Positions 1 to 64,000 of a DNA stretch of 64,000 nt are shown one piece after another. Under the pieces are notes generated by a model, which was not told the origin of the DNA, did no database searches, and was given only the letters and a program-made list of their open reading frames with translations. A program made the position numbers and the translations under genes. Numbering within the stretch: the stretch's first letter is position 1; each line of letters opens with the position of its first letter. Origin of the DNA: an uncultured Alphaproteobacteria bacterium (GTDB lineage Bacteria > Pseudomonadota > Alphaproteobacteria > RF32 > CAG-239); contig CALYAW010000001.1 of assembly GCA_944393685.1 (NCBI GenBank), forward strand, positions 224,023 to 288,022. The letters run 5' to 3'.

Positions 1-1242
1 AAAAACCACGGTATCTGTTTTTGTTGAAGGTATAGAAGAAAGAGGAAGTGATGAAACAGATTTTAAATTAGAGTTTTTTTTTACGTCGTTCAAAATTTCG
101 GCCGGTGTCGGCAGGCTGGCAGAGTATGCAATGCGAATGAGAATCATTTCTAAAGCATCAATTTGCACAGGAGCGATAGACAGTTCACCCAAGCCTTTAA
201 TCATCATTTGCCATATTTTAGATAACACAGCAATAGAAACATTAGGAACTAATTTGTTACAAAGGCTTTTTTCGCTTTCAGAGAGACTTTCATCGTTTGC
301 AAAACTTGGTACAATTTTAACTTTGGCAAGCATATGGGTTATGTTAATCAAGTCTTGCAAAACAGTTAGGGGTACAGCTCCGTTTTTATACATTTCGCTC
401 AAAAGATTAACGGTATTTTCAATATCGCCGCAGACAAGTTTTTCAAACAGAGCAAATGTTTGGTTACGGTCGGCAAGTCCAATCATATTTTTGACAATGT
501 CTGTTTTGACACATCCGTTTCCGAGAGAAATTGCTTGGTCTAGCAAGGACAAACCGTCACGACACGATCCGTCGGCAGCTTTTGCAATTAAATGTAAAGC
601 CTCATCTTCCGCTTGAAGGCCTTCTTTATTTAGGACATTCTTAAAATGTCCGACCAACGTGTCGATAGTCAAACGTTGCAAATCAAAGCGCTGGCAACGA
701 GACAGTACGGTAACGGGAACTTTGCGAATTTCGGTCGTCGCAAAAATAAAAATCACATGAGAAGGAGGTTCTTCCAAGGTTTTGAGCAAAGCATTAAAAG
801 CAGATTTAGAAAGCATATGCACTTCATCAATGATATATATTTTATATCGTCCGTTTGTGGGTTTATATCGCACTCCGTCAAGGATTTCGCGCATATCATC
901 AACACCGGTACGAGAAGCGGCATCCAATTCCAGCACATCAATATGTCTGGATTCCGAGATTGCCCGGCAATTTTCACAAATTCCGCAGGGATTAATAGTT
1001 GGTCCGTCTCTGCCGTCTTTTCCAATACAGTTAAGAGCTTTTGCCATAATTCTGGCTGTTGTTGTTTTACCGACACCTCGAATGCCGGTTAAGATATAAG
1101 CGTGATGAAGACGATTGTTTTTTATTGCATTGGTCAGAGTTTGCACCAAAGCGTCTTGTCCGAGAAGTTCATCAAAATTCTGCGGACGATATTTGCGTGC
1201 TAAAACAACATAATTTTCTTGCTTCTGCTTTTCTGCAACCAT
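1..1242 (-). CDS. dnaX: DNA polymerase III subunit gamma/tau (partial, 3' end outside window)
   Basis: Clamp-loader ATPase subunit of the replicative polymerase. The ATG at 1242-1240 is preceded by an AAGGTG ribosome site, and 414 codons run open to the left edge, so the C-terminus is missing. Visible in order: Walker A GIRGVGKT (about 53-60), the four zinc cysteines around 72-92 (CGICENC), Walker B IIDE (about 137-140), and the sensor/arginine-finger stretch ATTEIRKVP...LSRCQRF (about 168-186). The AAA+ module is complete and no defect is seen. The SRP RNA gene lies just upstream on the same strand, an arrangement often seen in Alphaproteobacteria. Confidence 0.97.
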   Translation of the reverse strand, partial: MVAEKQKQENYVVLARKYRPQNFDELLGQDALVQTLTNAIKNNRLHHAYILTGIRGVGKTTTARIMAKALNCIGKDGRDGPTINPCGICENCRAISESRHIDVLELDAASRTGVDDMREILDGVRYKPTNGRYKIYIIDEVHMLSKSAFNALLKTLEEPPSHVIFIFATTEIRKVPVTVLSRCQRFDLQRLTIDTLVGHFKNVLNKEGLQAEDEALHLIAKAADGSCRDGLSLLDQAISLGNGCVKTDIVKNMIGLADRNQTFALFEKLVCGDIENTVNLLSEMYKNGAVPLTVLQDLINITHMLAKVKIVPSFANDESLSESEKSLCNKLVPNVSIAVLSKIWQMMIKGLGELSIAPVQIDALEMILIRIAYSASLPTPAEILNDVKKNSNLKSVSSLPLSSIPSTKTDTVVF

Positions 1243-1267
1243 TTGAAAGTCACCTTATGATAACAAT

Positions 1268-1360
1268 GGTGGAGAGTAAATGACCTCAATTTGCTTCGTT
1301 ATGGCTGCTTTCTTCCGAACCTGACCAGATTGGCGAAAAAATCGACCCATCACCCTCCGG
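1268..1360 (-). ncRNA. ffs: Signal recognition particle 4.5S-type small RNA
   Basis: On the minus strand the conserved SRP domain IV is plain: GGTCAGGTTCGGAAGAAAGC followed by AGCC, i.e. the GGAA-type tetraloop helix that binds Ffh. The 5' end (GGAGGGTGA) pairs with the 3' end (TTACTCTCC) to close the rod. The length, about 93 nt, fits the small bacterial form without an Alu domain. Exact ends are estimated from the pairing. It partners Ffh in co-translational membrane targeting. Confidence 0.93.
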
Positions 1361-1417
1361 AAATATAATTAACAAATCTCCTTCATATCTTCAAGAAGAA
1401 TTTTTCTATCAGCAGAA

Positions 1418-2839
1418 TTAAAAGTTGGTTATGCTTTCAGAAAAGGTTTCCTCGGAAGGAATTAATCCTCCGAAAATAGAAATTTCGGCAGATTGTTTGT
1501 TTTTACCGAAAATTTTAGGAGCAGAAATAACGGAAGAAACATCAATTGTCGGCAATTTTTCTATATCTGTATCGGTATTAAAACTTTTAGGAGCGGCATC
1601 AACAACAACATTTCCTGAAGAACGAATTTCTACAATGTCTAAACTATGTTGATTCGTTCCATCTTCAAAAAAGCGAAAAGCACCGTTAATTCCAATATAT
1701 CCCTCCGGTTTTGTAATAGCTTGATTTATATATTCTGAAGGACGCTTTGACAACTGATTGGTCAGAGCAATGGCATCATAAGCGAAAGAGTACAAACTGC
1801 TGGGGCGTTCTCCGAATATAGAATTATATTTTCCGGCAAAATAAGCGCTATGAGCTCTGGAAATAGCAGGATACCAACTTTTTACGATAGCCGCTTCTTT
1901 GTTAAATTTTCCAGTTTCCCAAACAGAAGTTCCTAAAAATTGAACATCAGGATAGGATGCGTCATAATAAGCAAACATAGAGATTGCAGCAGTCAATTTT
2001 GGACCGCTTTCGGGAATCAAAACAGCATCAAACCAAAGATCTCCGATGCCCTCTTTGGTAGAAATTTGTTTTAATTCATTAACAGCAGATAAATTTCCAG
2101 CTTTTACCAAAGTTTCGAGTTCTGCTTTTTTTCGAATGACAGCACTATGTCTTTCAGAATAATTGGTCATTTCTTTAATAATAGAAGAAAAATCGGATGT
2201 AGACGGCTCGTAATATCCAATTACCGTAACGGAAACATTGTTTTTCTTTGCAGATTTAACGGCAGCTCTGGCAACGGCATTTCCTGTAGAGTTGTCAGGA
2301 ATGAGTAAAGCAAAACGACTACGTCCGTTTTTTGCGGCATAGGTCATGATGCGGTCAACTTGTTCTTCAACAAGTAATCCCATAGTATAAACGGTTGGCT
2401 GCAAAACCTCTTGAGCGGTGGAAAAAGCAATGACGGGAACCCCTTGATAGATAGTTTCATTAGCAATTGCCTGAACTTCAGTACTCATTAGAGGACCGAC
2501 AATAACATTAGCTTTTTGTGAAATTGCATTTTTAACAGCGGTTCGGGCTCCTTCAGGAGTTCCTTTGCTGTCATAAAATTGAACAATCAAATTAGGGTTG
2601 TTTATGTCTTCTAAAGCAACCATTGCGGCATTGCGCAACCCCTGTCCATGTCGAGAGGCAGGGCCAGAAAGAGGCAATAACATTCCAACCCGAAAGCTAT
2701 CTCTTCCCGAGATGTTTATTTCGGAAATATCGGTATTAAAATCATGAATACCACCCAAATCGGCAATTTTTGTTCCTCGAGAAGAAGAGCAGGCTGCCAA
2801 ACAAAAACATAACAAAAAGGAGCAGATTTTTTTAAACAC
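1418..2839 (-). CDS. LpoA-like penicillin-binding protein activator lipoprotein
   Basis: Probable outer-membrane lipoprotein with a periplasmic-binding-protein fold (Leu/Ile/Val-binding type), related to the LpoA/YraM activators of class A PBPs. Signal peptide starts FKKICSFLLCF and ends in a lipobox LAAC. The body opens with RVGMLLPLSGPASRHGQGLRN, the hallmark start of this family. The reading frame is open back to a TTG at 2878, which would put 13 extra residues before the signal; I prefer the GTG at 2839 because it gives a normal lipoprotein leader, although no strong ribosome site marks either. It is divergent from rsmI-yraN, the same arrangement as lpoA/rsmI/yraN in enterobacteria, which supports the call. 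Both ends of the binding domain appear intact. Confidence 0.8.
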   Translation of the reverse strand: MFKKICSFLLCFCLAACSSSRGTKIADLGGIHDFNTDISEINISGRDSFRVGMLLPLSGPASRHGQGLRNAAMVALEDINNPNLIVQFYDSKGTPEGARTAVKNAISQKANVIVGPLMSTEVQAIANETIYQGVPVIAFSTAQEVLQPTVYTMGLLVEEQVDRIMTYAAKNGRSRFALLIPDNSTGNAVARAAVKSAKKNNVSVTVIGYYEPSTSDFSSIIKEMTNYSERHSAVIRKKAELETLVKAGNLSAVNELKQISTKEGIGDLWFDAVLIPESGPKLTAAISMFAYYDASYPDVQFLGTSVWETGKFNKEAAIVKSWYPAISRAHSAYFAGKYNSIFGERPSSLYSFAYDAIALTNQLSKRPSEYINQAITKPEGYIGINGAFRFFEDGTNQHSLDIVEIRSSGNVVVDAAPKSFNTDTDIEKLPTIDVSSVISAPKIFGKNKQSAEISIFGGLIPSEETFSESITNF

Positions 2840-2920
2840 TTGCAATTTATCCCAAAATATAAAACAATCCCTATTCAAAGAGTTTTAGTTTAAATTTTGC
2901 ATATTGTAAAGAGAGGTATT

Positions 2921-3757
2921 TTGAAAAACGGGATTTACATAGTTGCAACTCCGATAGGAAATGTTTCCGATATTTCAAAAAGGGCGCGAGAAGTTTTGCA
3001 AGAGGCAGAAATCATTGCTTGTGAAGATAGCCGCGTTGCAAAAAAACTACTATCCCTGCTAGGGATTCCATATTCATCCAAAAGTTTTTTCAAACTAGAA
3101 GACCATACGGAAGCGCAAGAGGCAAATAAACTCATAGAATTGGCGGCAACGGGTAAAAGCATAGCTTTAACCAGCGATGCGGGAAGCCCGTTAATCTCAG
3201 ATCCAGGCTACAAGCTAATCAAGCAATGCCGAAAGGAAGGAATTTATATTTGTGTTATTCCTGGACCTTGCGCATTGATATGTGCGTTACAATTATCCGG
3301 CCTGCCGACAAACAGCTTTATGTTTTCAGGGTTTATTCCTAATAAAGATAAGGCGCGGGGGGATTTATTCAATAAACTAAAAGATATAGACGCAACATTG
3401 ATTTTTTATGAAACGGCCAATCGGATAACAAAAACGCTGCAAAAAGCAGCAGAAGTGTTTGGAGCAAGAGAAATGGCCGTGGCAAGAGAAATCACCAAAG
3501 TTTATGAAGAATGCATACAAGGAACGGCGGAAGAACTATTAGAACATTTTTCTAAACACGAGCCACGAGGAGAAATGGTTTTTATGATTGCACCGCCAAC
3601 AGAAGAACAGCAAAACCAAGCTATAGATATTGAAACATTACTAAGAAACGAGCTAAAAAACACCAGCGTTAAATCCGCGGTCAAAAATTTAACGGAAAAA
3701 TACGCAGTTAATAAAAAAGACATATACCAATTGGCCATAAAGATAAAAGATGAATAA
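2921..3757 (+). CDS. rsmI: 16S rRNA (cytidine-1402-2'-O)-methyltransferase
   Basis: Methylates the ribose of C1402 in the 16S rRNA decoding centre using S-adenosylmethionine. N-terminal hallmark GIYIVATPIGNVSDIS, then ACEDSR, TSDAGSPLISDPG and IPGPCALICAL are the conserved tetrapyrrole-methylase-fold motifs. The frame is open from a TTG at 2897, but a second TTG at 2921 follows an AGAGAGG ribosome site with proper spacing and starts right before the conserved region, so I chose 2921. The end overlaps yraN by 8 bases (ATGAATAA), indicating translational coupling. Confidence 0.95.
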   Translation: MKNGIYIVATPIGNVSDISKRAREVLQEAEIIACEDSRVAKKLLSLLGIPYSSKSFFKLEDHTEAQEANKLIELAATGKSIALTSDAGSPLISDPGYKLIKQCRKEGIYICVIPGPCALICALQLSGLPTNSFMFSGFIPNKDKARGDLFNKLKDIDATLIFYETANRITKTLQKAAEVFGAREMAVAREITKVYEECIQGTAEELLEHFSKHEPRGEMVFMIAPPTEEQQNQAIDIETLLRNELKNTSVKSAVKNLTEKYAVNKKDIYQLAIKIKDE

Positions 3758-4100
3758 CAAACAAACAGGACATTTTGCAGAGCTTGCTGCACGGTTCATA
3801 CTGTTTTTGAAAGGTTATAGGTTAATAGCCGGAAACTATGTTACTGGTCGAGGCACAAAAGCAGGCGAAATAGATATAATCGTTTGCCGAGGAAAAGAGC
3901 TTGTTTTTGTTGAAGTAAAAAAACGAACAAATGCGGAAACGGCAGCGCATGCGGTAAGCAAAACACAACAACAAAGGATTCGTCGCGCGGCGGAAGTTTT
4001 TTTGGGCAGACATAAGCTATACGGCAATCACAAGATTCGTTTTGATGTTTTTTTATTTTGGCCGCCGTTTTGCTTTAAGCATATTCCAAATGCATTTTAG
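3750..4100 (+). CDS. YraN/UPF0102 family nuclease-fold protein
   Basis: Small 116-residue protein of the UPF0102 family. The core GEIDIIVCRGKELVFVEVKKR carries the D...ExK pattern of restriction-endonuclease-like folds; the N-terminal conserved Glu in GHFAELAARF is also present. Molecular function of the family is not settled. It overlaps the end of rsmI and completes the conserved lpoA/rsmI/yraN neighbourhood. Length is typical. Confidence 0.9.
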   Translation: MNNKQTGHFAELAARFILFLKGYRLIAGNYVTGRGTKAGEIDIIVCRGKELVFVEVKKRTNAETAAHAVSKTQQQRIRRAAEVFLGRHKLYGNHKIRFDVFLFWPPFCFKHIPNAF

Positions 4101-4118
4101 ATAAGTTTTTAAGAAAAT

Positions 4119-5186
4119 CTATTGATCAGATTTTTTTGACTTTAGTTGTCCGCAGGCAGCTAAAATATCTTGTCCGCGAGCCACGCGAATTGGCGCTTCA
4201 TAACCAAAACTTTCAAGATAACGGGAAAAAGCGTGTACTTTATTGTTGGTGCTGGGCGTATAATCACATCCTGGCCAAGGGTTAAAAGGGATAAGATTAA
4301 ATTTCGCACCAAGTTTAAATTTTTTCATCAAAGCAACGAGTTCTTTGGCATCGTCTAAAGAATCATTAAAATCTTTAAGCATCAGATATTCAAAAGTAAC
4401 GTAGCGTCCAGGGCTCATATTGCGTTGGTATTCCTGACAAGCAGTCAATATTTCTTCAATTGGATAGCGATTGTTAATAGGCATGATTTGCGAACGTTTT
4501 TCATTGTTCGGAGCATGCAAACTAATTGCCAACTTACATCCGAGCTCAGTTGCAACTTTTGGAATTTGAGGAACAATCCCCGATGTCGATAAAGTGATTT
4601 TGCGTTTGGAAATAGCAATTCCATCTCCGTCGGATAATATTTTTAAAGCCTTGAATGTATTTTCCGGATTATGCAAAGGTTCCCCCATACCCATAACCAC
4701 AATATTAGAAAGAAAACGCGTTTCGTTAGTTGGGCTTGGCCATTCACCATAGGCATCTCGAGCAACCATAAATTGTGATACTATTTCTCCGGCAGTAAGA
4801 TTTCTTGTAATTTTTTGGCTTCCCGTATGACAAAACTTACACCCCACAGCGCATCCGACTTGTGTAGAAATACAAACCGCGCCTCGATCTTCTTCTGGGA
4901 TATAAACGGTTTCGATTCGTTGTCCGTCCGCAAATTCAAGCAACCACTTATGAGTTTTATCAGAAGATATTTGTTCTGCAACAATCTTAGGGCGAGAAAC
5001 AGTAAAATATTGTGCCAGTTTTTCCCGCAAATTCTTAGAGAGATTGCTCATTTTTGCAAAATCCGTCTCTCCCCGAAAATATAGCCATTGCCAGAGCTGT
5101 TTTGCGCGAAAAGGTTTTTCTCCGATTGCCTCAATTTCTTTGGTAAGTTCGTCTTTTGAAAGACCAATAAGTTCTTTTTTTTCCAT
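4119..5186 (-). CDS. rlmN: Dual-specificity 23S rRNA/tRNA (adenine C2) methyltransferase
   Basis: Radical SAM enzyme that methylates C2 of A2503 in 23S rRNA and A37 in some tRNAs. The CxxxCxxC cluster motif CAVGCKFC sits at about residues 112-119; GMGEPLHN and STSGIVPQI follow, and the C-terminal cysteine region GQDILAACGQL supplies the methyl-carrier Cys. The frame is open to 5204, but the ATG at 5186 shares bases with the stop codon of the upstream gene (TAATG), so I take that as the coupled start. Length about 355 residues, usual for the family. Confidence 0.96.
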   Translation of the reverse strand: MEKKELIGLSKDELTKEIEAIGEKPFRAKQLWQWLYFRGETDFAKMSNLSKNLREKLAQYFTVSRPKIVAEQISSDKTHKWLLEFADGQRIETVYIPEEDRGAVCISTQVGCAVGCKFCHTGSQKITRNLTAGEIVSQFMVARDAYGEWPSPTNETRFLSNIVVMGMGEPLHNPENTFKALKILSDGDGIAISKRKITLSTSGIVPQIPKVATELGCKLAISLHAPNNEKRSQIMPINNRYPIEEILTACQEYQRNMSPGRYVTFEYLMLKDFNDSLDDAKELVALMKKFKLGAKFNLIPFNPWPGCDYTPSTNNKVHAFSRYLESFGYEAPIRVARGQDILAACGQLKSKKSDQ

Positions 5187-5701
5187 TATCTTTTCTTGCC
5201 GCATTTATTTGAGATAGCTCTGTAAGCGCTAGTGAAACCTTTAAGAGAATACGTATCTTTGGTTGCGGTTCCTCTGCTTGAGGTACCATGAATAACCATG
5301 CGATTCCCTTTTTTCATAGCTTCAACAATTTCTTTATCAGCAGTCTCACTAACAGCCCAGGCTTTGTCACCGCTTGCAAAAAGCTTATCAAAAGTTTTTG
5401 CTCCAATTTTTATAAGGACTTTTGCATCCTTTTTGTAAGTATAACCAGCATTAATGTTAACAACATCAAAACTGTTTTCAGCCGGTCGATGAGTAATCAC
5501 CGTGTAAATATCGCCTCGCTTAGTATATTTACCTTCATCTTTTTTAGGTGTAGAAGCCATATAACAAACGGCACCGGAGTTATCACGGTAATAATAAGCA
5601 ATCCAATCTCCGTACTCGCCCAACACCTGTGGAACGCCGGCATAAGCCTTAAGATTGGTGCACAACAGAGCAAACAGCGTCAAAATAAACAGTTTTTTCA
5701 T
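5186..5701 (-). CDS. Secreted invasion-associated-locus-B (IalB)-like protein
   Basis: 171-residue exported protein. N-terminal signal MKKLFILTLFALLCTNLKAYA, then GEYGDWIAYYYRDNSGAVCYMAS, the typical start of IalB-family domains (a cysteine follows the GDW). A second cysteine lies near the C-terminus (NKCGKK), so a disulfide is likely. IalB-like proteins commonly precede rlmN in Alphaproteobacteria, which supports assignment. The role is unclear outside Bartonella; no virulence role should be read from this. The stop overlaps the rlmN start. Confidence 0.75.
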   Translation of the reverse strand: MKKLFILTLFALLCTNLKAYAGVPQVLGEYGDWIAYYYRDNSGAVCYMASTPKKDEGKYTKRGDIYTVITHRPAENSFDVVNINAGYTYKKDAKVLIKIGAKTFDKLFASGDKAWAVSETADKEIVEAMKKGNRMVIHGTSSRGTATKDTYSLKGFTSAYRAISNKCGKKR

Positions 5702-5799
5702 AGCAAATACTCACATCAAAATTAAAATTAACATAATAATAATTGAAAAAAATATAAAAACTGTTAACTTCAAGAAAAATTTTACAAAAAGGCAGACAC

Positions 5800-7035
5800 A
5801 TGATTAGAGACAATTATCTTGACATTAATAAATTGATAAAAAACAAAAAGATATTGCGCTTATTTCTAGTCGTAAAGCACCATGGCGGAGTATTGCGTTT
5901 TGTTGGCGGAGCCGTTCGGGATGCTCTTAAAAACATTGAAGGCGGAGATTTGGATTTTGCAACGGATCTTTCACCGGATGAGCTCGTAGAAGCCTGTACG
6001 GAAGAAGGCTTGAAAACAGTTGCCATTGGGATAAAATTCGGCACGGTTGGAGTAATTATTGATGATACGCTAGTCGAAATTACTTCTCTGCGTAAAGATA
6101 TAAAAACAGACGGACGCCACGCAGAAGTTGAATATACCGACAATTGGGAGGAGGACGCCTCTCGTCGAGATTTAACCATTAATGCGGTTTATGCCGATGA
6201 AAAAGGCAATGTTTTTGATTATTACAATGGGATAGAAGACTTAGAGAAAGGCTGTGTTCGTTTTATAGGTTCGGCATCTCAACGCATAAAAGAAGATTAT
6301 TTGCGAATAATGCGCTTCTTTCGTTTTTACTCGCGTTTTGGTATCGGAGATCCTGATAAAAAAGCTCTTGCGGCCTGCGTTGAAAATAAAGAGGGCTTAA
6401 AAACTCTTTCCATGGAACGTATAAAAGAAGAATTATTCAAGCTGTTGCTAACCCCAAATGCCGCACCGACAATCCGCATAATGCAAGACAACGGTATCAT
6501 GAGCTATATTATGCCGGAAACAAAATTTATCGATAATTTGGCTTTTTTAAAAAAACTTCTGGATGACAAAAATGTTCCGGACAAGGCGCTAGTCTATTTA
6601 TTTGCGCTTTATCAACCGGATGTGCCCTTAGCAGAGAACCTTGCTGCAAGAATGAAATTTAGTAAGCGGGAAAAGCAAAAATTTGTTCATTGGGCAGAAA
6701 GAAAAGTTAGTTTAAGTGAATTAAGCGATGATATTTCAATTCAAAAATTGATGTACGAAACCGATAAAGATTTTTGCCAAGAAAAATTTTTACTTTTGAT
6801 TGCCGAAAACAAAGAAGCTATACCTTATTTTTGGGAAAAATACCAATCCATATCAGAGATACCGGAGCCTGAGTTTCCTTTACGAGGTAAAGACATCATT
6901 GAGCAAGGAATTTCCAACCAACAAGCAATAGGATCTGTTCTCCGGGAGCTTGAAAACCAATGGCTGGCAAGCAACTTTAGTCTTACAAAAGAAAAATTAT
7001 TGGAAAACGCTCGTCTTTTGAATAAAGTATCATAA
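5800..7035 (+). CDS. cca: CCA tRNA nucleotidyltransferase/poly(A) polymerase-like protein
   Basis: Class II nucleotidyltransferase that adds or repairs the 3' CCA of tRNAs. N-terminal RFVGGAVRDAL and GGDLDFATD hold the G-G and DxD metal motifs; RRDLTINAV and the IKEDYLRIMRFFRFYSRF neck helix follow. 411 residues is usual for the alphaproteobacterial form. Ribosome site AAAAAGG precedes the ATG. No HD domain is obvious. Both alanine tRNAs in this window appear to be followed by an encoded CCA, so here the enzyme would mainly repair ends, though other tRNAs may need it. A strong bidirectional terminator follows. Confidence 0.93.
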   Translation: MIRDNYLDINKLIKNKKILRLFLVVKHHGGVLRFVGGAVRDALKNIEGGDLDFATDLSPDELVEACTEEGLKTVAIGIKFGTVGVIIDDTLVEITSLRKDIKTDGRHAEVEYTDNWEEDASRRDLTINAVYADEKGNVFDYYNGIEDLEKGCVRFIGSASQRIKEDYLRIMRFFRFYSRFGIGDPDKKALAACVENKEGLKTLSMERIKEELFKLLLTPNAAPTIRIMQDNGIMSYIMPETKFIDNLAFLKKLLDDKNVPDKALVYLFALYQPDVPLAENLAARMKFSKREKQKFVHWAERKVSLSELSDDISIQKLMYETDKDFCQEKFLLLIAENKEAIPYFWEKYQSISEIPEPEFPLRGKDIIEQGISNQQAIGSVLRELENQWLASNFSLTKEKLLENARLLNKVS

Positions 7036-7066
7036 AGAAAGCCGCTGTTAAGCGGCTTTCTTATTT
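7035..7066. terminator. Bidirectional rho-independent terminator
   Basis: Perfect 12-base inverted repeat AAGAAAGCCGCT/AGCGGCTTTCTT with a GTTA loop, followed by a T-rich run on the plus strand and ending against kdsB on the minus strand. It separates the convergent cca and kdsB genes. Confidence 0.9.
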
Positions 7067-7838
7067 ATTTTATAAATTTTTTGGCAAGTTCATAATCTTC
7101 CGGAGTGTTAATGTCTGTCGGAGCATCTTTATTAAGGCGGATATCACCCACCAGTTTGGCACGGATAATCATGCCGTTTTCTAATGCACGCAATTGTTCA
7201 AGAGACTCTCTTTGTTCCAAAACACCTGGCTCAAGCGAGACCATTTTTTTCAAAGATTCAGCCTTAAAAACATAAATTCCTATATGCTGGTATAAATCCT
7301 GATTTTTGCATTTTTCAGGATTACGCGCCAAAGGAGCGGTGGCTCTTGTAAAATAAAGGCATCTGGCTTCATCTTCACCTTCTTTAAGTCCCATAATGAT
7401 TTTGACAATTGCCGGGTTAGTTTTATCAGCCTCGTTTTTGATAATCATACCGCATGTTGCAATATCGCAATTCGTACGTTCAATCATTTCAATCAAAGGG
7501 AGATTGACTTTGGGATCGACATTAATATTATCGCCTTGAAAATCAACAACAATATCATATTTAGTTCCATCTGGATCAAGAACTTTTAAAGCGGCAGCAA
7601 TACGATCTGTACCGCTAGGTAGATTTGGGTCGGTTAATACGGCTGTCGCGCCAAATTTTTTGCATTCATCAACAATGGCCTGATCTCCTGCGGCAATGGC
7701 AATATCGGTATTAATGGCATTTTTGACATTTTCATACACACGCTGAATAATGCTTTTTCCATTAAGGTCCAACAGCATTTTATTTGGGAGTCTGGTTGCC
7801 GCCAAACGTGCCGGCATTAAGGTGATTACTCTGCTCAT
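7065..7838 (-). CDS. kdsB: 3-deoxy-manno-octulosonate cytidylyltransferase (CMP-Kdo synthetase)
   Basis: Activates Kdo with CTP for lipid A/LPS inner-core assembly in the cytosol. N-terminal nucleotidyltransferase signature MPARLAATRLPNKMLLDLNG, then LPSGTDRIAAAL, the DFQGDN metal/nucleotide stretch, and YQHIGIYVFKAE...LEQRESLEQLRALENG are all KdsB features. 257 residues is near the family norm. The usual QGDEP is QGDNIN here, a mild departure. Its presence indicates that this organism makes Kdo-containing LPS. Confidence 0.93.
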   Translation of the reverse strand: MSRVITLMPARLAATRLPNKMLLDLNGKSIIQRVYENVKNAINTDIAIAAGDQAIVDECKKFGATAVLTDPNLPSGTDRIAAALKVLDPDGTKYDIVVDFQGDNINVDPKVNLPLIEMIERTNCDIATCGMIIKNEADKTNPAIVKIIMGLKEGEDEARCLYFTRATAPLARNPEKCKNQDLYQHIGIYVFKAESLKKMVSLEPGVLEQRESLEQLRALENGMIIRAKLVGDIRLNKDAPTDINTPEDYELAKKFIK

Positions 7839-7872
7839 TTTTTTGTCCTTGTAAATTAAGTTTTATGGCTGA

Positions 7873-8472
7873 TTATAATGCCGCAATCTTGCTGATGGCA
7901 ACAATTTTTCTACATTGTCCCTGACAAAAATCTTCAAGACTTTTTCCAAGGAGACGAGATTGATTGGCGATTCCTTGTCCAATCACGAGTACAGGATCAA
8001 TTTTTAATTTGAGCTCACATTGAGCGTTAATTGCTCCGAGCATGTCGGTAACAAATTGATCACCTACCATAGCAAAACGAGAACGAACATTAAGATTGTA
8101 TTTTTCAATTGCAAAGCAAAAAATACTGCTGTGAGGTTTTCCAAATATATAAAATTTATTTCCGTTTAAGGGTAATTTTTTCTCCGTAAGCCAATGATTT
8201 AACATATCGCCGGAGCTGACAACTCCGTCATATAAAGAGGGTAAAAGACCACATGAAGCATAAGATTTTTTCAAAATTTCTGAATTTTGTGAAGAGTTAG
8301 AAATGATATAAATTTTTTTACCATTATTTTTCATTAAAGATAAGAGTTCAGGGACAAGAGAAAACAACTTTCCGTTTTCAGCTTTTAAAACACCATATGC
8401 ATCCAGAAATAAAATATCATAATTTTGATAAATTTGTACTAAACTTTCAGCGCAATTTTTGAAATTTTCCAT
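7873..8472 (-). CDS. HAD-superfamily class IIA (NagD-like) hydrolase, short form
   Basis: 199-residue HAD protein. Motif I is LFLDAYGVL (nucleophile Asp kept; the usual second Asp is Tyr, as Trp or Tyr often is in the related TIGR01459-type group), motif II is IISNSS, Lys is in FGKPHSSIF, and motif IV is MVGDQFVTDMLGA. This order and the cap position mark class IIA. Members of that group are usually about 280 residues, so this one is short, losing part of the cap; substrate unknown. It follows kdsB upstream on the same strand, 34 bases away. Confidence 0.72.
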   Translation of the reverse strand: MENFKNCAESLVQIYQNYDILFLDAYGVLKAENGKLFSLVPELLSLMKNNGKKIYIISNSSQNSEILKKSYASCGLLPSLYDGVVSSGDMLNHWLTEKKLPLNGNKFYIFGKPHSSIFCFAIEKYNLNVRSRFAMVGDQFVTDMLGAINAQCELKLKIDPVLVIGQGIANQSRLLGKSLEDFCQGQCRKIVAISKIAAL

Positions 8473-8580
8473 AAAAAATACTCCGTTAAAGCGGAAATAG
8501 ATATGTGAACTCTAAGTTTATTTATATTTACATCAGAGTACAAAAATAATACATTATCAGCAATAAAAAAAGGAACTTCA

Positions 8581-9627
8581 ATGAAAAATTTGATTAAAAA
8601 AGCAGCCCTTGAACATATTCTTTCCCGAGAAGAATTAATAGAAATATTGAGAGATGACAGCTGTTCGGAGGAGTTGTACAAAGCAGCAGATGGTGTGCGA
8701 CAAAAATATGTCGGAGATGAGATACATCTTCGAGCTTTGATAGAGTTTTCTAATATCTGCCGTAATAATTGTTGTTATTGTGGATTACGCCGCGATAATA
8801 AAAATATAGAACGCTACCGAATAGATGAAGAAACAATTTTTAAGTTGGCGGAGCACGCGGTCAAAGTAATGGGGCTAAAGACAATAGTGCTTCAATCCGG
8901 CGAAGATATGTTTTATACGACAGAAAAATTAGAACGCCTTCTTCAGCGAATAAAAAAGTTAGACGTTGCTATTACCTTAAGTATAGGAGAAAAGACATTA
9001 AAAGAGTATCAGGCGTATAAAAAATCCGGAGCGGATCGTTTTTTGCTGAGAATAGAGACGACAGATAAAGATTTATACTTAAGATATGATCCTGGCATGA
9101 GCTGGGAACAGCGAGCCCAATGTTTGCAAGATTTGAAAAAAGCCGGATTAGAGTTGGGATCTGGTTGTTTGGTCGGTCTTCCGGGGCAAACAACGGAATC
9201 TTACGCAGATGACATTTTATTTTTTAAGAAAATAGGTGCAGATATGATAGGGGTAGGGCCTTTTATAGCTCATCCCGACACGCCTCTTCGAAATGCGTCA
9301 GGGGGAACGTTGCAAATGGCGCTTAAAGTTATGGCCTTAACTCGTCTTTTGTTGCCTGATATAAATATTCCAGCGACAACAGCAATGGAAAGTTTGGCAC
9401 CCAATGGTCAGAAAAAAGCGCTACAAAGTGGAGCGAATGTCATAATGCCAAATGTAACATTGACAACATATCGTCGACATTATGAACTATATCCCGGTAA
9501 ATCAAACACAGGCTATACTCCGGATGAAAGTCTTCAAAAAGTAAAAGATCTTATAAGTTCCATAGGGCGAAAGGTTGGCCAAGACTTTGGAACATCAAAA
9601 CATTTTTCAAACAATTTTAACAAATAA
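8581..9627 (+). CDS. hydE: [FeFe]-hydrogenase maturation radical SAM protein HydE
   Basis: Radical SAM enzyme of the HydE/PylB/BioB-like family; HydE helps build the diiron subcluster of [FeFe] hydrogenase. The motif C60-RNN-C64-CY-C67 binds the 4Fe-4S cluster, and GVGPFIAHPDTPLRN, GLPGQTTESYADDI and the C-terminal NVTLTTYRRHYELYPGK match HydE rather than PylB. 348 residues is typical. Ribosome site AAAGGAA precedes the ATG. HydF, HydG and the hydrogenase are not in the window, so the gene stands alone here. PylB is the main alternative; no pyrrolysine genes are seen. Confidence 0.87.
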   Translation: MKNLIKKAALEHILSREELIEILRDDSCSEELYKAADGVRQKYVGDEIHLRALIEFSNICRNNCCYCGLRRDNKNIERYRIDEETIFKLAEHAVKVMGLKTIVLQSGEDMFYTTEKLERLLQRIKKLDVAITLSIGEKTLKEYQAYKKSGADRFLLRIETTDKDLYLRYDPGMSWEQRAQCLQDLKKAGLELGSGCLVGLPGQTTESYADDILFFKKIGADMIGVGPFIAHPDTPLRNASGGTLQMALKVMALTRLLLPDINIPATTAMESLAPNGQKKALQSGANVIMPNVTLTTYRRHYELYPGKSNTGYTPDESLQKVKDLISSIGRKVGQDFGTSKHFSNNFNK

Positions 9628-9655
9628 AAACCGCACCATGAAATAGATGCGGTTT
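9628..9655 (-). terminator. Terminator after the alanine tRNA, also facing hydE
   Basis: AAACCGCA (9628-9635) pairs with TGCGGTTT (9648-9655). On the minus strand the hairpin ends in TTTTTATTTG, so it fits as the end of the tRNA-Ala(CGC) transcript; the plus-strand tail is poorer. Confidence 0.75.
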
Positions 9656-9662
9656 CTCGAAT

Positions 9663-9738
9663 TGGTGGAGATAGGCGGGATCGAACCGCCGACCTAATGA
9701 TTGCGAACCATTCGCTCTCCCAACTGAGCTATATCCCC
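9663..9738 (-). tRNA. tRNA-Ala (anticodon CGC)
   Basis: Full cloverleaf on the minus strand beginning GGGGATATAGCTCAG, with anticodon loop TTCGCAA, T-loop TTCGATC and an encoded CCA end (9663-9665). The acceptor stem contains the G3-U70 wobble pair that defines alanine tRNAs, confirming identity. The anticodon CGC reads GCG. Confidence 0.95.
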
Positions 9739-9749
9739 TTATAATAAGA

Positions 9750-9771
9750 AAGCCCGCGCTCAGGCGGGCTT
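9750..9771 (-). terminator. Hairpin between the two alanine tRNAs
   Basis: AAGCCCGC/GCGGGCTT stem; on the minus strand followed by TCTTATTAT. It would end transcription after tRNA-Ala(GGC) or act as a processing spacer. Confidence 0.7.
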
Positions 9772-9779
9772 AACCGAAT

Positions 9780-9855
<76 letters not shown>

Positions 9856-9925
9856 AACGACAATCTGATAATTAACCAATCTGAATTGATATGTCAATAT
9901 ATTTTTAAATATTTATTTTCCAGAC

Positions 9926-10396
9926 TTAAGAATCAGTCGGATGCTTTTTAGCAAAACCGCTTTTACATCCCAAAGCCCAAGCTAAAGTTAACTCTTTTTC
10001 TTTAGTAGAGGGGTCAAGTTGTTCTCGAATAATTTTAAAATCCCTTTTTTGATAAAAGTACAAAGCTCTTTTATTTTGAGCAAAAACATTCAAACAGAAC
10101 CATCCTCTGTGTCGCCTAACATATTCAAGCAATTTAGAACCGATTTTTTGATTTTGATAATTTGGCGCAACAAATAATGCTCCGATATAATTATTATCTA
10201 CAATACTGATAAAGCCTTTAATTTGATGTTTATCAACAAAGACGAAAGTTTGACTGTTTGGCAAATAATCTCGGACAACACTATTTTGCATTTTTTGCCA
10301 GTATTTTACTGGAATAAAATTATGGGCCTGCAAGGAGGCATCCAACCATAGCTTGGATATATTGGCAAAATCAGACGGTTTAGCTTTTCTAATCAT
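9926..10396 (-). CDS. GNAT-family N-acetyltransferase
   Basis: 156-residue GNAT protein. The acetyl-CoA motif A is visible as IGALFVAPNYQNQKIGSKLLE, with the Q/R-x-x-G-x-G/A-type loop, and the terminal LNVFAQNKRALYFYQKRDFKI is the usual motif B. It resembles YjaB/phosphinothricin-type small acetyltransferases; substrate unknown. Its ATG overlaps the parE stop (TAATG), so it is translated with parE. Confidence 0.85.
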   Translation of the reverse strand: MIRKAKPSDFANISKLWLDASLQAHNFIPVKYWQKMQNSVVRDYLPNSQTFVFVDKHQIKGFISIVDNNYIGALFVAPNYQNQKIGSKLLEYVRRHRGWFCLNVFAQNKRALYFYQKRDFKIIREQLDPSTKEKELTLAWALGCKSGFAKKHPTDS

Positions 10397-12384
10397 TAAA
10401 TATCCAAATCATCCACAAATTTTGCACGTTCAATGATAAACTTAAAACGCGTTTCCGGATTTTTACCCATTAACCTTTCAACTTGTCGTCTCGTTTCAAA
10501 GGCTTCCTCTCTACCTTCTTCTGTATTGGTGTTAGGCAGTGTAACGCGCAAAAGGATTCTATTTTTTTTATCCATGGTTGTTTCTTTAAGCTGTTGAGCG
10601 CTCATCTCTCCCAAGCCCTTAAAACGGCTGATATCAGGTTTTTGATTTCCTTTTATGACCTTAGCCAAGATTTTATCTTTATCATCATCATCAAGAGCAT
10701 AATAATTTTTTCCTCCGACAGCAATTTTATATAAAGGCGGAGTGGCAATATAGACATGACCGTTTTCCATAAGTTTTGGCATTTGCTGATAGAAAAAAGT
10801 CATCAACAAGGAAGCAATATGCGCTCCGTCCACATCAGCATCGGTCATGATGATAATTTTTTCATAGCGTAAATTTTCTTCTTTATAGTTTTCTTTGATG
10901 CCGCACCCGAGGGCTTCAATCATATCTTTGATTTCTTGATTTTGGGTTATTTTATCAAGGGAGGCGCTAGCGACATTAAGTATTTTTCCTCGCAGAGGCA
11001 AGATGGCCTGAGTTACACGATCTCGACCTTGTTTTGCAGACCCGCCAGCAGAATCTCCCTCAACGATAAAAATTTCTGTTCCCTCCGCAGCCGCTTTGGA
11101 ACAATCGGCCAGTTTTCCTGGTAAACGCAAACGTTTGGTAGGGGTTTTGCGATTTTGGATTTTTTCTTCTTTTTTCTTTTTTCTGGCCTCAGCACGCTCA
11201 ACGACATATTCAAGCAGAGCAGTGGCATTTTCCGGATCTGATGACAACCAATGATCAAAAGAATCTTTAACGGCGGACTCAACTAAGCGAACAGCCTTAT
11301 TTGAGGTAAGTTTATCTTTTGTTTGACCTTGAAATTGAGGATCTCTGATAAAGACCGAAAGCATAATGCTTGCATCGCTTAAAAAATCATCAGCAGTGAC
11401 GGAAGCGGTTTTTTTGATACCAGCCATTTCGCCATATTCTTTAAGCCCGCGGATAAGGGCAGACTTAAAACCGACTTCATGAGTCCCGCCTTGAGGAGTA
11501 ACAACAGTATTGCAATAAGAATGGCAAAAACCATTTTCATCCTCAGGCCAGGTAATTGCCCATTCGACCTTGCCTTCGTCATTAGCGAGCTCAGCTTCAC
11601 CGGCAAAAGGTTTTCGATTAACGGTTGTTTTTGTTCCAACTTGATAGTTCAAGAAGTCCAACAATCCATTAGGAAAGCAAAGTTCAGCTTCAACAGGTGT
11701 TGTTTCACCTTCACCGATGATTTCCGGCGCACAAGACCAATTGATGCGGATTCCCTTAAATAAGAATGCTTTTGATCGAGCCATTCTGTAAATTCGGTTT
11801 GGCTGTAGATTTGAATTAACGCCGAAAATTTCGGGATCTGGTTTAAATGTAATAGAGGTTCCTCGGCGGTTTGGGGCGTTTCCGACAAGTTCTAAAGGCC
11901 CCATGGGGTATCCCTTAGAATATTCTTGACGATATAATTTTTTATCACGAGCAATTTCAACGGTCAATTTTTCTGACAAAGCATTAACCACAGACAAGCC
12001 AACACCATGCAAACCACCCGATACTTTATAGGCGCCACCGCCAAATTTTCCACCGGAGTGCAGCATGGTCATAATCACTTCCAGGGCGGATTTCCCCGGG
12101 TATTTGGGGTGCGGATCGACAGGAATTCCTCTTCCGTTGTCAATAATACTAACGGAATAATCATCATTAACGCGTACATCAATTTTGTTTGCATAGCCGG
12201 CAACAGCTTCATCCATTGAATTATCAAGAATTTCTGCCACCAAATGATGTAACGCGGTTTCATCGGTTCCGCCGATATACATACCCGGACGATGCCGAAC
12301 AGGCTCCAAACCTTCCAAAACCTCAATACTATTGGCACTGTAGTCATTGCTCACCGCAGGAGCAGCCTCAAACAAATCGACCAT
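10396..12384 (-). CDS. parE: DNA topoisomerase IV subunit B
   Basis: ATPase subunit of the type II topoisomerase that decatenates sister chromosomes. GHKL ATPase motifs: [22 protein letters not shown] and [21 protein letters not shown] motifs [15 protein letters not shown] and TDADVDGAHI. RHRPGMYIGGTDE and the 662-residue length, without the long GyrB insert, distinguish it from the gyrB in this same window (28017-30458). The C-terminus ends FVDDLDI, similar to GyrB. Its partner parC is not in the window. Confidence 0.95.
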   Translation of the reverse strand: MVDLFEAAPAVSNDYSANSIEVLEGLEPVRHRPGMYIGGTDETALHHLVAEILDNSMDEAVAGYANKIDVRVNDDYSVSIIDNGRGIPVDPHPKYPGKSALEVIMTMLHSGGKFGGGAYKVSGGLHGVGLSVVNALSEKLTVEIARDKKLYRQEYSKGYPMGPLELVGNAPNRRGTSITFKPDPEIFGVNSNLQPNRIYRMARSKAFLFKGIRINWSCAPEIIGEGETTPVEAELCFPNGLLDFLNYQVGTKTTVNRKPFAGEAELANDEGKVEWAITWPEDENGFCHSYCNTVVTPQGGTHEVGFKSALIRGLKEYGEMAGIKKTASVTADDFLSDASIMLSVFIRDPQFQGQTKDKLTSNKAVRLVESAVKDSFDHWLSSDPENATALLEYVVERAEARKKKKEEKIQNRKTPTKRLRLPGKLADCSKAAAEGTEIFIVEGDSAGGSAKQGRDRVTQAILPLRGKILNVASASLDKITQNQEIKDMIEALGCGIKENYKEENLRYEKIIIMTDADVDGAHIASLLMTFFYQQMPKLMENGHVYIATPPLYKIAVGGKNYYALDDDDKDKILAKVIKGNQKPDISRFKGLGEMSAQQLKETTMDKKNRILLRVTLPNTNTEEGREEAFETRRQVERLMGKNPETRFKFIIERAKFVDDLDI

Positions 12385-12510
12385 TATTTCCTCTTTGAAA
12401 TTTATAAAATATTGAGCATAAGCTATCGCAAAACACCCGATTTAACAAGGTATAAAATAGAAACATAAACAAAATTTTTGAAGAGCTGAGGGTTGTTTTA
12501 AACAAAATAT

Positions 12511-12537
12511 TGACAAAAAAGTGAGGAGAGTATAAAT
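12511..12537 (+). promoter_or_regulatory. Candidate sigma-70-type promoter
   Basis: TTGACA at 12511-12516 followed after 15 to 17 bases by TATAAATT (12532 on), in the 200-base gap between parE and the membrane-protein gene at 12585. The -35 is a perfect match; the -10 register is uncertain. The rest of the gap shows no gene. Confidence 0.5.
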
Positions 12538-12584
12538 TATCACTATAAATTCATATTTTTTAAAAACTAAAAACAAATTATCTT

Positions 12585-12971
12585 ATGAGTACAACAACAT
12601 TTTTTTGGAAATCAAAGGCGGCAATGGCTGCAAACATTCTGTTGAGTGCTATAGCGTCATCGTTGTTTTGCTTTAGCCCGACAGAATTTGGAATGCTTGT
12701 TGGTGCGGCTGTGGCATCCTCGCTTTGTGTCTATCCAGAAAACGCGTTTAAGCTGACTCTTCCTGTGCAGGTTGTGTTGATAACTTTGCTTTTCTGGAGC
12801 AATATGTGGGTGGCTTACATAGCTTTTTTCATAGGGCTTCCGCTAACACTGTTTTTGTACAAAGATGCCGATAGGGTAACCTTGTTGGTATCTTATTTTC
12901 TGGGAATGGTCATGCCGCTTCTGGGAATGGGGGTTTTTGCGGGCATAGAGCGTTTAATTTTGCTTCTGTGA
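12585..12971 (+). CDS. Small integral membrane protein of unknown function
   Basis: 128 residues, almost entirely hydrophobic with about four membrane segments (roughly 14-30, 36-52, 57-88 as two spans, 98-125). No catalytic or transport motif is recognised. There is no clear ribosome site before the ATG, so the start may lie at a later Met, but the promoter-like TTGACA upstream and a good terminator just after the stop argue for a real single-gene transcript. It could be a small exporter-like or membrane-structural protein; I do not assign a function. Confidence 0.6.
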   Translation: MSTTTFFWKSKAAMAANILLSAIASSLFCFSPTEFGMLVGAAVASSLCVYPENAFKLTLPVQVVLITLLFWSNMWVAYIAFFIGLPLTLFLYKDADRVTLLVSYFLGMVMPLLGMGVFAGIERLILLL

Positions 12972-12990
12972 TTTTGCAAAAAATAAAATT

Positions 12991-13018
12991 ATGGCGTTGT
13001 CTTTTTAGGCGACGCCAT
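12991..13018 (+). terminator. Rho-independent terminator
   Basis: 11-base stem ATGGCGTTGTC/GGCGACGCCAT (two G-U pairs), loop TTTTTA, followed by TTTTTGTTTG. Ends the transcript of the membrane-protein gene. Confidence 0.88.
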
Positions 13019-13084
13019 TTTTGTTTGTTTTTTTCACAAAAAATACTTGCAATATTAATATTTTATGCTAAAACAGGCTCGAAA

Positions 13085-13202
13085 AATCACAAGAAGTGAT
13101 TCTTCCTGGGAAATCCCAGTAATTTCACACGCAGATTTTGTCGGAATATATTAATATATTTCGCTCCGGTGTTCTATTTGAACTCAAGAGAATCTGCGGA
13201 GG
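13085..13202 (+). promoter_or_regulatory. Structured 5' leader of rpsB
   Basis: The about 200-base gap before rpsB holds consecutive hairpins: AATCAC/GTGATT (13085-13101), CTGGG/CCCAG (13106-13119), and a long-range helix CGCAGATT (13130-13137) with AATCTGCG (13191-13198) that encloses an A/T hairpin CGGAATATAT/ATATATTTCG. A GGAGG at 13198-13202 abuts the closing helix. Leaders of rpsB in other Proteobacteria bind ribosomal protein S2 for feedback control; this one may do so, but that is inference. Confidence 0.55.
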
Positions 13203-13228
13203 TTTAACCGGAAAAAAGGATAAATATA

Positions 13229-14032
13229 ATGACCCTTCCTACATTTACATTGCGTCAGATGATTGAAGCTGGCGTACACTTTGGTCACCACGCTCGTCGT
13301 TGGAACCCGAAGATGGCTCCGTATATATACGGCAAAAAAGACAATATCCACATCATTGACTTGCAAAAGACTTATCCGATGCTTTATACGGCATTGGCAA
13401 CAACTCGAGAGATTGTTGCCCAAGGCGGTAAAGTTCTTTTTGTTGCAACCAAAAGACAAGCTCAGGACATCATTAAAGAAAACGCTGAAAGATGCGGCCA
13501 ATATTATGTCAACCAACGTTGGCTTGGTGGTATGATGACCAACTGGAAAACAGTCTACAAATCAATTTCTCGTCTCGTTAAACTGAACGAAATGGCTGAG
13601 AAAAATGAGTATGAAGGTTACACCAAAAAAGAAATGATGAACCTCAAAAAAGAGCAGGAAAAATTAAACAAAGAGCTCGGAGGTATCATGAACATGGGCG
13701 GACAACCGGATTTGGTATTCGTCATTGATACCTGCAAAGAGGCTTTGGCCATCAAAGAAGCCAAAAAGCTGGGAATTCCCGTCATTGGCATCTGCGATAC
13801 CAATGCTAACCCAGAAGATGTTGATCTTCCTGTTCCGGGTAACGATGATGCTATCCGTGCCATTCAATTCTATGCAGAAATGGTTTCTGCAGCAGTATTG
13901 GATGGTATGCAAGCACAGATTGCTGCCCAAGGTGTTAAAGTAGAAGAAATGGTTGAAGGTGAGGTCGAAGCCAAACCAGCTAAGAAGAGAGCTTCAAAGA
14001 AAGCAGCTGCCGCAGAGGCAACCGCCGAATAG
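13229..14032 (+). CDS. rpsB: 30S ribosomal protein S2
   Basis: Small-subunit protein. Begins TLPTFTLRQMIEAGVHFGHH and RRWNPKMAPYIYG, includes FVATKRQAQD, VNQRWLGGMMTNW and DLVFVIDTCKEALAIKEA, all S2 signatures. The 267 residues end in a Lys/Ala/Glu-rich tail common in Alphaproteobacteria. It is followed 102 bases later by tsf, the usual rpsB-tsf order. Confidence 0.98.
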   Translation: MTLPTFTLRQMIEAGVHFGHHARRWNPKMAPYIYGKKDNIHIIDLQKTYPMLYTALATTREIVAQGGKVLFVATKRQAQDIIKENAERCGQYYVNQRWLGGMMTNWKTVYKSISRLVKLNEMAEKNEYEGYTKKEMMNLKKEQEKLNKELGGIMNMGGQPDLVFVIDTCKEALAIKEAKKLGIPVIGICDTNANPEDVDLPVPGNDDAIRAIQFYAEMVSAAVLDGMQAQIAAQGVKVEEMVEGEVEAKPAKKRASKKAAAAEATAE

Positions 14033-14134
14033 TCCTCTAAAACCATTTTAGAAGATATTATCAAAACGTGCGGCGGCATTGAACTATAGACATGGTTTCA
14101 ACGCCGTCGCATTCTAATTTTAAGGGAAAAAGAT

Positions 14135-15061
14135 ATGACAGATATTACCGCAGCTATGGTAAAAGAATTAAGAGAATCAACAGGAGCCGGTATGCTTGAT
14201 TGCAAAAAGGCATTGGTTGAAACTAACGGCAACATGGATGAAGCAGTAGATTGGCTGCGCAAAAAAGGTCTGGCTTCTGCCGCAAAGAAAGCTAGTCGTA
14301 TTGCTGCCGAAGGTCTCGTTTCTGTTCATGTTGAAGGCAATAAAGGAGCAGTTGTAGAAGTTAACTCCGAAACAGATTTTGTTGCCAAAAATGAAATCTT
14401 TCAAGAATATGTCGCCGATGCCGCTATTGTTGCTTTGAAGAGCGCTGGCGAAATTTGCGATATGAAAACATTCCATTGTCCCAAATGTGGCAAAACATTT
14501 GAAGAACGCCTAACAGATATGATTGCCAAAATCGGTGAAAATATGACCTTGCGCCGCGCTGCCATGATAGAGGTAAAAGAGGGTGTTGTTGCTCCATATA
14601 TTCACAGCGCTTCCGCCCCCAACATTGGCAAAATAGGTGTTTTGGTTGCTTTGGAATCTTCTGCTGACAAAGCTAAATTATCTGAGTTAGGCAAACATAT
14701 CGCCATGCACGTTGCTGCTTCAGCACCTTTGTTTCTCAATATAGCAAGTGTTGATCCGGCAGCAGTTGAACACGAGAAGTCAATTTTTGCCGAACAGGCA
14801 AAAGCATCTGGAAAACCGGAAAACATCATTGAAAAAATGGTTGAAGGCCGCGTTCGCAAATACTATGAAGAGGTTGTTCTTGAAGAGCAGGCTTACATCA
14901 TGGATCCTGACAAAAAAGTTAAGGATGTTATTGCTGAAGCAGCCAAAGATTTGGGAACAGACATCAAATTGAGTGGTTTTGTTCGTTTCAAATTAGGTGA
15001 AGGTTTGCAGAAGAAAGAAGAGGATTTTGCAGCAGAAGTTGCTTCTCAACTTGGCAAATAA
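14135..15061 (+). CDS. tsf: Elongation factor Ts
   Basis: Nucleotide exchange factor for EF-Tu. N-terminal UBA-like part with the conserved STGAGMLDCKKAL and LRKKGLASAAKKASR; core motif VEVNSETDFVAKN contacts EF-Tu. The 308-residue length is typical. Odd: around residues 110-122 the core contains FHCPKCGKTFEERL, a CxxC preceded by His, where most alphaproteobacterial EF-Ts has a Gly/Thr-rich stretch. A strong terminator follows. Confidence 0.98.
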   Translation: MTDITAAMVKELRESTGAGMLDCKKALVETNGNMDEAVDWLRKKGLASAAKKASRIAAEGLVSVHVEGNKGAVVEVNSETDFVAKNEIFQEYVADAAIVALKSAGEICDMKTFHCPKCGKTFEERLTDMIAKIGENMTLRRAAMIEVKEGVVAPYIHSASAPNIGKIGVLVALESSADKAKLSELGKHIAMHVAASAPLFLNIASVDPAAVEHEKSIFAEQAKASGKPENIIEKMVEGRVRKYYEEVVLEEQAYIMDPDKKVKDVIAEAAKDLGTDIKLSGFVRFKLGEGLQKKEEDFAAEVASQLGK

Positions 15062-15079
15062 ATCTTTTATCCTGAATGG

Positions 15080-15107
15080 AAAAAGCCCCTCTCGCGAGGG
15101 GCTTTTT
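15080..15107 (+). terminator. Rho-independent terminator of tsf
   Basis: AAAAAGCCCCTC/GAGGGGCTTTTT hairpin with a TCGC-type loop and a T5 tail. A textbook terminator closing rpsB-tsf. Confidence 0.95.
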
Positions 15108-15210
15108 CAGTAATCAGAGATCAGTAATTAGTGATTAGTTTCAGAAGCATGATGGTTTAATAACAATGCTTTCTCCGCCCTAATCCCTGGTCTCTGACCT
15201 CTGATTACTG
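15108..15210. repeat. Inverted-repeat element made of degenerate heptamers
   Basis: Two 31-base arms (15108-15138 and 15180-15210) are imperfect reverse complements, identical over their outer 12 bases (CAGTAATCAGAG) and inner GATTAG. Each arm is a run of degenerate 7-mers (ATCAGAG, ATCAGTA, ATTAGTG, ATTAGTT). The 41-base centre has its own weak stem (GAAGCAT with ATGCTTTC). It starts directly at the tsf terminator and ends about 110 bases before a GC-rich gene. This looks like a small non-coding mobile or REP/MITE-like element; no transposase is present. Confidence 0.65.
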
Positions 15211-15320
15211 TCCTCCCATTTTGTCAATCTGACCGATGATTTATTGTTGACTTATTTTGCGAATTGTCCGATAATGGTTAAAGAATGTGTTTCTGTTTCC
15301 ACTTTTGAGGATGTTTCGAT

Positions 15321-16088
15321 ATGTCTCGTCTGTCTTTGTCTTATCTCTTTCTCTCCTCTGCCGCCGTTTTGTTGGTCGCTGCGGCAGAGGCCTCCGCTCA
15401 ATCTTGCACAACCGCTCCGAGCTGCGCCGAACTCGGATACACTTCCGCGGTTGCTGATTGCGTCGGTCCTGACATGGTCTATTGTCCGTTTGACAATACC
15501 AAGGTCTTTTGTCGTCAGACCAAAAGTTGCGAAGAGCTCGGTTATGACAAAACCACAACTCAATGCTCCGGCAAAAAAACTTTTGTCTGCCCCGGCGATG
15601 CCTCAAAAGTCTCCTGTGACAGCGGCGCCATGGTTGGTGAAATCAGACTCTGGGCCGGAAGCTCCATTCCCAAAGGCTGGCTGAAGTGCGAAGGTCAGTC
15701 GCTGTCTTCTTCGACCTACAAAGAGCTTTACAACGCCATCGGCACGGCCTATGGCGGCAACAGCACAAACTTCTATTTGCCGAACTTCAAAGGGCGCGTT
15801 CCGGTCGGCGTCGGCTATGCCACCAGTTCGCTCTATACCTATTCGCGCGGTTCCAAGGGCGGTGAAGAAAAACATACCCTGACAATCAACGAAATGCCAA
15901 GGCACTCGCACAATTACACGATTTATTCTCCGGGTTCAAAGGACCGGCAGAGATATTCGGGAAAAAGCAATAACGATAGCGATACGGATGAGGTCCGGAC
16001 AACCGCTTCTGCCGGCGGCAACAGCGCGCACGAAAACCGCATGCCGTATCTGGCAGTTTATTATATCATTTACACAGGAGTATACTAA
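15321..16088 (+). CDS. Exported Cys-rich-repeat protein with phage tail-collar domain
   Basis: 255 residues in three parts: a signal peptide (about 1-26, ending AAEASAQS); two Cys-rich repeats (about 27-100) of the form C-x-ELGY...C...C-P-x-D-x-x-K-V-x-C; and a tail-collar domain (about 104-255) with GEIRLWAGSSIPKGWLKCEG, FYLPNFKGRVPVGVG, EMPRHSHNY and the end PYLAVYYIIYTGVY, all collar signatures. Codon use is much richer in G+C than the neighbours (38 of 60 bases at 15361-15420). Collar domains normally belong to phage tail fibres; here a secretion signal and repeats suggest a cell-surface or secreted binding protein. It sits alone, next to the heptamer inverted repeat. Probably acquired by transfer. 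Confidence 0.85.
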   Translation: MSRLSLSYLFLSSAAVLLVAAAEASAQSCTTAPSCAELGYTSAVADCVGPDMVYCPFDNTKVFCRQTKSCEELGYDKTTTQCSGKKTFVCPGDASKVSCDSGAMVGEIRLWAGSSIPKGWLKCEGQSLSSSTYKELYNAIGTAYGGNSTNFYLPNFKGRVPVGVGYATSSLYTYSRGSKGGEEKHTLTINEMPRHSHNYTIYSPGSKDRQRYSGKSNNDSDTDEVRTTASAGGNSAHENRMPYLAVYYIIYTGVY

Positions 16089-16111
16089 AGAAGCCTTATA
16101 TTTAGCTTCTT
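16088..16111 (+). terminator. Weak hairpin after the collar gene
   Basis: AAGAAGC (16088-16094) pairs with GCTTCTT (16105-16111) across a 10-base A/T loop. It lacks a proper T tail, so it may be a weak or bidirectional boundary between convergent genes. Confidence 0.4.
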
Positions 16112-16662
16112 GAGCGTTCCCGTTCAAAGCCGCGAACCATCATTCTTTCGCGTTTTCGCGCCAGTTCATATTCTTTTTGGCGCTGCTCGCGCTCACGCTG
16201 TTCTTCAGGCGTCTCTCTATGGTTAACTTTCATATCTCGAAGAGTAAGCATCTTTTTTATAAGTTGCTTTTGAGATAAACCATTAGTATTTGCTTTTATA
16301 AAGCTGATAATTTGCGCAGGAGTAAGTTCTTGCACTAACTTTTTGATATTAATAATACTTTTATCAGCCATGATTTTATTGAGCTCAACATCTAAAGCCT
16401 CGTCAAACTCCCCATCTTCATCATCAAGAATTTGTTTAATAATTTTGAGTAAGTAACCCTTAAAATTTTTATTAACCAACTTCAAAAAATTACGATTAGT
16501 AACGGTCTCATTACCGGAGGCGTTCATCAAAGCAAATAATAAAAGATTTTTTATATATTTATTTTGTAAAGAAGACCAAGGAACATTACCTTTGATACCC
16601 TCAGCAGCAGCCTTCAGGACAATATTTCTTTCTTTGGGAAATTTTATGTCTTCTTCAGACAC
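16102..16662 (-). CDS. Hypothetical charged helical protein
   Basis: 186 residues, no signal peptide or membrane segment. Mostly alpha-helical by composition, with an acidic middle (DDEDGEFDEALDVELNK) and a strongly basic Arg/Glu-rich tail rich in REREQRQKEYELARKRERM-type repeats that could be a coiled coil or RNA-binding extension. I do not recognise a family. It begins 3 bases after rppH in the same direction, so it shares that transcript; a role with RNA or the envelope genes upstream cannot be chosen from sequence. Confidence 0.65.
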   Translation of the reverse strand: MSEEDIKFPKERNIVLKAAAEGIKGNVPWSSLQNKYIKNLLLFALMNASGNETVTNRNFLKLVNKNFKGYLLKIIKQILDDEDGEFDEALDVELNKIMADKSIINIKKLVQELTPAQIISFIKANTNGLSQKQLIKKMLTLRDMKVNHRETPEEQREREQRQKEYELARKRERMMVRGFERERSRS

Positions 16663-16665
16663 TTT

Positions 16666-17238
16666 TTACCCCCTTTCTTTTCCACGAATGAAAGCATCTT
16701 CTCGATATCTTCTTAACAAATGCCGAAAGATCATTTCTTTGGATAGCTGCCAAAAATTTCCTTTTTTAGGGCGAATATAAGGCTTAAAAGCGGAAACGAC
16801 TTGTTGATAGACAGCTTTTTTGAACTCAATAATTCTTTTAGGTGCTTCATCGGGTTCAATCCATTCATATGCCTTAAATTCTATTTCTTCAGGATTGGTA
16901 TAAAAATTTATTTCACTATCATCGCCACAAAAATAAAACAATACCCAAGATTGCTCTTGTCCGACATAAGGACAGCCATTTTGATTAAATTTATTCATAA
17001 TTTGGGGTGGAAAATCATAACGGATTGGATTAGGCAGACGACCAACAAGTTCAACCGATACAATACCCGTTTCTTCGGATAATTCTCTACGAGCAGCGTC
17101 TATGATATCTTCTCCATCGTTTATTCCCCCCTGAGGAAACTGCCATTGAAAGTCTTTTTTGTCGGCGCGAGCACACACTAGAACTTTTTGATCCTTGTTA
17201 AAAACGACAATTCCTACATTTTTACGATAAGCACCCAT
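16666..17238 (-). CDS. rppH: RNA pyrophosphohydrolase
   Basis: Nudix hydrolase that removes pyrophosphate from 5'-triphosphorylated RNAs, starting decay. It begins YRKNVGIVVFN and WQFPQGGINDGED, and the full Nudix box GGINDGEDIIDAARRELSEETG is at about residues 37-58. 190 residues, slightly long for the family because of the C-terminal helix. It overlaps the divergent-deacetylase gene by one base and belongs to the conserved envC-ctpA-deacetylase-rppH block. Confidence 0.94.
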   Translation of the reverse strand: MGAYRKNVGIVVFNKDQKVLVCARADKKDFQWQFPQGGINDGEDIIDAARRELSEETGIVSVELVGRLPNPIRYDFPPQIMNKFNQNGCPYVGQEQSWVLFYFCGDDSEINFYTNPEEIEFKAYEWIEPDEAPKRIIEFKKAVYQQVVSAFKPYIRPKKGNFWQLSKEMIFRHLLRRYREDAFIRGKERG

Positions 17239-18419
17239 TATTGAATCACCAAATTAGAAAGCGGAACCAAAGCAAAAGGCTTATTAAGCTCGATTTCTTT
17301 AGCTTCTTCATAAGAGAGTTGCGGAGAAAAAGTCTTAATCCAATTAAGCAATTCGACAATGACAATAGGCTTAGGATCTGCAACGACTAAAACTTGTCCT
17401 TTTTCAAAAGCGATATACTCTGCCTTAAGCAAAGCTTTATCAATGGCTTCTTTTCTAAAATCGGTATCTATAACAACATCAGCCTTTTTTCGCGCCAAAT
17501 CTTGAATATCGATTTTACTTAATCCGTCACCGCTTGTGGCATCAATCATAAGCAATCCGCGGTTACGTAATTCTTTCAGTAGTTCGATTAATATTTCACG
17601 GTTGTCTTCATCGGCAACACCATCATTTACAATTACTCCACCGATAGGAGCTTCTGTTGATAAACTTTTCTGTAAACGATTCAATGCTTCATCTTTGCTG
17701 ATTGTTAGGCTTATAGATAAAGGACCGCTATCTGCGCGCAAAAAATTTTTTGAAGAAAGCAATAAATCAACATAAGTTTCATGACCGCGTTGTCTTGTTT
17801 TTATTATTTTTTGACCGATATTTTTTGCATACGGGGTAAAAGAGAATGAAACTTCAGAATTTAGAGCATTGCTTATTTTATCAAGAGAAGCCGGATCAAA
17901 TCCCAATCCTTTTATGACAATGGCTACTTTTTTAAAATTAGGTAAAACATCAACTACTTTTCCATATTCTACCCAAGGTCTCTTATTGTCTTGAGAAATT
18001 CTTGGCAAAATAAGATCGTTAACAGGCTCAATCAAACCTTTACTATTCATTATATTAGTCAGGGTTTGAGATTGGGGAGTGTCGGGAAGCGCGCCTAGAT
18101 TAGGAATTTTAGCTAAAATATCTTCCATTGTTTTTCTTTTAGGTATAACAACGTCATCTTGGAGTTCTTGCAAAATATCGTCATTAATTTCAAAAGATTT
18201 ATTTTCCTTTGCAGAAGCTAAGACCTTGTCCCATGACGGCAAAGATAAAACGAACTTAGGGCTTTTATTATCTTTATCAAACATAAGTTTATCAATTTTC
18301 GAAAGATAAACAGGCTCGCTTTTTTTCCCGGCAAATAATAAGCCAATAAGAGTTACGGCAATAATTGCTGTTCCGGTAATAAAGATTAAAGCATTGTCTG
18401 AAACAATTTTTCTAAACAA
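17238..18419 (-). CDS. Divergent polysaccharide deacetylase family protein
   Basis: 393-residue membrane-anchored protein. One N-terminal membrane segment (about 12-28), a variable linker, then a domain of the divergent polysaccharide deacetylase (YibQ-type) family from about residue 160: KKVAIVIKGLGFDPASLDKI, GHETYVDLLL and GLLMIDATSGDG. In canonical members the first motif is IIDDLG; here it is IKGLGF, so the metal Asp pair is not conserved and catalysis is doubtful. It lies between ctpA and rppH as in other Alphaproteobacteria, pointing to a cell-wall role. Confidence 0.82.
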   Translation of the reverse strand: MFRKIVSDNALIFITGTAIIAVTLIGLLFAGKKSEPVYLSKIDKLMFDKDNKSPKFVLSLPSWDKVLASAKENKSFEINDDILQELQDDVVIPKRKTMEDILAKIPNLGALPDTPQSQTLTNIMNSKGLIEPVNDLILPRISQDNKRPWVEYGKVVDVLPNFKKVAIVIKGLGFDPASLDKISNALNSEVSFSFTPYAKNIGQKIIKTRQRGHETYVDLLLSSKNFLRADSGPLSISLTISKDEALNRLQKSLSTEAPIGGVIVNDGVADEDNREILIELLKELRNRGLLMIDATSGDGLSKIDIQDLARKKADVVIDTDFRKEAIDKALLKAEYIAFEKGQVLVVADPKPIVIVELLNWIKTFSPQLSYEEAKEIELNKPFALVPLSNLVIQ

Positions 18420-18431
18420 AGTAGGAACTCC

Positions 18432-19727
18432 TTAATTTCCCGAATGATAAATTCCCAAAGCCTTAACTAAGTCAACGGCGCGAGATAACTGGTAATCCTT
18501 GCGCCATTCTTCCTCTTTTTCATTTTTATTATTTTTGTTTTTGTCATTTGATGTTTTATCTTCGGATTCGTTTTTGAGAGCATTCCCATATTCAGCCTCG
18601 CTAAAGTTATAAGAACTGACGATTTCTTCCACTTTAGCGGGATGTACTTCAACATCGGGCTCAATACCCTTAGCCTGAATAGAGCGTCCGGAAGGAGTAT
18701 AATAGCGGGCAGTTGTTAGTCGCATGGCGCCATGCTTTCCAAGCGGGATTACCGTTTGCACAGAGCCTTTTCCAAAAGATTTCTCCCCGAGAATAACGGC
18801 GCGTTTATGGTCTTGTAAAGCACCGGCGAGAATTTCTGAAGCAGAGGCCGAACCATCATTAATAATAACCACAATAGGCAATCCATCGGCAATATCTCCG
18901 TCTTTGGCAGAATAGCGAACAGTATCTTCTTCGTTGCGCGAACGAGTAGAAACAATCTCACCCTGATTTAAGAATAAATCGGAAACTCCCACGGCCTGAT
19001 CCAATAAACCACCGGGATTGTTGCGTACATCAATTACAATTCCCTTTAATTTATCTTTAAGATCTTTTTTGGCTTTCTTTACAGCTTTTGAAACATTCGT
19101 ATCAACATCCTCGCTAAACGAAGTGATTCGAATATAGGCCACATCATCTGCTTTTATATCATTTTTAACTGATTGGATTTTAATTTCTTCTCGCTTAAGA
19201 GTCACGTCGAACGGTTTCTCATTTAAACGTCGGATATTTAGTTTAACTTTTGTACCTACCTTTCCTCGCATTTTGTCAACGGCATCATTAAGGGTCATTC
19301 CCATGACGTTTTCTCCGTCAATATTGACGATATAATCTCCGGGTTTAAGACCGGCTTTGGATGCGGGAGTATCATCAATCGGAGAAACGACTTTAACAAC
19401 GCCTTGTTCCATCGTAACTTCGATTCCAAGACCTCCGAACTTTCCTTTTGTTTGTTCGTTCATGTATTTGAAACTTTGCTCGTCAAGATAGCTTGAGTGT
19501 GGATCAAGGGAAACCAACATGCCGTTGATGGCAGCTTCAATCAACTTTTTATCGTCAACTTCTTCAACATAAGAATTTTTTGCTCGCTCCATAACCTCAC
19601 CAAAGAGATTAAGCATCTCATAGGTGTCAACTTTTTCTGTTTTGGGTGTTTTTTTTGCTTCGGTTGATGGTACAAAACACAAAAATCCGAGAAACAAAAG
19701 AACAGGAAGTTTATTTTTCATCATCAT
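18432..19727 (-). CDS. ctpA: S41 family carboxy-terminal processing peptidase
   Basis: Periplasmic serine protease with signal peptide (about 1-24), PDZ domain (about 95-180: GGLGIEVTMEQG, LKPGDYIVNIDGENV) and S41 core. Catalytic Ser lies in NDGSASASEI and the Lys in GEKSFGKGSVQT, so the Ser/Lys dyad is intact. The C-terminal 60 residues are Asn/Lys/Glu-rich and probably disordered. 431 residues is usual. The gene sits directly downstream of envC; in other Proteobacteria, Ctp proteases trim peptidoglycan hydrolases or their regulators. Confidence 0.95.
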   Translation of the reverse strand: MMMKNKLPVLLFLGFLCFVPSTEAKKTPKTEKVDTYEMLNLFGEVMERAKNSYVEEVDDKKLIEAAINGMLVSLDPHSSYLDEQSFKYMNEQTKGKFGGLGIEVTMEQGVVKVVSPIDDTPASKAGLKPGDYIVNIDGENVMGMTLNDAVDKMRGKVGTKVKLNIRRLNEKPFDVTLKREEIKIQSVKNDIKADDVAYIRITSFSEDVDTNVSKAVKKAKKDLKDKLKGIVIDVRNNPGGLLDQAVGVSDLFLNQGEIVSTRSRNEEDTVRYSAKDGDIADGLPIVVIINDGSASASEILAGALQDHKRAVILGEKSFGKGSVQTVIPLGKHGAMRLTTARYYTPSGRSIQAKGIEPDVEVHPAKVEEIVSSYNFSEAEYGNALKNESEDKTSNDKNKNNKNEKEEEWRKDYQLSRAVDLVKALGIYHSGN

Positions 19728-19743
19728 AATTCCTTATAAATTA

Positions 19744-20991
19744 TTACAATCGCATCCACGCCATAGGATCAACAGGTTGATTGTCTTTTCTGATTTCGAC
19801 ATAGAGCTTAGCATCACCTTCATCAGGCATTTGTCCGACCGGTTCCCCGGCTAACAACATTTGTCCGACTTCAACATCAAAATTTTTCAATCCGGCGAGC
19901 AGAGATAAATATCCATCACCGTGTTCAATAATAATCAAGTTGCCATATCCGCGGAACGGTCCTGCAAAAATAACCGAGCCGTCAAAAGGAGCAATCACCT
20001 GAGCATCATTACGAGTGCGCAATATAAGTCCTTTAGACGTAACACCTTTAACCACTTGTTCTCCGTAAGCGGTGACAATTTTGCCTCTGGCCGGCAAAGG
20101 CAAAGTTCCTTTTGCTTTAGCAAAGCCGCTGCTTATTGTATTTATAATAGGAGAAGACTTTTTTTGCAAGCCAGCAGTTTGTTTTTGCTCTGTTTTTTTT
20201 GCTTCAAGCAGTTGCTTTTCTCTAGCTTTTTCTTCGGCCAATCGTCTAGCTTCTTCTTTGCGTTTTTTCTCAAGGCGTTGTTGTTCCAGTTTTGCTAACA
20301 AATCTCGTAAATCCCTAGCCTGAGCGGCAAGTTTGTCAGCATTTTTTTTTGCCTTTTCACTACGAATTTCTACCATGTTTCGAATTTTTGACTTGCGTTG
20401 AACAAGTTTTTTCATTCTGGCATGCTCTTTTTCTAAGACAGATTTTTGTTTTGAGATTTGTTCAAACTGTTTTTCGACCCGATCTTTTTTTTGAGAAATA
20501 GTTTCTAGTTTACGTCGGATTCTTTCGGCATTTTCTTCCAAATAAGGCACCGTTTCACGTAACAGCATTGCACTGCGTATAATATCGACCGGTGTAAGCG
20601 GTTGCACCAATAAAGCTTCAGTTGGCTTTAGTGCCAAATTTTCTAAAGCAGCTAAAGTTTTAATAAGATTATCATCTTCCTGACTAAACCCAGCCTCTGC
20701 TTCTGCCAATTCTTCTTTAAGTTTTTCAAGTTGGTTTTCCATGCGCGACAATTTTTCTTCATTATTTTGAATTTGTCTTGCCGCTTTAATCATTTCTTGA
20801 CTGACGGAAGCCAACTCCATATTTATTTGAGTAGCTTGAGCTTGTAGTTTTTTGTGTTCAAGGCTTTGTTGTTTAACTTGTTGCTCTACTTTTTGCAAAT
20901 CAGAATCCGAGACCGCCTTCAACTCATTTGGAACAATGCTGCAAAAAAGCAGTCCAACAAGAGAATATTTGAAGGCGGTACAGATTTTCAT
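19744..20991 (-). CDS. envC: EnvC-like murein hydrolase activator (coiled coil plus degenerate LytM)
   Basis: 415 residues: signal peptide, a long coiled coil (about 30-270, Gln/Lys/Glu heptads) and a C-terminal M23/LytM fold (about 295-415) with IAPFDGSVIFAGPFRGYGNLIIIEHGDGYLSL. The zinc ligands of active LytM enzymes are missing (GLILRT in place of the GxDI region, LAGLKN in place of the YGHL region, LYVEIR in place of LHFEIR), so this is an activator of amidases rather than a hydrolase. It sits 4 bases from the gpmI stop and upstream of ctpA. Confidence 0.92.
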   Translation of the reverse strand: MKICTAFKYSLVGLLFCSIVPNELKAVSDSDLQKVEQQVKQQSLEHKKLQAQATQINMELASVSQEMIKAARQIQNNEEKLSRMENQLEKLKEELAEAEAGFSQEDDNLIKTLAALENLALKPTEALLVQPLTPVDIIRSAMLLRETVPYLEENAERIRRKLETISQKKDRVEKQFEQISKQKSVLEKEHARMKKLVQRKSKIRNMVEIRSEKAKKNADKLAAQARDLRDLLAKLEQQRLEKKRKEEARRLAEEKAREKQLLEAKKTEQKQTAGLQKKSSPIINTISSGFAKAKGTLPLPARGKIVTAYGEQVVKGVTSKGLILRTRNDAQVIAPFDGSVIFAGPFRGYGNLIIIEHGDGYLSLLAGLKNFDVEVGQMLLAGEPVGQMPDEGDAKLYVEIRKDNQPVDPMAWMRL

Positions 20992-20994
20992 TTC

Positions 20995-22527
20995 TTATTT
21001 AACCAACAAGGAAGTTCCTGTCATTTCTTTAGGTTGTTCAATTTGCAAAAGTTCCAGCATTGTGGGTGCTAGGTCTGCTAATTTTCCGTCCTTAAGAGCT
21101 TTTACGCCGCTTTTATCATTAACTAAGATAGCAGGCACTTTACCGACGGTATGGGCGGTATATGGTTGTCCGGTTATTTCATCAACCATTTTTTCGGCGT
21201 TTCCGTGATCAGCGGTAACAATCATCACACCGCCAACGTCTTTGATTGCTTTTTCAACTTTTCCAAGGCATTCGTCAACAGCGGCAACAGCTTTGAGAGC
21301 GGCTTCCATAATTCCAGTATGTCCAACCATATCACCGTTAGCATAGTTACAAATAATAACGTCAAAACGCTTATCTTCGATAGCCTTGACGAGTTGTTCG
21401 GTGACTTCATAAACACTCATTTCCGGCTTAAGATCATATGTTGCAACTTTAGGGCTGGCAATAAGAATTCTTTCTTCTCCTTTAAATTCTTTTTCCTCTC
21501 CGCCATTAAAGAAAAATGTTACATGGGCGTATTTCTCTGTTTCGGCAATTCGCAATTGTGTTAATCCATGCTCAGCCACAACTTCTCCAAGAATATGTGT
21601 CAAAGCCTCAGGAGGAAACATGGTTTGCATAAAGCGGTTATGATCAACCGAATATTCAGTCATGCCGACATGAGCTGAAAATTGTATTGTTTTTTTACGA
21701 GCAAAACTGTTAAAAGCCTCATCAGCCAGAGCATACAAAATTTCTCTGGCACGATCAGCTCTAAAATTAGCCATCAAAATGGCATCGCCGTCTGCCATTC
21801 CATTATAATCTCCAATAACGGCAGGAACAACGAACTCATCGGTAACTTTATCGTCATAAGATGCCTTAATAGCTTCACTGGCAGAAGAGTAACGCTTCCC
21901 TGTCGCGGCGACCATGTTGTCATAAGCCAACTCAATTCGATCCCAGCGTTTATCGCGATCCATGGCATAGAAACGTCCCTCTATTGTTGCAAGTTTGACT
22001 AGAGGCATATCCTTTGTTTTGTTTTCGAACTCTGCCAGATAGTCGACGGCGGAGGAAGGAGGAGTGTCTCTGCCATCCAAAAAAGCATGAACCCATGTTT
22101 TAATGCCGTTTTTATTTAAGATATCACACAAAGCAACAATATGTTCTTGAGAAGAGTGTACCCCGCCAGGAGACATCAACCCCATGATGTGTGCAGTTTT
22201 TCCATTGTTTTTGAGTTTGTTAATCATTTCTGCGAGGACATGATTTTTAGCCAGAGACCCATCTTTAATAGCCAGATCAATTTTTGGCAAATCTTGCATA
22301 ACAACACGTCCGGCCCCGATATTAGTGTGTCCGACTTCCGAATTTCCCATTTGTCCTTCAGGCAAACCAACTGCCAACCCATAAGTTTCAATCAGGCTAT
22401 GCGGGCAAGTTTCAAACATACGATGCCAATTGGGGGTATGTCCCATTTCAATGGCGTTATCAGGAGTTTTAGGCGAGCGGTACCCCCAACCATCCAAAAT
22501 CATAAGCAATACAGGTTTTTGTATCAT
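20995..22527 (-). CDS. gpmI: 2,3-bisphosphoglycerate-independent phosphoglycerate mutase
   Basis: Glycolytic Mn-dependent mutase interconverting 3- and 2-phosphoglycerate. Alkaline-phosphatase-fold motifs: LMILDGWGYR at the start, MGNSEVGHTNIGAGR with the catalytic Ser, then CNYANGDMVGHTG and VTADHGNAEKM metal ligands. 510 residues is the family norm. First gene of the gpmI-envC-ctpA-deacetylase-rppH transcript, an order often kept in Alphaproteobacteria. Confidence 0.97.
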   Translation of the reverse strand: MIQKPVLLMILDGWGYRSPKTPDNAIEMGHTPNWHRMFETCPHSLIETYGLAVGLPEGQMGNSEVGHTNIGAGRVVMQDLPKIDLAIKDGSLAKNHVLAEMINKLKNNGKTAHIMGLMSPGGVHSSQEHIVALCDILNKNGIKTWVHAFLDGRDTPPSSAVDYLAEFENKTKDMPLVKLATIEGRFYAMDRDKRWDRIELAYDNMVAATGKRYSSASEAIKASYDDKVTDEFVVPAVIGDYNGMADGDAILMANFRADRAREILYALADEAFNSFARKKTIQFSAHVGMTEYSVDHNRFMQTMFPPEALTHILGEVVAEHGLTQLRIAETEKYAHVTFFFNGGEEKEFKGEERILIASPKVATYDLKPEMSVYEVTEQLVKAIEDKRFDVIICNYANGDMVGHTGIMEAALKAVAAVDECLGKVEKAIKDVGGVMIVTADHGNAEKMVDEITGQPYTAHTVGKVPAILVNDKSGVKALKDGKLADLAPTMLELLQIEQPKEMTGTSLLVK

Positions 22528-22638
22528 TTTTTATATCCTTATCAAAAATACATCATTCTGAATATTTTCAGGTTTTTTATAAAACTGTGTGATATTATAT
22601 ATAATTATTCTCAAACGAAAAGCACTATTTTAGAGATT

Positions 22639-24456
22639 TTAATTCATAATTTTACGCCATATTTCGGCAGGCAGGTTTGCGCCGGAAACCCCTTTCATTG
22701 GAGAATCATCGTCATTTCCGAGCCAAACGGCAGCAACAAGATTTTTGGTATAACCGACAAACCAAGCATCTCGGTTATCTTGAGATGTGCCGGTTTTTCC
22801 TGCGGCAAATTTTCCGATAAAGGCTCTTCGTCCGGTTCCATTCGTAATAACGCTTTCCAGCATGGATGTGAGAGCGCGAACGGATTCTTTATCAAGGATT
22901 GGAGTTTTTTCCGGCGTTATGCGTTGATACAGTTGATATCCGTCACGAGTATAAATTTCCTCAATACCATAAGGATAAACGGCAAAACCTTGATTTGCCA
23001 AAGAAGCATAAGCAGTCGCCATGTCTATCACGCGCACTTCCATAGTGCCCAGAACCAAAGAAGGAGAATTTTGCAAAGGGGTAGTAATACCCATTCGTCT
23101 GGCATTGCGAATAATTTCTTTGGTAGAGAGTTGTTGAGAAAGGTTAATTGTTGCCAAATTAAGAGATTTTGCCAAAGCCTGCCTTAAAGTAACAGCCCCA
23201 TAATATTTTTTGTCAGCATTTTCAGGCTTCCATCCTTTAATAGACAGGGGAGCATCTTGGATGATGCTTTCAGGGGTATAGCCATTTTCAAGAGCTGTAA
23301 TATAGACAAACGGCTTAAAAGCAGATCCCGGTTGTCGCAATGCTTGTACCGTACGGTTAAATTGACTTTTGTTATAATTGACGCCTCCGACCATAGCACG
23401 AATAGCGCCGTTTGTATCTAAAATGATTATAGCGCCCTGAGTTACGTTTTTGTGCTTGTTGGCGGCAATGGTTTGTGCCAAAATTTTAGAAGCTTTTTCT
23501 TGCAGTTCTTGATCAAGAGTTGTTAACACATAAATATCGTTATTACGTTCGCCGATATAATCGTTAACTTGTCCGTAAATCCAATCGGCAAAATAAGCTC
23601 CGTCCAAGACTTTAGCGCTTTTTTCTTTTCCTAGCGGCATTTTAAGAACGCGTTGGTAATCTTCTTCATCAATCAATTCATTTTCAAGCATAATTTTCAA
23701 GACAACCATAGCGCGTTCAACAGCTCGTTCCTTAGAAGCAATAGGATTATATCGAGAAGGAGCCTTGAGCATACCAGCAATAACGGCGGCTTCTTTAATA
23801 TTTAGATCACGAGATGTCTTTTGAAAATACTTTTGACTGGCGGCTTCAATTCCGTAAGTTCCGGCTCCCAAATAAACACGATTAAGGTATAGGGTAAGAA
23901 TTTGTTCTTTGTTAAATTTATATTCAAGCCAAAAAGCCAGCATAAGTTCCTGCACCTTGCGTTGAATGCTTTTTTGAGATGTTAAAAATAAATTTTTTGC
24001 AACCTGCTGCGTTATGGTGCTTCCGCCCTGTGCATAGCGTCCCGCAAAAATATTGGTCAGCATTGCTCTGGTAAAAGATATGATGTCAAAGCCGAAATGT
24101 TGATAAAAACGACGGTCTTCGGTATAAACAATAGCGTCAACAACATATTGAGGCAGTTCCTCCGAGCGAATTACTTCCGAATAAACAGTACCGTAGGTTT
24201 GAATTTCGTTCCCGTTATCGGCAATAATTGTTGTTGAGGGTTGTCTTGTGCGATTAATAGCCTCGCTCATATCTGGAATGGTTAAAGCGCAATAGGCCAA
24301 ATAAGTTAAGAAAGTTATCACCAATAGGGCAAAAAATTTAAGGATTCTTTTGCGATTCTTAAGTCTTTGTTTTGACTCTCTTTTTTTTGATGTTTTTTTG
24401 TTTTTCTGAGGTTTTCTCACGAGTCCGCACCTTTTCAATCTTGTCATGGTTCGCAA
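22639..24456 (-). CDS. Class A penicillin-binding protein (transglycosylase/transpeptidase)
   Basis: 605-residue bifunctional peptidoglycan synthase. Very basic cytosolic N-terminus, one membrane segment (about 40-60), GT51 domain with catalytic Glu in TEDRRFYQHFG and GGSTITQQVAKNL, then the transpeptidase with SAFKPF (SxxK), SLN and KTGTS. Relatively short for PBP1A: it lacks the OB insert and long tail, closer to PBP1b-type-2 or PbpC-like forms. Its likely activator, the LpoA-like lipoprotein, is also in this window, although a physical pairing is only a guess. Confidence 0.93.
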   Translation of the reverse strand: MRTMTRLKRCGLVRKPQKNKKTSKKRESKQRLKNRKRILKFFALLVITFLTYLAYCALTIPDMSEAINRTRQPSTTIIADNGNEIQTYGTVYSEVIRSEELPQYVVDAIVYTEDRRFYQHFGFDIISFTRAMLTNIFAGRYAQGGSTITQQVAKNLFLTSQKSIQRKVQELMLAFWLEYKFNKEQILTLYLNRVYLGAGTYGIEAASQKYFQKTSRDLNIKEAAVIAGMLKAPSRYNPIASKERAVERAMVVLKIMLENELIDEEDYQRVLKMPLGKEKSAKVLDGAYFADWIYGQVNDYIGERNNDIYVLTTLDQELQEKASKILAQTIAANKHKNVTQGAIIILDTNGAIRAMVGGVNYNKSQFNRTVQALRQPGSAFKPFVYITALENGYTPESIIQDAPLSIKGWKPENADKKYYGAVTLRQALAKSLNLATINLSQQLSTKEIIRNARRMGITTPLQNSPSLVLGTMEVRVIDMATAYASLANQGFAVYPYGIEEIYTRDGYQLYQRITPEKTPILDKESVRALTSMLESVITNGTGRRAFIGKFAAGKTGTSQDNRDAWFVGYTKNLVAAVWLGNDDDSPMKGVSGANLPAEIWRKIMN

Positions 24457-24509
24457 AATATTCTACAACATAAACATTAGACTAACACAAATAAGTTAAG
24501 GAAGATTTT

Positions 24510-24710
24510 ATGAGCAGCATTTTAGTTTCGCTTAATGACACAATAAATGCCAAGTTGGCTTTAATAGCTCAAAAAAGCGGTAAATCCGTTGAAGAATGTG
24601 TTGCTCTAGCGTTACGCGACTATGTCGAAAATTATGAAGACATATACAAAACGGATCTTTGCGCGGTGGACAATCTTGAGCGCAGTTTCTTTTTATCTAT
24701 TGGCGAATAG
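24510..24710 (+). CDS. Small ribbon-helix-helix-like protein
   Basis: 66 residues: ILVSLNDTINAKLALIAQK forms a beta strand then helix, followed by SGKSVEECVALALRDYVENYE, the pattern of CopG/Arc DNA-binding or antitoxin proteins. A good AAGGAAG ribosome site precedes the ATG. No toxin gene is adjacent; polA starts 54 bases downstream in the same direction. It could be a lone regulator or a decayed toxin-antitoxin remnant. Family call is moderate because of the short length. Confidence 0.6.
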   Translation: MSSILVSLNDTINAKLALIAQKSGKSVEECVALALRDYVENYEDIYKTDLCAVDNLERSFFLSIGE

Positions 24711-24763
24711 AAATTAATCATTTATATTATATCCATCTTTAATATTAGAGCAGGATACGCTTA

Positions 24764-27502
24764 ATGTCTCAAAAGATATGCCTTATTGATGGTTCGGGAT
24801 ATATTTTCCGAGCTTTTTATGCGTTGCCTCCGCTTAATGCGCCGGATGGAACACCGGTAAACGCGGTTTTTGGTTTTACAAATATGTTTATGCGTCTAAC
24901 ATCAAAAATAAAATGTGATTATTGTTTGGTTCTATTTGACGCAAAACGGCGTAATTTTCGGAATGATATTTTTCCCGACTACAAAGCGACACGGAAAGAA
25001 ACGCCGGAAGAATTGATACCTCAATTTCCAATAATTCATCAGGCTGTAGAGGCGTTGAATTTGCACTTTCTCGAAATGGAAGGTTTTGAGGCGGATGATT
25101 TAATAGCAACATATGCAAATATTGCATTATCCCAAGGGTTAGAGGTTGTTGTTGTTTCCGGAGACAAGGATTTGATGCAATTAATTCGCCCGGGAGTAGA
25201 ATTTTATGATCCGATGAAAGACAAATTTTTTAGTCCCGAAGACGTAAAAGAAAAGTTTGGGGTCTATCCGGACAAAGTTGTAGACGTGCAAGCACTTTCA
25301 GGAGACAGCATTGATAATGTCCCCGGTGTTCCTGGAATAGGACCAAAAACAGCGGCCCAGTTGATTAATGAATATGGTTCGCTGGAGGAAGTTTTGACAC
25401 ATGCCTCAGAAATCAAGCAAGAGAAACGTCGTCAACTCTTGTTGGAACATGCTCAAAATGCAAGAATTTCATTACAGTTGGTCACTCTAAAAGCAGACGC
25501 GCCTGTTCCGACAGAGATTGGTATTTATAAATGCAAAGCTCCGTCTCTGGAAATTGTTAATGAATTTATAGAGAAATATGGTTTCTACTCGCTTCGTTCA
25601 AAAGTTGAACGATGGGTTTCTGAACGCTGTTCATGTGTTGAGGATGAAAGCGTGAGCGGTGTATTTAAAGGGCTCGAAAAAAAATATGAAAAAGTTGTTT
25701 CTGAGACTGATCTTAAAAAGTGGCGAGAGAGAATTTTATCTGTTCGCCGATTTGCTTTTGATGTCATATCAAACGGAAGCGATGATATAGAAGGAATATC
25801 TTTGGCAGTAGAGCCAGGTGAGGCTTGTTATATCCCGTTTATAAAACAAGAAGCAGTAGAAAATTTTGATTTGTTTTCATTGCGTCCTATAATGGAAGGG
25901 GTGTCACCAAAAATTGTTTTGGACTTTTTGCTTCCGCTTTTCGCAAGCAAATCTGTTCTAAAAATAGGGCACAACATAAAAGCGTCAATGCACTTGCTTT
26001 CTAAAGTATCCGGAGAAAACGCTGATTTTTCGGCATTGGATGATGTTGCTGTTATTTCCTATGACTTATACAGCTCGGAACATACACATTCTTTGGAAGA
26101 GCTAAGCAAAAGATATCTTGAAGAAGAGGTTTCCAAAATAGAAGATTTAGTTGGCAGCGGCAAAAATAAAATAACCTTTTCTTCGGTCGATCAGACAGTG
26201 GCGACGACATTCATGTCAACGAGGGCAGATTGTATTTTGCGTTTATGGTTGTCACTGAAGTCTAGGTTACATCTTGAACAAAAGACGGCTGTATATGAGA
26301 ATTTTGATCGTAGGCTTATATCTGTTCTATACGCTATGGAAAGCAGGGGAATTTTGGTGGATGCCAAATCATTGCAAGAGCTGAGTGGCTATTTTAAAGA
26401 TATTTTGAACAAATATGAGAGAGAAATATATTCTCTTGCCGGTGAAGAATTCAATATTGGCTCCCCGAAACAAATTGGTGATATTCTTTTTGGAAAATTG
26501 GGTTTTAAGGGCAAAAAGACGCCCTCTGGAGCATGGCAAACCGGAGCGGATGTTTTGGAAGATTTGAAAGAGCAAGGGGTTTTGTTGGCGCAAAAAATAT
26601 TGGATTGGCGAGAAGCGAGCAAGCTCAAGTCGACATATACCGATGCTTTGTCTAGTTTGTTGGATAAAGAAAATCGTATTCATACGACATACTCACAAAC
26701 GGTTGTTAATACGGGAAGATTAGCATCCAATAACCCAAATCTCCAAAATATACCGGTACGCAGTGAAGATGGAAAAAAAATTCGAGCTTGTTTTATAGCT
26801 AAACCTGGTCATAAATTGATTTCAGCTGATTATTCTCAGGTTGAGCTAAGACTTTTAGCTTGTGTTGCCAATGTTAAAAAATTGAAAGAGGCTTTTGCTG
26901 CCGGTATAGACATTCATACAGCAACAGCTTCGCATGTTTTTGGTGTCCCGCCAGAAAAGGTGGATGCTAATTTACGTCGCCATGCCAAAGCGATAAATTT
27001 TGGGATTGTTTATGGAATTTCAGCCTATGGTTTGGCTAAACAAATTAATGTTGAACCGGCCGAGGCAAAAGCATACATAGATGCGTATTTTGCGCAGATG
27101 CCGGAAATCAAGGCTTATATGGATGAGACGATAAAATTTGCCCATGCGCATGATTATGTATTAACGCCATTTGGGCGTAAATGCGCGATTTTGGGAATAA
27201 ACGATTCCAACAAGCGTCTTTCAGCCAATGCGGAGCGAGCGGCAATAAACGCGCCGATACAAGGAGGCGCCGCAGACATAATCAAATTGGCAATGATAAG
27301 AGTTGAACGAGAGCTTAAAGCAAAAGGCTACAAAACAAAAATGCTATTACAGGTGCATGATGAGCTGGTTTTTGAATCTCCAGATGAAGAAGTGGAACAA
27401 GCAAGTAAGGAAATAAAGGAAATAATGGAAAATATTGTTGATTATGAAGTTCCTTTTATTGCCGAAGTCGGTATAGGCACCAATTGGTCAGAGGCGCACT
27501 AA
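24764..27502 (+). CDS. polA: DNA polymerase I
   Basis: Okazaki-fragment maturation and repair polymerase, 912 residues. The 5' nuclease domain is intact (KICLIDGSGYIFRAFYALPPL, GFEADDLIATYA, VVSGDKDLMQL, ALSGDSIDNVPGVPGIG). The polymerase domain has SADYSQVELRLLA, RRHAKAINFGIVYG and LLQVHDELVFE with the two catalytic acids. The middle 3'-5' exonuclease domain keeps its fold, but FDTET is FDVIS, the NLKYD-type Asp is Ser, and the third motif lacks the Tyr/Asp pair, so it should not proofread. Confidence 0.97.
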   Translation: MSQKICLIDGSGYIFRAFYALPPLNAPDGTPVNAVFGFTNMFMRLTSKIKCDYCLVLFDAKRRNFRNDIFPDYKATRKETPEELIPQFPIIHQAVEALNLHFLEMEGFEADDLIATYANIALSQGLEVVVVSGDKDLMQLIRPGVEFYDPMKDKFFSPEDVKEKFGVYPDKVVDVQALSGDSIDNVPGVPGIGPKTAAQLINEYGSLEEVLTHASEIKQEKRRQLLLEHAQNARISLQLVTLKADAPVPTEIGIYKCKAPSLEIVNEFIEKYGFYSLRSKVERWVSERCSCVEDESVSGVFKGLEKKYEKVVSETDLKKWRERILSVRRFAFDVISNGSDDIEGISLAVEPGEACYIPFIKQEAVENFDLFSLRPIMEGVSPKIVLDFLLPLFASKSVLKIGHNIKASMHLLSKVSGENADFSALDDVAVISYDLYSSEHTHSLEELSKRYLEEEVSKIEDLVGSGKNKITFSSVDQTVATTFMSTRADCILRLWLSLKSRLHLEQKTAVYENFDRRLISVLYAMESRGILVDAKSLQELSGYFKDILNKYEREIYSLAGEEFNIGSPKQIGDILFGKLGFKGKKTPSGAWQTGADVLEDLKEQGVLLAQKILDWREASKLKSTYTDALSSLLDKENRIHTTYSQTVVNTGRLASNNPNLQNIPVRSEDGKKIRACFIAKPGHKLISADYSQVELRLLACVANVKKLKEAFAAGIDIHTATASHVFGVPPEKVDANLRRHAKAINFGIVYGISAYGLAKQINVEPAEAKAYIDAYFAQMPEIKAYMDETIKFAHAHDYVLTPFGRKCAILGINDSNKRLSANAERAAINAPIQGGAADIIKLAMIRVERELKAKGYKTKMLLQVHDELVFESPDEEVEQASKEIKEIMENIVDYEVPFIAEVGIGTNWSEAH

Positions 27503-30458
<2,956 letters not shown>

Positions 30459-30462
30459 GTTA

Positions 30463-30505
30463 TAAACAAAAACCCCGCAAGAAAATCTCGCGGGGTTTTT
30501 GTTTA
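30463..30505 (+). terminator. Strong terminator of gyrB
   Basis: Perfect 16-base inverted repeat (30463-30478 with 30490-30505) around a CCCCGC/GCGGGG core, with an 11-base loop and a T5 run inside the 3' arm. Also faces the nadE gene on the other strand. Confidence 0.95.
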
Positions 30506-30529
30506 TCGTTACAGTTAATGACAAGGTTG

Positions 30530-31339
30530 TTATATCAAATTATTATCCGGTCGCTTAATGGGCAAATAAGGAGGAAGCTGTTTACGTTTAAAAGCCTGAG
30601 ATTTATAGCGATTAATAATCCACCTGACAGTTTTGGGCTCAAATCCGGCCGCGCAAATTTCATTTTCTGATTTTCCCATATCCAAATACAGATGCAAAAC
30701 CTTGTCCAAGAGAGCATAAGGCGGTAAAGTATCTTCGTCTTTTTGATGATCTGCCAACTCGGCACTGGGAGCGCGAGAAATGACCTCTTTTGGCAAAACG
30801 GGAGAGATGGTGTTGCGCCACCGCGCTAAGTCAAAAATCTCAGATTTGTAAAGATTGGCTATTGGCGCCAGTCCTCCACAAGTATCACCATAGAGAGTAC
30901 AATAGCCCATAGCAATTTCGGATTTATTTCCGCAGGCTAAAACGAGGTAATCAAACTGGTTGGAAAAGGCCATCAGAAATTTTCCTCTGGCACGTGCCTG
31001 CAAATTTTCCAAAACGACTTGCTTTGGATTTTGGTCGAAAGCGTGTGCCAAAAACAGAGTCTCTTCATCAATCAACGGGTTGATATCAAGTTCTTGAAAA
31101 ATAAGGTTGTTTCTTTGAGAAATCTCTCTGGCAATTCTTAAACTCAAGTCTGAAGTATGCTTAGTTTTCATCATCAAAGCATGAACATTTTCACCACCCA
31201 AGGCATCAGTCGCCAACACGGAACAAAGAGCGGAATCCAAGCCGCCTGAAAGGCCCAAACATACTTTTGAAAAACCATTTTTAACACAAAAATCTTTTAA
31301 GCCTGCAGTTAGATTGTCCCAAATTTTTTTCATCAGCAA
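30530..31339 (-). CDS. nadE: NAD synthetase, single-domain form
   Basis: ATP-pyrophosphatase enzyme that amidates a carboxyl to an amide with ATP; classically it converts deamido-NAD to NAD. P-loop LGLSGGLDSALC is at about residues 28-39; LQARARGKFLMAFSN, ACGNKSEIAMGYCTLYGDT and KSEIFDLARW are synthetase signatures. These resemble the C-terminal half of the glutamine-dependent enzymes common in Alphaproteobacteria, but the N-terminal amidohydrolase half is absent (269 residues), so ammonia would have to be the nitrogen source or come from a partner. Overlaps the adenylyltransferase by 7 bases. Confidence 0.9.
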   Translation of the reverse strand: MLMKKIWDNLTAGLKDFCVKNGFSKVCLGLSGGLDSALCSVLATDALGGENVHALMMKTKHTSDLSLRIAREISQRNNLIFQELDINPLIDEETLFLAHAFDQNPKQVVLENLQARARGKFLMAFSNQFDYLVLACGNKSEIAMGYCTLYGDTCGGLAPIANLYKSEIFDLARWRNTISPVLPKEVISRAPSAELADHQKDEDTLPPYALLDKVLHLYLDMGKSENEICAAGFEPKTVRWIINRYKSQAFKRKQLPPYLPIKRPDNNLI

Positions 31340-31869
31340 ACACCCTTTTCGGTAGGAATGAGGTCTTCTATCATTTTATGAATTTCTTGAGGCACAAAAT
31401 CATGCCAGCGTTTATCACCGATTTTAATCATGTCGCGTACCATGGAGCCAGAAACGTAGGGGAAGCCATAATCCACACGATTTTCAATCTGAATATTGGC
31501 AAAGATATCTCTAAACCACTGTGCGTCATATTCGCTACCGGCATAGTAGACTTCGGGCAAGGGTTCATTCGGACAGGCTTCTTTTAAAAAATCCATAACA
31601 AAAGCACCCCATTGTGTAGGATTATTGATATCAAACATACCAAGAATTTTTAATCTCTTGGCTTCAGGTTTGGCAGCAAAGATTTTTTGCAGCATTTCTT
31701 TTCTTTGAATATAGCTGTAAGGGTTTCTCTCTGTTCCCTGTTCTTGCACGGAGCCTAAAATGATAACGACATTTTGGCACTCGCGAAGCATCCTGCGTAT
31801 AAGTTTTATATGCCCTATATGAGGAGGTTGAGCCCGCATAATGGCTAATCCGCTTTGATATAATGTCAT
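31333..31869 (-). CDS. NadM-like nicotinamide-nucleotide adenylyltransferase
   Basis: 178-residue nucleotidylyltransferase. The HxGH motif is in AQPPHIGHIKLI, followed by ILGSVQEQGTERNPYSYIQR, like the NMNAT domain of NadM and NMNAT/Nudix proteins, and the second ATP motif is SGSMVRDMI. No Nudix domain follows. It would transfer AMP from ATP to NMN to make NAD. It overlaps nadE, so the pair is co-translated and acts in NAD synthesis. NadD-type enzymes are shaped differently (GGTFDPIH), so this is the NMN-preferring kind by motif. Confidence 0.85.
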   Translation of the reverse strand: MTLYQSGLAIMRAQPPHIGHIKLIRRMLRECQNVVIILGSVQEQGTERNPYSYIQRKEMLQKIFAAKPEAKRLKILGMFDINNPTQWGAFVMDFLKEACPNEPLPEVYYAGSEYDAQWFRDIFANIQIENRVDYGFPYVSGSMVRDMIKIGDKRWHDFVPQEIHKMIEDLIPTEKGVC

Positions 31870-31928
31870 ATTATTCCTCCTTTAAACAAATTATAGGTTT
31901 AATGATAAAATAAAGCAAATATATTATG

Positions 31929-31957
31929 TTGACAGTTTTTGTTAAGCAGGTTTAAAC
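31929..31957 (+). promoter_or_regulatory. Candidate promoter of the porin gene
   Basis: TTGACA at 31929-31934 with a 17-18 base spacer to TTAAACT, 30 bases before the porin start. Perfect -35, weak -10. Confidence 0.45.
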
Positions 31958-31986
31958 TTGAATTATCACTTATTTGGAAAGACAAT

Positions 31987-33096
31987 ATGAAAAGAATTTT
32001 TTTGCTGGCGTTATTTGCTTTGAATTTTTCTTCGGCATACGCGGGGGAATGGTCTTTTGATGTCTCCGGCGATGCGCGAGGAGCTTATGGTTATTCAGAT
32101 GTTGCCGAACGTTTTGAAAAAAATGATGAGAACAACGATGGTTTTGGTGATGCCGAGGTTAATTTTAGCGCCTATTATGAAGCAGATGAAGATTATTCTT
32201 TAAGCTTTAACTTAGATCTTATGGTAGGCATCAACGAAGAGTTGCAAGATTATAATCAAGGACGTTGGGGTGAAGAGGCTTATGTCATTTCCAATACACC
32301 TCTTGGTGAACTTCAAGGTGGGCAGATGTACAATGTAGCTTACCAGTTTTACGAAGGAGCCCCAAAGGTTGGAATATTGTATAACAATTCCGATATTGTT
32401 AATTTTATAAGTAACCCCAATTGGAAGAGAACAAAAAAAGAAACCAAATTTGCTACTCTGAACACAACATACATTAATACGGACGGAGTGGCTCCAAAAG
32501 TCAATTATATTACGCCGGAAGTTTTTGGAAGCAAAATAGGAATTAGTTATATTCCAGAAACATATAATCGTCGCGGACTAATCAATAAGCATGCAGACTA
32601 TGCGCAAGATGATGGGTGGCTAGGAGCTTTTTCAACTACGCATGATATGGGATTTTTTGATATTAATGCATCAATTAGTTATGCGCAGTTTCATCAAGAT
32701 GACAAAGAGTTTTCAGCCGGTATGCGCATAAGTCGCGGGAATTGGAGCTTAGGCGGAGGGTTGCGCAAAACATATATCGATGGGAAAGAAGAAAAAGCAG
32801 TAACCAATGCCGAACTTCCGGAATTTTTTGACGAATATAGAGAAGGTCAAAGTTGGGAAATTGGTCTGGGTTATGAATTTGGTCCTTTTCAAAGCGCTTT
32901 AACTTATTTTGAATCCACATCAGGCAGGACAAAGAATCAAGATAAAGTCTGGATGTTTTCTAACCAATATCAGCTCAGTAAAAATATTCTTGTTTATGCA
33001 GCGGCAGCGCACGTAGATTTTGAAGGAGATAACAATTTTTTAGAAAACAATAATCAAGGCTGGGCTTTTGTTGGAGGCGTAGGAGTGACTTTTTAG
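31987..33096 (+). CDS. Outer membrane porin-like beta-barrel protein
   Basis: 369 residues from the chosen ATG (31987), which follows GGAAAG and begins a clean signal peptide MKRIFLLALFALNFSSAYAG. The rest alternates short aromatic-rich strands (e.g. EVNFSAYYEADEDYSLSFNL, SWEIGLGYEFGPFQSALTYF) and ends in FVGGVGVTF, the terminal Phe motif read by the Bam machinery. This is the general shape of alphaproteobacterial porins. The frame is open upstream to 31939, but that extension would bury the signal. A response-regulator gene follows 9 bases later. Confidence 0.88.
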   Translation: MKRIFLLALFALNFSSAYAGEWSFDVSGDARGAYGYSDVAERFEKNDENNDGFGDAEVNFSAYYEADEDYSLSFNLDLMVGINEELQDYNQGRWGEEAYVISNTPLGELQGGQMYNVAYQFYEGAPKVGILYNNSDIVNFISNPNWKRTKKETKFATLNTTYINTDGVAPKVNYITPEVFGSKIGISYIPETYNRRGLINKHADYAQDDGWLGAFSTTHDMGFFDINASISYAQFHQDDKEFSAGMRISRGNWSLGGGLRKTYIDGKEEKAVTNAELPEFFDEYREGQSWEIGLGYEFGPFQSALTYFESTSGRTKNQDKVWMFSNQYQLSKNILVYAAAAHVDFEGDNNFLENNNQGWAFVGGVGVTF

Positions 33097-33105
33097 GAGG
33101 AAAAG

Positions 33106-33732
33106 ATGTCTAATATTCTTTTTATATCCCATAATGAAGCTTTTAAAAATGATTTGAGCGACCAAATTCGCTTGCATGCGGGAGGCTTTGATTTTATCAC
33201 ATCGGATAAGGATGTTTCTCCGGATATTTTGTTAATTGATGAGGATGTAGACGCTCTCAAAAAATATCATGCTCAGAATCTTAGAGCTCCAACGATATTT
33301 TTAACGTCAAAACCGGAAGAGGTTCTGGATACATCAAGCATAAATCATCTGATTATAAAACCATTTGAACTAGGTTTTTTTCTGGATGAACTGCGAGCTT
33401 GCTTAAATATATATGACAATAGTGAAGAAGGTTTTTTAACATTTAATCAATACCAGTTACGCCCTGCTTGCAAAGATATTATAAATTTGCGCAATAATGA
33501 AGAAACAAAGCTAACGGAGAAAGAGGTGGCGGTTCTGAAATATCTCTACAAATTTCAAGATAGGATAGTGGGTAAGAATGAGTTATTGCAAAATGTCTGG
33601 GAATATTCTCCCGATGTAACGACCCACACCATAGAAACACATATTTATAGATTACGTCAAAAAGTTGAACATGATGATTTGAGTGCACAGTTAATTTTGA
33701 CGGTTGACGGAGGATACCAACTCAAAGTTTAA
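33106..33732 (+). CDS. OmpR/PhoB-type response regulator with atypical receiver
   Basis: 208 residues: receiver domain (about 1-110) and winged-helix DNA-binding domain (about 115-208) with LTEKEVAVLKYLYK, NELLQNVWEY and THTIETHIYRLRQKVE. In the receiver the phosphoacceptor Asp45 (LLIDED), the Thr switch (IFLTS) and Lys (IIKPF) are present, but the acidic pair after the first strand is Ser-His (ILFISHNE), so Mg-dependent phosphorylation is doubtful. An AGGAGGAAAAG ribosome site lies in the 9-base gap after the porin, so both are made together. No histidine kinase is near. Confidence 0.9.
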   Translation: MSNILFISHNEAFKNDLSDQIRLHAGGFDFITSDKDVSPDILLIDEDVDALKKYHAQNLRAPTIFLTSKPEEVLDTSSINHLIIKPFELGFFLDELRACLNIYDNSEEGFLTFNQYQLRPACKDIINLRNNEETKLTEKEVAVLKYLYKFQDRIVGKNELLQNVWEYSPDVTTHTIETHIYRLRQKVEHDDLSAQLILTVDGGYQLKV

Positions 33733-33990
33733 AAGCAAAGCCTCCCTGAAACAGGAAGGCTTTTTTAGTTGTAAAAAATCACCATAGTCTCCACCATGGT
33801 TTTTAGAGCATCCTCTGAAGATTCTCTTTAAGAGGAGCTTACCATATAAATATCCATCACGCATAAAGAAAGTTGTGATACTATTTTCATCGTTGTTAAG
33901 AGAATAAAAGAGTTCGTCAGTTATTTCTTCAGGTGTAGTATGGTAGAAGAAGTTAAATAAACGAATCTTTTGAGGCTCAAATTTAAAGAA
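33694..33990 (-). pseudogene. In-frame open extension beyond the xth stop, possible remnant
   Basis: Directly after the TGA of xth (33991-33993) the same reading frame stays open for 99 codons, with protein-like composition (stretches such as FFYHTTPEEITDELFYSL and TTFFMRDGYLYGKLLLKR). The last quarter runs antisense to the response regulator. There is no ribosome site or good start codon; the first ATG is at 33864. It may be the remnant of an old gene or an unread tail. Family not recognised. Confidence 0.3.
33737..33766 (+). terminator. Terminator after porin and response regulator
   Basis: AAAGCCTCCCTG/CAGGAAGGCTTT hairpin (one mismatch) with an AAA loop and a T6 tail. Ends the porin-regulator transcript. 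Confidence 0.9.
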
Positions 33991-34797
33991 TCAAAGCTTT
34001 ATTTTTGTCAAAACAGGAACGTGATCAGATGGCCTTCCGCACAGACGCAACTCTTTAATAACTTGGGTATTAAGAATTCTGTTTTGCAAATTCTGCGTAA
34101 CCCAAATATGGTCAAGTCGTCTGCCCTTGTCATTGCTTTGCCAATTAGGGTTTCGATAGCTCCACCACGAATATATTTTTTGAGGTTCCGGATAGAATTT
34201 GCGTACAGCATCGACAAAATCAAGAGACTTGAACAAGCGAGTTAACCGTTCCACTTCGATTGGCGTATGAGAAACTATTTTTAGCAGTTGCTTATGATTC
34301 CATACATCATTTTCCGATGGCGCAACGTTAAAATCACCGCACAAAATCGTTTTTCTGTTTTTTAGTTCAGGTTTATTTTGTTCAAAATATTCAGCAATAT
34401 CATCCATGAAACAAAGTTTGTGCGCAAAAGCTAAATTTTCTATCGGATCAGGAATATCCCCACCGGCAGGAACATAAAGATTATTAATTTCAATGTCATC
34501 AAAAACAGTAGCTTTTATATGTCTGGCATCTTTTTTTCCTACCCAGTTGCGTTGAGCGATATTGTTGAGAGGAACTTTAGAAAGAATAGCGACACCGTTA
34601 TATCCGGCTTGTCCATACAAAGCAATATGTTCAAAGCCAAGTTTTTTTACTTCTTCAAAAGGAAAATCTTCTTCTTTTGCCTTTACCTCCTGCAAACAAA
34701 CAATGTCAGGAGATACTAACTGACAGAGCAAGTTTAGAGGAGAAAGACGAATTCGGATTGAGTTAACATTCCATGTTATAAGTTTAAATGAGTCCAT
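33991..34797 (-). CDS. xth: Exodeoxyribonuclease III
   Basis: AP endonuclease/3' exonuclease of base excision repair. EEP-fold motifs: LITWNVNSIRIR, CLQEVKAKEEDFP (metal Glu), YVPAGGD, CGDFNVAPSENDVW, GRRLDHIWVT and SDHVPV, all catalytic residues present. The frame is open upstream to 34863, but the ATG at 34797 starts 4 bases after the lolA stop and directly before the conserved domain, so I use it (268 residues). lolA-xth is a common alphaproteobacterial pair. Confidence 0.95.
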   Translation of the reverse strand: MDSFKLITWNVNSIRIRLSPLNLLCQLVSPDIVCLQEVKAKEEDFPFEEVKKLGFEHIALYGQAGYNGVAILSKVPLNNIAQRNWVGKKDARHIKATVFDDIEINNLYVPAGGDIPDPIENLAFAHKLCFMDDIAEYFEQNKPELKNRKTILCGDFNVAPSENDVWNHKQLLKIVSHTPIEVERLTRLFKSLDFVDAVRKFYPEPQKIYSWWSYRNPNWQSNDKGRRLDHIWVTQNLQNRILNTQVIKELRLCGRPSDHVPVLTKIKL

Positions 34798-34801
34798 ATT
34801 C

Positions 34802-35410
34802 TTATTTTTTCTTTTTATATCCGTTGCCTTTGTTTTTCTTGAACTTAAATATTTTATCATCAAGATTTTCGTCTTTTTTCATATCATAAAGAGACACGGA
34901 AACCTCGACACTTTGAGGATCGACAATTTTCCATTGCTTTAATTCCATGGGACTATTTGAAAAGACCAATGTTATAGGGCCTAAATCGCCTTTTTCCGCA
35001 TAATCAAGGGTAATAGAGGTCGAGCCGGCATCTTGATAAAAATCTGAAATTTTTATTTTTTTTCCATCAATTTTAATATCATTTGCCAAAATCAGACTGG
35101 CTGGAATATCGTCATAATTGATATGCGTCACCTGATCAAGTTCAAGATCGTTATAAACGATAAAATCACCGTCACCGACAATCAAAACATTTGTCGGGTC
35201 AGCATATTCCATGCGAATTTTGTTAGGTTTTTTAATAAAAAGACGTCCTTCTGCGGTGGCGCCGTTACTAGCCATTTGTACGAATGTCGCCTCCATACTT
35301 TGGATATTATTAAGATAATTTTCAATTTTACGAATATTTTCTGGACTTTGAGCATATGCCAATTTATTCCATAAAAAAACAGCGACCAGCACAACAAATA
35401 TTTTTTTCAT
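34802..35410 (-). CDS. lolA: Outer-membrane lipoprotein carrier protein LolA
   Basis: Periplasmic chaperone that carries lipoproteins from LolCDE to the outer membrane. Signal peptide MKKIFVVLVAVFLWNKLAYA, then IENYLNNIQSMEATFVQ, EGRLFIKKPNKIRMEY and the hydrophobic strand VLIVGDGDFIVYND, all LolA marks. C-terminus is Lys-rich (KNKGNGYKKKK). 202 residues, typical. Upstream of xth on one transcript. Confidence 0.93.
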   Translation of the reverse strand: MKKIFVVLVAVFLWNKLAYAQSPENIRKIENYLNNIQSMEATFVQMASNGATAEGRLFIKKPNKIRMEYADPTNVLIVGDGDFIVYNDLELDQVTHINYDDIPASLILANDIKIDGKKIKISDFYQDAGSTSITLDYAEKGDLGPITLVFSNSPMELKQWKIVDPQSVEVSVSLYDMKKDENLDDKIFKFKKNKGNGYKKKK

Positions 35411-35479
35411 TATAACACCTAATTTGTTCTATGAATACTTATTCTAATATAATCAATAAAACAAATTAGTAAACACAAA

Positions 35480-35519
35480 GATACCCCTTGTTAGATTTAA
35501 AGCCGACACAAGGGGTATC
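35480..35519 (-). terminator. Hairpin after the small Ser-rich gene
   Basis: Perfect 12-base inverted repeat GATACCCCTTGT/ACAAGGGGTATC around a 16-base loop. On the minus strand it follows the small gene at 35531-35692 and is succeeded by TTTGTGTTT; on the plus strand it is followed by A6. Confidence 0.75.
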
Positions 35520-35530
35520 AAAAAAGCTAA

Positions 35531-35692
35531 TTAGTAATTTTTAGAACAACCGCAACCACGTGAGTGAGAAGTGTTTTCATTATTTTGTGTTTGATTTTTG
35601 TCGGAAGTTGTAGAAGAACTTTCATGGCTTGCTGATGCTGACATCTTTTTGTCGGAAGACTTGGAAGAATTATCTCTCATATCTTTACACAT
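35531..35692 (-). CDS. Small Ser-rich protein with Cys-Gly-Cys tail
   Basis: 53-residue open frame with an ideal AAGGAG ribosome site 8 bases before the ATG and a perfect hairpin 12 bases after the stop, so it is very likely translated. Composition is extreme: Ser/Asn/Asp/Lys rich, no hydrophobic core, with MCKDMRDN at the start and HSRGCGCSKNY at the end. The three Cys (2, 47, 49) might bind metal or form thioether or disulfide links. No family recognised. Located between lolA-xth and the DNA methyltransferase. Confidence 0.65.
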   Translation of the reverse strand: MCKDMRDNSSKSSDKKMSASASHESSSTTSDKNQTQNNENTSHSRGCGCSKNY

Positions 35693-35788
35693 TATAAAAT
35701 CTCCTTAAAATTTTTGATTTATGCAAGGATTTTCTTGCAACGACAACAAATTTAAGATTGAAAGATAAAAAAACAATAGAACCTAATC

Positions 35789-36715
35789 TTAAGTATTGCG
35801 GATTTTAAAGATACCGTTTTCATATCCTTGAATAGAGGTATCATTATCGGCTAATTCCAAGCGTTTGTAAGAAAGAGCCACATATTCCTTTTCTTGCTCA
35901 ATGCCAATAAAATGACGTTTTAATTTTTTTGCGGCAACAGCTGTTGTTCCTGAACCAACGAAAGGATCAAAGACAACATCTCCGGGATTTGACGATGCCA
36001 GAACCAATTTAGCAATTAATTTTTCAGGCTTTTGTGTAGGATGATTGGTGTTCTCACTCATGGACCAAAAAGGAATGGAAATATCAGTCCAAATATTAGA
36101 GGGACAAGTCAAGCGAAGTTTTTCAGAGCCTTGTTCTTGCCAATCTTTAGGATTTCCGTTATTATCCCTATAAGGAGCCTTAACGGTGCGCTGCATTTTA
36201 ACGGCGTCGACATTAAAAGTATAATTTGGGGATTTAGTGAAAAACCAAATATCTTCCAAACAATTTTTCCAGTTGTTTTTTGCGCCGCGACCTTTTTCTC
36301 TTTCCCACGAAATACGATTTTGCAAAATAAAATATTTACATGCGACTTCAGGAATGACAATTGAAGTTTTCCAGTCTGCACAGATATAGATGGAAGCATT
36401 TTCCTTAAGTAAGGGGACACTCAAGCGCAACCACTTATCAAACCATTTTTTATAATCTTCTAAATCTCTTTGCTTGAATATATTTTGGCCAAATGTTTTT
36501 GTGAGATTATAAGGAGGGTCGACAATCATTAAATCGATGCTTTTTAATGGTAATTTAGGCATAATTTTCAAACTGTCGCCATAAATAATCTGGTCAGTAA
36601 TTTCTTTCAAAGAATATGTTGTTTTATTCTTTTGAGCCAAAGAAACATATGCAGCGATTTCTTTTGCTGAGAGCTCAATAGTTTTGTTCCGGGGCGCCTT
36701 ATTCTGCCGAGGCAC
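35789..36715 (-). CDS. Beta-class adenine/cytosine-N4 DNA methyltransferase
   Basis: 308-residue amino-methyltransferase in beta order: catalytic DPPYNL (about 66-71) precedes the target-recognition region, and the AdoMet motif DPFVGSGTTAVAAKKL is near the C-terminus, preceded by HPTQKPEKL. This layout is shared with CcrM and with EcoRI-isospecific M.RsrI-type enzymes; it lacks the extra C-terminal domain of CcrM, so target sequence cannot be read from it. The start is a GTG immediately after the ptsH stop with a GGAGA ribosome site, so it is translated with the PTS genes. No restriction enzyme is adjacent: an orphan methylase. Confidence 0.9.
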   Translation of the reverse strand: MPRQNKAPRNKTIELSAKEIAAYVSLAQKNKTTYSLKEITDQIIYGDSLKIMPKLPLKSIDLMIVDPPYNLTKTFGQNIFKQRDLEDYKKWFDKWLRLSVPLLKENASIYICADWKTSIVIPEVACKYFILQNRISWEREKGRGAKNNWKNCLEDIWFFTKSPNYTFNVDAVKMQRTVKAPYRDNNGNPKDWQEQGSEKLRLTCPSNIWTDISIPFWSMSENTNHPTQKPEKLIAKLVLASSNPGDVVFDPFVGSGTTAVAAKKLKRHFIGIEQEKEYVALSYKRLELADNDTSIQGYENGIFKIRNT

Positions 36716-36991
36716 TTATTCTTCTCCGAATTTATTATTAAGCAAGGTTTCAAGGGCCTCCATGGCTTCTTTTCCTTGTTTGCCTGAAGTCGTTACTTTA
36801 ATAGTTGTTCCTTTAGATGCGGCCAACATCATTAATCCCATGATTGAAGATCCACTGACGCTTTGTCCGATTCTTTCGACTTCAACAATAGCGTCAAAAG
36901 GTTCAATTGTTTTAACAAAAGCAGCGGCGGCACGTGCATGCAATCCTTTTTTATTTTTGATTTCCAAATCCTTGGTATAAATATCAGCCAT
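36716..36991 (-). CDS. ptsH: Phosphocarrier protein HPr
   Basis: 91-residue PTS carrier. Active-site His in NKKGLHARAAAAF (His about 18), and the Ser-46-type regulatory region SGSSIMGLMMLAASKG. It receives phosphate from enzyme I and passes it to EIIA proteins. Next to an EIIA-Man gene as in the regulatory PTS of Alphaproteobacteria, where these proteins govern metabolism rather than sugar uptake. HPr kinase (hprK), often in the same cluster, is not in the window. Confidence 0.95.
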   Translation of the reverse strand: MADIYTKDLEIKNKKGLHARAAAAFVKTIEPFDAIVEVERIGQSVSGSSIMGLMMLAASKGTTIKVTTSGKQGKEAMEALETLLNNKFGEE

Positions 36992-36993
36992 TT

Positions 36994-37401
36994 TTAGAGT
37001 CCTAATAACTGAGATGCAACATTAATATATTTTTTGCCGGCTTCCTGAGCCCCTTCGACCGTTCCTTTAAGGTCTTTTTCTTTACGCAAAGAAGCAATTT
37101 TGATTAACATAGGCAAATTCATTCCGGCGATAATTTCGACTTTGGCGCGATCCATAATTGAAATTGCCAAGTTTGAGGGGGTTCCGCCGAACATGTCTGT
37201 CAAGACAACGACACCCGATCCGTCATTGACGGCCTCAACTTTTTTAAGGATTTCTGCTCGGCGCATTTCCATATCGTCTTCAGGACCTATACAAACAGGT
37301 TCAATTTGAGTTTGCTTTCCAACAACATGTTGCATTGCCGAAATAAATTCATTAGCTAAATTGCCATGCGTAACCAATACCAAACCGATCATTTTTTTCA
37401 C
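36994..37401 (-). CDS. PTS mannose-type EIIA component
   Basis: 135 residues. Phosphorylated His in LVLVTHGNLANEF (about 11) and TDMFGGTPSNLA are EIIA-Man signatures. Two bases separate it from ptsH. With no EIIB/EIIC nearby, a regulatory role is more likely than transport. Confidence 0.93.
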   Translation of the reverse strand: MKKMIGLVLVTHGNLANEFISAMQHVVGKQTQIEPVCIGPEDDMEMRRAEILKKVEAVNDGSGVVVLTDMFGGTPSNLAISIMDRAKVEIIAGMNLPMLIKIASLRKEKDLKGTVEGAQEAGKKYINVASQLLGL

Positions 37402-37405
37402 CTGC

Positions 37406-37828
37406 TTATTTATCGACCGAGCCGTTAGACCAAATTTTAACAGCGCCGAAAGTTTTTAAGAGCTCTTCTCTGCTTTTGGCTTTAACAATTTCATCTGCGC
37501 GAGTTTGATGTCCCTCAAAAACAATTTCTTCAACATTTTCAACCGGAACGGCATAGACACGCTCAACCATTTTACCTTTCAGTTCTACAATCATAACAAA
37601 TTCTGATTCTGCCAAAGGAGCGATGGTTTCTTCATGAATATCATCCAGACGTACAGCCAAGTGTCCGTCTCTTTTCAAAAGGGCAGTTTTTTTGCCGTCG
37701 AACTCAAGGACGGGATTGTTCGGAAGGCCGTCTCGGGCATCAATAAAAATAGCCAACTCGCCATATTTGTTTTCAATAATCTCGTAAAAATCCTGTTTTT
37801 CAATCAGGGTATAATATTGTGTTTCCAT
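37406..37828 (-). CDS. Hypothetical protein upstream of the PTS pair
   Basis: 140 residues, soluble, mixed alpha/beta, with no signal peptide. Stretches such as YYTLIEKQDFYEIIENKYGELAIFID and FVMIVELKGKMVERVYAVPVENVEEIVF suggest a small globular domain. I do not know the family. It begins the transcript that carries EIIA, HPr and the methyltransferase, so it may be part of the regulatory PTS. Confidence 0.72.
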   Translation of the reverse strand: METQYYTLIEKQDFYEIIENKYGELAIFIDARDGLPNNPVLEFDGKKTALLKRDGHLAVRLDDIHEETIAPLAESEFVMIVELKGKMVERVYAVPVENVEEIVFEGHQTRADEIVKAKSREELLKTFGAVKIWSNGSVDK

Positions 37829-37910
37829 TCCTTTTAGGCCTTCTTTGTTGAGTAAATATTAAACTTATGTTATTACAATAAACGAAAAGTGTCAATTTTG
37901 AGTTAAAGCA

Positions 37911-39671
37911 ATGGAAAAAACAGCCCTAAAATTCGTGTGGCATTATGCCAAAATTTTCAAATGGTATATTTTTTGTATGATAGTTTTGCTTGTTGTCGGA
38001 CAAGTTTGTCGCCAATTTATGCCTTATTATCTTTCAAGACTCTATGATACGATATCTACATATAGCGCTACGGCAGAAGTATGGAAGAATATTTTATTTT
38101 GTATTTTTATGGCTTTTGGTATGCAGTTTGTAGGATCTGTTATTGCCAACAGTAACTTTTTCATAGTGGCGCATATTATTCCTAAGCTGCGTACCATAGT
38201 AATCAGAGATACTTTTGATTATGTCAATAAGCACTCAATAGCTTTTTTTACCGAAGAGATGGCTGGCAATATATCCAACAAAGTACAACAACTTGAGAGC
38301 GGGACATGTAATTTGATGGAGCGAAGTATAGATGCGTCGTGGGGGCTTTTTTATGTTTTGGTAGGGCTTGTTATTTTAAGCTCGGTCAGCATTTGGTTGA
38401 CGCCTGTTTTTATTTTATGGGCGATAGGGATTATACTGTTGGGTTTTTATTTGGGTCGAAAAATAAATTTTCTTTCCAAGGAAACAGGTAAAGAACAAAG
38501 CCGAGCAAATGGAATGATTGTCGATTCGATAGCTAATTACAGCGAAATTAAGAGTTTTGCTAATTTTCGTTTTGAGAGGCTGCATTTGCTAAAAGCTCTT
38601 CATCGTCTTCGCAAGGCGGAAGGAAGAGAGCAGTTCGGCCAAGGAAAGATCATAATGATTCAGCATTTGGTCGTAGTTATATCTTTTTTGGGGTTTATGC
38701 TATATAGCGCGTGGTTGTTTTCAAAAGGAATTTTGCCTGCCGCTGATTTTATTTTTGTAAACACACTATTTTTAACCATGGGCGGAACAATTTTTAATAT
38801 AACATGGTCATATAACGGCTTGTTGCGTATTTTCGGCAAAATTACGTCTGCGTTAGACACTTTATCGGTGGATCCAGAAATTATCGATTCCCCACAAGCC
38901 AAAAACATCATTTTTAAAAAAGCTAAAATAGATTTTGAGCATGTTGATTTTGCATACAAGAACAGACACAAAATTTTTTCTGATTTGACACTGACAATCA
39001 ACGCAGGTGAAAAAATAGGATTAGTTGGAGCTTCAGGAGGAGGAAAATCGACATTCATCAAACTTTTATCTCGTTATTATGATGTCAATAGCGGAGGAAT
39101 AAAAATAAATGATGTTGATATCCGCGATATCACTCAAGAATCTCTTCATCGGGCGATTGCGGTTATACCACAAGATGTGTGCCTATTTAACCGTTCTCTT
39201 TATGAAAACATTCGTTATGGCAGGACATCAGCGGTTGAACGAGAAGTCTACGCCGCCGCCAAAAAGGCATCTGCAGATGATTTTATTTGCAAATTTCCAA
39301 AAGGATATCAGACAGTTGTCGGAGATAGAGGCGTTATTCTCTCCGGCGGAGAGAGGCAACGAATTGCCATTGCCAGAGCCATTCTTAAAAATGCGCCGAT
39401 TCTTGTTTTTGATGAGGCAACATCAGCTTTAGATAGCGAAAGCGAAAAACATATTCAAAAATCACTTTCTTTGCTAATGAAGAACAAAACAGTCATAGCT
39501 GTAGCTCACAGGCTATCAACTTTGCGGGAAATGGATCGTATTTTGGTCATAGATAAAGGTAAAATTATAGAAGAAGGCTCTCATCAATCTTTATTACGCA
39601 AAAAAGGAGCATATTACAAACTTTATAATATGCAAGCAGACGGGTTTTTAAATTATTCTTCAAACAGCTGA
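37911..39671 (+). CDS. ABC-type exporter, fused permease and ATPase
   Basis: 586 residues: six membrane segments (about 15-310), then an ATPase domain with Walker A GASGGGKST, Q-loop IPQDVCLFNR, signature LSGGERQ, Walker B ILVFDEATSALD and the His switch AVAHRLS. This is the half-transporter type IV exporter architecture (MsbA/multidrug/lipid family); the dimer is the working form. Substrate is unknown. Overlaps the 3' end of recF on the opposite strand by 19 bases. Confidence 0.93.
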   Translation: MEKTALKFVWHYAKIFKWYIFCMIVLLVVGQVCRQFMPYYLSRLYDTISTYSATAEVWKNILFCIFMAFGMQFVGSVIANSNFFIVAHIIPKLRTIVIRDTFDYVNKHSIAFFTEEMAGNISNKVQQLESGTCNLMERSIDASWGLFYVLVGLVILSSVSIWLTPVFILWAIGIILLGFYLGRKINFLSKETGKEQSRANGMIVDSIANYSEIKSFANFRFERLHLLKALHRLRKAEGREQFGQGKIIMIQHLVVVISFLGFMLYSAWLFSKGILPAADFIFVNTLFLTMGGTIFNITWSYNGLLRIFGKITSALDTLSVDPEIIDSPQAKNIIFKKAKIDFEHVDFAYKNRHKIFSDLTLTINAGEKIGLVGASGGGKSTFIKLLSRYYDVNSGGIKINDVDIRDITQESLHRAIAVIPQDVCLFNRSLYENIRYGRTSAVEREVYAAAKKASADDFICKFPKGYQTVVGDRGVILSGGERQRIAIARAILKNAPILVFDEATSALDSESEKHIQKSLSLLMKNKTVIAVAHRLSTLREMDRILVIDKGKIIEEGSHQSLLRKKGAYYKLYNMQADGFLNYSSNS

Positions 39672-40873
39672 TTGTTATCAACGCGGACAAATTGTGCTTT
39701 TCCGCGAAGATTTTCAAATAAGTCAACGTCGGTCGAAGTAATCCAGGCCTGTACATTGAGTTCTAATATTTTACTGATAAGAGCTTCTCTTTTAAGATCA
39801 TCCAAGTGGGCGACAATTTCGTCCAGCAGCATAATCGGTGCAAACCCTTTATAAAGAGATTGGCACTTGCTTTGAGCCAAAATAATGCTGATAAGCAAAG
39901 ACTTTTGTTCTCCAGTTGAACAAAGTTCCGCAGGCATGCTTTTTTTACGATAAAAGACCTTAAAATCAGTTCTATTAATTCCGTCAACGGCATCATTATA
40001 AATCACATTGCGCCGCATTTTCTTCAGAATTTCACGATATTTGTCTTCCACTTCAATGGCAGGCAAAGTATCCAGCATTTTTTCAACGATTCCATCCAGT
40101 TCCAATCGAACACTAGGGAAGACATCATCAGGTTCATGTTCTATAAACGTATTAAGTCTGGCAATTTGCTCGCGTCGTGCGGCCGCAATGGCAACTCCGA
40201 CGGAAGCCATGTTTTCTTCCAATCCGCTGAGCCAAAAATTATCGTGTTTACCTTCTTTCAGTAACTTATACCAATTTTTGTAGAGATGTTCAAAAGAAGA
40301 AACTCTTTTGGCGTGTTCCATATCAAAATCATAAACCAACCGGTCTAAAAAACTGCGCCGAGGTTGGCTTCCGCCGCGAAACAAACGGTCCATCTGAGGA
40401 GTGAGCCAAATTGTAGAAATATAATTACCCAGCTCTGCTTGGGAGGATACTTTAGAGCCATCTATTTTGACGATTCTTCTCTCAAAACTTCGTAAATTAT
40501 CTTCTTCATCGTTGATTTCGCGTAAACAAGGTTCAACAGCGGTTGCAATATCAAAGCAATCATCGCCTCTGCGAACTTTGGCCGCAACAGCCCAACTAAC
40601 AGATGACGTTAAGAGAGAGTCATCATTCGTCTGTGGAGAAATTCTGCGGACATCAGAAAGACGTGTTCCTCTTAATCCGCGTCCGGGAGCCAGAAAAGAT
40701 ATCGCTTCAAGAATATTTGTTTTTCCTGCGCCATTATCTCCTGTGATAACAATAGGCTCCATCCCCGTATTAATTCGCAAAAACTTATAGTTTCTGAAAT
40801 CAGTTAAAGTCAGGCGCATAACACCTGACTTTTCAACTGCAAAACTATTTAAGTTATATGCCAAATTATCCAT
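39653..40873 (-). CDS. recF: DNA replication and repair protein RecF
   Basis: SMC-like ATPase that loads RecA at gaps. N-terminal LTLTDFRNYKFLRI, Walker A VITGDNGAGKTNILEAISFLAPGRGLR, signature CSTGEQKSLLISI and Walker B PIMLLDEIVAHLD are all present. 406 residues. It follows dnaN by 11 bases in the classic dnaA-dnaN-recF order. Confidence 0.96.
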   Translation of the reverse strand: MDNLAYNLNSFAVEKSGVMRLTLTDFRNYKFLRINTGMEPIVITGDNGAGKTNILEAISFLAPGRGLRGTRLSDVRRISPQTNDDSLLTSSVSWAVAAKVRRGDDCFDIATAVEPCLREINDEEDNLRSFERRIVKIDGSKVSSQAELGNYISTIWLTPQMDRLFRGGSQPRRSFLDRLVYDFDMEHAKRVSSFEHLYKNWYKLLKEGKHDNFWLSGLEENMASVGVAIAAARREQIARLNTFIEHEPDDVFPSVRLELDGIVEKMLDTLPAIEVEDKYREILKKMRRNVIYNDAVDGINRTDFKVFYRKKSMPAELCSTGEQKSLLISIILAQSKCQSLYKGFAPIMLLDEIVAHLDDLKREALISKILELNVQAWITSTDVDLFENLRGKAQFVRVDNNQLFEE

Positions 40874-40884
40874 TTTTTACGTAA

Positions 40885-42003
40885 TTACACTCTCATAGGC
40901 ATCAACACATAAATGGCGCTGGCATCTGAAGTATCATGAATAACCGAAGGAGATGATCCGTCGGCAAAAGAGATACGAACGGTTTCTCCTTTAATTTCAG
41001 CCAAAATATCAAGCAGATAACGGAAGTTATAACCAATTTCCAAAGGTTCCGCTTCATATTTGGCTTCCAAGTCTTCCGAAGCGCTGCCAAGATCGGGGCT
41101 CGAAGTAACAATAGTTACTTTATTGGGATGGGTTAACATCTTGATAGCACGAGTACGTTCAGCCACAACCGAAACACGATCAACCGCCGAAGCCAGTTCT
41201 TTAACGTTTAATTCCAGATTCTTGTCATTATCGGTCGGAATAACACGTTCATAATCAGGATATGTACCGTCTATCAATTTAGATGTCAAAATAATATCCG
41301 CAAATGAGAAACGAACCTTGTTTTCCGATATTTCCACAGTAACATTCTCAACAGAGTTATCATCTAGAAGTTTTCTAATTTCTGTAATTGTTTTACGAGG
41401 GATAATAACGCCTTTGAGGTCTTCAGCGCCTTGTGGCAAAGGAGTCTCGACACAAGCCAACCGGTGTCCGTCTGTGGCAACTACGCGTAATACACTAGAA
41501 GTCCCTTCTTTTTTAGCATGAACAAATAAACCATTTAAATAATATCTTGTTTCTTCCGTTGAAACGGCAAACTGCGTACGATCAATAACATCTTTTAGTT
41601 CATCTTTTGCCATTACAAAGCTAGTCGGTAATTTGTCTCCTGAAATAACAGGGAAGTCTTCAACTCCAATCGTAGAAAGCGAGAATTTAGAACGACCTGA
41701 AGATATTGTAAGTTGTCCCTTTTCGTCAGGAAAAGTTAATTCCACCTGAGAACCGTCAGAAAGTTTACGAACAATATCATAAAGCATATGAGCAGGAGCC
41801 GTCGTTGCTCCTGTTTCTGCAATTTTAGCATCGGTAATTTCGGTGATTTCAGTGTCCATATCGGTAGCCTTAAAGCTAATTCCGTCACTCAATGCTTCTA
41901 TCCGCACGTTTGATAATACTGGAATAGTATTTCTTTTCTCAACAATGCTTTGAACATGGCTGAGAGTTTTTAATAAATTTGCACGTTCAATAGTAAATTT
42001 CAT
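40885..42003 (-). CDS. dnaN: DNA polymerase III beta clamp
   Basis: Sliding clamp of the replisome, 372 residues. Three clamp folds; ends SAIYVLMPMRV, the standard clamp terminus, and begins KFTIERANLLKTLSHVQSIVEKRNTIPVLSNV. Between dnaA (248 bases upstream) and recF. Confidence 0.98.
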   Translation of the reverse strand: MKFTIERANLLKTLSHVQSIVEKRNTIPVLSNVRIEALSDGISFKATDMDTEITEITDAKIAETGATTAPAHMLYDIVRKLSDGSQVELTFPDEKGQLTISSGRSKFSLSTIGVEDFPVISGDKLPTSFVMAKDELKDVIDRTQFAVSTEETRYYLNGLFVHAKKEGTSSVLRVVATDGHRLACVETPLPQGAEDLKGVIIPRKTITEIRKLLDDNSVENVTVEISENKVRFSFADIILTSKLIDGTYPDYERVIPTDNDKNLELNVKELASAVDRVSVVAERTRAIKMLTHPNKVTIVTSSPDLGSASEDLEAKYEAEPLEIGYNFRYLLDILAEIKGETVRISFADGSSPSVIHDTSDASAIYVLMPMRV

Positions 42004-42211
42004 GTCTGTTTTCCACTAGTGTTTAGAATATGCGGGAAACACCCGCTACTTTATGGCAAGTGTAGCATAAACTGCAAAAATCAGAAACTCAATCAGAGAG
42101 TCATCAACAACTTTTTTGTTGTTTTTCTCTAATAACAAAGATAACAATTTTACAGTATTTTGATAAAGAAAGACAAGCAAAACAGTTTGGATTGGAAGTG
42201 CTTTCTGCACA
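42004..42211. other. Gap between dnaA and dnaN, no gene seen
   Basis: About 200 A/T-rich bases with one GAGTC, an ACAACAACTTTTTTGTTGT-like small stem around 42110-42124, and no DnaA-box row. Presumably carries the dnaN promoter, which I cannot place. Confidence 0.35.
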
Positions 42212-42241
42212 AAAAAAGCTCTGCTTCTGCAGAGCTTTTTT
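42212..42241 (-). terminator. Terminator of dnaA
   Basis: Perfect 13-base inverted repeat AAAAAAGCTCTGC/GCAGAGCTTTTTT with a TTCT loop, T-run on the minus strand. Separates dnaA from dnaN, so the two are independently transcribed. Confidence 0.93.
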
Positions 42242-42251
42242 AGTCAGATAT

Positions 42252-43691
42252 TTAGGCTTCCAAAGCTCGTCTCAAAGCATCAACGTTTTCTGCCAAAGAA
42301 ACATCTTCAACAATGAGTTCTTCGACCTTACGAACAGCGTGCATAACCGTTGTGTGATCGCGATCAAATTTGCGGCCGATTTCCGGCAGAGAACGAGAAG
42401 TCAACTGCTTGGCCAAATACATTGCAATTTGACGAGGACGAGCAACGGTTCGCGCCCGGCGAGAAGATTGCATCTCTTTAACAGAAATATTAAAATGTTC
42501 TGCTACTTTTTTCTGAATTTCATCTATGGTTGTGCGTTTATCAAAAGAACGCAACATATCTTTCAAAACATCTTGTGTCATATCCAGAGTTATTTCTTTG
42601 TCAGAAAGTAGTTGAGAGTGAGCAATTACTCTGCGCAAAGCACCTTCAAGTTCACGAATATTTGAGGTAATTTTCTGAGCTAAAAATTCAGCAACACGCT
42701 CAGGTAATTCTATACCAAGTTGACGAGCTTTATTGTTGAGAATTCCCATTCTCAGGTCAAAATCCGTCGGATGAATATCCGCAACTAAACCACAACCAAG
42801 CCGAGATTTTAGTCGTGCTTCGATTCCTTCCAAATCAGCAGGAGATTTATCTGCGGAAATAATAATCTGACGCCCCTCTTCAATCAAAGAGTTAAAAGTG
42901 TAGAAGAATTCTTCCTGAGTAGTGTCTTTGCCGCCCATAAATTGAACATCATCAACCATTAAAACATCAACGGACCGAAACTGTTCTTTAAAAGCTGTTG
43001 TGTCTTTATAACGTAAGGCGCGAACAAATTTATACATAAATTTTTCGGCAGACAAATATACAATATTACGGCTGGGGTCTTGTTGTTTTATATGCCATGC
43101 AATAGCGTGCATCAAGTGCGTTTTTCCGAGGCCGACGCCGGAGTACAAGAACAAAGGATTAAAAGAAATATTTCTGGATTCTGCGACCTTGCGTGCGGCA
43201 GCATAAGCAAACTCGTTAGTCTTGCCGACAACAAAATTATCAAATGTATATTGCGGATTCAGCGGTACCGAAAGGGAGTCGTTCAAAGAGCCTTCGTTGC
43301 TATTTGCAATGAGACTATTGATTCCGGACTGATAAATATTTTGAGGTGCAGGTGTAGAGGTAATTTTTTTCAACAGTGAGCGACAAGTCGGACTGTACAA
43401 GCTATGAGGTTCTTCCTGAACTGATTGAACAATAAAATTAACATTTTTAATTGCAGGATTCTTCTTTTCCCAAATTTTATGGATACGATCGCTATAATGA
43501 GTAATAACCCAGTTTCTCATAAAGCGTGTTGGCACACAGATATTCATAACGCCGTCATTGAAAGATCCCGGTGTGAGAGGTTTTAACCAGCTGTCAAAAG
43601 CCGTCTCTCCAACCTCGGTTTTTAATTGGCTGCAAATCTGCCCCCATTGCTCCAGAACAGAACTATCATTATTCATTGCTTCTTCAGCCAT
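42252..43691 (-). CDS. dnaA: Chromosomal replication initiator protein DnaA
   Basis: AAA+ initiator, 479 residues. N-terminal domain I (EQWGQICSQLKTEVGETAFDSWL), linker, then AAA+ with FLYSGVGLGKTHLMHAI (Walker A), VDVLMVDDVQFMGG (Walker B), and the C-terminal DNA-binding helix-turn-helix with RQIAMYLAKQLTSRSLPEIGRKF and RDHTTVMHA. Complete. Upstream is a 440-base region rich in GANTC sites. Confidence 0.98.
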   Translation of the reverse strand: MAEEAMNNDSSVLEQWGQICSQLKTEVGETAFDSWLKPLTPGSFNDGVMNICVPTRFMRNWVITHYSDRIHKIWEKKNPAIKNVNFIVQSVQEEPHSLYSPTCRSLLKKITSTPAPQNIYQSGINSLIANSNEGSLNDSLSVPLNPQYTFDNFVVGKTNEFAYAAARKVAESRNISFNPLFLYSGVGLGKTHLMHAIAWHIKQQDPSRNIVYLSAEKFMYKFVRALRYKDTTAFKEQFRSVDVLMVDDVQFMGGKDTTQEEFFYTFNSLIEEGRQIIISADKSPADLEGIEARLKSRLGCGLVADIHPTDFDLRMGILNNKARQLGIELPERVAEFLAQKITSNIRELEGALRRVIAHSQLLSDKEITLDMTQDVLKDMLRSFDKRTTIDEIQKKVAEHFNISVKEMQSSRRARTVARPRQIAMYLAKQLTSRSLPEIGRKFDRDHTTVMHAVRKVEELIVEDVSLAENVDALRRALEA

Positions 43692-44048
43692 CTTTACTCC
43701 CCAATTTAAATCAAAAAAATTAAACCCGAGATTAACCTTGCATAAATCGCTTTATATTTTTGTAAAAAATTTGGCAGGAAAATTATTTTAATCTACAAAA
43801 CTTTTCACAATGAATTCCCCAAGAGCGAAATATGTAGTTGTTAACAAACTAATATCTTTCAGACATTTTGTTTTCGAAAAGGATTCTTTTTAGTTTCCGT
43901 TCTTAACAAATTCTTAAAAAGTGATTCGGATGTTATCTATTATTGATTCTAAAAACAACCTAAAAACGACAGAACATTACAAGAACATTGCAATTAAATT
44001 CCTTGACATAGATTCTCAGCAGAGTCGCCAAGATTCGCCACTTTTAAG
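43692..44048. promoter_or_regulatory. dnaA upstream control region and possible origin
   Basis: No gene. It contains six GANTC sites in 155 bases (43882, 43923, 43945, 44011, 44022, 44032) and one exact TTAA-N7-TTAA (43903-43917), the core CtrA-binding pattern. The part next to dnaA is very A/T-rich. I see no row of good DnaA boxes (the best, CTTTTCACA near 43800, has two mismatches), so an origin here is possible but unproven; a cell-cycle-controlled dnaA promoter is the safer reading. Confidence 0.5.
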
Positions 44049-44108
44049 CACAAAAAAACACAAACCTCAACCCGTCAAAGTATTTGACGTAAAGACTTGT
44101 GTTTTTGT
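44049..44108 (-). terminator. Large terminator of rpsT
   Basis: Long imperfect hairpin with outer arms CACAAAAAAACACAA and TTGTGTTTTTGT and inner perfect CGTCAAA/TTTGACG. Lies 22 bases after the rpsT stop on the minus strand and ends in a T7 run there. Confidence 0.8.
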
Positions 44109-44130
44109 AAAAGAATAAAAAGATTAAGGA

Positions 44131-44391
44131 TTATAAAGCCTTAATTTTTTTAGATAAACGAGAAACCGTACGAGAAGCGGTATTGAGCTTGAAAACACCT
44201 TTGTTAACAGCTTTCATCATTTCAGATTCTGCAACCTTAAAAGCGGCGGCAGCTTGTTCTTTGTTTCCGCCCAAAATTTCAGCTTCTACTTTTTTAACAA
44301 AAGTGCGAACACGACTTCTACGAGCGCCGTTAATAACGGCTCTTTTATTATTTCTTACGATTCTATTTTTTGCCGATTTATGATTGGCCAT
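44131..44391 (-). CDS. rpsT: 30S ribosomal protein S20
   Basis: 86-residue basic protein beginning ANHKSAKNRIVRNNKRAVIN, the S20 signature, with the helical KAVNKGVFKLNTASRTVSRLSKKIKAL end. Upstream of dnaA, in the mutM-enoyl-CoA hydratase-rpsT-dnaA order of Alphaproteobacteria. Confidence 0.97.
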   Translation of the reverse strand: MANHKSAKNRIVRNNKRAVINGARRSRVRTFVKKVEAEILGGNKEQAAAAFKVAESEMMKAVNKGVFKLNTASRTVSRLSKKIKAL

Positions 44392-44502
44392 TTTTCTTCA
44401 TCCATTTCCAAAAAAGTTAAAGACAAGTTTTTAAATGTAATGCTTTATAAACTCTAAGTGCTTCGGAAGTCAACAATAATTTTGTTGTCATAGCCGATTC
44501 TC

Positions 44503-45258
44503 TTACGTTTTTTGCTCAAATTGACTTAAAATTTGCTGAAATTCGGGGGTATTTAATGCTAGACGGCAGCTTTTTGCTTCCAATTCATATCCGTTACTCA
44601 AATTCATATCTTCAACCTGATTGATTGTTTCCTTTGCCTGAATGACGGCTTGATAGGGAAGGGAAGATATTCGCATTGCGACTTTGAGAGCCTCGTCATC
44701 CAGATCAATAAGATTAACGACGCGGCTGATAAGTCCGCAGTTAACAGCTTCTTCGGCAGAAATAGCTTTTCCTGTCAAAATTGCTTCCATGGTTTTAGCT
44801 TTTCCGATGGAATGAACCAGTCTCGTACAACCGCCGAACGATGGAATGAAGCCGATGCTGACCTCAGGGTATCCAAATTGGGCGGATTCGGAAGCTAAAA
44901 TAATATCACAGGCTAACGCCAAATCACATCCAATACCGAGAGCATATCCGGAAACAGAGGCAATTAAGGGTTTTGCGCAATGAGCAATTTTAGCGAATTC
45001 ATCTTTCCATGCTTTAAGGGCAAAACTTTGTTGAGAAACTTCGGAGCTAAGTTCGGCAATGTCAATACCCGAAGCAAAAACATCTGGTTGACCTTTAATG
45101 ATAATTGTGCGGATAGCATCATCATATTCCCATGTTTGCACCTGATAAGAAATATCATTCAGCATTTCTAAGGTAATAGCGTTAGCTTTTTCAACTCTAT
45201 TTAAGGTTATTATTCCGATATTGCCGTTTGTTTCAATCAGGATATTAGATTCTTCCAT
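44503..45258 (-). CDS. Enoyl-CoA hydratase/isomerase family protein
   Basis: 251-residue crotonase-fold protein. IITLNRVEKANAIT and the oxyanion-hole region VFASGIDIAELS and SGYALGIGCDLALACDI are visible. Of the two catalytic acids of hydratases, the second (FGYPEVSIG) is kept, but the first is Asp (GCDLAL) where hydratases have Glu, and GAGGTQRL is SFGGCTRL, so substrate or reaction may differ from classical hydration. Part of the mutM-rpsT neighbourhood. Confidence 0.88.
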   Translation of the reverse strand: MEESNILIETNGNIGIITLNRVEKANAITLEMLNDISYQVQTWEYDDAIRTIIIKGQPDVFASGIDIAELSSEVSQQSFALKAWKDEFAKIAHCAKPLIASVSGYALGIGCDLALACDIILASESAQFGYPEVSIGFIPSFGGCTRLVHSIGKAKTMEAILTGKAISAEEAVNCGLISRVVNLIDLDDEALKVAMRISSLPYQAVIQAKETINQVEDMNLSNGYELEAKSCRLALNTPEFQQILSQFEQKT

Positions 45259-45267
45259 ATTTTTTTC

Positions 45268-45624
45268 CTACATTTTGCTTTTAACTGTAACTCTTATTGT
45301 TAAAGGTTTTTTCGATTCGCAAGAAATATCCATTACCTCACCTTCTCTTTCAAAGACGAGAGTGTCTTTTCTTTTTCCTTGAAAATACCAACCAAATTCA
45401 GGTAGGTTTTTTATATAAAATTGCTGTACCTGAGAGCAAGAAAGGGTATCGCTGGTTAACAAAGTATCAACAAGGCGACTTTCTTCATTTCCGAAAGAAA
45501 TATTGTCATTACTCGGTTGTATCATCCCTTCAGGCATGGGAACATCTTCAAGTCCTTCTATAAATGCAGCCTTGCTATCAAAACAGATTAGGCAGGAAAT
45601 AAATATAAGAATCAGCTGTTTCAT
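45268..45624 (-). CDS. Small secreted protein of unknown function
   Basis: 118 residues with signal peptide MKQLILIFISCLICFDSKAA, then GLEDVPMPEGMIQPSNDNISFGNEESRLVD and an alpha/beta C-terminus (QVQQFYIKNLPEFGWYFQGKRKDTLVFERE). Two Cys in the mature part. The pattern resembles short uncharacterised alphaproteobacterial periplasmic proteins found beside mutM; I cannot give a function. Lies between mutM and the hydratase gene with about 10-base gaps on both sides. Confidence 0.75.
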   Translation of the reverse strand: MKQLILIFISCLICFDSKAAFIEGLEDVPMPEGMIQPSNDNISFGNEESRLVDTLLTSDTLSCSQVQQFYIKNLPEFGWYFQGKRKDTLVFEREGEVMDISCESKKPLTIRVTVKSKM

Positions 45625-45634
45625 TTTTTTATTC

Positions 45635-46474
45635 CTATTTTTGTTTAACCGGACAATAAAAGCTGGATCGACCAGCTAAAACGACTTTGCGGATTCCCCC
45701 CGTTTTTGCCGTATTACATATACACTGAGGACATTTTTGCCCAGTTTTATTATAAACACAATGTAAATTTTGAAAATACCCCAGACTTCCATCAGGTTTT
45801 TCATAGTCTTTTAATGTCGAACCGCCTGCGGCAATGGCGTTTTTAAGCGTTTCGCGAATAGCAGAAATTAGTTCTCCGCACTCAACCATGCTGAGTTTAT
45901 TAGCAGCTCTCAAAGGTGAAATTTGGGCCAAAAAAAGGGCTTCGGAAGCATATATATTACCGATTCCAACAATTATTTTTTGATCTAGGAGAGCTGCTTT
46001 TATAGGGATTTTTTTCTTTCTCAGCTTATCAAAAAGGTAATTTGGCGTTAATTTATCATCGAAAGGTTCAAGCCCCATTTCTGAAAATAGCGATATTTCA
46101 CTTAATTTGGAAGTCTCACAACAAATAAAAAGGCCAAAACGTCGAGCATCATTATAAATCATATATCCGTTTGAGGTTCTAATTATGATGTGATCGTGCT
46201 TATTCAGTACAATAGGTAGCTGATCACAAATGTGCACTTTTCCACTCATGCCCAAATGCCAAACGATACTTTGATTATTATCAAGGTTTATAATGATATA
46301 TTTGGCGCGTCGCGCATAGCCGATAATTTGAGTGTTTCTCAAGATTTCTTCAATATTGTCGGAAACAGGAACGCGCAAAAAACGATTGCGGACAATAACA
46401 TCTTCGATTTTTGCTTTTCCGATATGGTGTTCAATAGCTGTTTTAATCGTTTCTACTTCTGGTAATTCTGGCAT
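45635..46474 (-). CDS. mutM: Formamidopyrimidine-DNA glycosylase
   Basis: Base-excision glycosylase/lyase for 8-oxoguanine, 279 residues. Starts PELPEVETI with the catalytic Pro-Glu; Lys in WHLGMSGKVHI, and GIGNIYASEALFLAQI are present. The C-terminal zinc finger is odd: CPQC is followed by a 22-residue gap and YCPVKQK, where the fourth Cys is Lys and the second Cys is followed by an extra one (CIC). The enzyme core looks active; zinc binding may be altered. Confidence 0.93.
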   Translation of the reverse strand: MPELPEVETIKTAIEHHIGKAKIEDVIVRNRFLRVPVSDNIEEILRNTQIIGYARRAKYIIINLDNNQSIVWHLGMSGKVHICDQLPIVLNKHDHIIIRTSNGYMIYNDARRFGLFICCETSKLSEISLFSEMGLEPFDDKLTPNYLFDKLRKKKIPIKAALLDQKIIVGIGNIYASEALFLAQISPLRAANKLSMVECGELISAIRETLKNAIAAGGSTLKDYEKPDGSLGYFQNLHCVYNKTGQKCPQCICNTAKTGGIRKVVLAGRSSFYCPVKQK

Positions 46475-46609
46475 GTATACCTCTATAACGCTTTTTTAAT
46501 ACTAAATAAAATTTAGATAAGATACAAGGAATATCATCTTGAAAAGAATAAGGAATGACAAATAAAAAATTATAGATTACATTAATCCGGTTAATTTGGA
46601 AAAGAACGA

Positions 46610-47155
46610 ATGAAAAGAACACCACGCCGCAGCAAATATTTTGCTCCACAAAACGAAGACACATACCACAAGTGTGATTATCCCGGATGCACGGAGGCCG
46701 GAGAATATCGCGCACCCAAAGATCGAGGATTAAGAGAATATTACTGGTTTTGTCTCAAACATGTCCAAGAGTATAATGCCAAATGGAATTATTATGATGG
46801 GTATGACAATGCGGAGGAAACAGAAAGTACGCATGATAAATTTCGAAGATTTCGTTTCAGCTCAAAAATAAAATATAATTTTGGTTTTGATTTTAACGGT
46901 AACTTTGAATTTGTTGATGGTTATAATCCGCAATTTTCTCCGATGACAGAAATACGCTTTACCGCACAAGAGCGACAATGTTTGAGGATATTGGAAATAG
47001 ATATAGAAGATTTGAACGTTGCAGAACTCAAAAAGCAGTATAAAAAAATGGCAAAAAAATATCATCCGGATCTTAATCAAGAAGATAAAGAAGCGGAAGA
47101 GAAATTCAAACTAATAAGCACAGGTTACAAAACAATACTTAACAAGATTTCTTAA
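46610..47155 (+). CDS. J-domain protein with N-terminal zinc-type motif
   Basis: 181 residues. N-terminus has a C..C..C..H pattern ([17 protein letters not shown], then WFCLKH, about 22-51) that may bind zinc; the J domain is at the C-terminus (about 122-181) with the HPD loop KKYHPDLNQ that stimulates Hsp70 ATPase. Related proteins are widespread in Alphaproteobacteria, usually annotated as DnaJ-domain or molecular chaperone. Last four bases overlap the convergent gene. Confidence 0.88.
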
Positions 47156-47988
47156 TCGCGTTCTTTTTCGATTTTCTTGATTGTCTCTTGATTCTTTTTG
47201 GATAAATTGGGGTTTTTTTCTTTTATTGTTTTTGCAGTTGCTTTTTTGTTTTTGCGGCCTGATTTTTTAAGAATAATCTCCGCTACTTTATTATCATCGA
47301 CATTTCGCTCTCCGGCATTGATAATGTCATCAATTTTTAGGCCTTCAATGGCTTTGAGCTCAGCCTCTTTTCCTTGCATGGCCACTCTTTTTATACGTTT
47401 AATTCCTCGCAGTAAATTAACCGTTTCTCCCTTTGAAAGTTGGCGGGTGCTGATTTTTGCCTTGCTCATGACATCATCTTTAAGTATTTTTTCAAAGTCA
47501 CGAGAGTTAATGGTTGCATCCTGCATATTTTTATTTATGATTTTTTTATCAATGTTTCCGAACCCGAACTCTTTTGATAGTTGGTTAGCCATCCGAATGG
47601 CACTCATTTTCCCGGCATCTTGTTGCAGTTTTTGGTTATTGAGAGTGTTTTCGCGAATACCAAGTTGTTTACGTTCGTCTTCATACAAGGCGTTAATCAA
47701 AGAAGAATTCATTTCATTGGGTAAGAAGGTATAATAATCTTCATCTTCTTCATCCTCATCATAAACGTCTTTGATTTTTTTTCTTAATTTTTTTAAACCT
47801 TTGGGCAAATCATTTGGAAGAGGGCGTTGGACATTATTAACGGTTACAGGCTTTTTAGCTTTAGCTTCATCTTCTAAAGCTTTTTCTTTGTCAACTCGGC
47901 GAGATAATTTTTCAGCAGTTCCGAACCCTTTGTTTTTTTTCCATTCTATATTCGGGTTTGCCGTTTCGTTATCCATTTTGTTCTCCAA
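47152..47988 (-). CDS. Hypothetical highly charged protein
   Basis: 278 residues, Lys/Glu/Asn-rich with no membrane segment or signal. An acidic patch ([13 protein letters not shown], about 74-86) separates basic regions; the middle [36 protein letters not shown] looks folded and helical; the C-terminus is a Lys/Asn coiled coil. Nothing recognised. Could be a nucleoid- or ribosome-associated factor, but no evidence decides this. Confidence 0.6.
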
Positions 47989-48079
47989 AATACTTTTGTA
48001 TATTATAAATTCTTATGTTTTATTTACCATACAGTCAGTCTCGCATAAAAAGATTTTTTTGTCAAATTATTTCCAAAAA

Positions 48080-49759
48080 TCATTGTCTGCGATAAGTAAT
48101 GATAAGAGAGCCGTCAGATAAATTACGCGCGGCAATTTCCAGAGAGTCTCCGCATGTTCTGTTAAGGATGAAGGATTTTGTTGTCATGGACAATAAGTGT
48201 CCGGCAATATCCTTTTTTAATTTTTCCCAATCAATATCAGTAGCCAAAAATTTTTTCTGCGATTCTAGCAATTCATCTAAATTGGGTTCTCCATCTAAAA
48301 AAGTTTTATTTGCTTGCCAGAGTTTAAGATAAGCCTCATTGTACAAAGTTAAACGTCCGTTTGAACCAAAGATTAGGATAGCATCAAAAATATTTTCCAT
48401 AATTTCTTGTTGTACGGAAAGCAGAGCATTATAAGCACTTGTAGTTGCCAACTTATCAGAAATATCTTCATAGGCAAAAATAAGGCCGCCCATTGGATAG
48501 GGAGCACGTAATCGACTTAGCGTCTTCCCGTTGGGCAAATGCAACATATCTTTTTGAGGCTCAATAATTTGAGAAAATTTTTTTTGTTCTTCTGCCTTAA
48601 ATAAAAGATAATCAGGCACTTCTGGCAGCAATCTTTTTTCTCGAACGACATCCAAAAACATCGAATAAGTTGGAGAGCTTTCAAGCCATTCTTGATCTAA
48701 TTTCCATAATTCTGCAAAAGAAGAATTGTGAAAAGCAAGTTTAAAATGCTGATCAAAAACAGCAAAAGCAGTTCCCAAAGTTCTCAAAATTTCAAGTTGC
48801 GCGTTTTGATGCAGCTTCAAATTGCGTTTAAGTTCTTCCAATTCATTAACATCAATAAGAGCGCCTGTTGTATATATGTTTTCAAGATTTTCCTCTGCAT
48901 GAAAAGGAACCTCGAATGCTTTCATCATTATTCTTTGGCCATTTTTGACAATGCTGACGGTTGATTTCTGAGCTTTATTTGTATCTTGAGCTTTCTGGGC
49001 TAAGGCTTTTGAGGCGCTGTCACCGCTGCTGGTTGTAATTTCATTTTCTCCATCTAAAGAAGTGTTCCGAGACTTGTTAAGGTATTCACTGAATTTTTTG
49101 TTAAAATCAATTATTTTAAGGTCATTTCCACGAAGCCAAACAGGGAAAGGAAGGTTGTCTAATAAATCGCGCACCTGCTGCAATTCCTTAGAAATAGCTT
49201 TTTTAGCATTTTCAAGTTCCATGATTTTGTTTGTTTCAAAGCTAACATCACGAAACCAAATCATATCGCAATAAATATTGCCGTCAGCACCGTTAATTCG
49301 AGACCCTACCAAGCGTATATATCTGTTTGAGCTTTTTAGCGCGAATTCATCGTCAAAAGAAATACCTTCATCATGCAAGAAGTCTACATATTTACGGATT
49401 CTCTTAATGTCTTCTTTGTAAAAATTTTTAAGGATTTCTTCAAATCCTGATTTTGTCCCGTTAGGAAGATTCATGAGAACAGCCAAACGTCTGGAGCATC
49501 TTTCAACGATATATTTCCGAGGATCATTAACTTTTTGGTCTGGATATATAAAAGCAAAATATCCATCTCGGGAAGCATATAAAGTTTCGGCATAGCGTTC
49601 ACGATCTCGATTTAGAAAATAATTTTTTTGTCTCAATTTGAGAATGTTAAATATCTCAACAATAGCAAAGCTGATAACAATAATACAAGCAGCAAAAACG
49701 ACATGCCAAAATTCAGGAGCGGCATAGTAAATATCTAGCAAAAGCGGCTTGTCAATCAT
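48080..49759 (-). CDS. Membrane PAS-domain sensor lacking a kinase domain
   Basis: 559 residues. One N-terminal membrane segment (about 18-38), then at least three PAS-like units: about 50-175 (ends WFRDVSFE), about 190-300 (LLDNLPFPVWLRGNDLKIIDFNK) and about 330-545 (GTAFAVFDQHFKLAFHNSS, GGLIFAYEDISDKLA, NIFDAILIFGSNGRLTLYNEAY). This layout belongs to alphaproteobacterial PAS sensor histidine kinases, but the frame stops at ITYRRQ, where homologues continue into HisKA/HATPase. No kinase remnant exists in the 90 bases downstream. Truncated, or evolved as a non-kinase signalling protein. Confidence 0.85.
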   Translation of the reverse strand: MIDKPLLLDIYYAAPEFWHVVFAACIIVISFAIVEIFNILKLRQKNYFLNRDRERYAETLYASRDGYFAFIYPDQKVNDPRKYIVERCSRRLAVLMNLPNGTKSGFEEILKNFYKEDIKRIRKYVDFLHDEGISFDDEFALKSSNRYIRLVGSRINGADGNIYCDMIWFRDVSFETNKIMELENAKKAISKELQQVRDLLDNLPFPVWLRGNDLKIIDFNKKFSEYLNKSRNTSLDGENEITTSSGDSASKALAQKAQDTNKAQKSTVSIVKNGQRIMMKAFEVPFHAEENLENIYTTGALIDVNELEELKRNLKLHQNAQLEILRTLGTAFAVFDQHFKLAFHNSSFAELWKLDQEWLESSPTYSMFLDVVREKRLLPEVPDYLLFKAEEQKKFSQIIEPQKDMLHLPNGKTLSRLRAPYPMGGLIFAYEDISDKLATTSAYNALLSVQQEIMENIFDAILIFGSNGRLTLYNEAYLKLWQANKTFLDGEPNLDELLESQKKFLATDIDWEKLKKDIAGHLLSMTTKSFILNRTCGDSLEIAARNLSDGSLIITYRRQ

Positions 49760-49850
49760 TGAAACGATAATCCATAAAAGTGTTGTGTTAAAAGAGATTT
49801 TATTATATAACCCAGATTAATTAAACTCATTTTTTTTATAAGTGGAAAAC

Positions 49851-50516
49851 ATGTATATATTAGCTTTTGATACGACAGCAGCGCAATGTGCAATAATATT
49901 ACAAAAAGAGGATAAAGTTATAAGCCGTTTTTGTGAATATATGGATTTTGGACAATCGGAAGTGCTTATTCCGCAAATCCAAAAAATGTTGTTATCAGCA
50001 GAAATATCTTTTGAAAAAATAGAGATGGTTTTAGTTTGTGTAGGTCCCGGATCATTTACAGGAGTAAGAGCCGGTATTTCGGCCGCAAGAACGTTTCAAT
50101 TAGCGTGTCCGGATATGTTGCTTGGGGGAGTATCTTCATTTGAAGCCTATGCGGAGGGTTTGGAGAAAGAAGAACGAGGAGAGATAAACGCTGTCATAAT
50201 AGAAACAAAACGAGACGATTTTTATATCCAATTATTTGATCGCGATTTACACAAGATAACGCAACCTCAGGCTTTGCACTATGATGACATAATTCCTTTG
50301 TTGAGACATAAAAAAATTTCTCTTATAGGAGATGGCGTAGAACGTTTTTTGTCAAAAAACAGTGGCTTGAGTCTTCATTGTATCAAAATGTCGGATGGAA
50401 TAGACGTTTCGAACATGATAAGCGTCGGCCTCAAAGATTTAGCCGAGGGACGCCTAGACTATCCAAAGCCGCTGTATTTGCGAGCTCCAGATGTGGGAAC
50501 ACCCAAAAACCATTAA
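49851..50516 (+). CDS. tsaB: tRNA threonylcarbamoyladenosine biosynthesis protein TsaB
   Basis: Component of the complex that makes t6A37 in tRNAs. ILAFDTTAAQCAI, then VCVGPGSFTGVRAGISAART and the ASKHA fold; 221 residues from the ATG. A GTG three codons earlier (49842) is also possible. Partners TsaD, TsaE and TsaC are outside the window. Ends on the start of the convergent TPR-gene tail (overlap 4). Confidence 0.94.
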   Translation: MYILAFDTTAAQCAIILQKEDKVISRFCEYMDFGQSEVLIPQIQKMLLSAEISFEKIEMVLVCVGPGSFTGVRAGISAARTFQLACPDMLLGGVSSFEAYAEGLEKEERGEINAVIIETKRDDFYIQLFDRDLHKITQPQALHYDDIIPLLRHKKISLIGDGVERFLSKNSGLSLHCIKMSDGIDVSNMISVGLKDLAEGRLDYPKPLYLRAPDVGTPKNH

Positions 50517-51931
50517 GCAGTTTGCCTTGAAGCATCGCTAAGCATATTGTGAATGGTTAAGCGCAAGTCATCATTATGATGCGCTTCAATGAGTTCAATA
50601 ATCTCAATTTCTTGTTTGTCCAATCTACGGTTAATACCGAGAGAATCATAAAATTGTTTACTGCTGTTATATAGTTTAGCTGCTTGCAAGCTGTTACCTT
50701 GGTCATATAGATGTTGTGACAGATGTTTGTGCGCATTTGCCAATTCACGGGCGTTAATCTCTTCATCGGCAAAGTTAACAGCGTTTTGGTAAGCCCAAAT
50801 GGCTTTGTTAATAGAGCCTGCGCGCAAATACATGTCTCCGACCCTGCTCCATGCATTTGCATTATTGGGAGACAATTCGATTGATAGCTCAAAGGCGCCT
50901 GTTGCCAACATAACGTCATTTGATGCAGCCAAAGTACCAAAGACACAGGCCTGTTCGGCCACAGTTTTATATAGAGCATCACGTTTGGCTTCATTGGTAG
51001 ATTGAGCAGCTTTTTCGATTCCGTTATCCATAAGATTTTCAAGTAAAGTGAGGGCCAAAGAGGAATCACCTTTTGCCAAATGATAGAGGGCCTCCTCTTC
51101 GTCAGGGAGATTGGCGGTCGTTGGCAATTTAGAAAAGGCTTGATTACGGGACAAATCAACAAAATATTTGATAGAGTCGATTGTTTGCAAAATATCATCT
51201 TCAGAATTAAGATTTTGGTTGCGGAACATTACTGTTTGAGCAATTTTAAGATCATCGACGCCGCGCCCGAGCATATCAATAATTAAACCGAGGAGATCAC
51301 TGAGTTCTTTATGTGTTTGATGATAAGACAAAGCGGAGGCATCGGTAACGGGAGCGATTTTTTCTTGAGCTAACATACCCTTTTTCCAGTCCAAGTCAAT
51401 CTGAGGAGAGTTTCTGGAATTTTTACGGACGGCAGAGTCGTGAATTTGCTCTTCCTTTTCTTCGTTTTTTTCTTTTTCTTGCAGCTTGGCTTCATCTATA
51501 ATTTTTTGCTCTTTGTCTTTTTGTCTTTTCTCTTCGGCGGCAGCTTGCTCTAAGATGCTTTGATTTCGCTCAGCTCTGGCCATATCCAGTTCTTTCTGAA
51601 GCTCTTTTTCAAGCTCCATGTCTCTTTCTTGATTGCGGATAATTTCTTGTAATCGTTCGGCATCTTCTTCATTAAAGATATCATCATCTTCTTCAATAAC
51701 GTCGTTTTGGGGCTCTTTTTTCAAAAAAGCGACAATTGTCTTTACATAAATTATTATGATAAGGAATAAGAATAAAATAAGCGCTAGGATCATCAGGATA
51801 ATAGAAACCAAGCGCAAGTTATTTGCGCCCGACAGATAGCCGTCAATAAGACCTGTCAGCAAATCAATCTTACCCGATATTGTGCCTATTATATCAACTG
51901 AAGAAAATATGGTTACGAGTTGTTCATACAT
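50513..51931 (-). CDS. Membrane-anchored coiled-coil/TPR protein
   Basis: 472 residues from the chosen Met (51931; the frame is open to 52018). Membrane segment about 40-65 (LVSIILMILALILFLFLIIII), a long Glu/Lys coiled coil (about 80-190), and a C-terminal helical-repeat region with TPR-like units such as ANAWSRVGDMYLRAGSINKAIWAYQNAVNFA. No enzyme motif. It looks like a scaffold at the inner membrane; function unknown. Confidence 0.7.
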   Translation of the reverse strand: MYEQLVTIFSSVDIIGTISGKIDLLTGLIDGYLSGANNLRLVSIILMILALILFLFLIIIIYVKTIVAFLKKEPQNDVIEEDDDIFNEEDAERLQEIIRNQERDMELEKELQKELDMARAERNQSILEQAAAEEKRQKDKEQKIIDEAKLQEKEKNEEKEEQIHDSAVRKNSRNSPQIDLDWKKGMLAQEKIAPVTDASALSYHQTHKELSDLLGLIIDMLGRGVDDLKIAQTVMFRNQNLNSEDDILQTIDSIKYFVDLSRNQAFSKLPTTANLPDEEEALYHLAKGDSSLALTLLENLMDNGIEKAAQSTNEAKRDALYKTVAEQACVFGTLAASNDVMLATGAFELSIELSPNNANAWSRVGDMYLRAGSINKAIWAYQNAVNFADEEINARELANAHKHLSQHLYDQGNSLQAAKLYNSSKQFYDSLGINRRLDKQEIEIIELIEAHHNDDLRLTIHNMLSDASRQTA

Positions 51932-52033
51932 GTTTTTCAAACCATTTACAAAATACATTTTAAGAGATAGAATGTCAAGAAAAATAGGGTTTAGCCCCTT
52001 AAGCTTCAAACAATACAAGAAAAAGATTTAACA

Positions 52034-52804
52034 ATGGGTTACCTTAGCCAAAGAAAAAAATCAGAAAGAGAAAATATTTTTCTGAAAATAAGCGCGACTA
52101 TCTTTGCGTTTCTTACGTTGTGTTCCTTCACAAGTTTAGAGGGAATATTTCCTGACTTATTGTTTCATTTTTATTTTTTGAATTTTGCAGTCTTGATTTA
52201 TGCCTTTTATATTGGTCGTTTTGTGTATGGGGGTGTTTTTTTAGTTTTTTTGGTGATTAACTTTTTCCATATATCCGCGTTTGCCAATATAGTGTTTAAT
52301 GACAAGGCAAACCCTGAACATCATATGGCTTTGGAATACACCGCGGATTATAATAAAGATTTAGTTGATACGGGCGCTTTGGTTCTCCGTTCAGGATATC
52401 TTGATTTTGGAAATAAATCGCAGGCAAGATACTGGGTTATGGAGAAAAATAATCATGCGTTTAATTTAATTCGAGTTGATTTTTCAAACAGTCTTTCTTC
52501 CGTTCGTAGTCAAAACTTTCACCAGTTGTCAACGTTTATAGAAACTCTAGATGATCCGGTAATTATTTATGGAGATTTCGGGGAGCCGGCATGGAGTGCA
52601 AATATGCGAGATTTTTTGCAAAAGACAGGGTTAAAAGTAAAGAATCGCCTTGTTTTTGCAACACAAAAGAGCAGTTTCAACCCTTTTTCTCTACCGACTT
52701 TTTATGTGCTTGGTTTTTCAAATCTTGGTATTGACAGCCTTCATGTAAACACATCCACAGGCAATACATTCCCTGTAATTACGATGTTGCTTTGTTTTGA
52801 TTGA
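52034..52804 (+). CDS. Membrane protein with degenerate endonuclease/exonuclease/phosphatase-like domain
   Basis: 256 residues: two to three membrane segments (about 18-35, 43-60, 65-88) then a domain ending IIYGDFGEPAWSANMRDFLQKTG and SLPTFYVLGFSNLGIDSL...TFPVI. These match the last strands of the EEP fold (GDFN, D-H-V-L, S-D-H-F-P in active members) with the Asn, Asp and His lost, so it is probably inactive. Fold call is from pattern only. Confidence 0.55.
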   Translation: MGYLSQRKKSERENIFLKISATIFAFLTLCSFTSLEGIFPDLLFHFYFLNFAVLIYAFYIGRFVYGGVFLVFLVINFFHISAFANIVFNDKANPEHHMALEYTADYNKDLVDTGALVLRSGYLDFGNKSQARYWVMEKNNHAFNLIRVDFSNSLSSVRSQNFHQLSTFIETLDDPVIIYGDFGEPAWSANMRDFLQKTGLKVKNRLVFATQKSSFNPFSLPTFYVLGFSNLGIDSLHVNTSTGNTFPVITMLLCFD

Positions 52805-54152
52805 GTTTTTTTTCTAAAATTTTAATAAGCTCTTCTTCTTCTAATTCTCGAGCCTGCTCAATAGCCAACGTCAAATATTTTTGAGCCAAAGAAAGATTAC
52901 CGCTTTGAGCTTCAATGTTAGCCATATTAGCATAGTCGATTAAGGCTCCTAGAGTTCTGTCATTTCTAATTTCCATGTTTAGAGATTGTGAAAACAAGGT
53001 GCGGGCACGTTTTAAGTCTTTTTGCAACAAATAGATTAAACCAAGCAAATTATAAGAATTGGCAACCTGAAAGCACGAACGTTGTTTTTTGTCATCCTCA
53101 ATTATTTGACGCAAAAGTTTTTCTGCTTCAGGATATTTTTTAATTGCAAACAGAGCTTCTGCTTGCAATAAACACATTTCCAGATAAGCCGGAAAATTTA
53201 TTTTTTGATACAAAAGAGCAGCTTCATGGGCTTTTTTAAAAACAATTTTCCAGTTTTCTTTTATTCTGTAAATATAGGCGTAAATTTCCAAACTAAAGGC
53301 TTGTCCTTGTAGATTATTTATTTGAGAGTGTTTTTTAAGGGCTTGGCATGCTTTTTTTTGAGCAAGGGCAATATTATTGGCAAGTAAAAGACAAAGAGCT
53401 TGTTGATTTATGATTTCGGCGCAACCTGAAATTTGATTGCATTCTCTATAAAGTTTTTCGGCTTTTTCAAAATAAGAGAGAGCTTCTTCGAAACGTTTTT
53501 GAGTAGTCATGAGCATCCCAAAAGTGCCAATAGCTTCAGCCTCTTTATTTATTGCACCAAGATAATGAAACAATTTAGCGGAGGTTCTCAGCATAAAATC
53601 TGCAACATCAAAAACAGCGCTTACGCGATAGATAGTTCCCATCAATAAATAGGATTCGGCTTCTTCATAAATATAATTCAATTTATTGAATATTTTTGCG
53701 GCTAAAGAGCTTTTTTCGGATGCTGACAGCAAGTCACCTTCAGCTAAATTTTCTTTTGCTTCTTTGAGTAAAAGAGAGGCGTGTTGAGCTTTTTTGTTTT
53801 TGTAGGGAAAGTGTTTTTTTATTTTTCCGCAGGCGGATTTAAGGCGTTGAGCAATCTCGGAAAATTTATTTTTTTCAAAGAAACGAATTAAAGCATCAAT
53901 ATTACGGTTTTTAAGATAAGGTGTTATTTGTTTTAGTTTTTGAGAAGGAAGGAAAGCTAATTTTTCTGCAGTCAAAAGCGCTGTTTCGCTTGAATAAAGC
54001 AAATCAGAGGGAAGGCAATTGCGTTTCTCAAGCAAAGAACGTTCAATAATTCTGCGCAGATAATCTTTTTTCAGACAATTGGCGTAGCTCCAAAACAAAA
54101 AAATGGCGCTTACACTAAAAAGGAGAATAAATATAAGATGAAGATAATTCAT
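52779..54152 (-). CDS. TPR-repeat protein with N-terminal membrane anchor
   Basis: 457 residues. Membrane segment about 4-24, then a run of helical pairs with TPR pattern, clearest in EAIGTFGMLMTTQKRFEEALSYFEKAEKLY, ANSYNLLGLIYLLQKDLKRARTLFSQSL and ALIDYANMANIEAQSGNLSLAQKYL. Probably a scaffold facing the cytosol or periplasm (orientation not determined). Overlaps the end of the opposite gene by 26 bases. Confidence 0.78.
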   Translation of the reverse strand: MNYLHLIFILLFSVSAIFLFWSYANCLKKDYLRRIIERSLLEKRNCLPSDLLYSSETALLTAEKLAFLPSQKLKQITPYLKNRNIDALIRFFEKNKFSEIAQRLKSACGKIKKHFPYKNKKAQHASLLLKEAKENLAEGDLLSASEKSSLAAKIFNKLNYIYEEAESYLLMGTIYRVSAVFDVADFMLRTSAKLFHYLGAINKEAEAIGTFGMLMTTQKRFEEALSYFEKAEKLYRECNQISGCAEIINQQALCLLLANNIALAQKKACQALKKHSQINNLQGQAFSLEIYAYIYRIKENWKIVFKKAHEAALLYQKINFPAYLEMCLLQAEALFAIKKYPEAEKLLRQIIEDDKKQRSCFQVANSYNLLGLIYLLQKDLKRARTLFSQSLNMEIRNDRTLGALIDYANMANIEAQSGNLSLAQKYLTLAIEQARELEEEELIKILEKKLNQNKATS

Positions 54153-54243
54153 AAAATTGCGTTTTCTTTACTCAATGTTAGCTTTTATTATAATAGTATT
54201 ATATATAGTTTATCAAAAATTTAACGAATAGGGATTTTTTATT

Positions 54244-56685
54244 ATGAGCATTACCAGATTAAAATCAAATCAGCTTTATACCAAGTGTGATCCCAAAAAA
54301 TTCAAGTTTTCGAGCACGGCAGAATTAGAAGAGCGTTTATCAGCATTAGGGCAAGACAGAGCTCTCAGTGCGGTTGAAATTGGCATAAATATCCAATCCA
54401 AAGGTTATAATTTGTTTTGTCTTGGCCCCGAAGGCACGGGAAAGACCAGTCTGGTTAAACGAGTTTTGCGTAAAGAGGCTCAAAATCGGTCAACCCCAGA
54501 TGATTGGGCCTATGTTTATAATTTTGAAGAGCCCTATAAACCGTGTGCCATTAGTTTTCCGGCGGGCACGGCAACCGAATTTGCCAAAGACATAGAAAAG
54601 CTTGTGGAGAATTTATCCGTAACGATTCCTGCTATTTCAGACAGTGACGAGTTCAAAGCCGGTATAAACATCATTCACGAAAAATATCGCCAATATAAAG
54701 AAAAATATATCAAACTTTTGCAAAAGAAAGCAAAAGGGAAAAGTGTCTCGCTGCTTCATATGCCGGTAGGACTGGTTGTTGCTCCCGTAAAAAACGGAGA
54801 GGTTTTAAGTCCCGAGGCGTTTGATGAACTTCCCGAAGAAGAGAAAAAACAACTGATTGAAGATCTCAATCAAATGCAGGAAGAAATCGAGAATACAGCT
54901 TCAGATTTACCACAGTGGGAAGACAAACAACGCGGCGAGATTAACGATTTGCGTGAAAAATTCTTGAAAATGGCAGTCAAGAAACCGATAGATGATTTGC
55001 ATAATAAATACAAAGGGCATAAACAAGCCAACGAGTTTTTACGTAATATTCAGAAGTACATAATAAATAACAGCGAAGAGTTTTTGCCGGGACAAGATTC
55101 TGCCGAAAATCCGGTAGAAACGACGGATGATCCGCTTAGTGCATTGTTTTCCAAAATTAAACAGCCAGAAGAGGATAAGTTTGCCAAATTCAAAGTCAAT
55201 GTTATCGTAAAGAATGAGCCAGGTTCTGGAGCGCCTATCATTCATTTGGATCATCCGACACAGGGAAATTTGGTCGGTAAAGTTGAGCGCATACAACAAT
55301 ATGGTGCTTTATTAACAGACTTTACATTAATCAAGGCGGGAGCTTTGCATCAAGCAAACGGAGGTTTCTTGCTGATTGATGCGCGCAAATTATTGCTTCA
55401 ACCGTTTGCGTGGGATTCTCTAAAAAGAGCTTTAGCCTCTAAAACCGTAAAAATTGAAGCTCCGAGTGAAGATACCACCTTTACGACGATATCGCTTGAT
55501 CCAGAGCCCATACCGCTAACCGTAAAAGTTATTTTAACCGGAGATGAGGAATTATACGAGCTTTTATCTGAGAGAGATCCAGATTTTTCAGATTATTTCA
55601 AAGTAGAAGCAGATTTTGGTGTGATCATGGACAGAACGCCGGCCAATGAAATAGAATATGCCAAATTGATAGGATCTTTATCAAAGAAAAAGAAGTTACG
55701 CTCTTTGAATAAGCAGGCTGTAGCGAAGGTCATTGAATATGCATCGCGTCTCGCAGAAAGTTCCGAAAAGCTGACGGCGCACATAGCTTCCATTGGCGAT
55801 TTATTAAGAGAGGCTGATTATTGGGCTCGCAAATCAAAGGCCAATCAGATTGGAAAGAACCATATAGAACAAGCCATAGACGCCCAAATATATCGTAGTG
55901 ACCGCATCAAACAAGCCATGCTTGAACAAATTGAAAAAGGAACGATTTTAATAGATGTTCAAGGTGCAAAAGTCGGACAAATCAACGGGCTTGTTGTTTA
56001 TAATTTTTCTCGCACTAGCTTTGGCAAACCCTCTCGCATAACAACGCAGGTTCGCATAGGCAAGGGTGAATTTATTAATATAGAGCGAGAAGTAGAGATG
56101 AGCGGTCCAATTCACTCTAAAGGAGTTTTAATTTTGGAGAGTCTCTTGTCTAATCGGTTTGCAAAATATTCTCCATTATCGCTCAGTGCCTCAATAGTTT
56201 TTGAGCAATCATACGGAGGTGTGGATGGCGATAGCGCGTCTTCTACAGAATATTATTGTTTACTTTCAGCAATATCTGGTATTCCGATAAAGCAAAGTAT
56301 TGCCGTTACTGGTTCAATAAACCAATTTGGAGAAATTCAGCCGATTGGTGGCGTTAATGAAAAGATTGAAGGATTTTTTGATGTTTGTGCTCGTCAAGGC
56401 TTAACGGGCGAACATGGCGTAATCATTCCGCGAACCAATGTTCCCGACCTAATGCTAAGAGAAGATGTGTTAAAAGCGGTGGATGACGGCAAATTTCATG
56501 TTTGGGCAGTGGATACCGTTGATGACGGCATAGAAATCTTAACGGGTATAAAAGCCGGGGTGGCGGACAAACGCGGTGTTTATCCAAAGAAAACGGTTAA
56601 TCGTGCAGTACAAGATGGTTTGGACTATTTTTACAAAAGATATGTTCACTATGCCAAAGAAACACATGGCTGCCTTGGCAAATAG
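54244..56685 (+). CDS. Lon-like ATP-dependent protease (LonB/YcbZ type, AAA_32)
   Basis: 813 residues. AAA+ part with Walker A GPEGTGKTS (about 61-69) and a long helical insert (about 130-290), then the Lon proteolytic domain: catalytic Ser in GGVDGDSASSTEYY and Lys in GGVNEKIEGFFDVC, so the Ser/Lys dyad is intact. N-terminal substrate domain of classical Lon is missing, as in this subfamily. Degrades damaged or regulatory proteins; a terminator follows. Confidence 0.92.
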   Translation: MSITRLKSNQLYTKCDPKKFKFSSTAELEERLSALGQDRALSAVEIGINIQSKGYNLFCLGPEGTGKTSLVKRVLRKEAQNRSTPDDWAYVYNFEEPYKPCAISFPAGTATEFAKDIEKLVENLSVTIPAISDSDEFKAGINIIHEKYRQYKEKYIKLLQKKAKGKSVSLLHMPVGLVVAPVKNGEVLSPEAFDELPEEEKKQLIEDLNQMQEEIENTASDLPQWEDKQRGEINDLREKFLKMAVKKPIDDLHNKYKGHKQANEFLRNIQKYIINNSEEFLPGQDSAENPVETTDDPLSALFSKIKQPEEDKFAKFKVNVIVKNEPGSGAPIIHLDHPTQGNLVGKVERIQQYGALLTDFTLIKAGALHQANGGFLLIDARKLLLQPFAWDSLKRALASKTVKIEAPSEDTTFTTISLDPEPIPLTVKVILTGDEELYELLSERDPDFSDYFKVEADFGVIMDRTPANEIEYAKLIGSLSKKKKLRSLNKQAVAKVIEYASRLAESSEKLTAHIASIGDLLREADYWARKSKANQIGKNHIEQAIDAQIYRSDRIKQAMLEQIEKGTILIDVQGAKVGQINGLVVYNFSRTSFGKPSRITTQVRIGKGEFINIEREVEMSGPIHSKGVLILESLLSNRFAKYSPLSLSASIVFEQSYGGVDGDSASSTEYYCLLSAISGIPIKQSIAVTGSINQFGEIQPIGGVNEKIEGFFDVCARQGLTGEHGVIIPRTNVPDLMLREDVLKAVDDGKFHVWAVDTVDDGIEILTGIKAGVADKRGVYPKKTVNRAVQDGLDYFYKRYVHYAKETHGCLGK

Positions 56686-56711
56686 TTTTTGTTTATGATT
56701 TCGTTTATTAG

Positions 56712-56740
56712 CAAGCCTGCATAATGCAGGCTTGTATTTT
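56712..56740 (+). terminator. Terminator of the Lon-like gene
   Basis: 10-base inverted repeat CAAGCCTGCA/TGCAGGCTTG with a TAA loop, followed by TATTTT. Sits between the convergent Lon and yejB genes and may serve both. Confidence 0.85.
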
Positions 56741-56764
56741 AAGAAAATGCTCATGCCTAAAAGC

Positions 56765-57835
56765 TCAATTCCGACTGTCAAAATTGATTCTAGGATCGAT
56801 TAAAGAGTAGGTAATATCCGAAATCAGTTTTAATACCAACCCAAGAAGAGCAAAAATATACATTGTTCCAAAAATAACCGGATAATCACGCGTCATTATG
56901 GCTTCATAACCGAGCAGCCCCAAGCCGTTAAGAGAAAAAATAACCTCAATAAGCAGTGAGCCCGTAAACAGCATTTTAATCAAAAGAGAAGGAAACCCGG
57001 CAATCACAATCAACATTGCGTTTCTAAAGACATGCCTATACAAGATTTGATTTTCAGACAACCCTTTTGCGCGAGCAGTCATCACATATTGTTTATTTAT
57101 TTCATCAAGGAAGGAGTTCTTTGTAAGCATCGTAAGGCTTGCAAATCCGCCTATAACCATAGCTGTTACCGGTAAAGTGATATGCCAAAAATAATCACCA
57201 ACTTTTCCCAGCCATGATAGATTTTCCCAATTATCTGAAGTCAGACCGTGCAGAGGAAACCATTGAAAATAGATTCCACCTGCAAAAAATACAATTAAGA
57301 ACACCGCAAACAAAAACACCGGAATTGCCGAACCAAAAATAACGGCAAAAGATGTCCAGATATCAAATTTTGAGCCGTCACAAACAGCTTTTTTTATACC
57401 AAGCGGAATAGCCACCAAATAAATAATCAAAGTGGACCACAGTCCCAAAGAAACAGAAACAGGCATTCTCTCCAAAATAAGTGAAGCGACGGACTTATCT
57501 TGATAAAAACTTTTGCCGAAATCAAACATCGCATAATCAACAATCATCTTACCCAAACGAATATAAGCGGGTTTGTCAAAACCGAATTGCCTTTCTAGTT
57601 CTTTTATCAAATCATCAGGAACTCCTTGTGATCCTTGATATTTAGAAGTCTTTGCCAATTCAGTCCCCGCTCCGCCGAGTTTTCCCGTCGCGTTAACATT
57701 CATTCCCTGAAATTTAGCCAGAGTATGCTCAATCGGGCCTCCCGGAGCAAATTGAACGATTGCAAAATTTATAATCAAGATGCCGAGCAAGGTCAAAGGA
57801 ATAAGGAAAATTCTTTTGAGAATATAATTTTTCAT
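56765..57835 (-). CDS. yejB: Oligopeptide-type ABC importer permease (YejB)
   Basis: 356 residues, six membrane segments, with the binding-protein-dependent transport signature around EINKQYVMTARAKGLSENQI (the EAA loop) and the N-terminal KRIFLIPLTLLGILIINFAIVQFAPGGP of YejB/DppB. Its start overlaps the yejA stop (ATGA). The second permease (yejE) and ATPase (yejF) that normally follow are absent, since the Lon terminator lies directly downstream. Confidence 0.92.
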   Translation of the reverse strand: MKNYILKRIFLIPLTLLGILIINFAIVQFAPGGPIEHTLAKFQGMNVNATGKLGGAGTELAKTSKYQGSQGVPDDLIKELERQFGFDKPAYIRLGKMIVDYAMFDFGKSFYQDKSVASLILERMPVSVSLGLWSTLIIYLVAIPLGIKKAVCDGSKFDIWTSFAVIFGSAIPVFLFAVFLIVFFAGGIYFQWFPLHGLTSDNWENLSWLGKVGDYFWHITLPVTAMVIGGFASLTMLTKNSFLDEINKQYVMTARAKGLSENQILYRHVFRNAMLIVIAGFPSLLIKMLFTGSLLIEVIFSLNGLGLLGYEAIMTRDYPVIFGTMYIFALLGLVLKLISDITYSLIDPRINFDSRN

Positions 57836-59640
57836 TGCTTAGCCCACCAAGTAAAAATATCAAATCCAGTTTTTATGTCTGTTTCGGGATATTGAAGTTT
57901 CTCCGGCCAAAAAGCAACTCTTTGATAAGCCGAATACCATTGAGGAATCATATAATATCCGTTAAGTAACACTCTGTCCAAAGCGCGTATTGTCTCGCGG
58001 TATTCTTCTTTTTCCCGCGCAGCAATGAGTTTTGATATTAATTTATCAACAACAGGATTTTTGATACCCATAATATTGTAGCTTCCATGAACATCTGCCG
58101 TAGCAGATCCCCACATTTCACGTTGCTCATTTCCTGGCATTGGACTAATTCTTAATGACAATATGGCAACTTCAAAATCAAAGGCATCTATACGATTCTT
58201 AAAAATATTTGTTTCCAAGTTACGGAAAGACATTTTTATCCCAATTTTTCTTAAGTTTTCAATAAAAGGCAGCATAATGCGAGTAAAAGAAGCTCCGTTT
58301 GCAGAGTTGCTCAAGACTTCAATTTCCAGAGGCTCGTTGTTCGCAAGGTTTGTCATTTTTCCATCAACAAAATCATAACCTGCTTGCTTTAGCAATTCTA
58401 CGGCTCGACGAAGATTTTTTCTGGTTTCAAGAGGCGTTTTGTGAGAGGGCAATGCAGGCGCTTTTGTAAAAAGAGATTCGTCTAGTTCATTTTTGTATTG
58501 ATTTAAAATATCAAGTTCCAACCCTGTCGGCAAATTGGTTGCTTCCATGCCAGTATTAGAAAAATAGCTGTATATTCTTTGATATTGATTATAAAATAGT
58601 TTTTCATTGGCCCAATCAAAGTTAAAAGCCAATCCAATAGCCTCTCGCACGCGCTTATCCTGAAATTTTTGCAGTCTGAGATTAAACCCAAAAAATTGCA
58701 GAATGGCAGGGTTATTATGAGGAATATTTTTTTGAATGATTTTACCGCTTTTCACGACGTCATTGTCATAGCCGCTCATCCATATCTTCGCGATATATTC
58801 TTCTCTTGCATCAATATTGTTGGCAAACAAGGCTTGCAAAGTTACGGTCGTATCTTGATAATAGTCATAGCGCACCGTATCGAAGTTATAAAACCCTTTT
58901 CGAGAAGGTAAATTTTGAGCCCAATATTTTTTGTTACGGTTGAACACAACATATTTACCCGGCTGAAATTTTTCAACCAAATAAGGACCGCTTCCCAAAG
59001 GAACACGCAAAGAAGGCTTTGAAAAATCTTTTCCACTCCAATCTTTGGCGGAATAAATTTTGAATTGGGTTAAAATCAATGGCAATTCACGATTTTGAGT
59101 ATTTTTTCTGAAATAAAAGCGCACATGATTGTCTGCCAATTTTTCAACTTTTTCAACATCGGCATAATAGACGCGATACAAAGGCGAGCCTTTTTGTATT
59201 AAACTGTTGAAGCTAAAGATAACATCATCTGCGGTTATTTTGTCTCCATTGGAAAAACAAGCCCGTTCATCAAGGAAAAAACCAATAAAAGATCCGTCAC
59301 GAGGGAGTTCAAATTTTTTTGCAACCAGAGGATACACACTTTCAATATCATCTATTGGAGAAACACCAAGACTATCAAGAGTAAGTTCAGCAGTTTCGGC
59401 AGAAGCAATACCCTTAAAAATAAAAGGATTAAAATTATCAAATCCGCCATAGGCCGGCAAAGTGATTTTGCCGCCTTTTGGAGCAAGAGGATTAACATAT
59501 TCAAAACTCTTAAAGTTAGAAGAATACTTAGGCTTTCCGTGTAAAGAAAAAGCATCAACAATATCTATAGTTTCAGCATTTGCTAGTGCTGCCGTAATTG
59601 TAAGAAAACATCCCAAGCTAATCAGAAACAGTTTATTCAT
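57832..59640 (-). CDS. yejA: Periplasmic peptide-binding protein (YejA-like)
   Basis: 602 residues with signal peptide (about 1-22) and an SBP family 5 fold: NPLAPKGGKITLPAYGGFDNFNPF at the mature N-terminus and PLVAKKFELPRDGSFIGFFL, KITADDVIFSFNSL and GSGPYLVEKFQPGKYVVFNRN. YejA binds peptides and antimicrobial peptides in enterobacteria. Overlaps yejB and the upstream gene by 4 bases each, so the three are coupled. Confidence 0.92.
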   Translation of the reverse strand: MNKLFLISLGCFLTITAALANAETIDIVDAFSLHGKPKYSSNFKSFEYVNPLAPKGGKITLPAYGGFDNFNPFIFKGIASAETAELTLDSLGVSPIDDIESVYPLVAKKFELPRDGSFIGFFLDERACFSNGDKITADDVIFSFNSLIQKGSPLYRVYYADVEKVEKLADNHVRFYFRKNTQNRELPLILTQFKIYSAKDWSGKDFSKPSLRVPLGSGPYLVEKFQPGKYVVFNRNKKYWAQNLPSRKGFYNFDTVRYDYYQDTTVTLQALFANNIDAREEYIAKIWMSGYDNDVVKSGKIIQKNIPHNNPAILQFFGFNLRLQKFQDKRVREAIGLAFNFDWANEKLFYNQYQRIYSYFSNTGMEATNLPTGLELDILNQYKNELDESLFTKAPALPSHKTPLETRKNLRRAVELLKQAGYDFVDGKMTNLANNEPLEIEVLSNSANGASFTRIMLPFIENLRKIGIKMSFRNLETNIFKNRIDAFDFEVAILSLRISPMPGNEQREMWGSATADVHGSYNIMGIKNPVVDKLISKLIAAREKEEYRETIRALDRVLLNGYYMIPQWYSAYQRVAFWPEKLQYPETDIKTGFDIFTWWAKQ

Positions 59641-60929
59641 GAGCGTTTCTGATAATTTTTTTCATCTGTCCAACCACCGAAAGGATAAGCAAAGTTTTCT
59701 TCATCTAAATCATCTTTCTTTTCGATATTGGTTTCTTGAACAAAAGGAGATGTGTTTCGGTTATCCATCTCAGCCCATTCTTTTTTCAAATTATCAAGGG
59801 TCTTTTGCGTATCGGTCATTATTTCGGATGAAATATTTTTTTCTGGCAGAGTCGCGGACGGTTCTTCCATAGTAGGCAGTTGAAAATCATTTATATCATC
59901 ACTTCCGGCAGGGGCCAATAAAGGTTCTTCTGATAAAGAAGGAGCATCATCGTCATTTCCGAAACTTTTTTCAAGAGCCAATGAAAAAGGATCGCGATCT
60001 TGAGGGAAAGCGCTTGCAGTCGAATTTTTATTTTTTTGAGGCCGAAAAGCAGTAAGTTTGCTGAAAAAAGACTTTTTAATGGAAGGCTGAGAGTCGTCCT
60101 CAGATATCTCTTCGTCATAGAAACTCGGATTATCCACAGGTTCAGGCTGAAGGGATGGTTTTTTAATCGGTTTTTTCATAGGTTTTGGTGCAGGAGCTTC
60201 GTCTTCAAAAAGTTGAGAGACTTCACGATTCCGTCTTAATTCATCGGATACGGGAGCCAAAATAGAGAAAACTTTCCCCATAACACCATTTTCTATCATA
60301 TTTAAGAATATTTTATCACTATCGTGTTTTTCCAGCATTTTGACAACGGCTTGATAGCGGGCGCAGAATTCCATGATTGTTCCGGCCAAAATATTATCAA
60401 AAGATGCTTTTTCAAAAACTTTTTTCTTAAAATTAGGTTGAGAATTATTGACTTCTATCAGAACTTTCCCAAAAGCCCATTTTCCGCCATTTTGGACTCT
60501 ATTCCAAAGATTTTCAATCTGTTCGGCGGAAGCGATTTTGCAGTTGCGAATAGTCTCGGACAAAAGTTCGTTCATGTCAGCAATCAACAAATCAAATTTG
60601 CTTAAAACAAAGCCATCTTTCAAATGCCCTTCCGATTCAATCAAGACTCTAGCCAATAAATCAGAATAGTCTTGATTTTTTTTCATTTGGCTCATTAATT
60701 TACGTAATTGGATATTTACATTTTTGTTATTAAAGTATTGATTTATATAACCAAACACACTCCAAATCAAAAAAATAGGAGCACATACCAATAAAGCATA
60801 TAACAGGATATTCGCAATTCCGGCATCAAAAAATGAGATTCCGGCCAAACTATCTTTGATAAAACGGATTGCATAAATCAACCAGAGCAGAGAAGAAAAA
60901 ATAACCGTAAAAAAGGACACAGCAAGCAC
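59637..60929 (-). CDS. Two-pass membrane protein with long disordered tail
   Basis: 430 residues. Two membrane segments (about 1-22 and 38-62), a folded helical region (about 65-235), then a Pro/Glu/Asp-rich disordered tail with basic motifs (KPMKKPIKKPSLQPEP). No family recognised. Its stop overlaps the yejA start (ATGA), an unusual partner for a peptide importer; it may anchor or regulate the transporter or be an unrelated envelope protein sharing the transcript. Confidence 0.65.
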   Translation of the reverse strand: MLAVSFFTVIFSSLLWLIYAIRFIKDSLAGISFFDAGIANILLYALLVCAPIFLIWSVFGYINQYFNNKNVNIQLRKLMSQMKKNQDYSDLLARVLIESEGHLKDGFVLSKFDLLIADMNELLSETIRNCKIASAEQIENLWNRVQNGGKWAFGKVLIEVNNSQPNFKKKVFEKASFDNILAGTIMEFCARYQAVVKMLEKHDSDKIFLNMIENGVMGKVFSILAPVSDELRRNREVSQLFEDEAPAPKPMKKPIKKPSLQPEPVDNPSFYDEEISEDDSQPSIKKSFFSKLTAFRPQKNKNSTASAFPQDRDPFSLALEKSFGNDDDAPSLSEEPLLAPAGSDDINDFQLPTMEEPSATLPEKNISSEIMTDTQKTLDNLKKEWAEMDNRNTSPFVQETNIEKKDDLDEENFAYPFGGWTDEKNYQKRS

Positions 60930-61100
60930 GGCAGAACTCCTTTGTATCTATCACACATATCCATATCCTAGTCGATAAAGTCTTTTTTTCCAATAAAAAT
61001 TGCGACTTCTTGCACAAAAAGAAAAATAAGAGTCGAATTTTGCAAAAAAATGTGTTATGCAAAGAAAGAATTTTTGCGTTAATTAATAAAGAGATTTTCT

Positions 61101-62078
61101 ATGAATACAAGCACAAACACGCTGATACTGGATTTTGAAAAAACGATTTTTGAGATTGAAACTAAAATAGAAAGCCTTAAATATTTGGCTCAAGACGAGA
61201 ATGTAGATATCTCACAAGAGGTATCTCGTTTACAGCACAAACTTGAAAAACAGATGAAGGCCTCATATTCCAATTTGTCGCCATGGCAAAAATCTCAAGT
61301 TGCTCGTCATCCGTCGCGTCCGCATTGTCTAGACTATGTTCACGCATTGATAGAGGATTTTGTTCCCTTGTGCGGAGATCGTTGTTTTGCTGATGATGAA
61401 GCGATGATTGGAGGGATAGGTCGTTTTCAAGGGACATCAGTTGTGGTTCTTGGGCAGGAAAAGGGACATGATATAGAATCTCGGGTCCGTTACAACTTTG
61501 GTATGGCCAAACCTGAAGGGTACAGAAAAGCGCAACGACTGATGGATATGGCAGACAAGTTCAATATGCCGGTTATAGCATTTGTTGACACGTCAGGGGC
61601 TTTTCCTGGTGTTGAGGCAGAGGCAAGAGGTCAAGCCGAAGCGATAGCCTCTTCAATAGAGAAATGTTTGCAAATCAGTGTTCCCATCATTTCCGTTGTT
61701 ATAGGAGAGGGCGGCTCAGGAGGAGCAATAGCCATTGCGACGGCCAATCGTGTTATGATGCTGGAGCATTCTATCTATTCTGTTATTTCTCCAGAGGGAT
61801 GCGCCTCGATTCTGTGGCGTTCGGCAGATAAGGTAAAGGAGGCGACGGAAGCGCTTAAGTTAACAGCTCAGGATTTACGTCGATTAGGAGTTATTGATGA
61901 AATTATATCCGAGCCTGTTGGCGGAGCTCATCGTAATCCGGCGCAAACGGTAGAACGTGTAGGTGAGTGTATAGCAAAGCATTTAAAAGAACTACAGACG
62001 CAAAGCAGAGAAGAGCTGAAAAAGCGTCGAACCGAAAAATTCTTAAGAATGGGACGCCATTTTGCAGAGTCTAAATAA
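61101..62078 (+). CDS. accA: Acetyl-CoA carboxylase carboxyltransferase subunit alpha
   Basis: 325 residues. LDFEKTIFEIETKIESL N-terminal helix, then YNFGMAKPEGYRKAQRLM, FVDTSGAFPGVEAEARGQ, VVIGEGGSGGAIAIATAN and SPEGCASILWRSADK, the carboxyltransferase-fold marks. First step of fatty-acid synthesis. Its 3' end overlaps rmuC by 17 bases. Confidence 0.97.
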   Translation: MNTSTNTLILDFEKTIFEIETKIESLKYLAQDENVDISQEVSRLQHKLEKQMKASYSNLSPWQKSQVARHPSRPHCLDYVHALIEDFVPLCGDRCFADDEAMIGGIGRFQGTSVVVLGQEKGHDIESRVRYNFGMAKPEGYRKAQRLMDMADKFNMPVIAFVDTSGAFPGVEAEARGQAEAIASSIEKCLQISVPIISVVIGEGGSGGAIAIATANRVMMLEHSIYSVISPEGCASILWRSADKVKEATEALKLTAQDLRRLGVIDEIISEPVGGAHRNPAQTVERVGECIAKHLKELQTQSREELKKRRTEKFLRMGRHFAESK

Positions 62079-63207
62079 TATATCAATTGATAATACCCAA
62101 CTAATAGTATTGGTTGTTTTTATTATTGCGCTGATAGCAAATTTTGTATATATGCTGCTCAGTCGCCGATCTCAAAACATGGATCGTTTTGGAGATATTT
62201 TATTGCGAGGACAAGCCGAATTAGCAGGACGTCTGGCGCAACTAGGAGAACACAATCAGCAAGAACAGAGCAAGATTGCGCAAGCAATTAATGAACAAAA
62301 ATTGGCTGTTTTAAAAATAATGGATGAAAAGCTTTTGGCGGTAACCAAATCTGTTGGTGAGGGCTTGCAACAAAATACGGTTAAGACGACGGAAACCTTG
62401 ACTGATCTGAGAGAGCGTCTGGCCAAAATAGATGTTGCACAACAAAAGATTTCATCTTTATCGGAGCAAGTTGTTTCTTTGCAGGAGGTTTTGTCGAACA
62501 AACAAGCACGGGGAGCCTTTGGCGAGATTCAGTTAAACGATTTGGTGACATCGATTCTTCCTCCCTCTGCGTATGAATTTCAAGCAGTATTGTCAAATTC
62601 AAAGCGTGCGGATTGTCTGTTGCGTTTGCCCAATCCTCCTGGGAGCATAGTTATTGATGCCAAATTTCCTTTAGAAAGCTACAGCGCATTACGGGCAGCA
62701 TCTTCTGATCGAGAGAAGGTTGAGGCAAACCGTTTTTTCAGAGCATCGGTCTTAAAGCATATTAAAGATATATCTGAAAAATACATCGTTAGCGGAGAAA
62801 CGGCAGAATCAGCATTGATGTTTTTACCGAGCGAGGCTGTTTATGCGGAACTTCATGCTAATTTTACAGATGTTGTTGAGGTTTCTTATCGAGCCAAGGT
62901 TTGGATTGTATCTCCGACCACATTGATGGCAACGCTTAATACGGTAAGAGCGGTTTTAAAAGACGCCAAGATGAGGGAACAAGCCGGCATCATTCAAAAA
63001 GAAGTCGGGATTTTGATAGAAGATATATCTCGTTTGGATTCTCGCATAGATAATTTAAGTAAACATTTTAAGATGGCTAACGAAGATGTCGAGGGAATAA
63101 AGATATCATCTTCAAAGATAGGTCGCCGCATTCAAAAAATAGAGGCATTGGAGCTTGGAGAACAAAAAGCATCTTTGGCAGTTTCCCACGTTTCTAATGA
63201 CGATTGA
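62062..63207 (+). CDS. rmuC: RmuC family DNA recombination protein
   Basis: 381 residues. N-terminal membrane segment (about 13-34), coiled coil (about 45-150), then the RmuC nuclease-like domain with RGAFGEIQLNDLV, IVIDAKFPLESY and MFLPSEAVYAEL. The start is a TTG at 62062 inside the end of accA (no ATG nearby), so the exact N-terminus is uncertain. RmuC limits inversions at short repeats. Confidence 0.92.
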   Translation: MQSLNNISIDNTQLIVLVVFIIALIANFVYMLLSRRSQNMDRFGDILLRGQAELAGRLAQLGEHNQQEQSKIAQAINEQKLAVLKIMDEKLLAVTKSVGEGLQQNTVKTTETLTDLRERLAKIDVAQQKISSLSEQVVSLQEVLSNKQARGAFGEIQLNDLVTSILPPSAYEFQAVLSNSKRADCLLRLPNPPGSIVIDAKFPLESYSALRAASSDREKVEANRFFRASVLKHIKDISEKYIVSGETAESALMFLPSEAVYAELHANFTDVVEVSYRAKVWIVSPTTLMATLNTVRAVLKDAKMREQAGIIQKEVGILIEDISRLDSRIDNLSKHFKMANEDVEGIKISSSKIGRRIQKIEALELGEQKASLAVSHVSNDD

Positions 63208-63288
63208 TTTAAACATTGGACTTTTTGAAAAATATACGATATTGATAAAGGCAACAGATAACAAACTAAAAATAAAGAGGTATAAAAA

Positions 63289-63567
63289 GTGACAAAATCT
63301 GAATTAATTGAAAGAGTAGCCAGTAAAAACCCACATTTAATGCTCAAAGATGTTGAACGAATTGTCAATGTCGTTTTTGAGAAAATAACCAGCTCATTGG
63401 CTGCAGGAGATAGGGTTGAATTTCGGGGATTTGGAGCATTTTCAGTTCGCACGCGTAGTCCTCGCATTGCCAAGAACCCTCGTACTGGCGAGCAGGTTAA
63501 GGTGGAAGAACGAAACATTCCTCATTTTAAGACTGGTAAACAGCTTTTCGAATTATTAAATAAGTAA
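63289..63567 (+). CDS. ihfB: Integration host factor subunit beta
   Basis: 92-residue HU/IHF-fold protein starting at a GTG (63289): [44 protein letters not shown] and the C-terminal [17 protein letters not shown]. The Pro at the DNA-kinking tip is in AKNPRTG. Partners the alpha subunit, which is not in the window. Often followed by lapA, as here. Confidence 0.95.
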
Positions 63568-63601
63568 TTCCGCTTAACAAGTGTATTTAGGAGTTGCGCT
63601 C

Positions 63602-64000
63602 ATGGGCTTTATAAAAATGCTGATAGGAGTTCCTGTCGTTGTTGTGTTACTCGTTTTTTCTTTTGTGAATAACGATTTGGCAACGTTCAGTTTGTGGCCG
63701 TTTAGTATAGAGATAACAGTTTCATTGAGTGTCGCAGTTCTTTTCTTTGTTTTTACGGGATTTGTTTTTGGGGCTCTTTTTTCATGGCTTTCTTATGCGC
63801 CAGTGAGAGCATCGTTACGACATCAGAAGAAACAAAATAAAAGACTAAACAAAGAACAACAAAAATTAGTCAAAGAAATGGAAGTTCTTCAAGAAAATCT
63901 TGAAACGCTTAAGGAAGTTGAGTCGTCGCAGCCTAAATCAGGGTTTGGTGAAAGAATCAAAAAGTTTTTTTCTTCATCCAAAGCAGAAACTTCCGAGCAG
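63602..64000 (+). CDS. LapA-domain (DUF1049) membrane protein, partial
   Basis: 133 codons open to the right edge. Starts at an ATG after TAGGAG; two membrane segments (about 5-25 and 42-65) with FSFVNNDLATFSLWPFSIEITVSLS, as in LapA-type LPS-assembly proteins, followed by a Lys/Glu helix. Following ihfB is the usual place for this gene. The end is cut by the window. Confidence 0.82.
   Translation, partial: MGFIKMLIGVPVVVVLLVFSFVNNDLATFSLWPFSIEITVSLSVAVLFFVFTGFVFGALFSWLSYAPVRASLRHQKKQNKRLNKEQQKLVKEMEVLQENLETLKEVESSQPKSGFGERIKKFFSSSKAETSEQ

Follow-up and report, generated by a model that had tools for sequence, protein, structure and literature searches.

A phage-type collar gene beside tsf belongs to a dispersed family of predicted exported Cys-repeat proteins in Alphaproteobacteria

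We analysed a 64,000-nt stretch of DNA (the window) from an uncultured alphaproteobacterium (genome G000; 1.46 Mb, 12 contigs), in which an intact coding sequence of 255 codons lies between tsf and a convergent reading frame, orf186. The neighbours of this gene are tsf and, on the other side, orf186/NUDIX, rather than the tail or baseplate genes that accompany gp12-like fibres. The features of the locus are the following.

14135..15061, + strand: tsf (elongation factor Ts), left flank, 96% identical in the congener G019
15079..15108, + strand: tsf terminator, a 13-bp perfect stem with a T tail
15108..15210, no strand: imperfect inverted repeat of 31 nt (CAGTAATCAGAGATCAGTAATTAGTGATTAG), loop of 41 nt, lying between tsf terminator and promoter
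15221..15276, + strand: family promoter element TTGTCAA...GATTTATTGTTGAC-N15-TCCGATAAT
15247..15275, + strand: sigma-70-type promoter TTGACT-N17-GATAAT
15307..15311, + strand: ribosome-binding site GAGGA, 9 nt 5' of the ATG, kept in several paralogues
15321..16088, + strand: Cys-repeat/collar gene, 255 aa
15321..15398, + strand: signal peptide, residues 1-26 (from sequence)
15423..15512, + strand: Cys repeat 1, residues 35-64, with an extra Cys at residue 29 (repeat profile)
15528..15617, + strand: Cys repeat 2, residues 70-99 (repeat profile)
15636..15803, + strand: collar domain PF07484, residues 106-161 (Pfam)
15903..15911, + strand: H-x-H motif, residues 195-197, kept in type I collars
15912..16028, + strand: variable head, residues 198-236, with the highest dN relative to L054
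16102..16662, - strand: orf186, convergent right flank, directly abutting tsf in eight congeners (empty site)

The inverted repeat is present as a single copy within the window. We considered it as a family-wide mobile element and rejected this idea, as it was unique to the window locus among the loci compared, apart from a half-like stretch in a congener's locus (L056), upstream of the family gene there.

The first-pass annotation had described a signal peptide, two Cys repeats and a complete collar domain within a single 255-residue protein, and this description was confirmed: the reading frame was exact, and the alignment to PF07484 covered positions 1-57 of 57 (E 1.2e-22, 80 bits, curated cut-off 24). 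Beyond Collar, Pfam returned a sub-cut-off match to Gp10_C and two chance-level matches, and no match to an Lcl_C head. The two repeats (C35-C64 and C70-C99, with C29 as one extra leading Cys) fit C-x11-C-x7-C-P-x7-C and matched a profile made from 33 repeats with E values of 5.9e-15 and 3.5e-13; the pattern C-x2-LG[YF]-...-C-x6/7-CP-x-D-x5-C was thus present together with a signal peptide. Read from the sequence, that signal peptide is MSRLSLSYLFLSSAAVLLVAAAEASA followed by Q, with an A-S-A/Q end typical of Sec substrates, and neither a lipobox nor a transmembrane anchor was seen in the protein. Only four codons are open upstream of the ATG (open frame 259), and the start codon and signal peptide position are kept both across paralogues of divergent sequence and in the G019 orthologue L054, so that a mis-start, which the first-pass annotation had named as one way for its adhesin idea to fail, can be set aside. 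The signal is of the SPase I type in our reading of the sequence.

In a fast first look with one Pfam model each, we found no match in G000 to secretin (PF00263, whose model matched 6 of 14 controls), DsbB or VKOR. With no secretin detected, neither a type II secretion route nor a secretin-dependent pilus route would be available, and surface display is uncertain; an outer-surface location would need another route, e.g. vesicles, and the protein may reside in the periplasm or in vesicles. Disulfides in the Cys repeats are plausible. Exported Cys-rich proteins are numerous in the genome, which also encodes two DsbA-like proteins bearing C-x-x-C, yet no DsbB or VKOR match was obtained for a disulfide oxidase.

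The C-terminal tip of the protein is gp12-like. Collar and tip together resembled T4 gp12 in sequence (6e-7, PDB sequences), and the fold matches were 1ocy (1e-4) and 5iv5. As in this short tail fibre (1ocy, 5iv5, PF07484), the collar is followed by a C-terminal tip, but T4 gp12 belongs to the virion and has neither a signal peptide nor Cys repeats, whereas the gene described here stands alone with its own promoter. With respect to the trimeric beta-fibre and H-x-H-bound metal of gp12-like proteins, we found an H-x-H at residues 195-197 and a tip of pLDDT < 50 in a monomer model. This AlphaFold model, built from 15 sequences, had a pLDDT of 62 and a pTM of 0.41, and was confident only in the repeats (stretches with pLDDT about 70-80) and in the collar core (80-88); its global TM-scores were low (0.27), and the fold reading is limited to the collar core. 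The low pLDDT of the tip could be expected if its folding needs an intertwined trimer.

The Cys repeat is a constant module within a much more varied set of proteins. Its spacing, C-x11-C-x6/7-C-x8-C, was kept in 57 of the 66 repeat units collected, which is far beyond chance. In the search of alphaproteobacterial genomes that the first-pass annotation had proposed, the repeat profile had matches in 33 of the 35 congeneric genomes, as many as 26 in a single one, the repeat was present in 3 of 3 sampled genomes of the same bacterial family outside the genus, and none of the 380 genomes of other Alphaproteobacteria gave a match. For other phyla, the sole cover was a peptide-pattern scan of genome contigs, which found no Cys region outside this group. 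Pfam, NCBIfam and PDB sequences yielded no significant match of the repeat to a named family, and a search of 50,697 phage records with the repeat sequence returned chance-level matches only (E = 8). This distribution suggests that the repeat is confined to one family of mostly gut-derived bacteria. The closest named relative is MAG RGIG4730, recovered from roe deer rectum; this MAG appears to represent the G019 genome, judging from the identical match coordinates and identities. The literature searched on collar domains with secreted, cysteine or microcystin-dependent proteins yielded no description of the family, and the family-restricted exported module is apparently new and undescribed in the libraries searched.

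Copy number and partner domain both varied. Among 99 distinct repeat-bearing open frames, counted with a strict pattern and including some that end at contig ends, 68 had one repeat, 28 had two, two had three and one had four, in line with the variation in copy number that had been suggested as a check. Of 62 members scanned for heads, 17 carried Collar and 11 carried Lcl_C, and because these members bear Collar, Lcl_C and other partners, it is the head that varies while the Cys module stays constant. The repeat was also seen in proteins without a known head, and at C-termini. Separately, a GxxLYxDxxCY...IGVVF(D) head recurs in L040, L090, L097, L099, L102 and similar repeat proteins of many congeners, and some family proteins match Lcl_C; within the genus, the Cys module seems to be paired with this head very often.

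Rather than being a singleton, the collar gene of the window is one of a multigene family, with about 12 repeat-bearing genes in G000. These genes are scattered, solitary or paired, and most adjoin housekeeping genes; homologues of kdtA and lon, dnaJ, pheT, era, flgF or alr are neighbours of the collar-bearing paralogues and of one pair. Of the eight collar genes in G000, seven encode Cys-repeat proteins and only one is a phage tail gene, contrary to the case, raised in the first-pass annotation as fatal to its idea, that homologues always sit inside prophages. The prophage collar gene (L024:4317-5123) lies amid tail and lysis genes, and its product shares the collar (29% identity to the window protein) but contains a segment resembling a YadA stalk (sub-cut-off in Pfam) and no signal peptide or Cys repeats. 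The window gene is not a phage gene.

Several further members of this set deserve mention. The L021 copy is decaying, with 92% DNA identity to the L018 copy, a partly deleted signal peptide and a cut 3' end; this decayed copy of the L018 collar gene (L021:4900-5695) adjoins flagellar genes, and at the counterpart site in G019 (L061) there is a family gene that the end of the contig truncates. The collar paralogue L017:5066-6034 bears a C-terminal zinc-ribbon-like CPICG...CFTCG tail (Zn_ribbon_3, 1e-4, below cut-off), which is unusual in an exported protein. A second group of exported proteins, large (418-424 aa) and rich in Cys, is encoded at L018:11187-12461, L022:4618-5874 and L023:3821-5080, with the N-terminus ...DIQWLPKYQEKLVSRKRVSDAKNP, one Cys repeat at the end, a GC3 of 0.42-0.44 (above the window mean) and no Pfam match in the two scanned. 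Each of these genes directly precedes a smaller repeat-protein gene, forming three two-gene units.

Many family members share a conserved region of about 100 bp at their 5' side (TTGTCAA-N10-GATTT-N3-GTTGACA-N17-GATAATAA). A search for the promoter-element pattern with up to 3 mismatches gave 12 matches, five in G000 and seven in G019, and none in the other 33 congeners; the reversed pattern, used as a control, gave none. All five G000 copies are upstream of family genes, as are those of G019 save one at a contig end, where no gene was readable. At the tsf site of another congener, G032, the promoter was related but diverged. When the window gene was compared with the G019 genes L056, L057 and L059, which have other heads, identity in the signal peptide was 93-96% at the protein level and 94-95% at the DNA level, but fell in protein to 64% in repeat 1, about 40% in repeat 2 and about 20% in the tip or head. 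In exported proteins, few parts are usually less conserved than the signal peptide; its near-identity here therefore suggests that the family genes have undergone recombination or homogenisation at their 5' end.

The collar domains themselves fell into two types, split by a branch with 100/99 support in a tree that was rooted at its midpoint and has several long branches. Type I comprises the collars of the window gene, L016, L017, L054, L055, L026 and L058, and groups with ordinary collars of a cyanobacterium, a Flavobacterium, other bacteria and a virus; type II comprises L018-L020, L056, L057, L059 and most of the genus. Both types occur in G019 behind the same 5' cassette, and because unrelated 3' parts, including two collar lineages, share this one cassette, exchange of heads between the two lineages is well supported by the sequence comparison. 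In the comparison with L054, the variable head had a dN of 0.28 against 0.03-0.14 in the other well-sampled parts, a weak contrast resting on about 27 synonymous sites.

The composition of the gene, which the first-pass annotation took as a sign of transfer on the strength of a G+C count (38 of 60 bases at 15361-15420) that is correct, was examined further. Its GC is 0.522 and its GC3 of 0.574 exceeds that of every other gene among the 52 in the window (mean 0.315, sd 0.059, z 4.4), whereas collar-bearing paralogues in G000 have a GC3 of 0.30-0.34 and genes read in the high-GC relative G019 are mostly at 0.55-0.75. Between G000 and G019, the core genes kdtA, era, lepB, rnc and relA/spoT are saturated (pS 0.75-0.85; tsf 0.61) and family orthologues at syntenic sites have a pS of 0.74-0.79. 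The pS of the window gene was 0.42 to L054 and 0.50 to the G019 paralogue L055, vs 0.75 to its own-genome paralogue L016, and third bases at conserved residues matched at 0.74 vs 0.41-0.63 in core genes. The flanks of L054 are other genes that do not match those of the window. In eight congeners (G058, G016, G021, G033, G015, G008, G003 and G025) tsf abuts the orf186 homologue; elsewhere G019 has a different small insert in this gap, and only G032 also has a collar gene there, 54% identical to the window gene. The foreign GC3, the low pS to a high-GC congener and the empty site in eight congeners indicate a recent crossing between species, the simplest reading being that the gene was acquired from a high-GC congener at an insertion-tolerant gap between convergent genes. 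It is possible that an older copy at the tsf-orf186 site was replaced by the donor allele. The suggestion of transfer thus stands, with a congener as the source; a phage donor was rejected, as synonymous sites and GC3 fit the high-GC congener. In G019 itself, an AT-rich 437-aa gene (L054:1606-2919, GC 0.34) adjoins the collar gene and was probably also transferred.

Another known system for comparison is the Legionella adhesin Lcl, whose Lcl_C is a trimeric glycosaminoglycan-binding domain (PMC11162425). Lcl (Lcl_C, PF07603; PMC11162425) is exported and has a constant stalk with a C-terminal trimeric ligand-binding head, and 11 sister proteins place Lcl_C on the same Cys module; unlike Lcl, the window protein has no collagen-like repeats and bears a collar head, and no secretin for type II secretion was detected in G000. 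The stand-alone bacterial collar protein C24 of Bizionia argentinensis (6ov6) was a weak fold match (E 0.4), and the Dysgonomonas collar genes L060 and L062 matched at 36-43% with no Cys-repeat module seen; C24, L060 and L062 all stand outside the multi-head, shared-promoter family. Of three viral contigs with relatives, L066 and L068 matched the collar or tip part only, and L067 matched at 26% over residues 20-252, without the Cys repeat.

Taken together, these observations are best explained, with a probability that we put at about 0.55, by a family of exported binding proteins that carry interchangeable, probably trimeric heads on a Cys-repeat module. In this model the protein would be exported by Sec, as its sequence supports, and the Cys repeat would be a constant, family-restricted, compact module, probably a disulfide-stabilised stalk or docking unit or a multimerisation unit. 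The collar and variable tip would form an exchangeable head that probably trimerises as in T4 gp12 and, by the same analogy, probably binds a glycan or other surface ligand of the cell surface or host. The species would keep a dispersed, independently promoted gene set with differing heads, refreshed by recombination in the conserved 5' cassette and by transfer between congeners. Trimerisation, ligand binding, disulfides, extracellular location and adhesion are properties that we infer for the protein, and the adhesin idea of the first-pass annotation is a reasonable hypothesis.

The alternative that survives best, though we consider it unlikely, is that these are periplasmic or envelope-structural proteins in which peptidoglycan or outer-membrane partners are what the Cys module docks to, and the collar does no more than trimerise, with no external ligand. 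The lack of a detected secretin or anchor behind a simple Sec signal is consistent with this, as is the occurrence of the repeat at C-termini and without a known head; however, the heads are diverse and swapped, and the tip is the fastest-changing part, which fits a variable ligand and not a constant structural role. Doubtful, and offered tentatively, is an extension of the binding-protein model in which the family would be a transferable repertoire of exported phage-type tips, with one promoter/signal-peptide/Cys-stalk cassette and recombined heads of several phage-type or glycan-binding lineages, used for binding host and bacterial glycans or for masking the cell's own phage receptors.

That exported phage-type tips serve as an anti-phage mask or decoy, occupying the cell's own phage receptors to block adsorption with one head per receptor, seems improbable. 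The heads are members of the receptor-binding collar family of phages, and their multiplicity, their transfer between species and the prophage with its own collar in the same genome would suit such a role, but there was no PADLOC match at E 0.1, the same module bears Lcl_C and other non-phage heads, and the resident prophage collar is only distantly similar. Still less probable, in our judgement, is that the Cys repeats bind metal rather than form disulfides, to which the undetected DsbB and VKOR and chance-level matches to a CHHC zinc-finger profile (E 0.15-0.43) lend something, while export of the protein, the two C-x-x-C DsbA-like proteins and the even number of Cys per repeat argue against it. 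A domesticated prophage tail-fibre remnant left in place is very improbable and was rejected: although the best-matching PHROG families are tail proteins, the neighbours are not phage genes, the gene has its own promoter, signal peptide and Cys repeats, the repeat is absent from phage records beyond chance, and the tsf-orf186 junctions of the eight congeners are empty of any phage trace.

Collar genes are usually annotated as phage and are easily counted as prophage remnants, but here they encode the heads of an exported bacterial family whose genes are scattered, have separate promoters, have diversified and have moved between species. What is new is that one promoter/signal cassette precedes exchangeable heads of both phage type and Lcl type, with at least one recent interspecies move. 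For bacteria known mostly from metagenomes, this result provides concrete candidate binding proteins, and the small Cys-repeat module is usable as a probe for further members.
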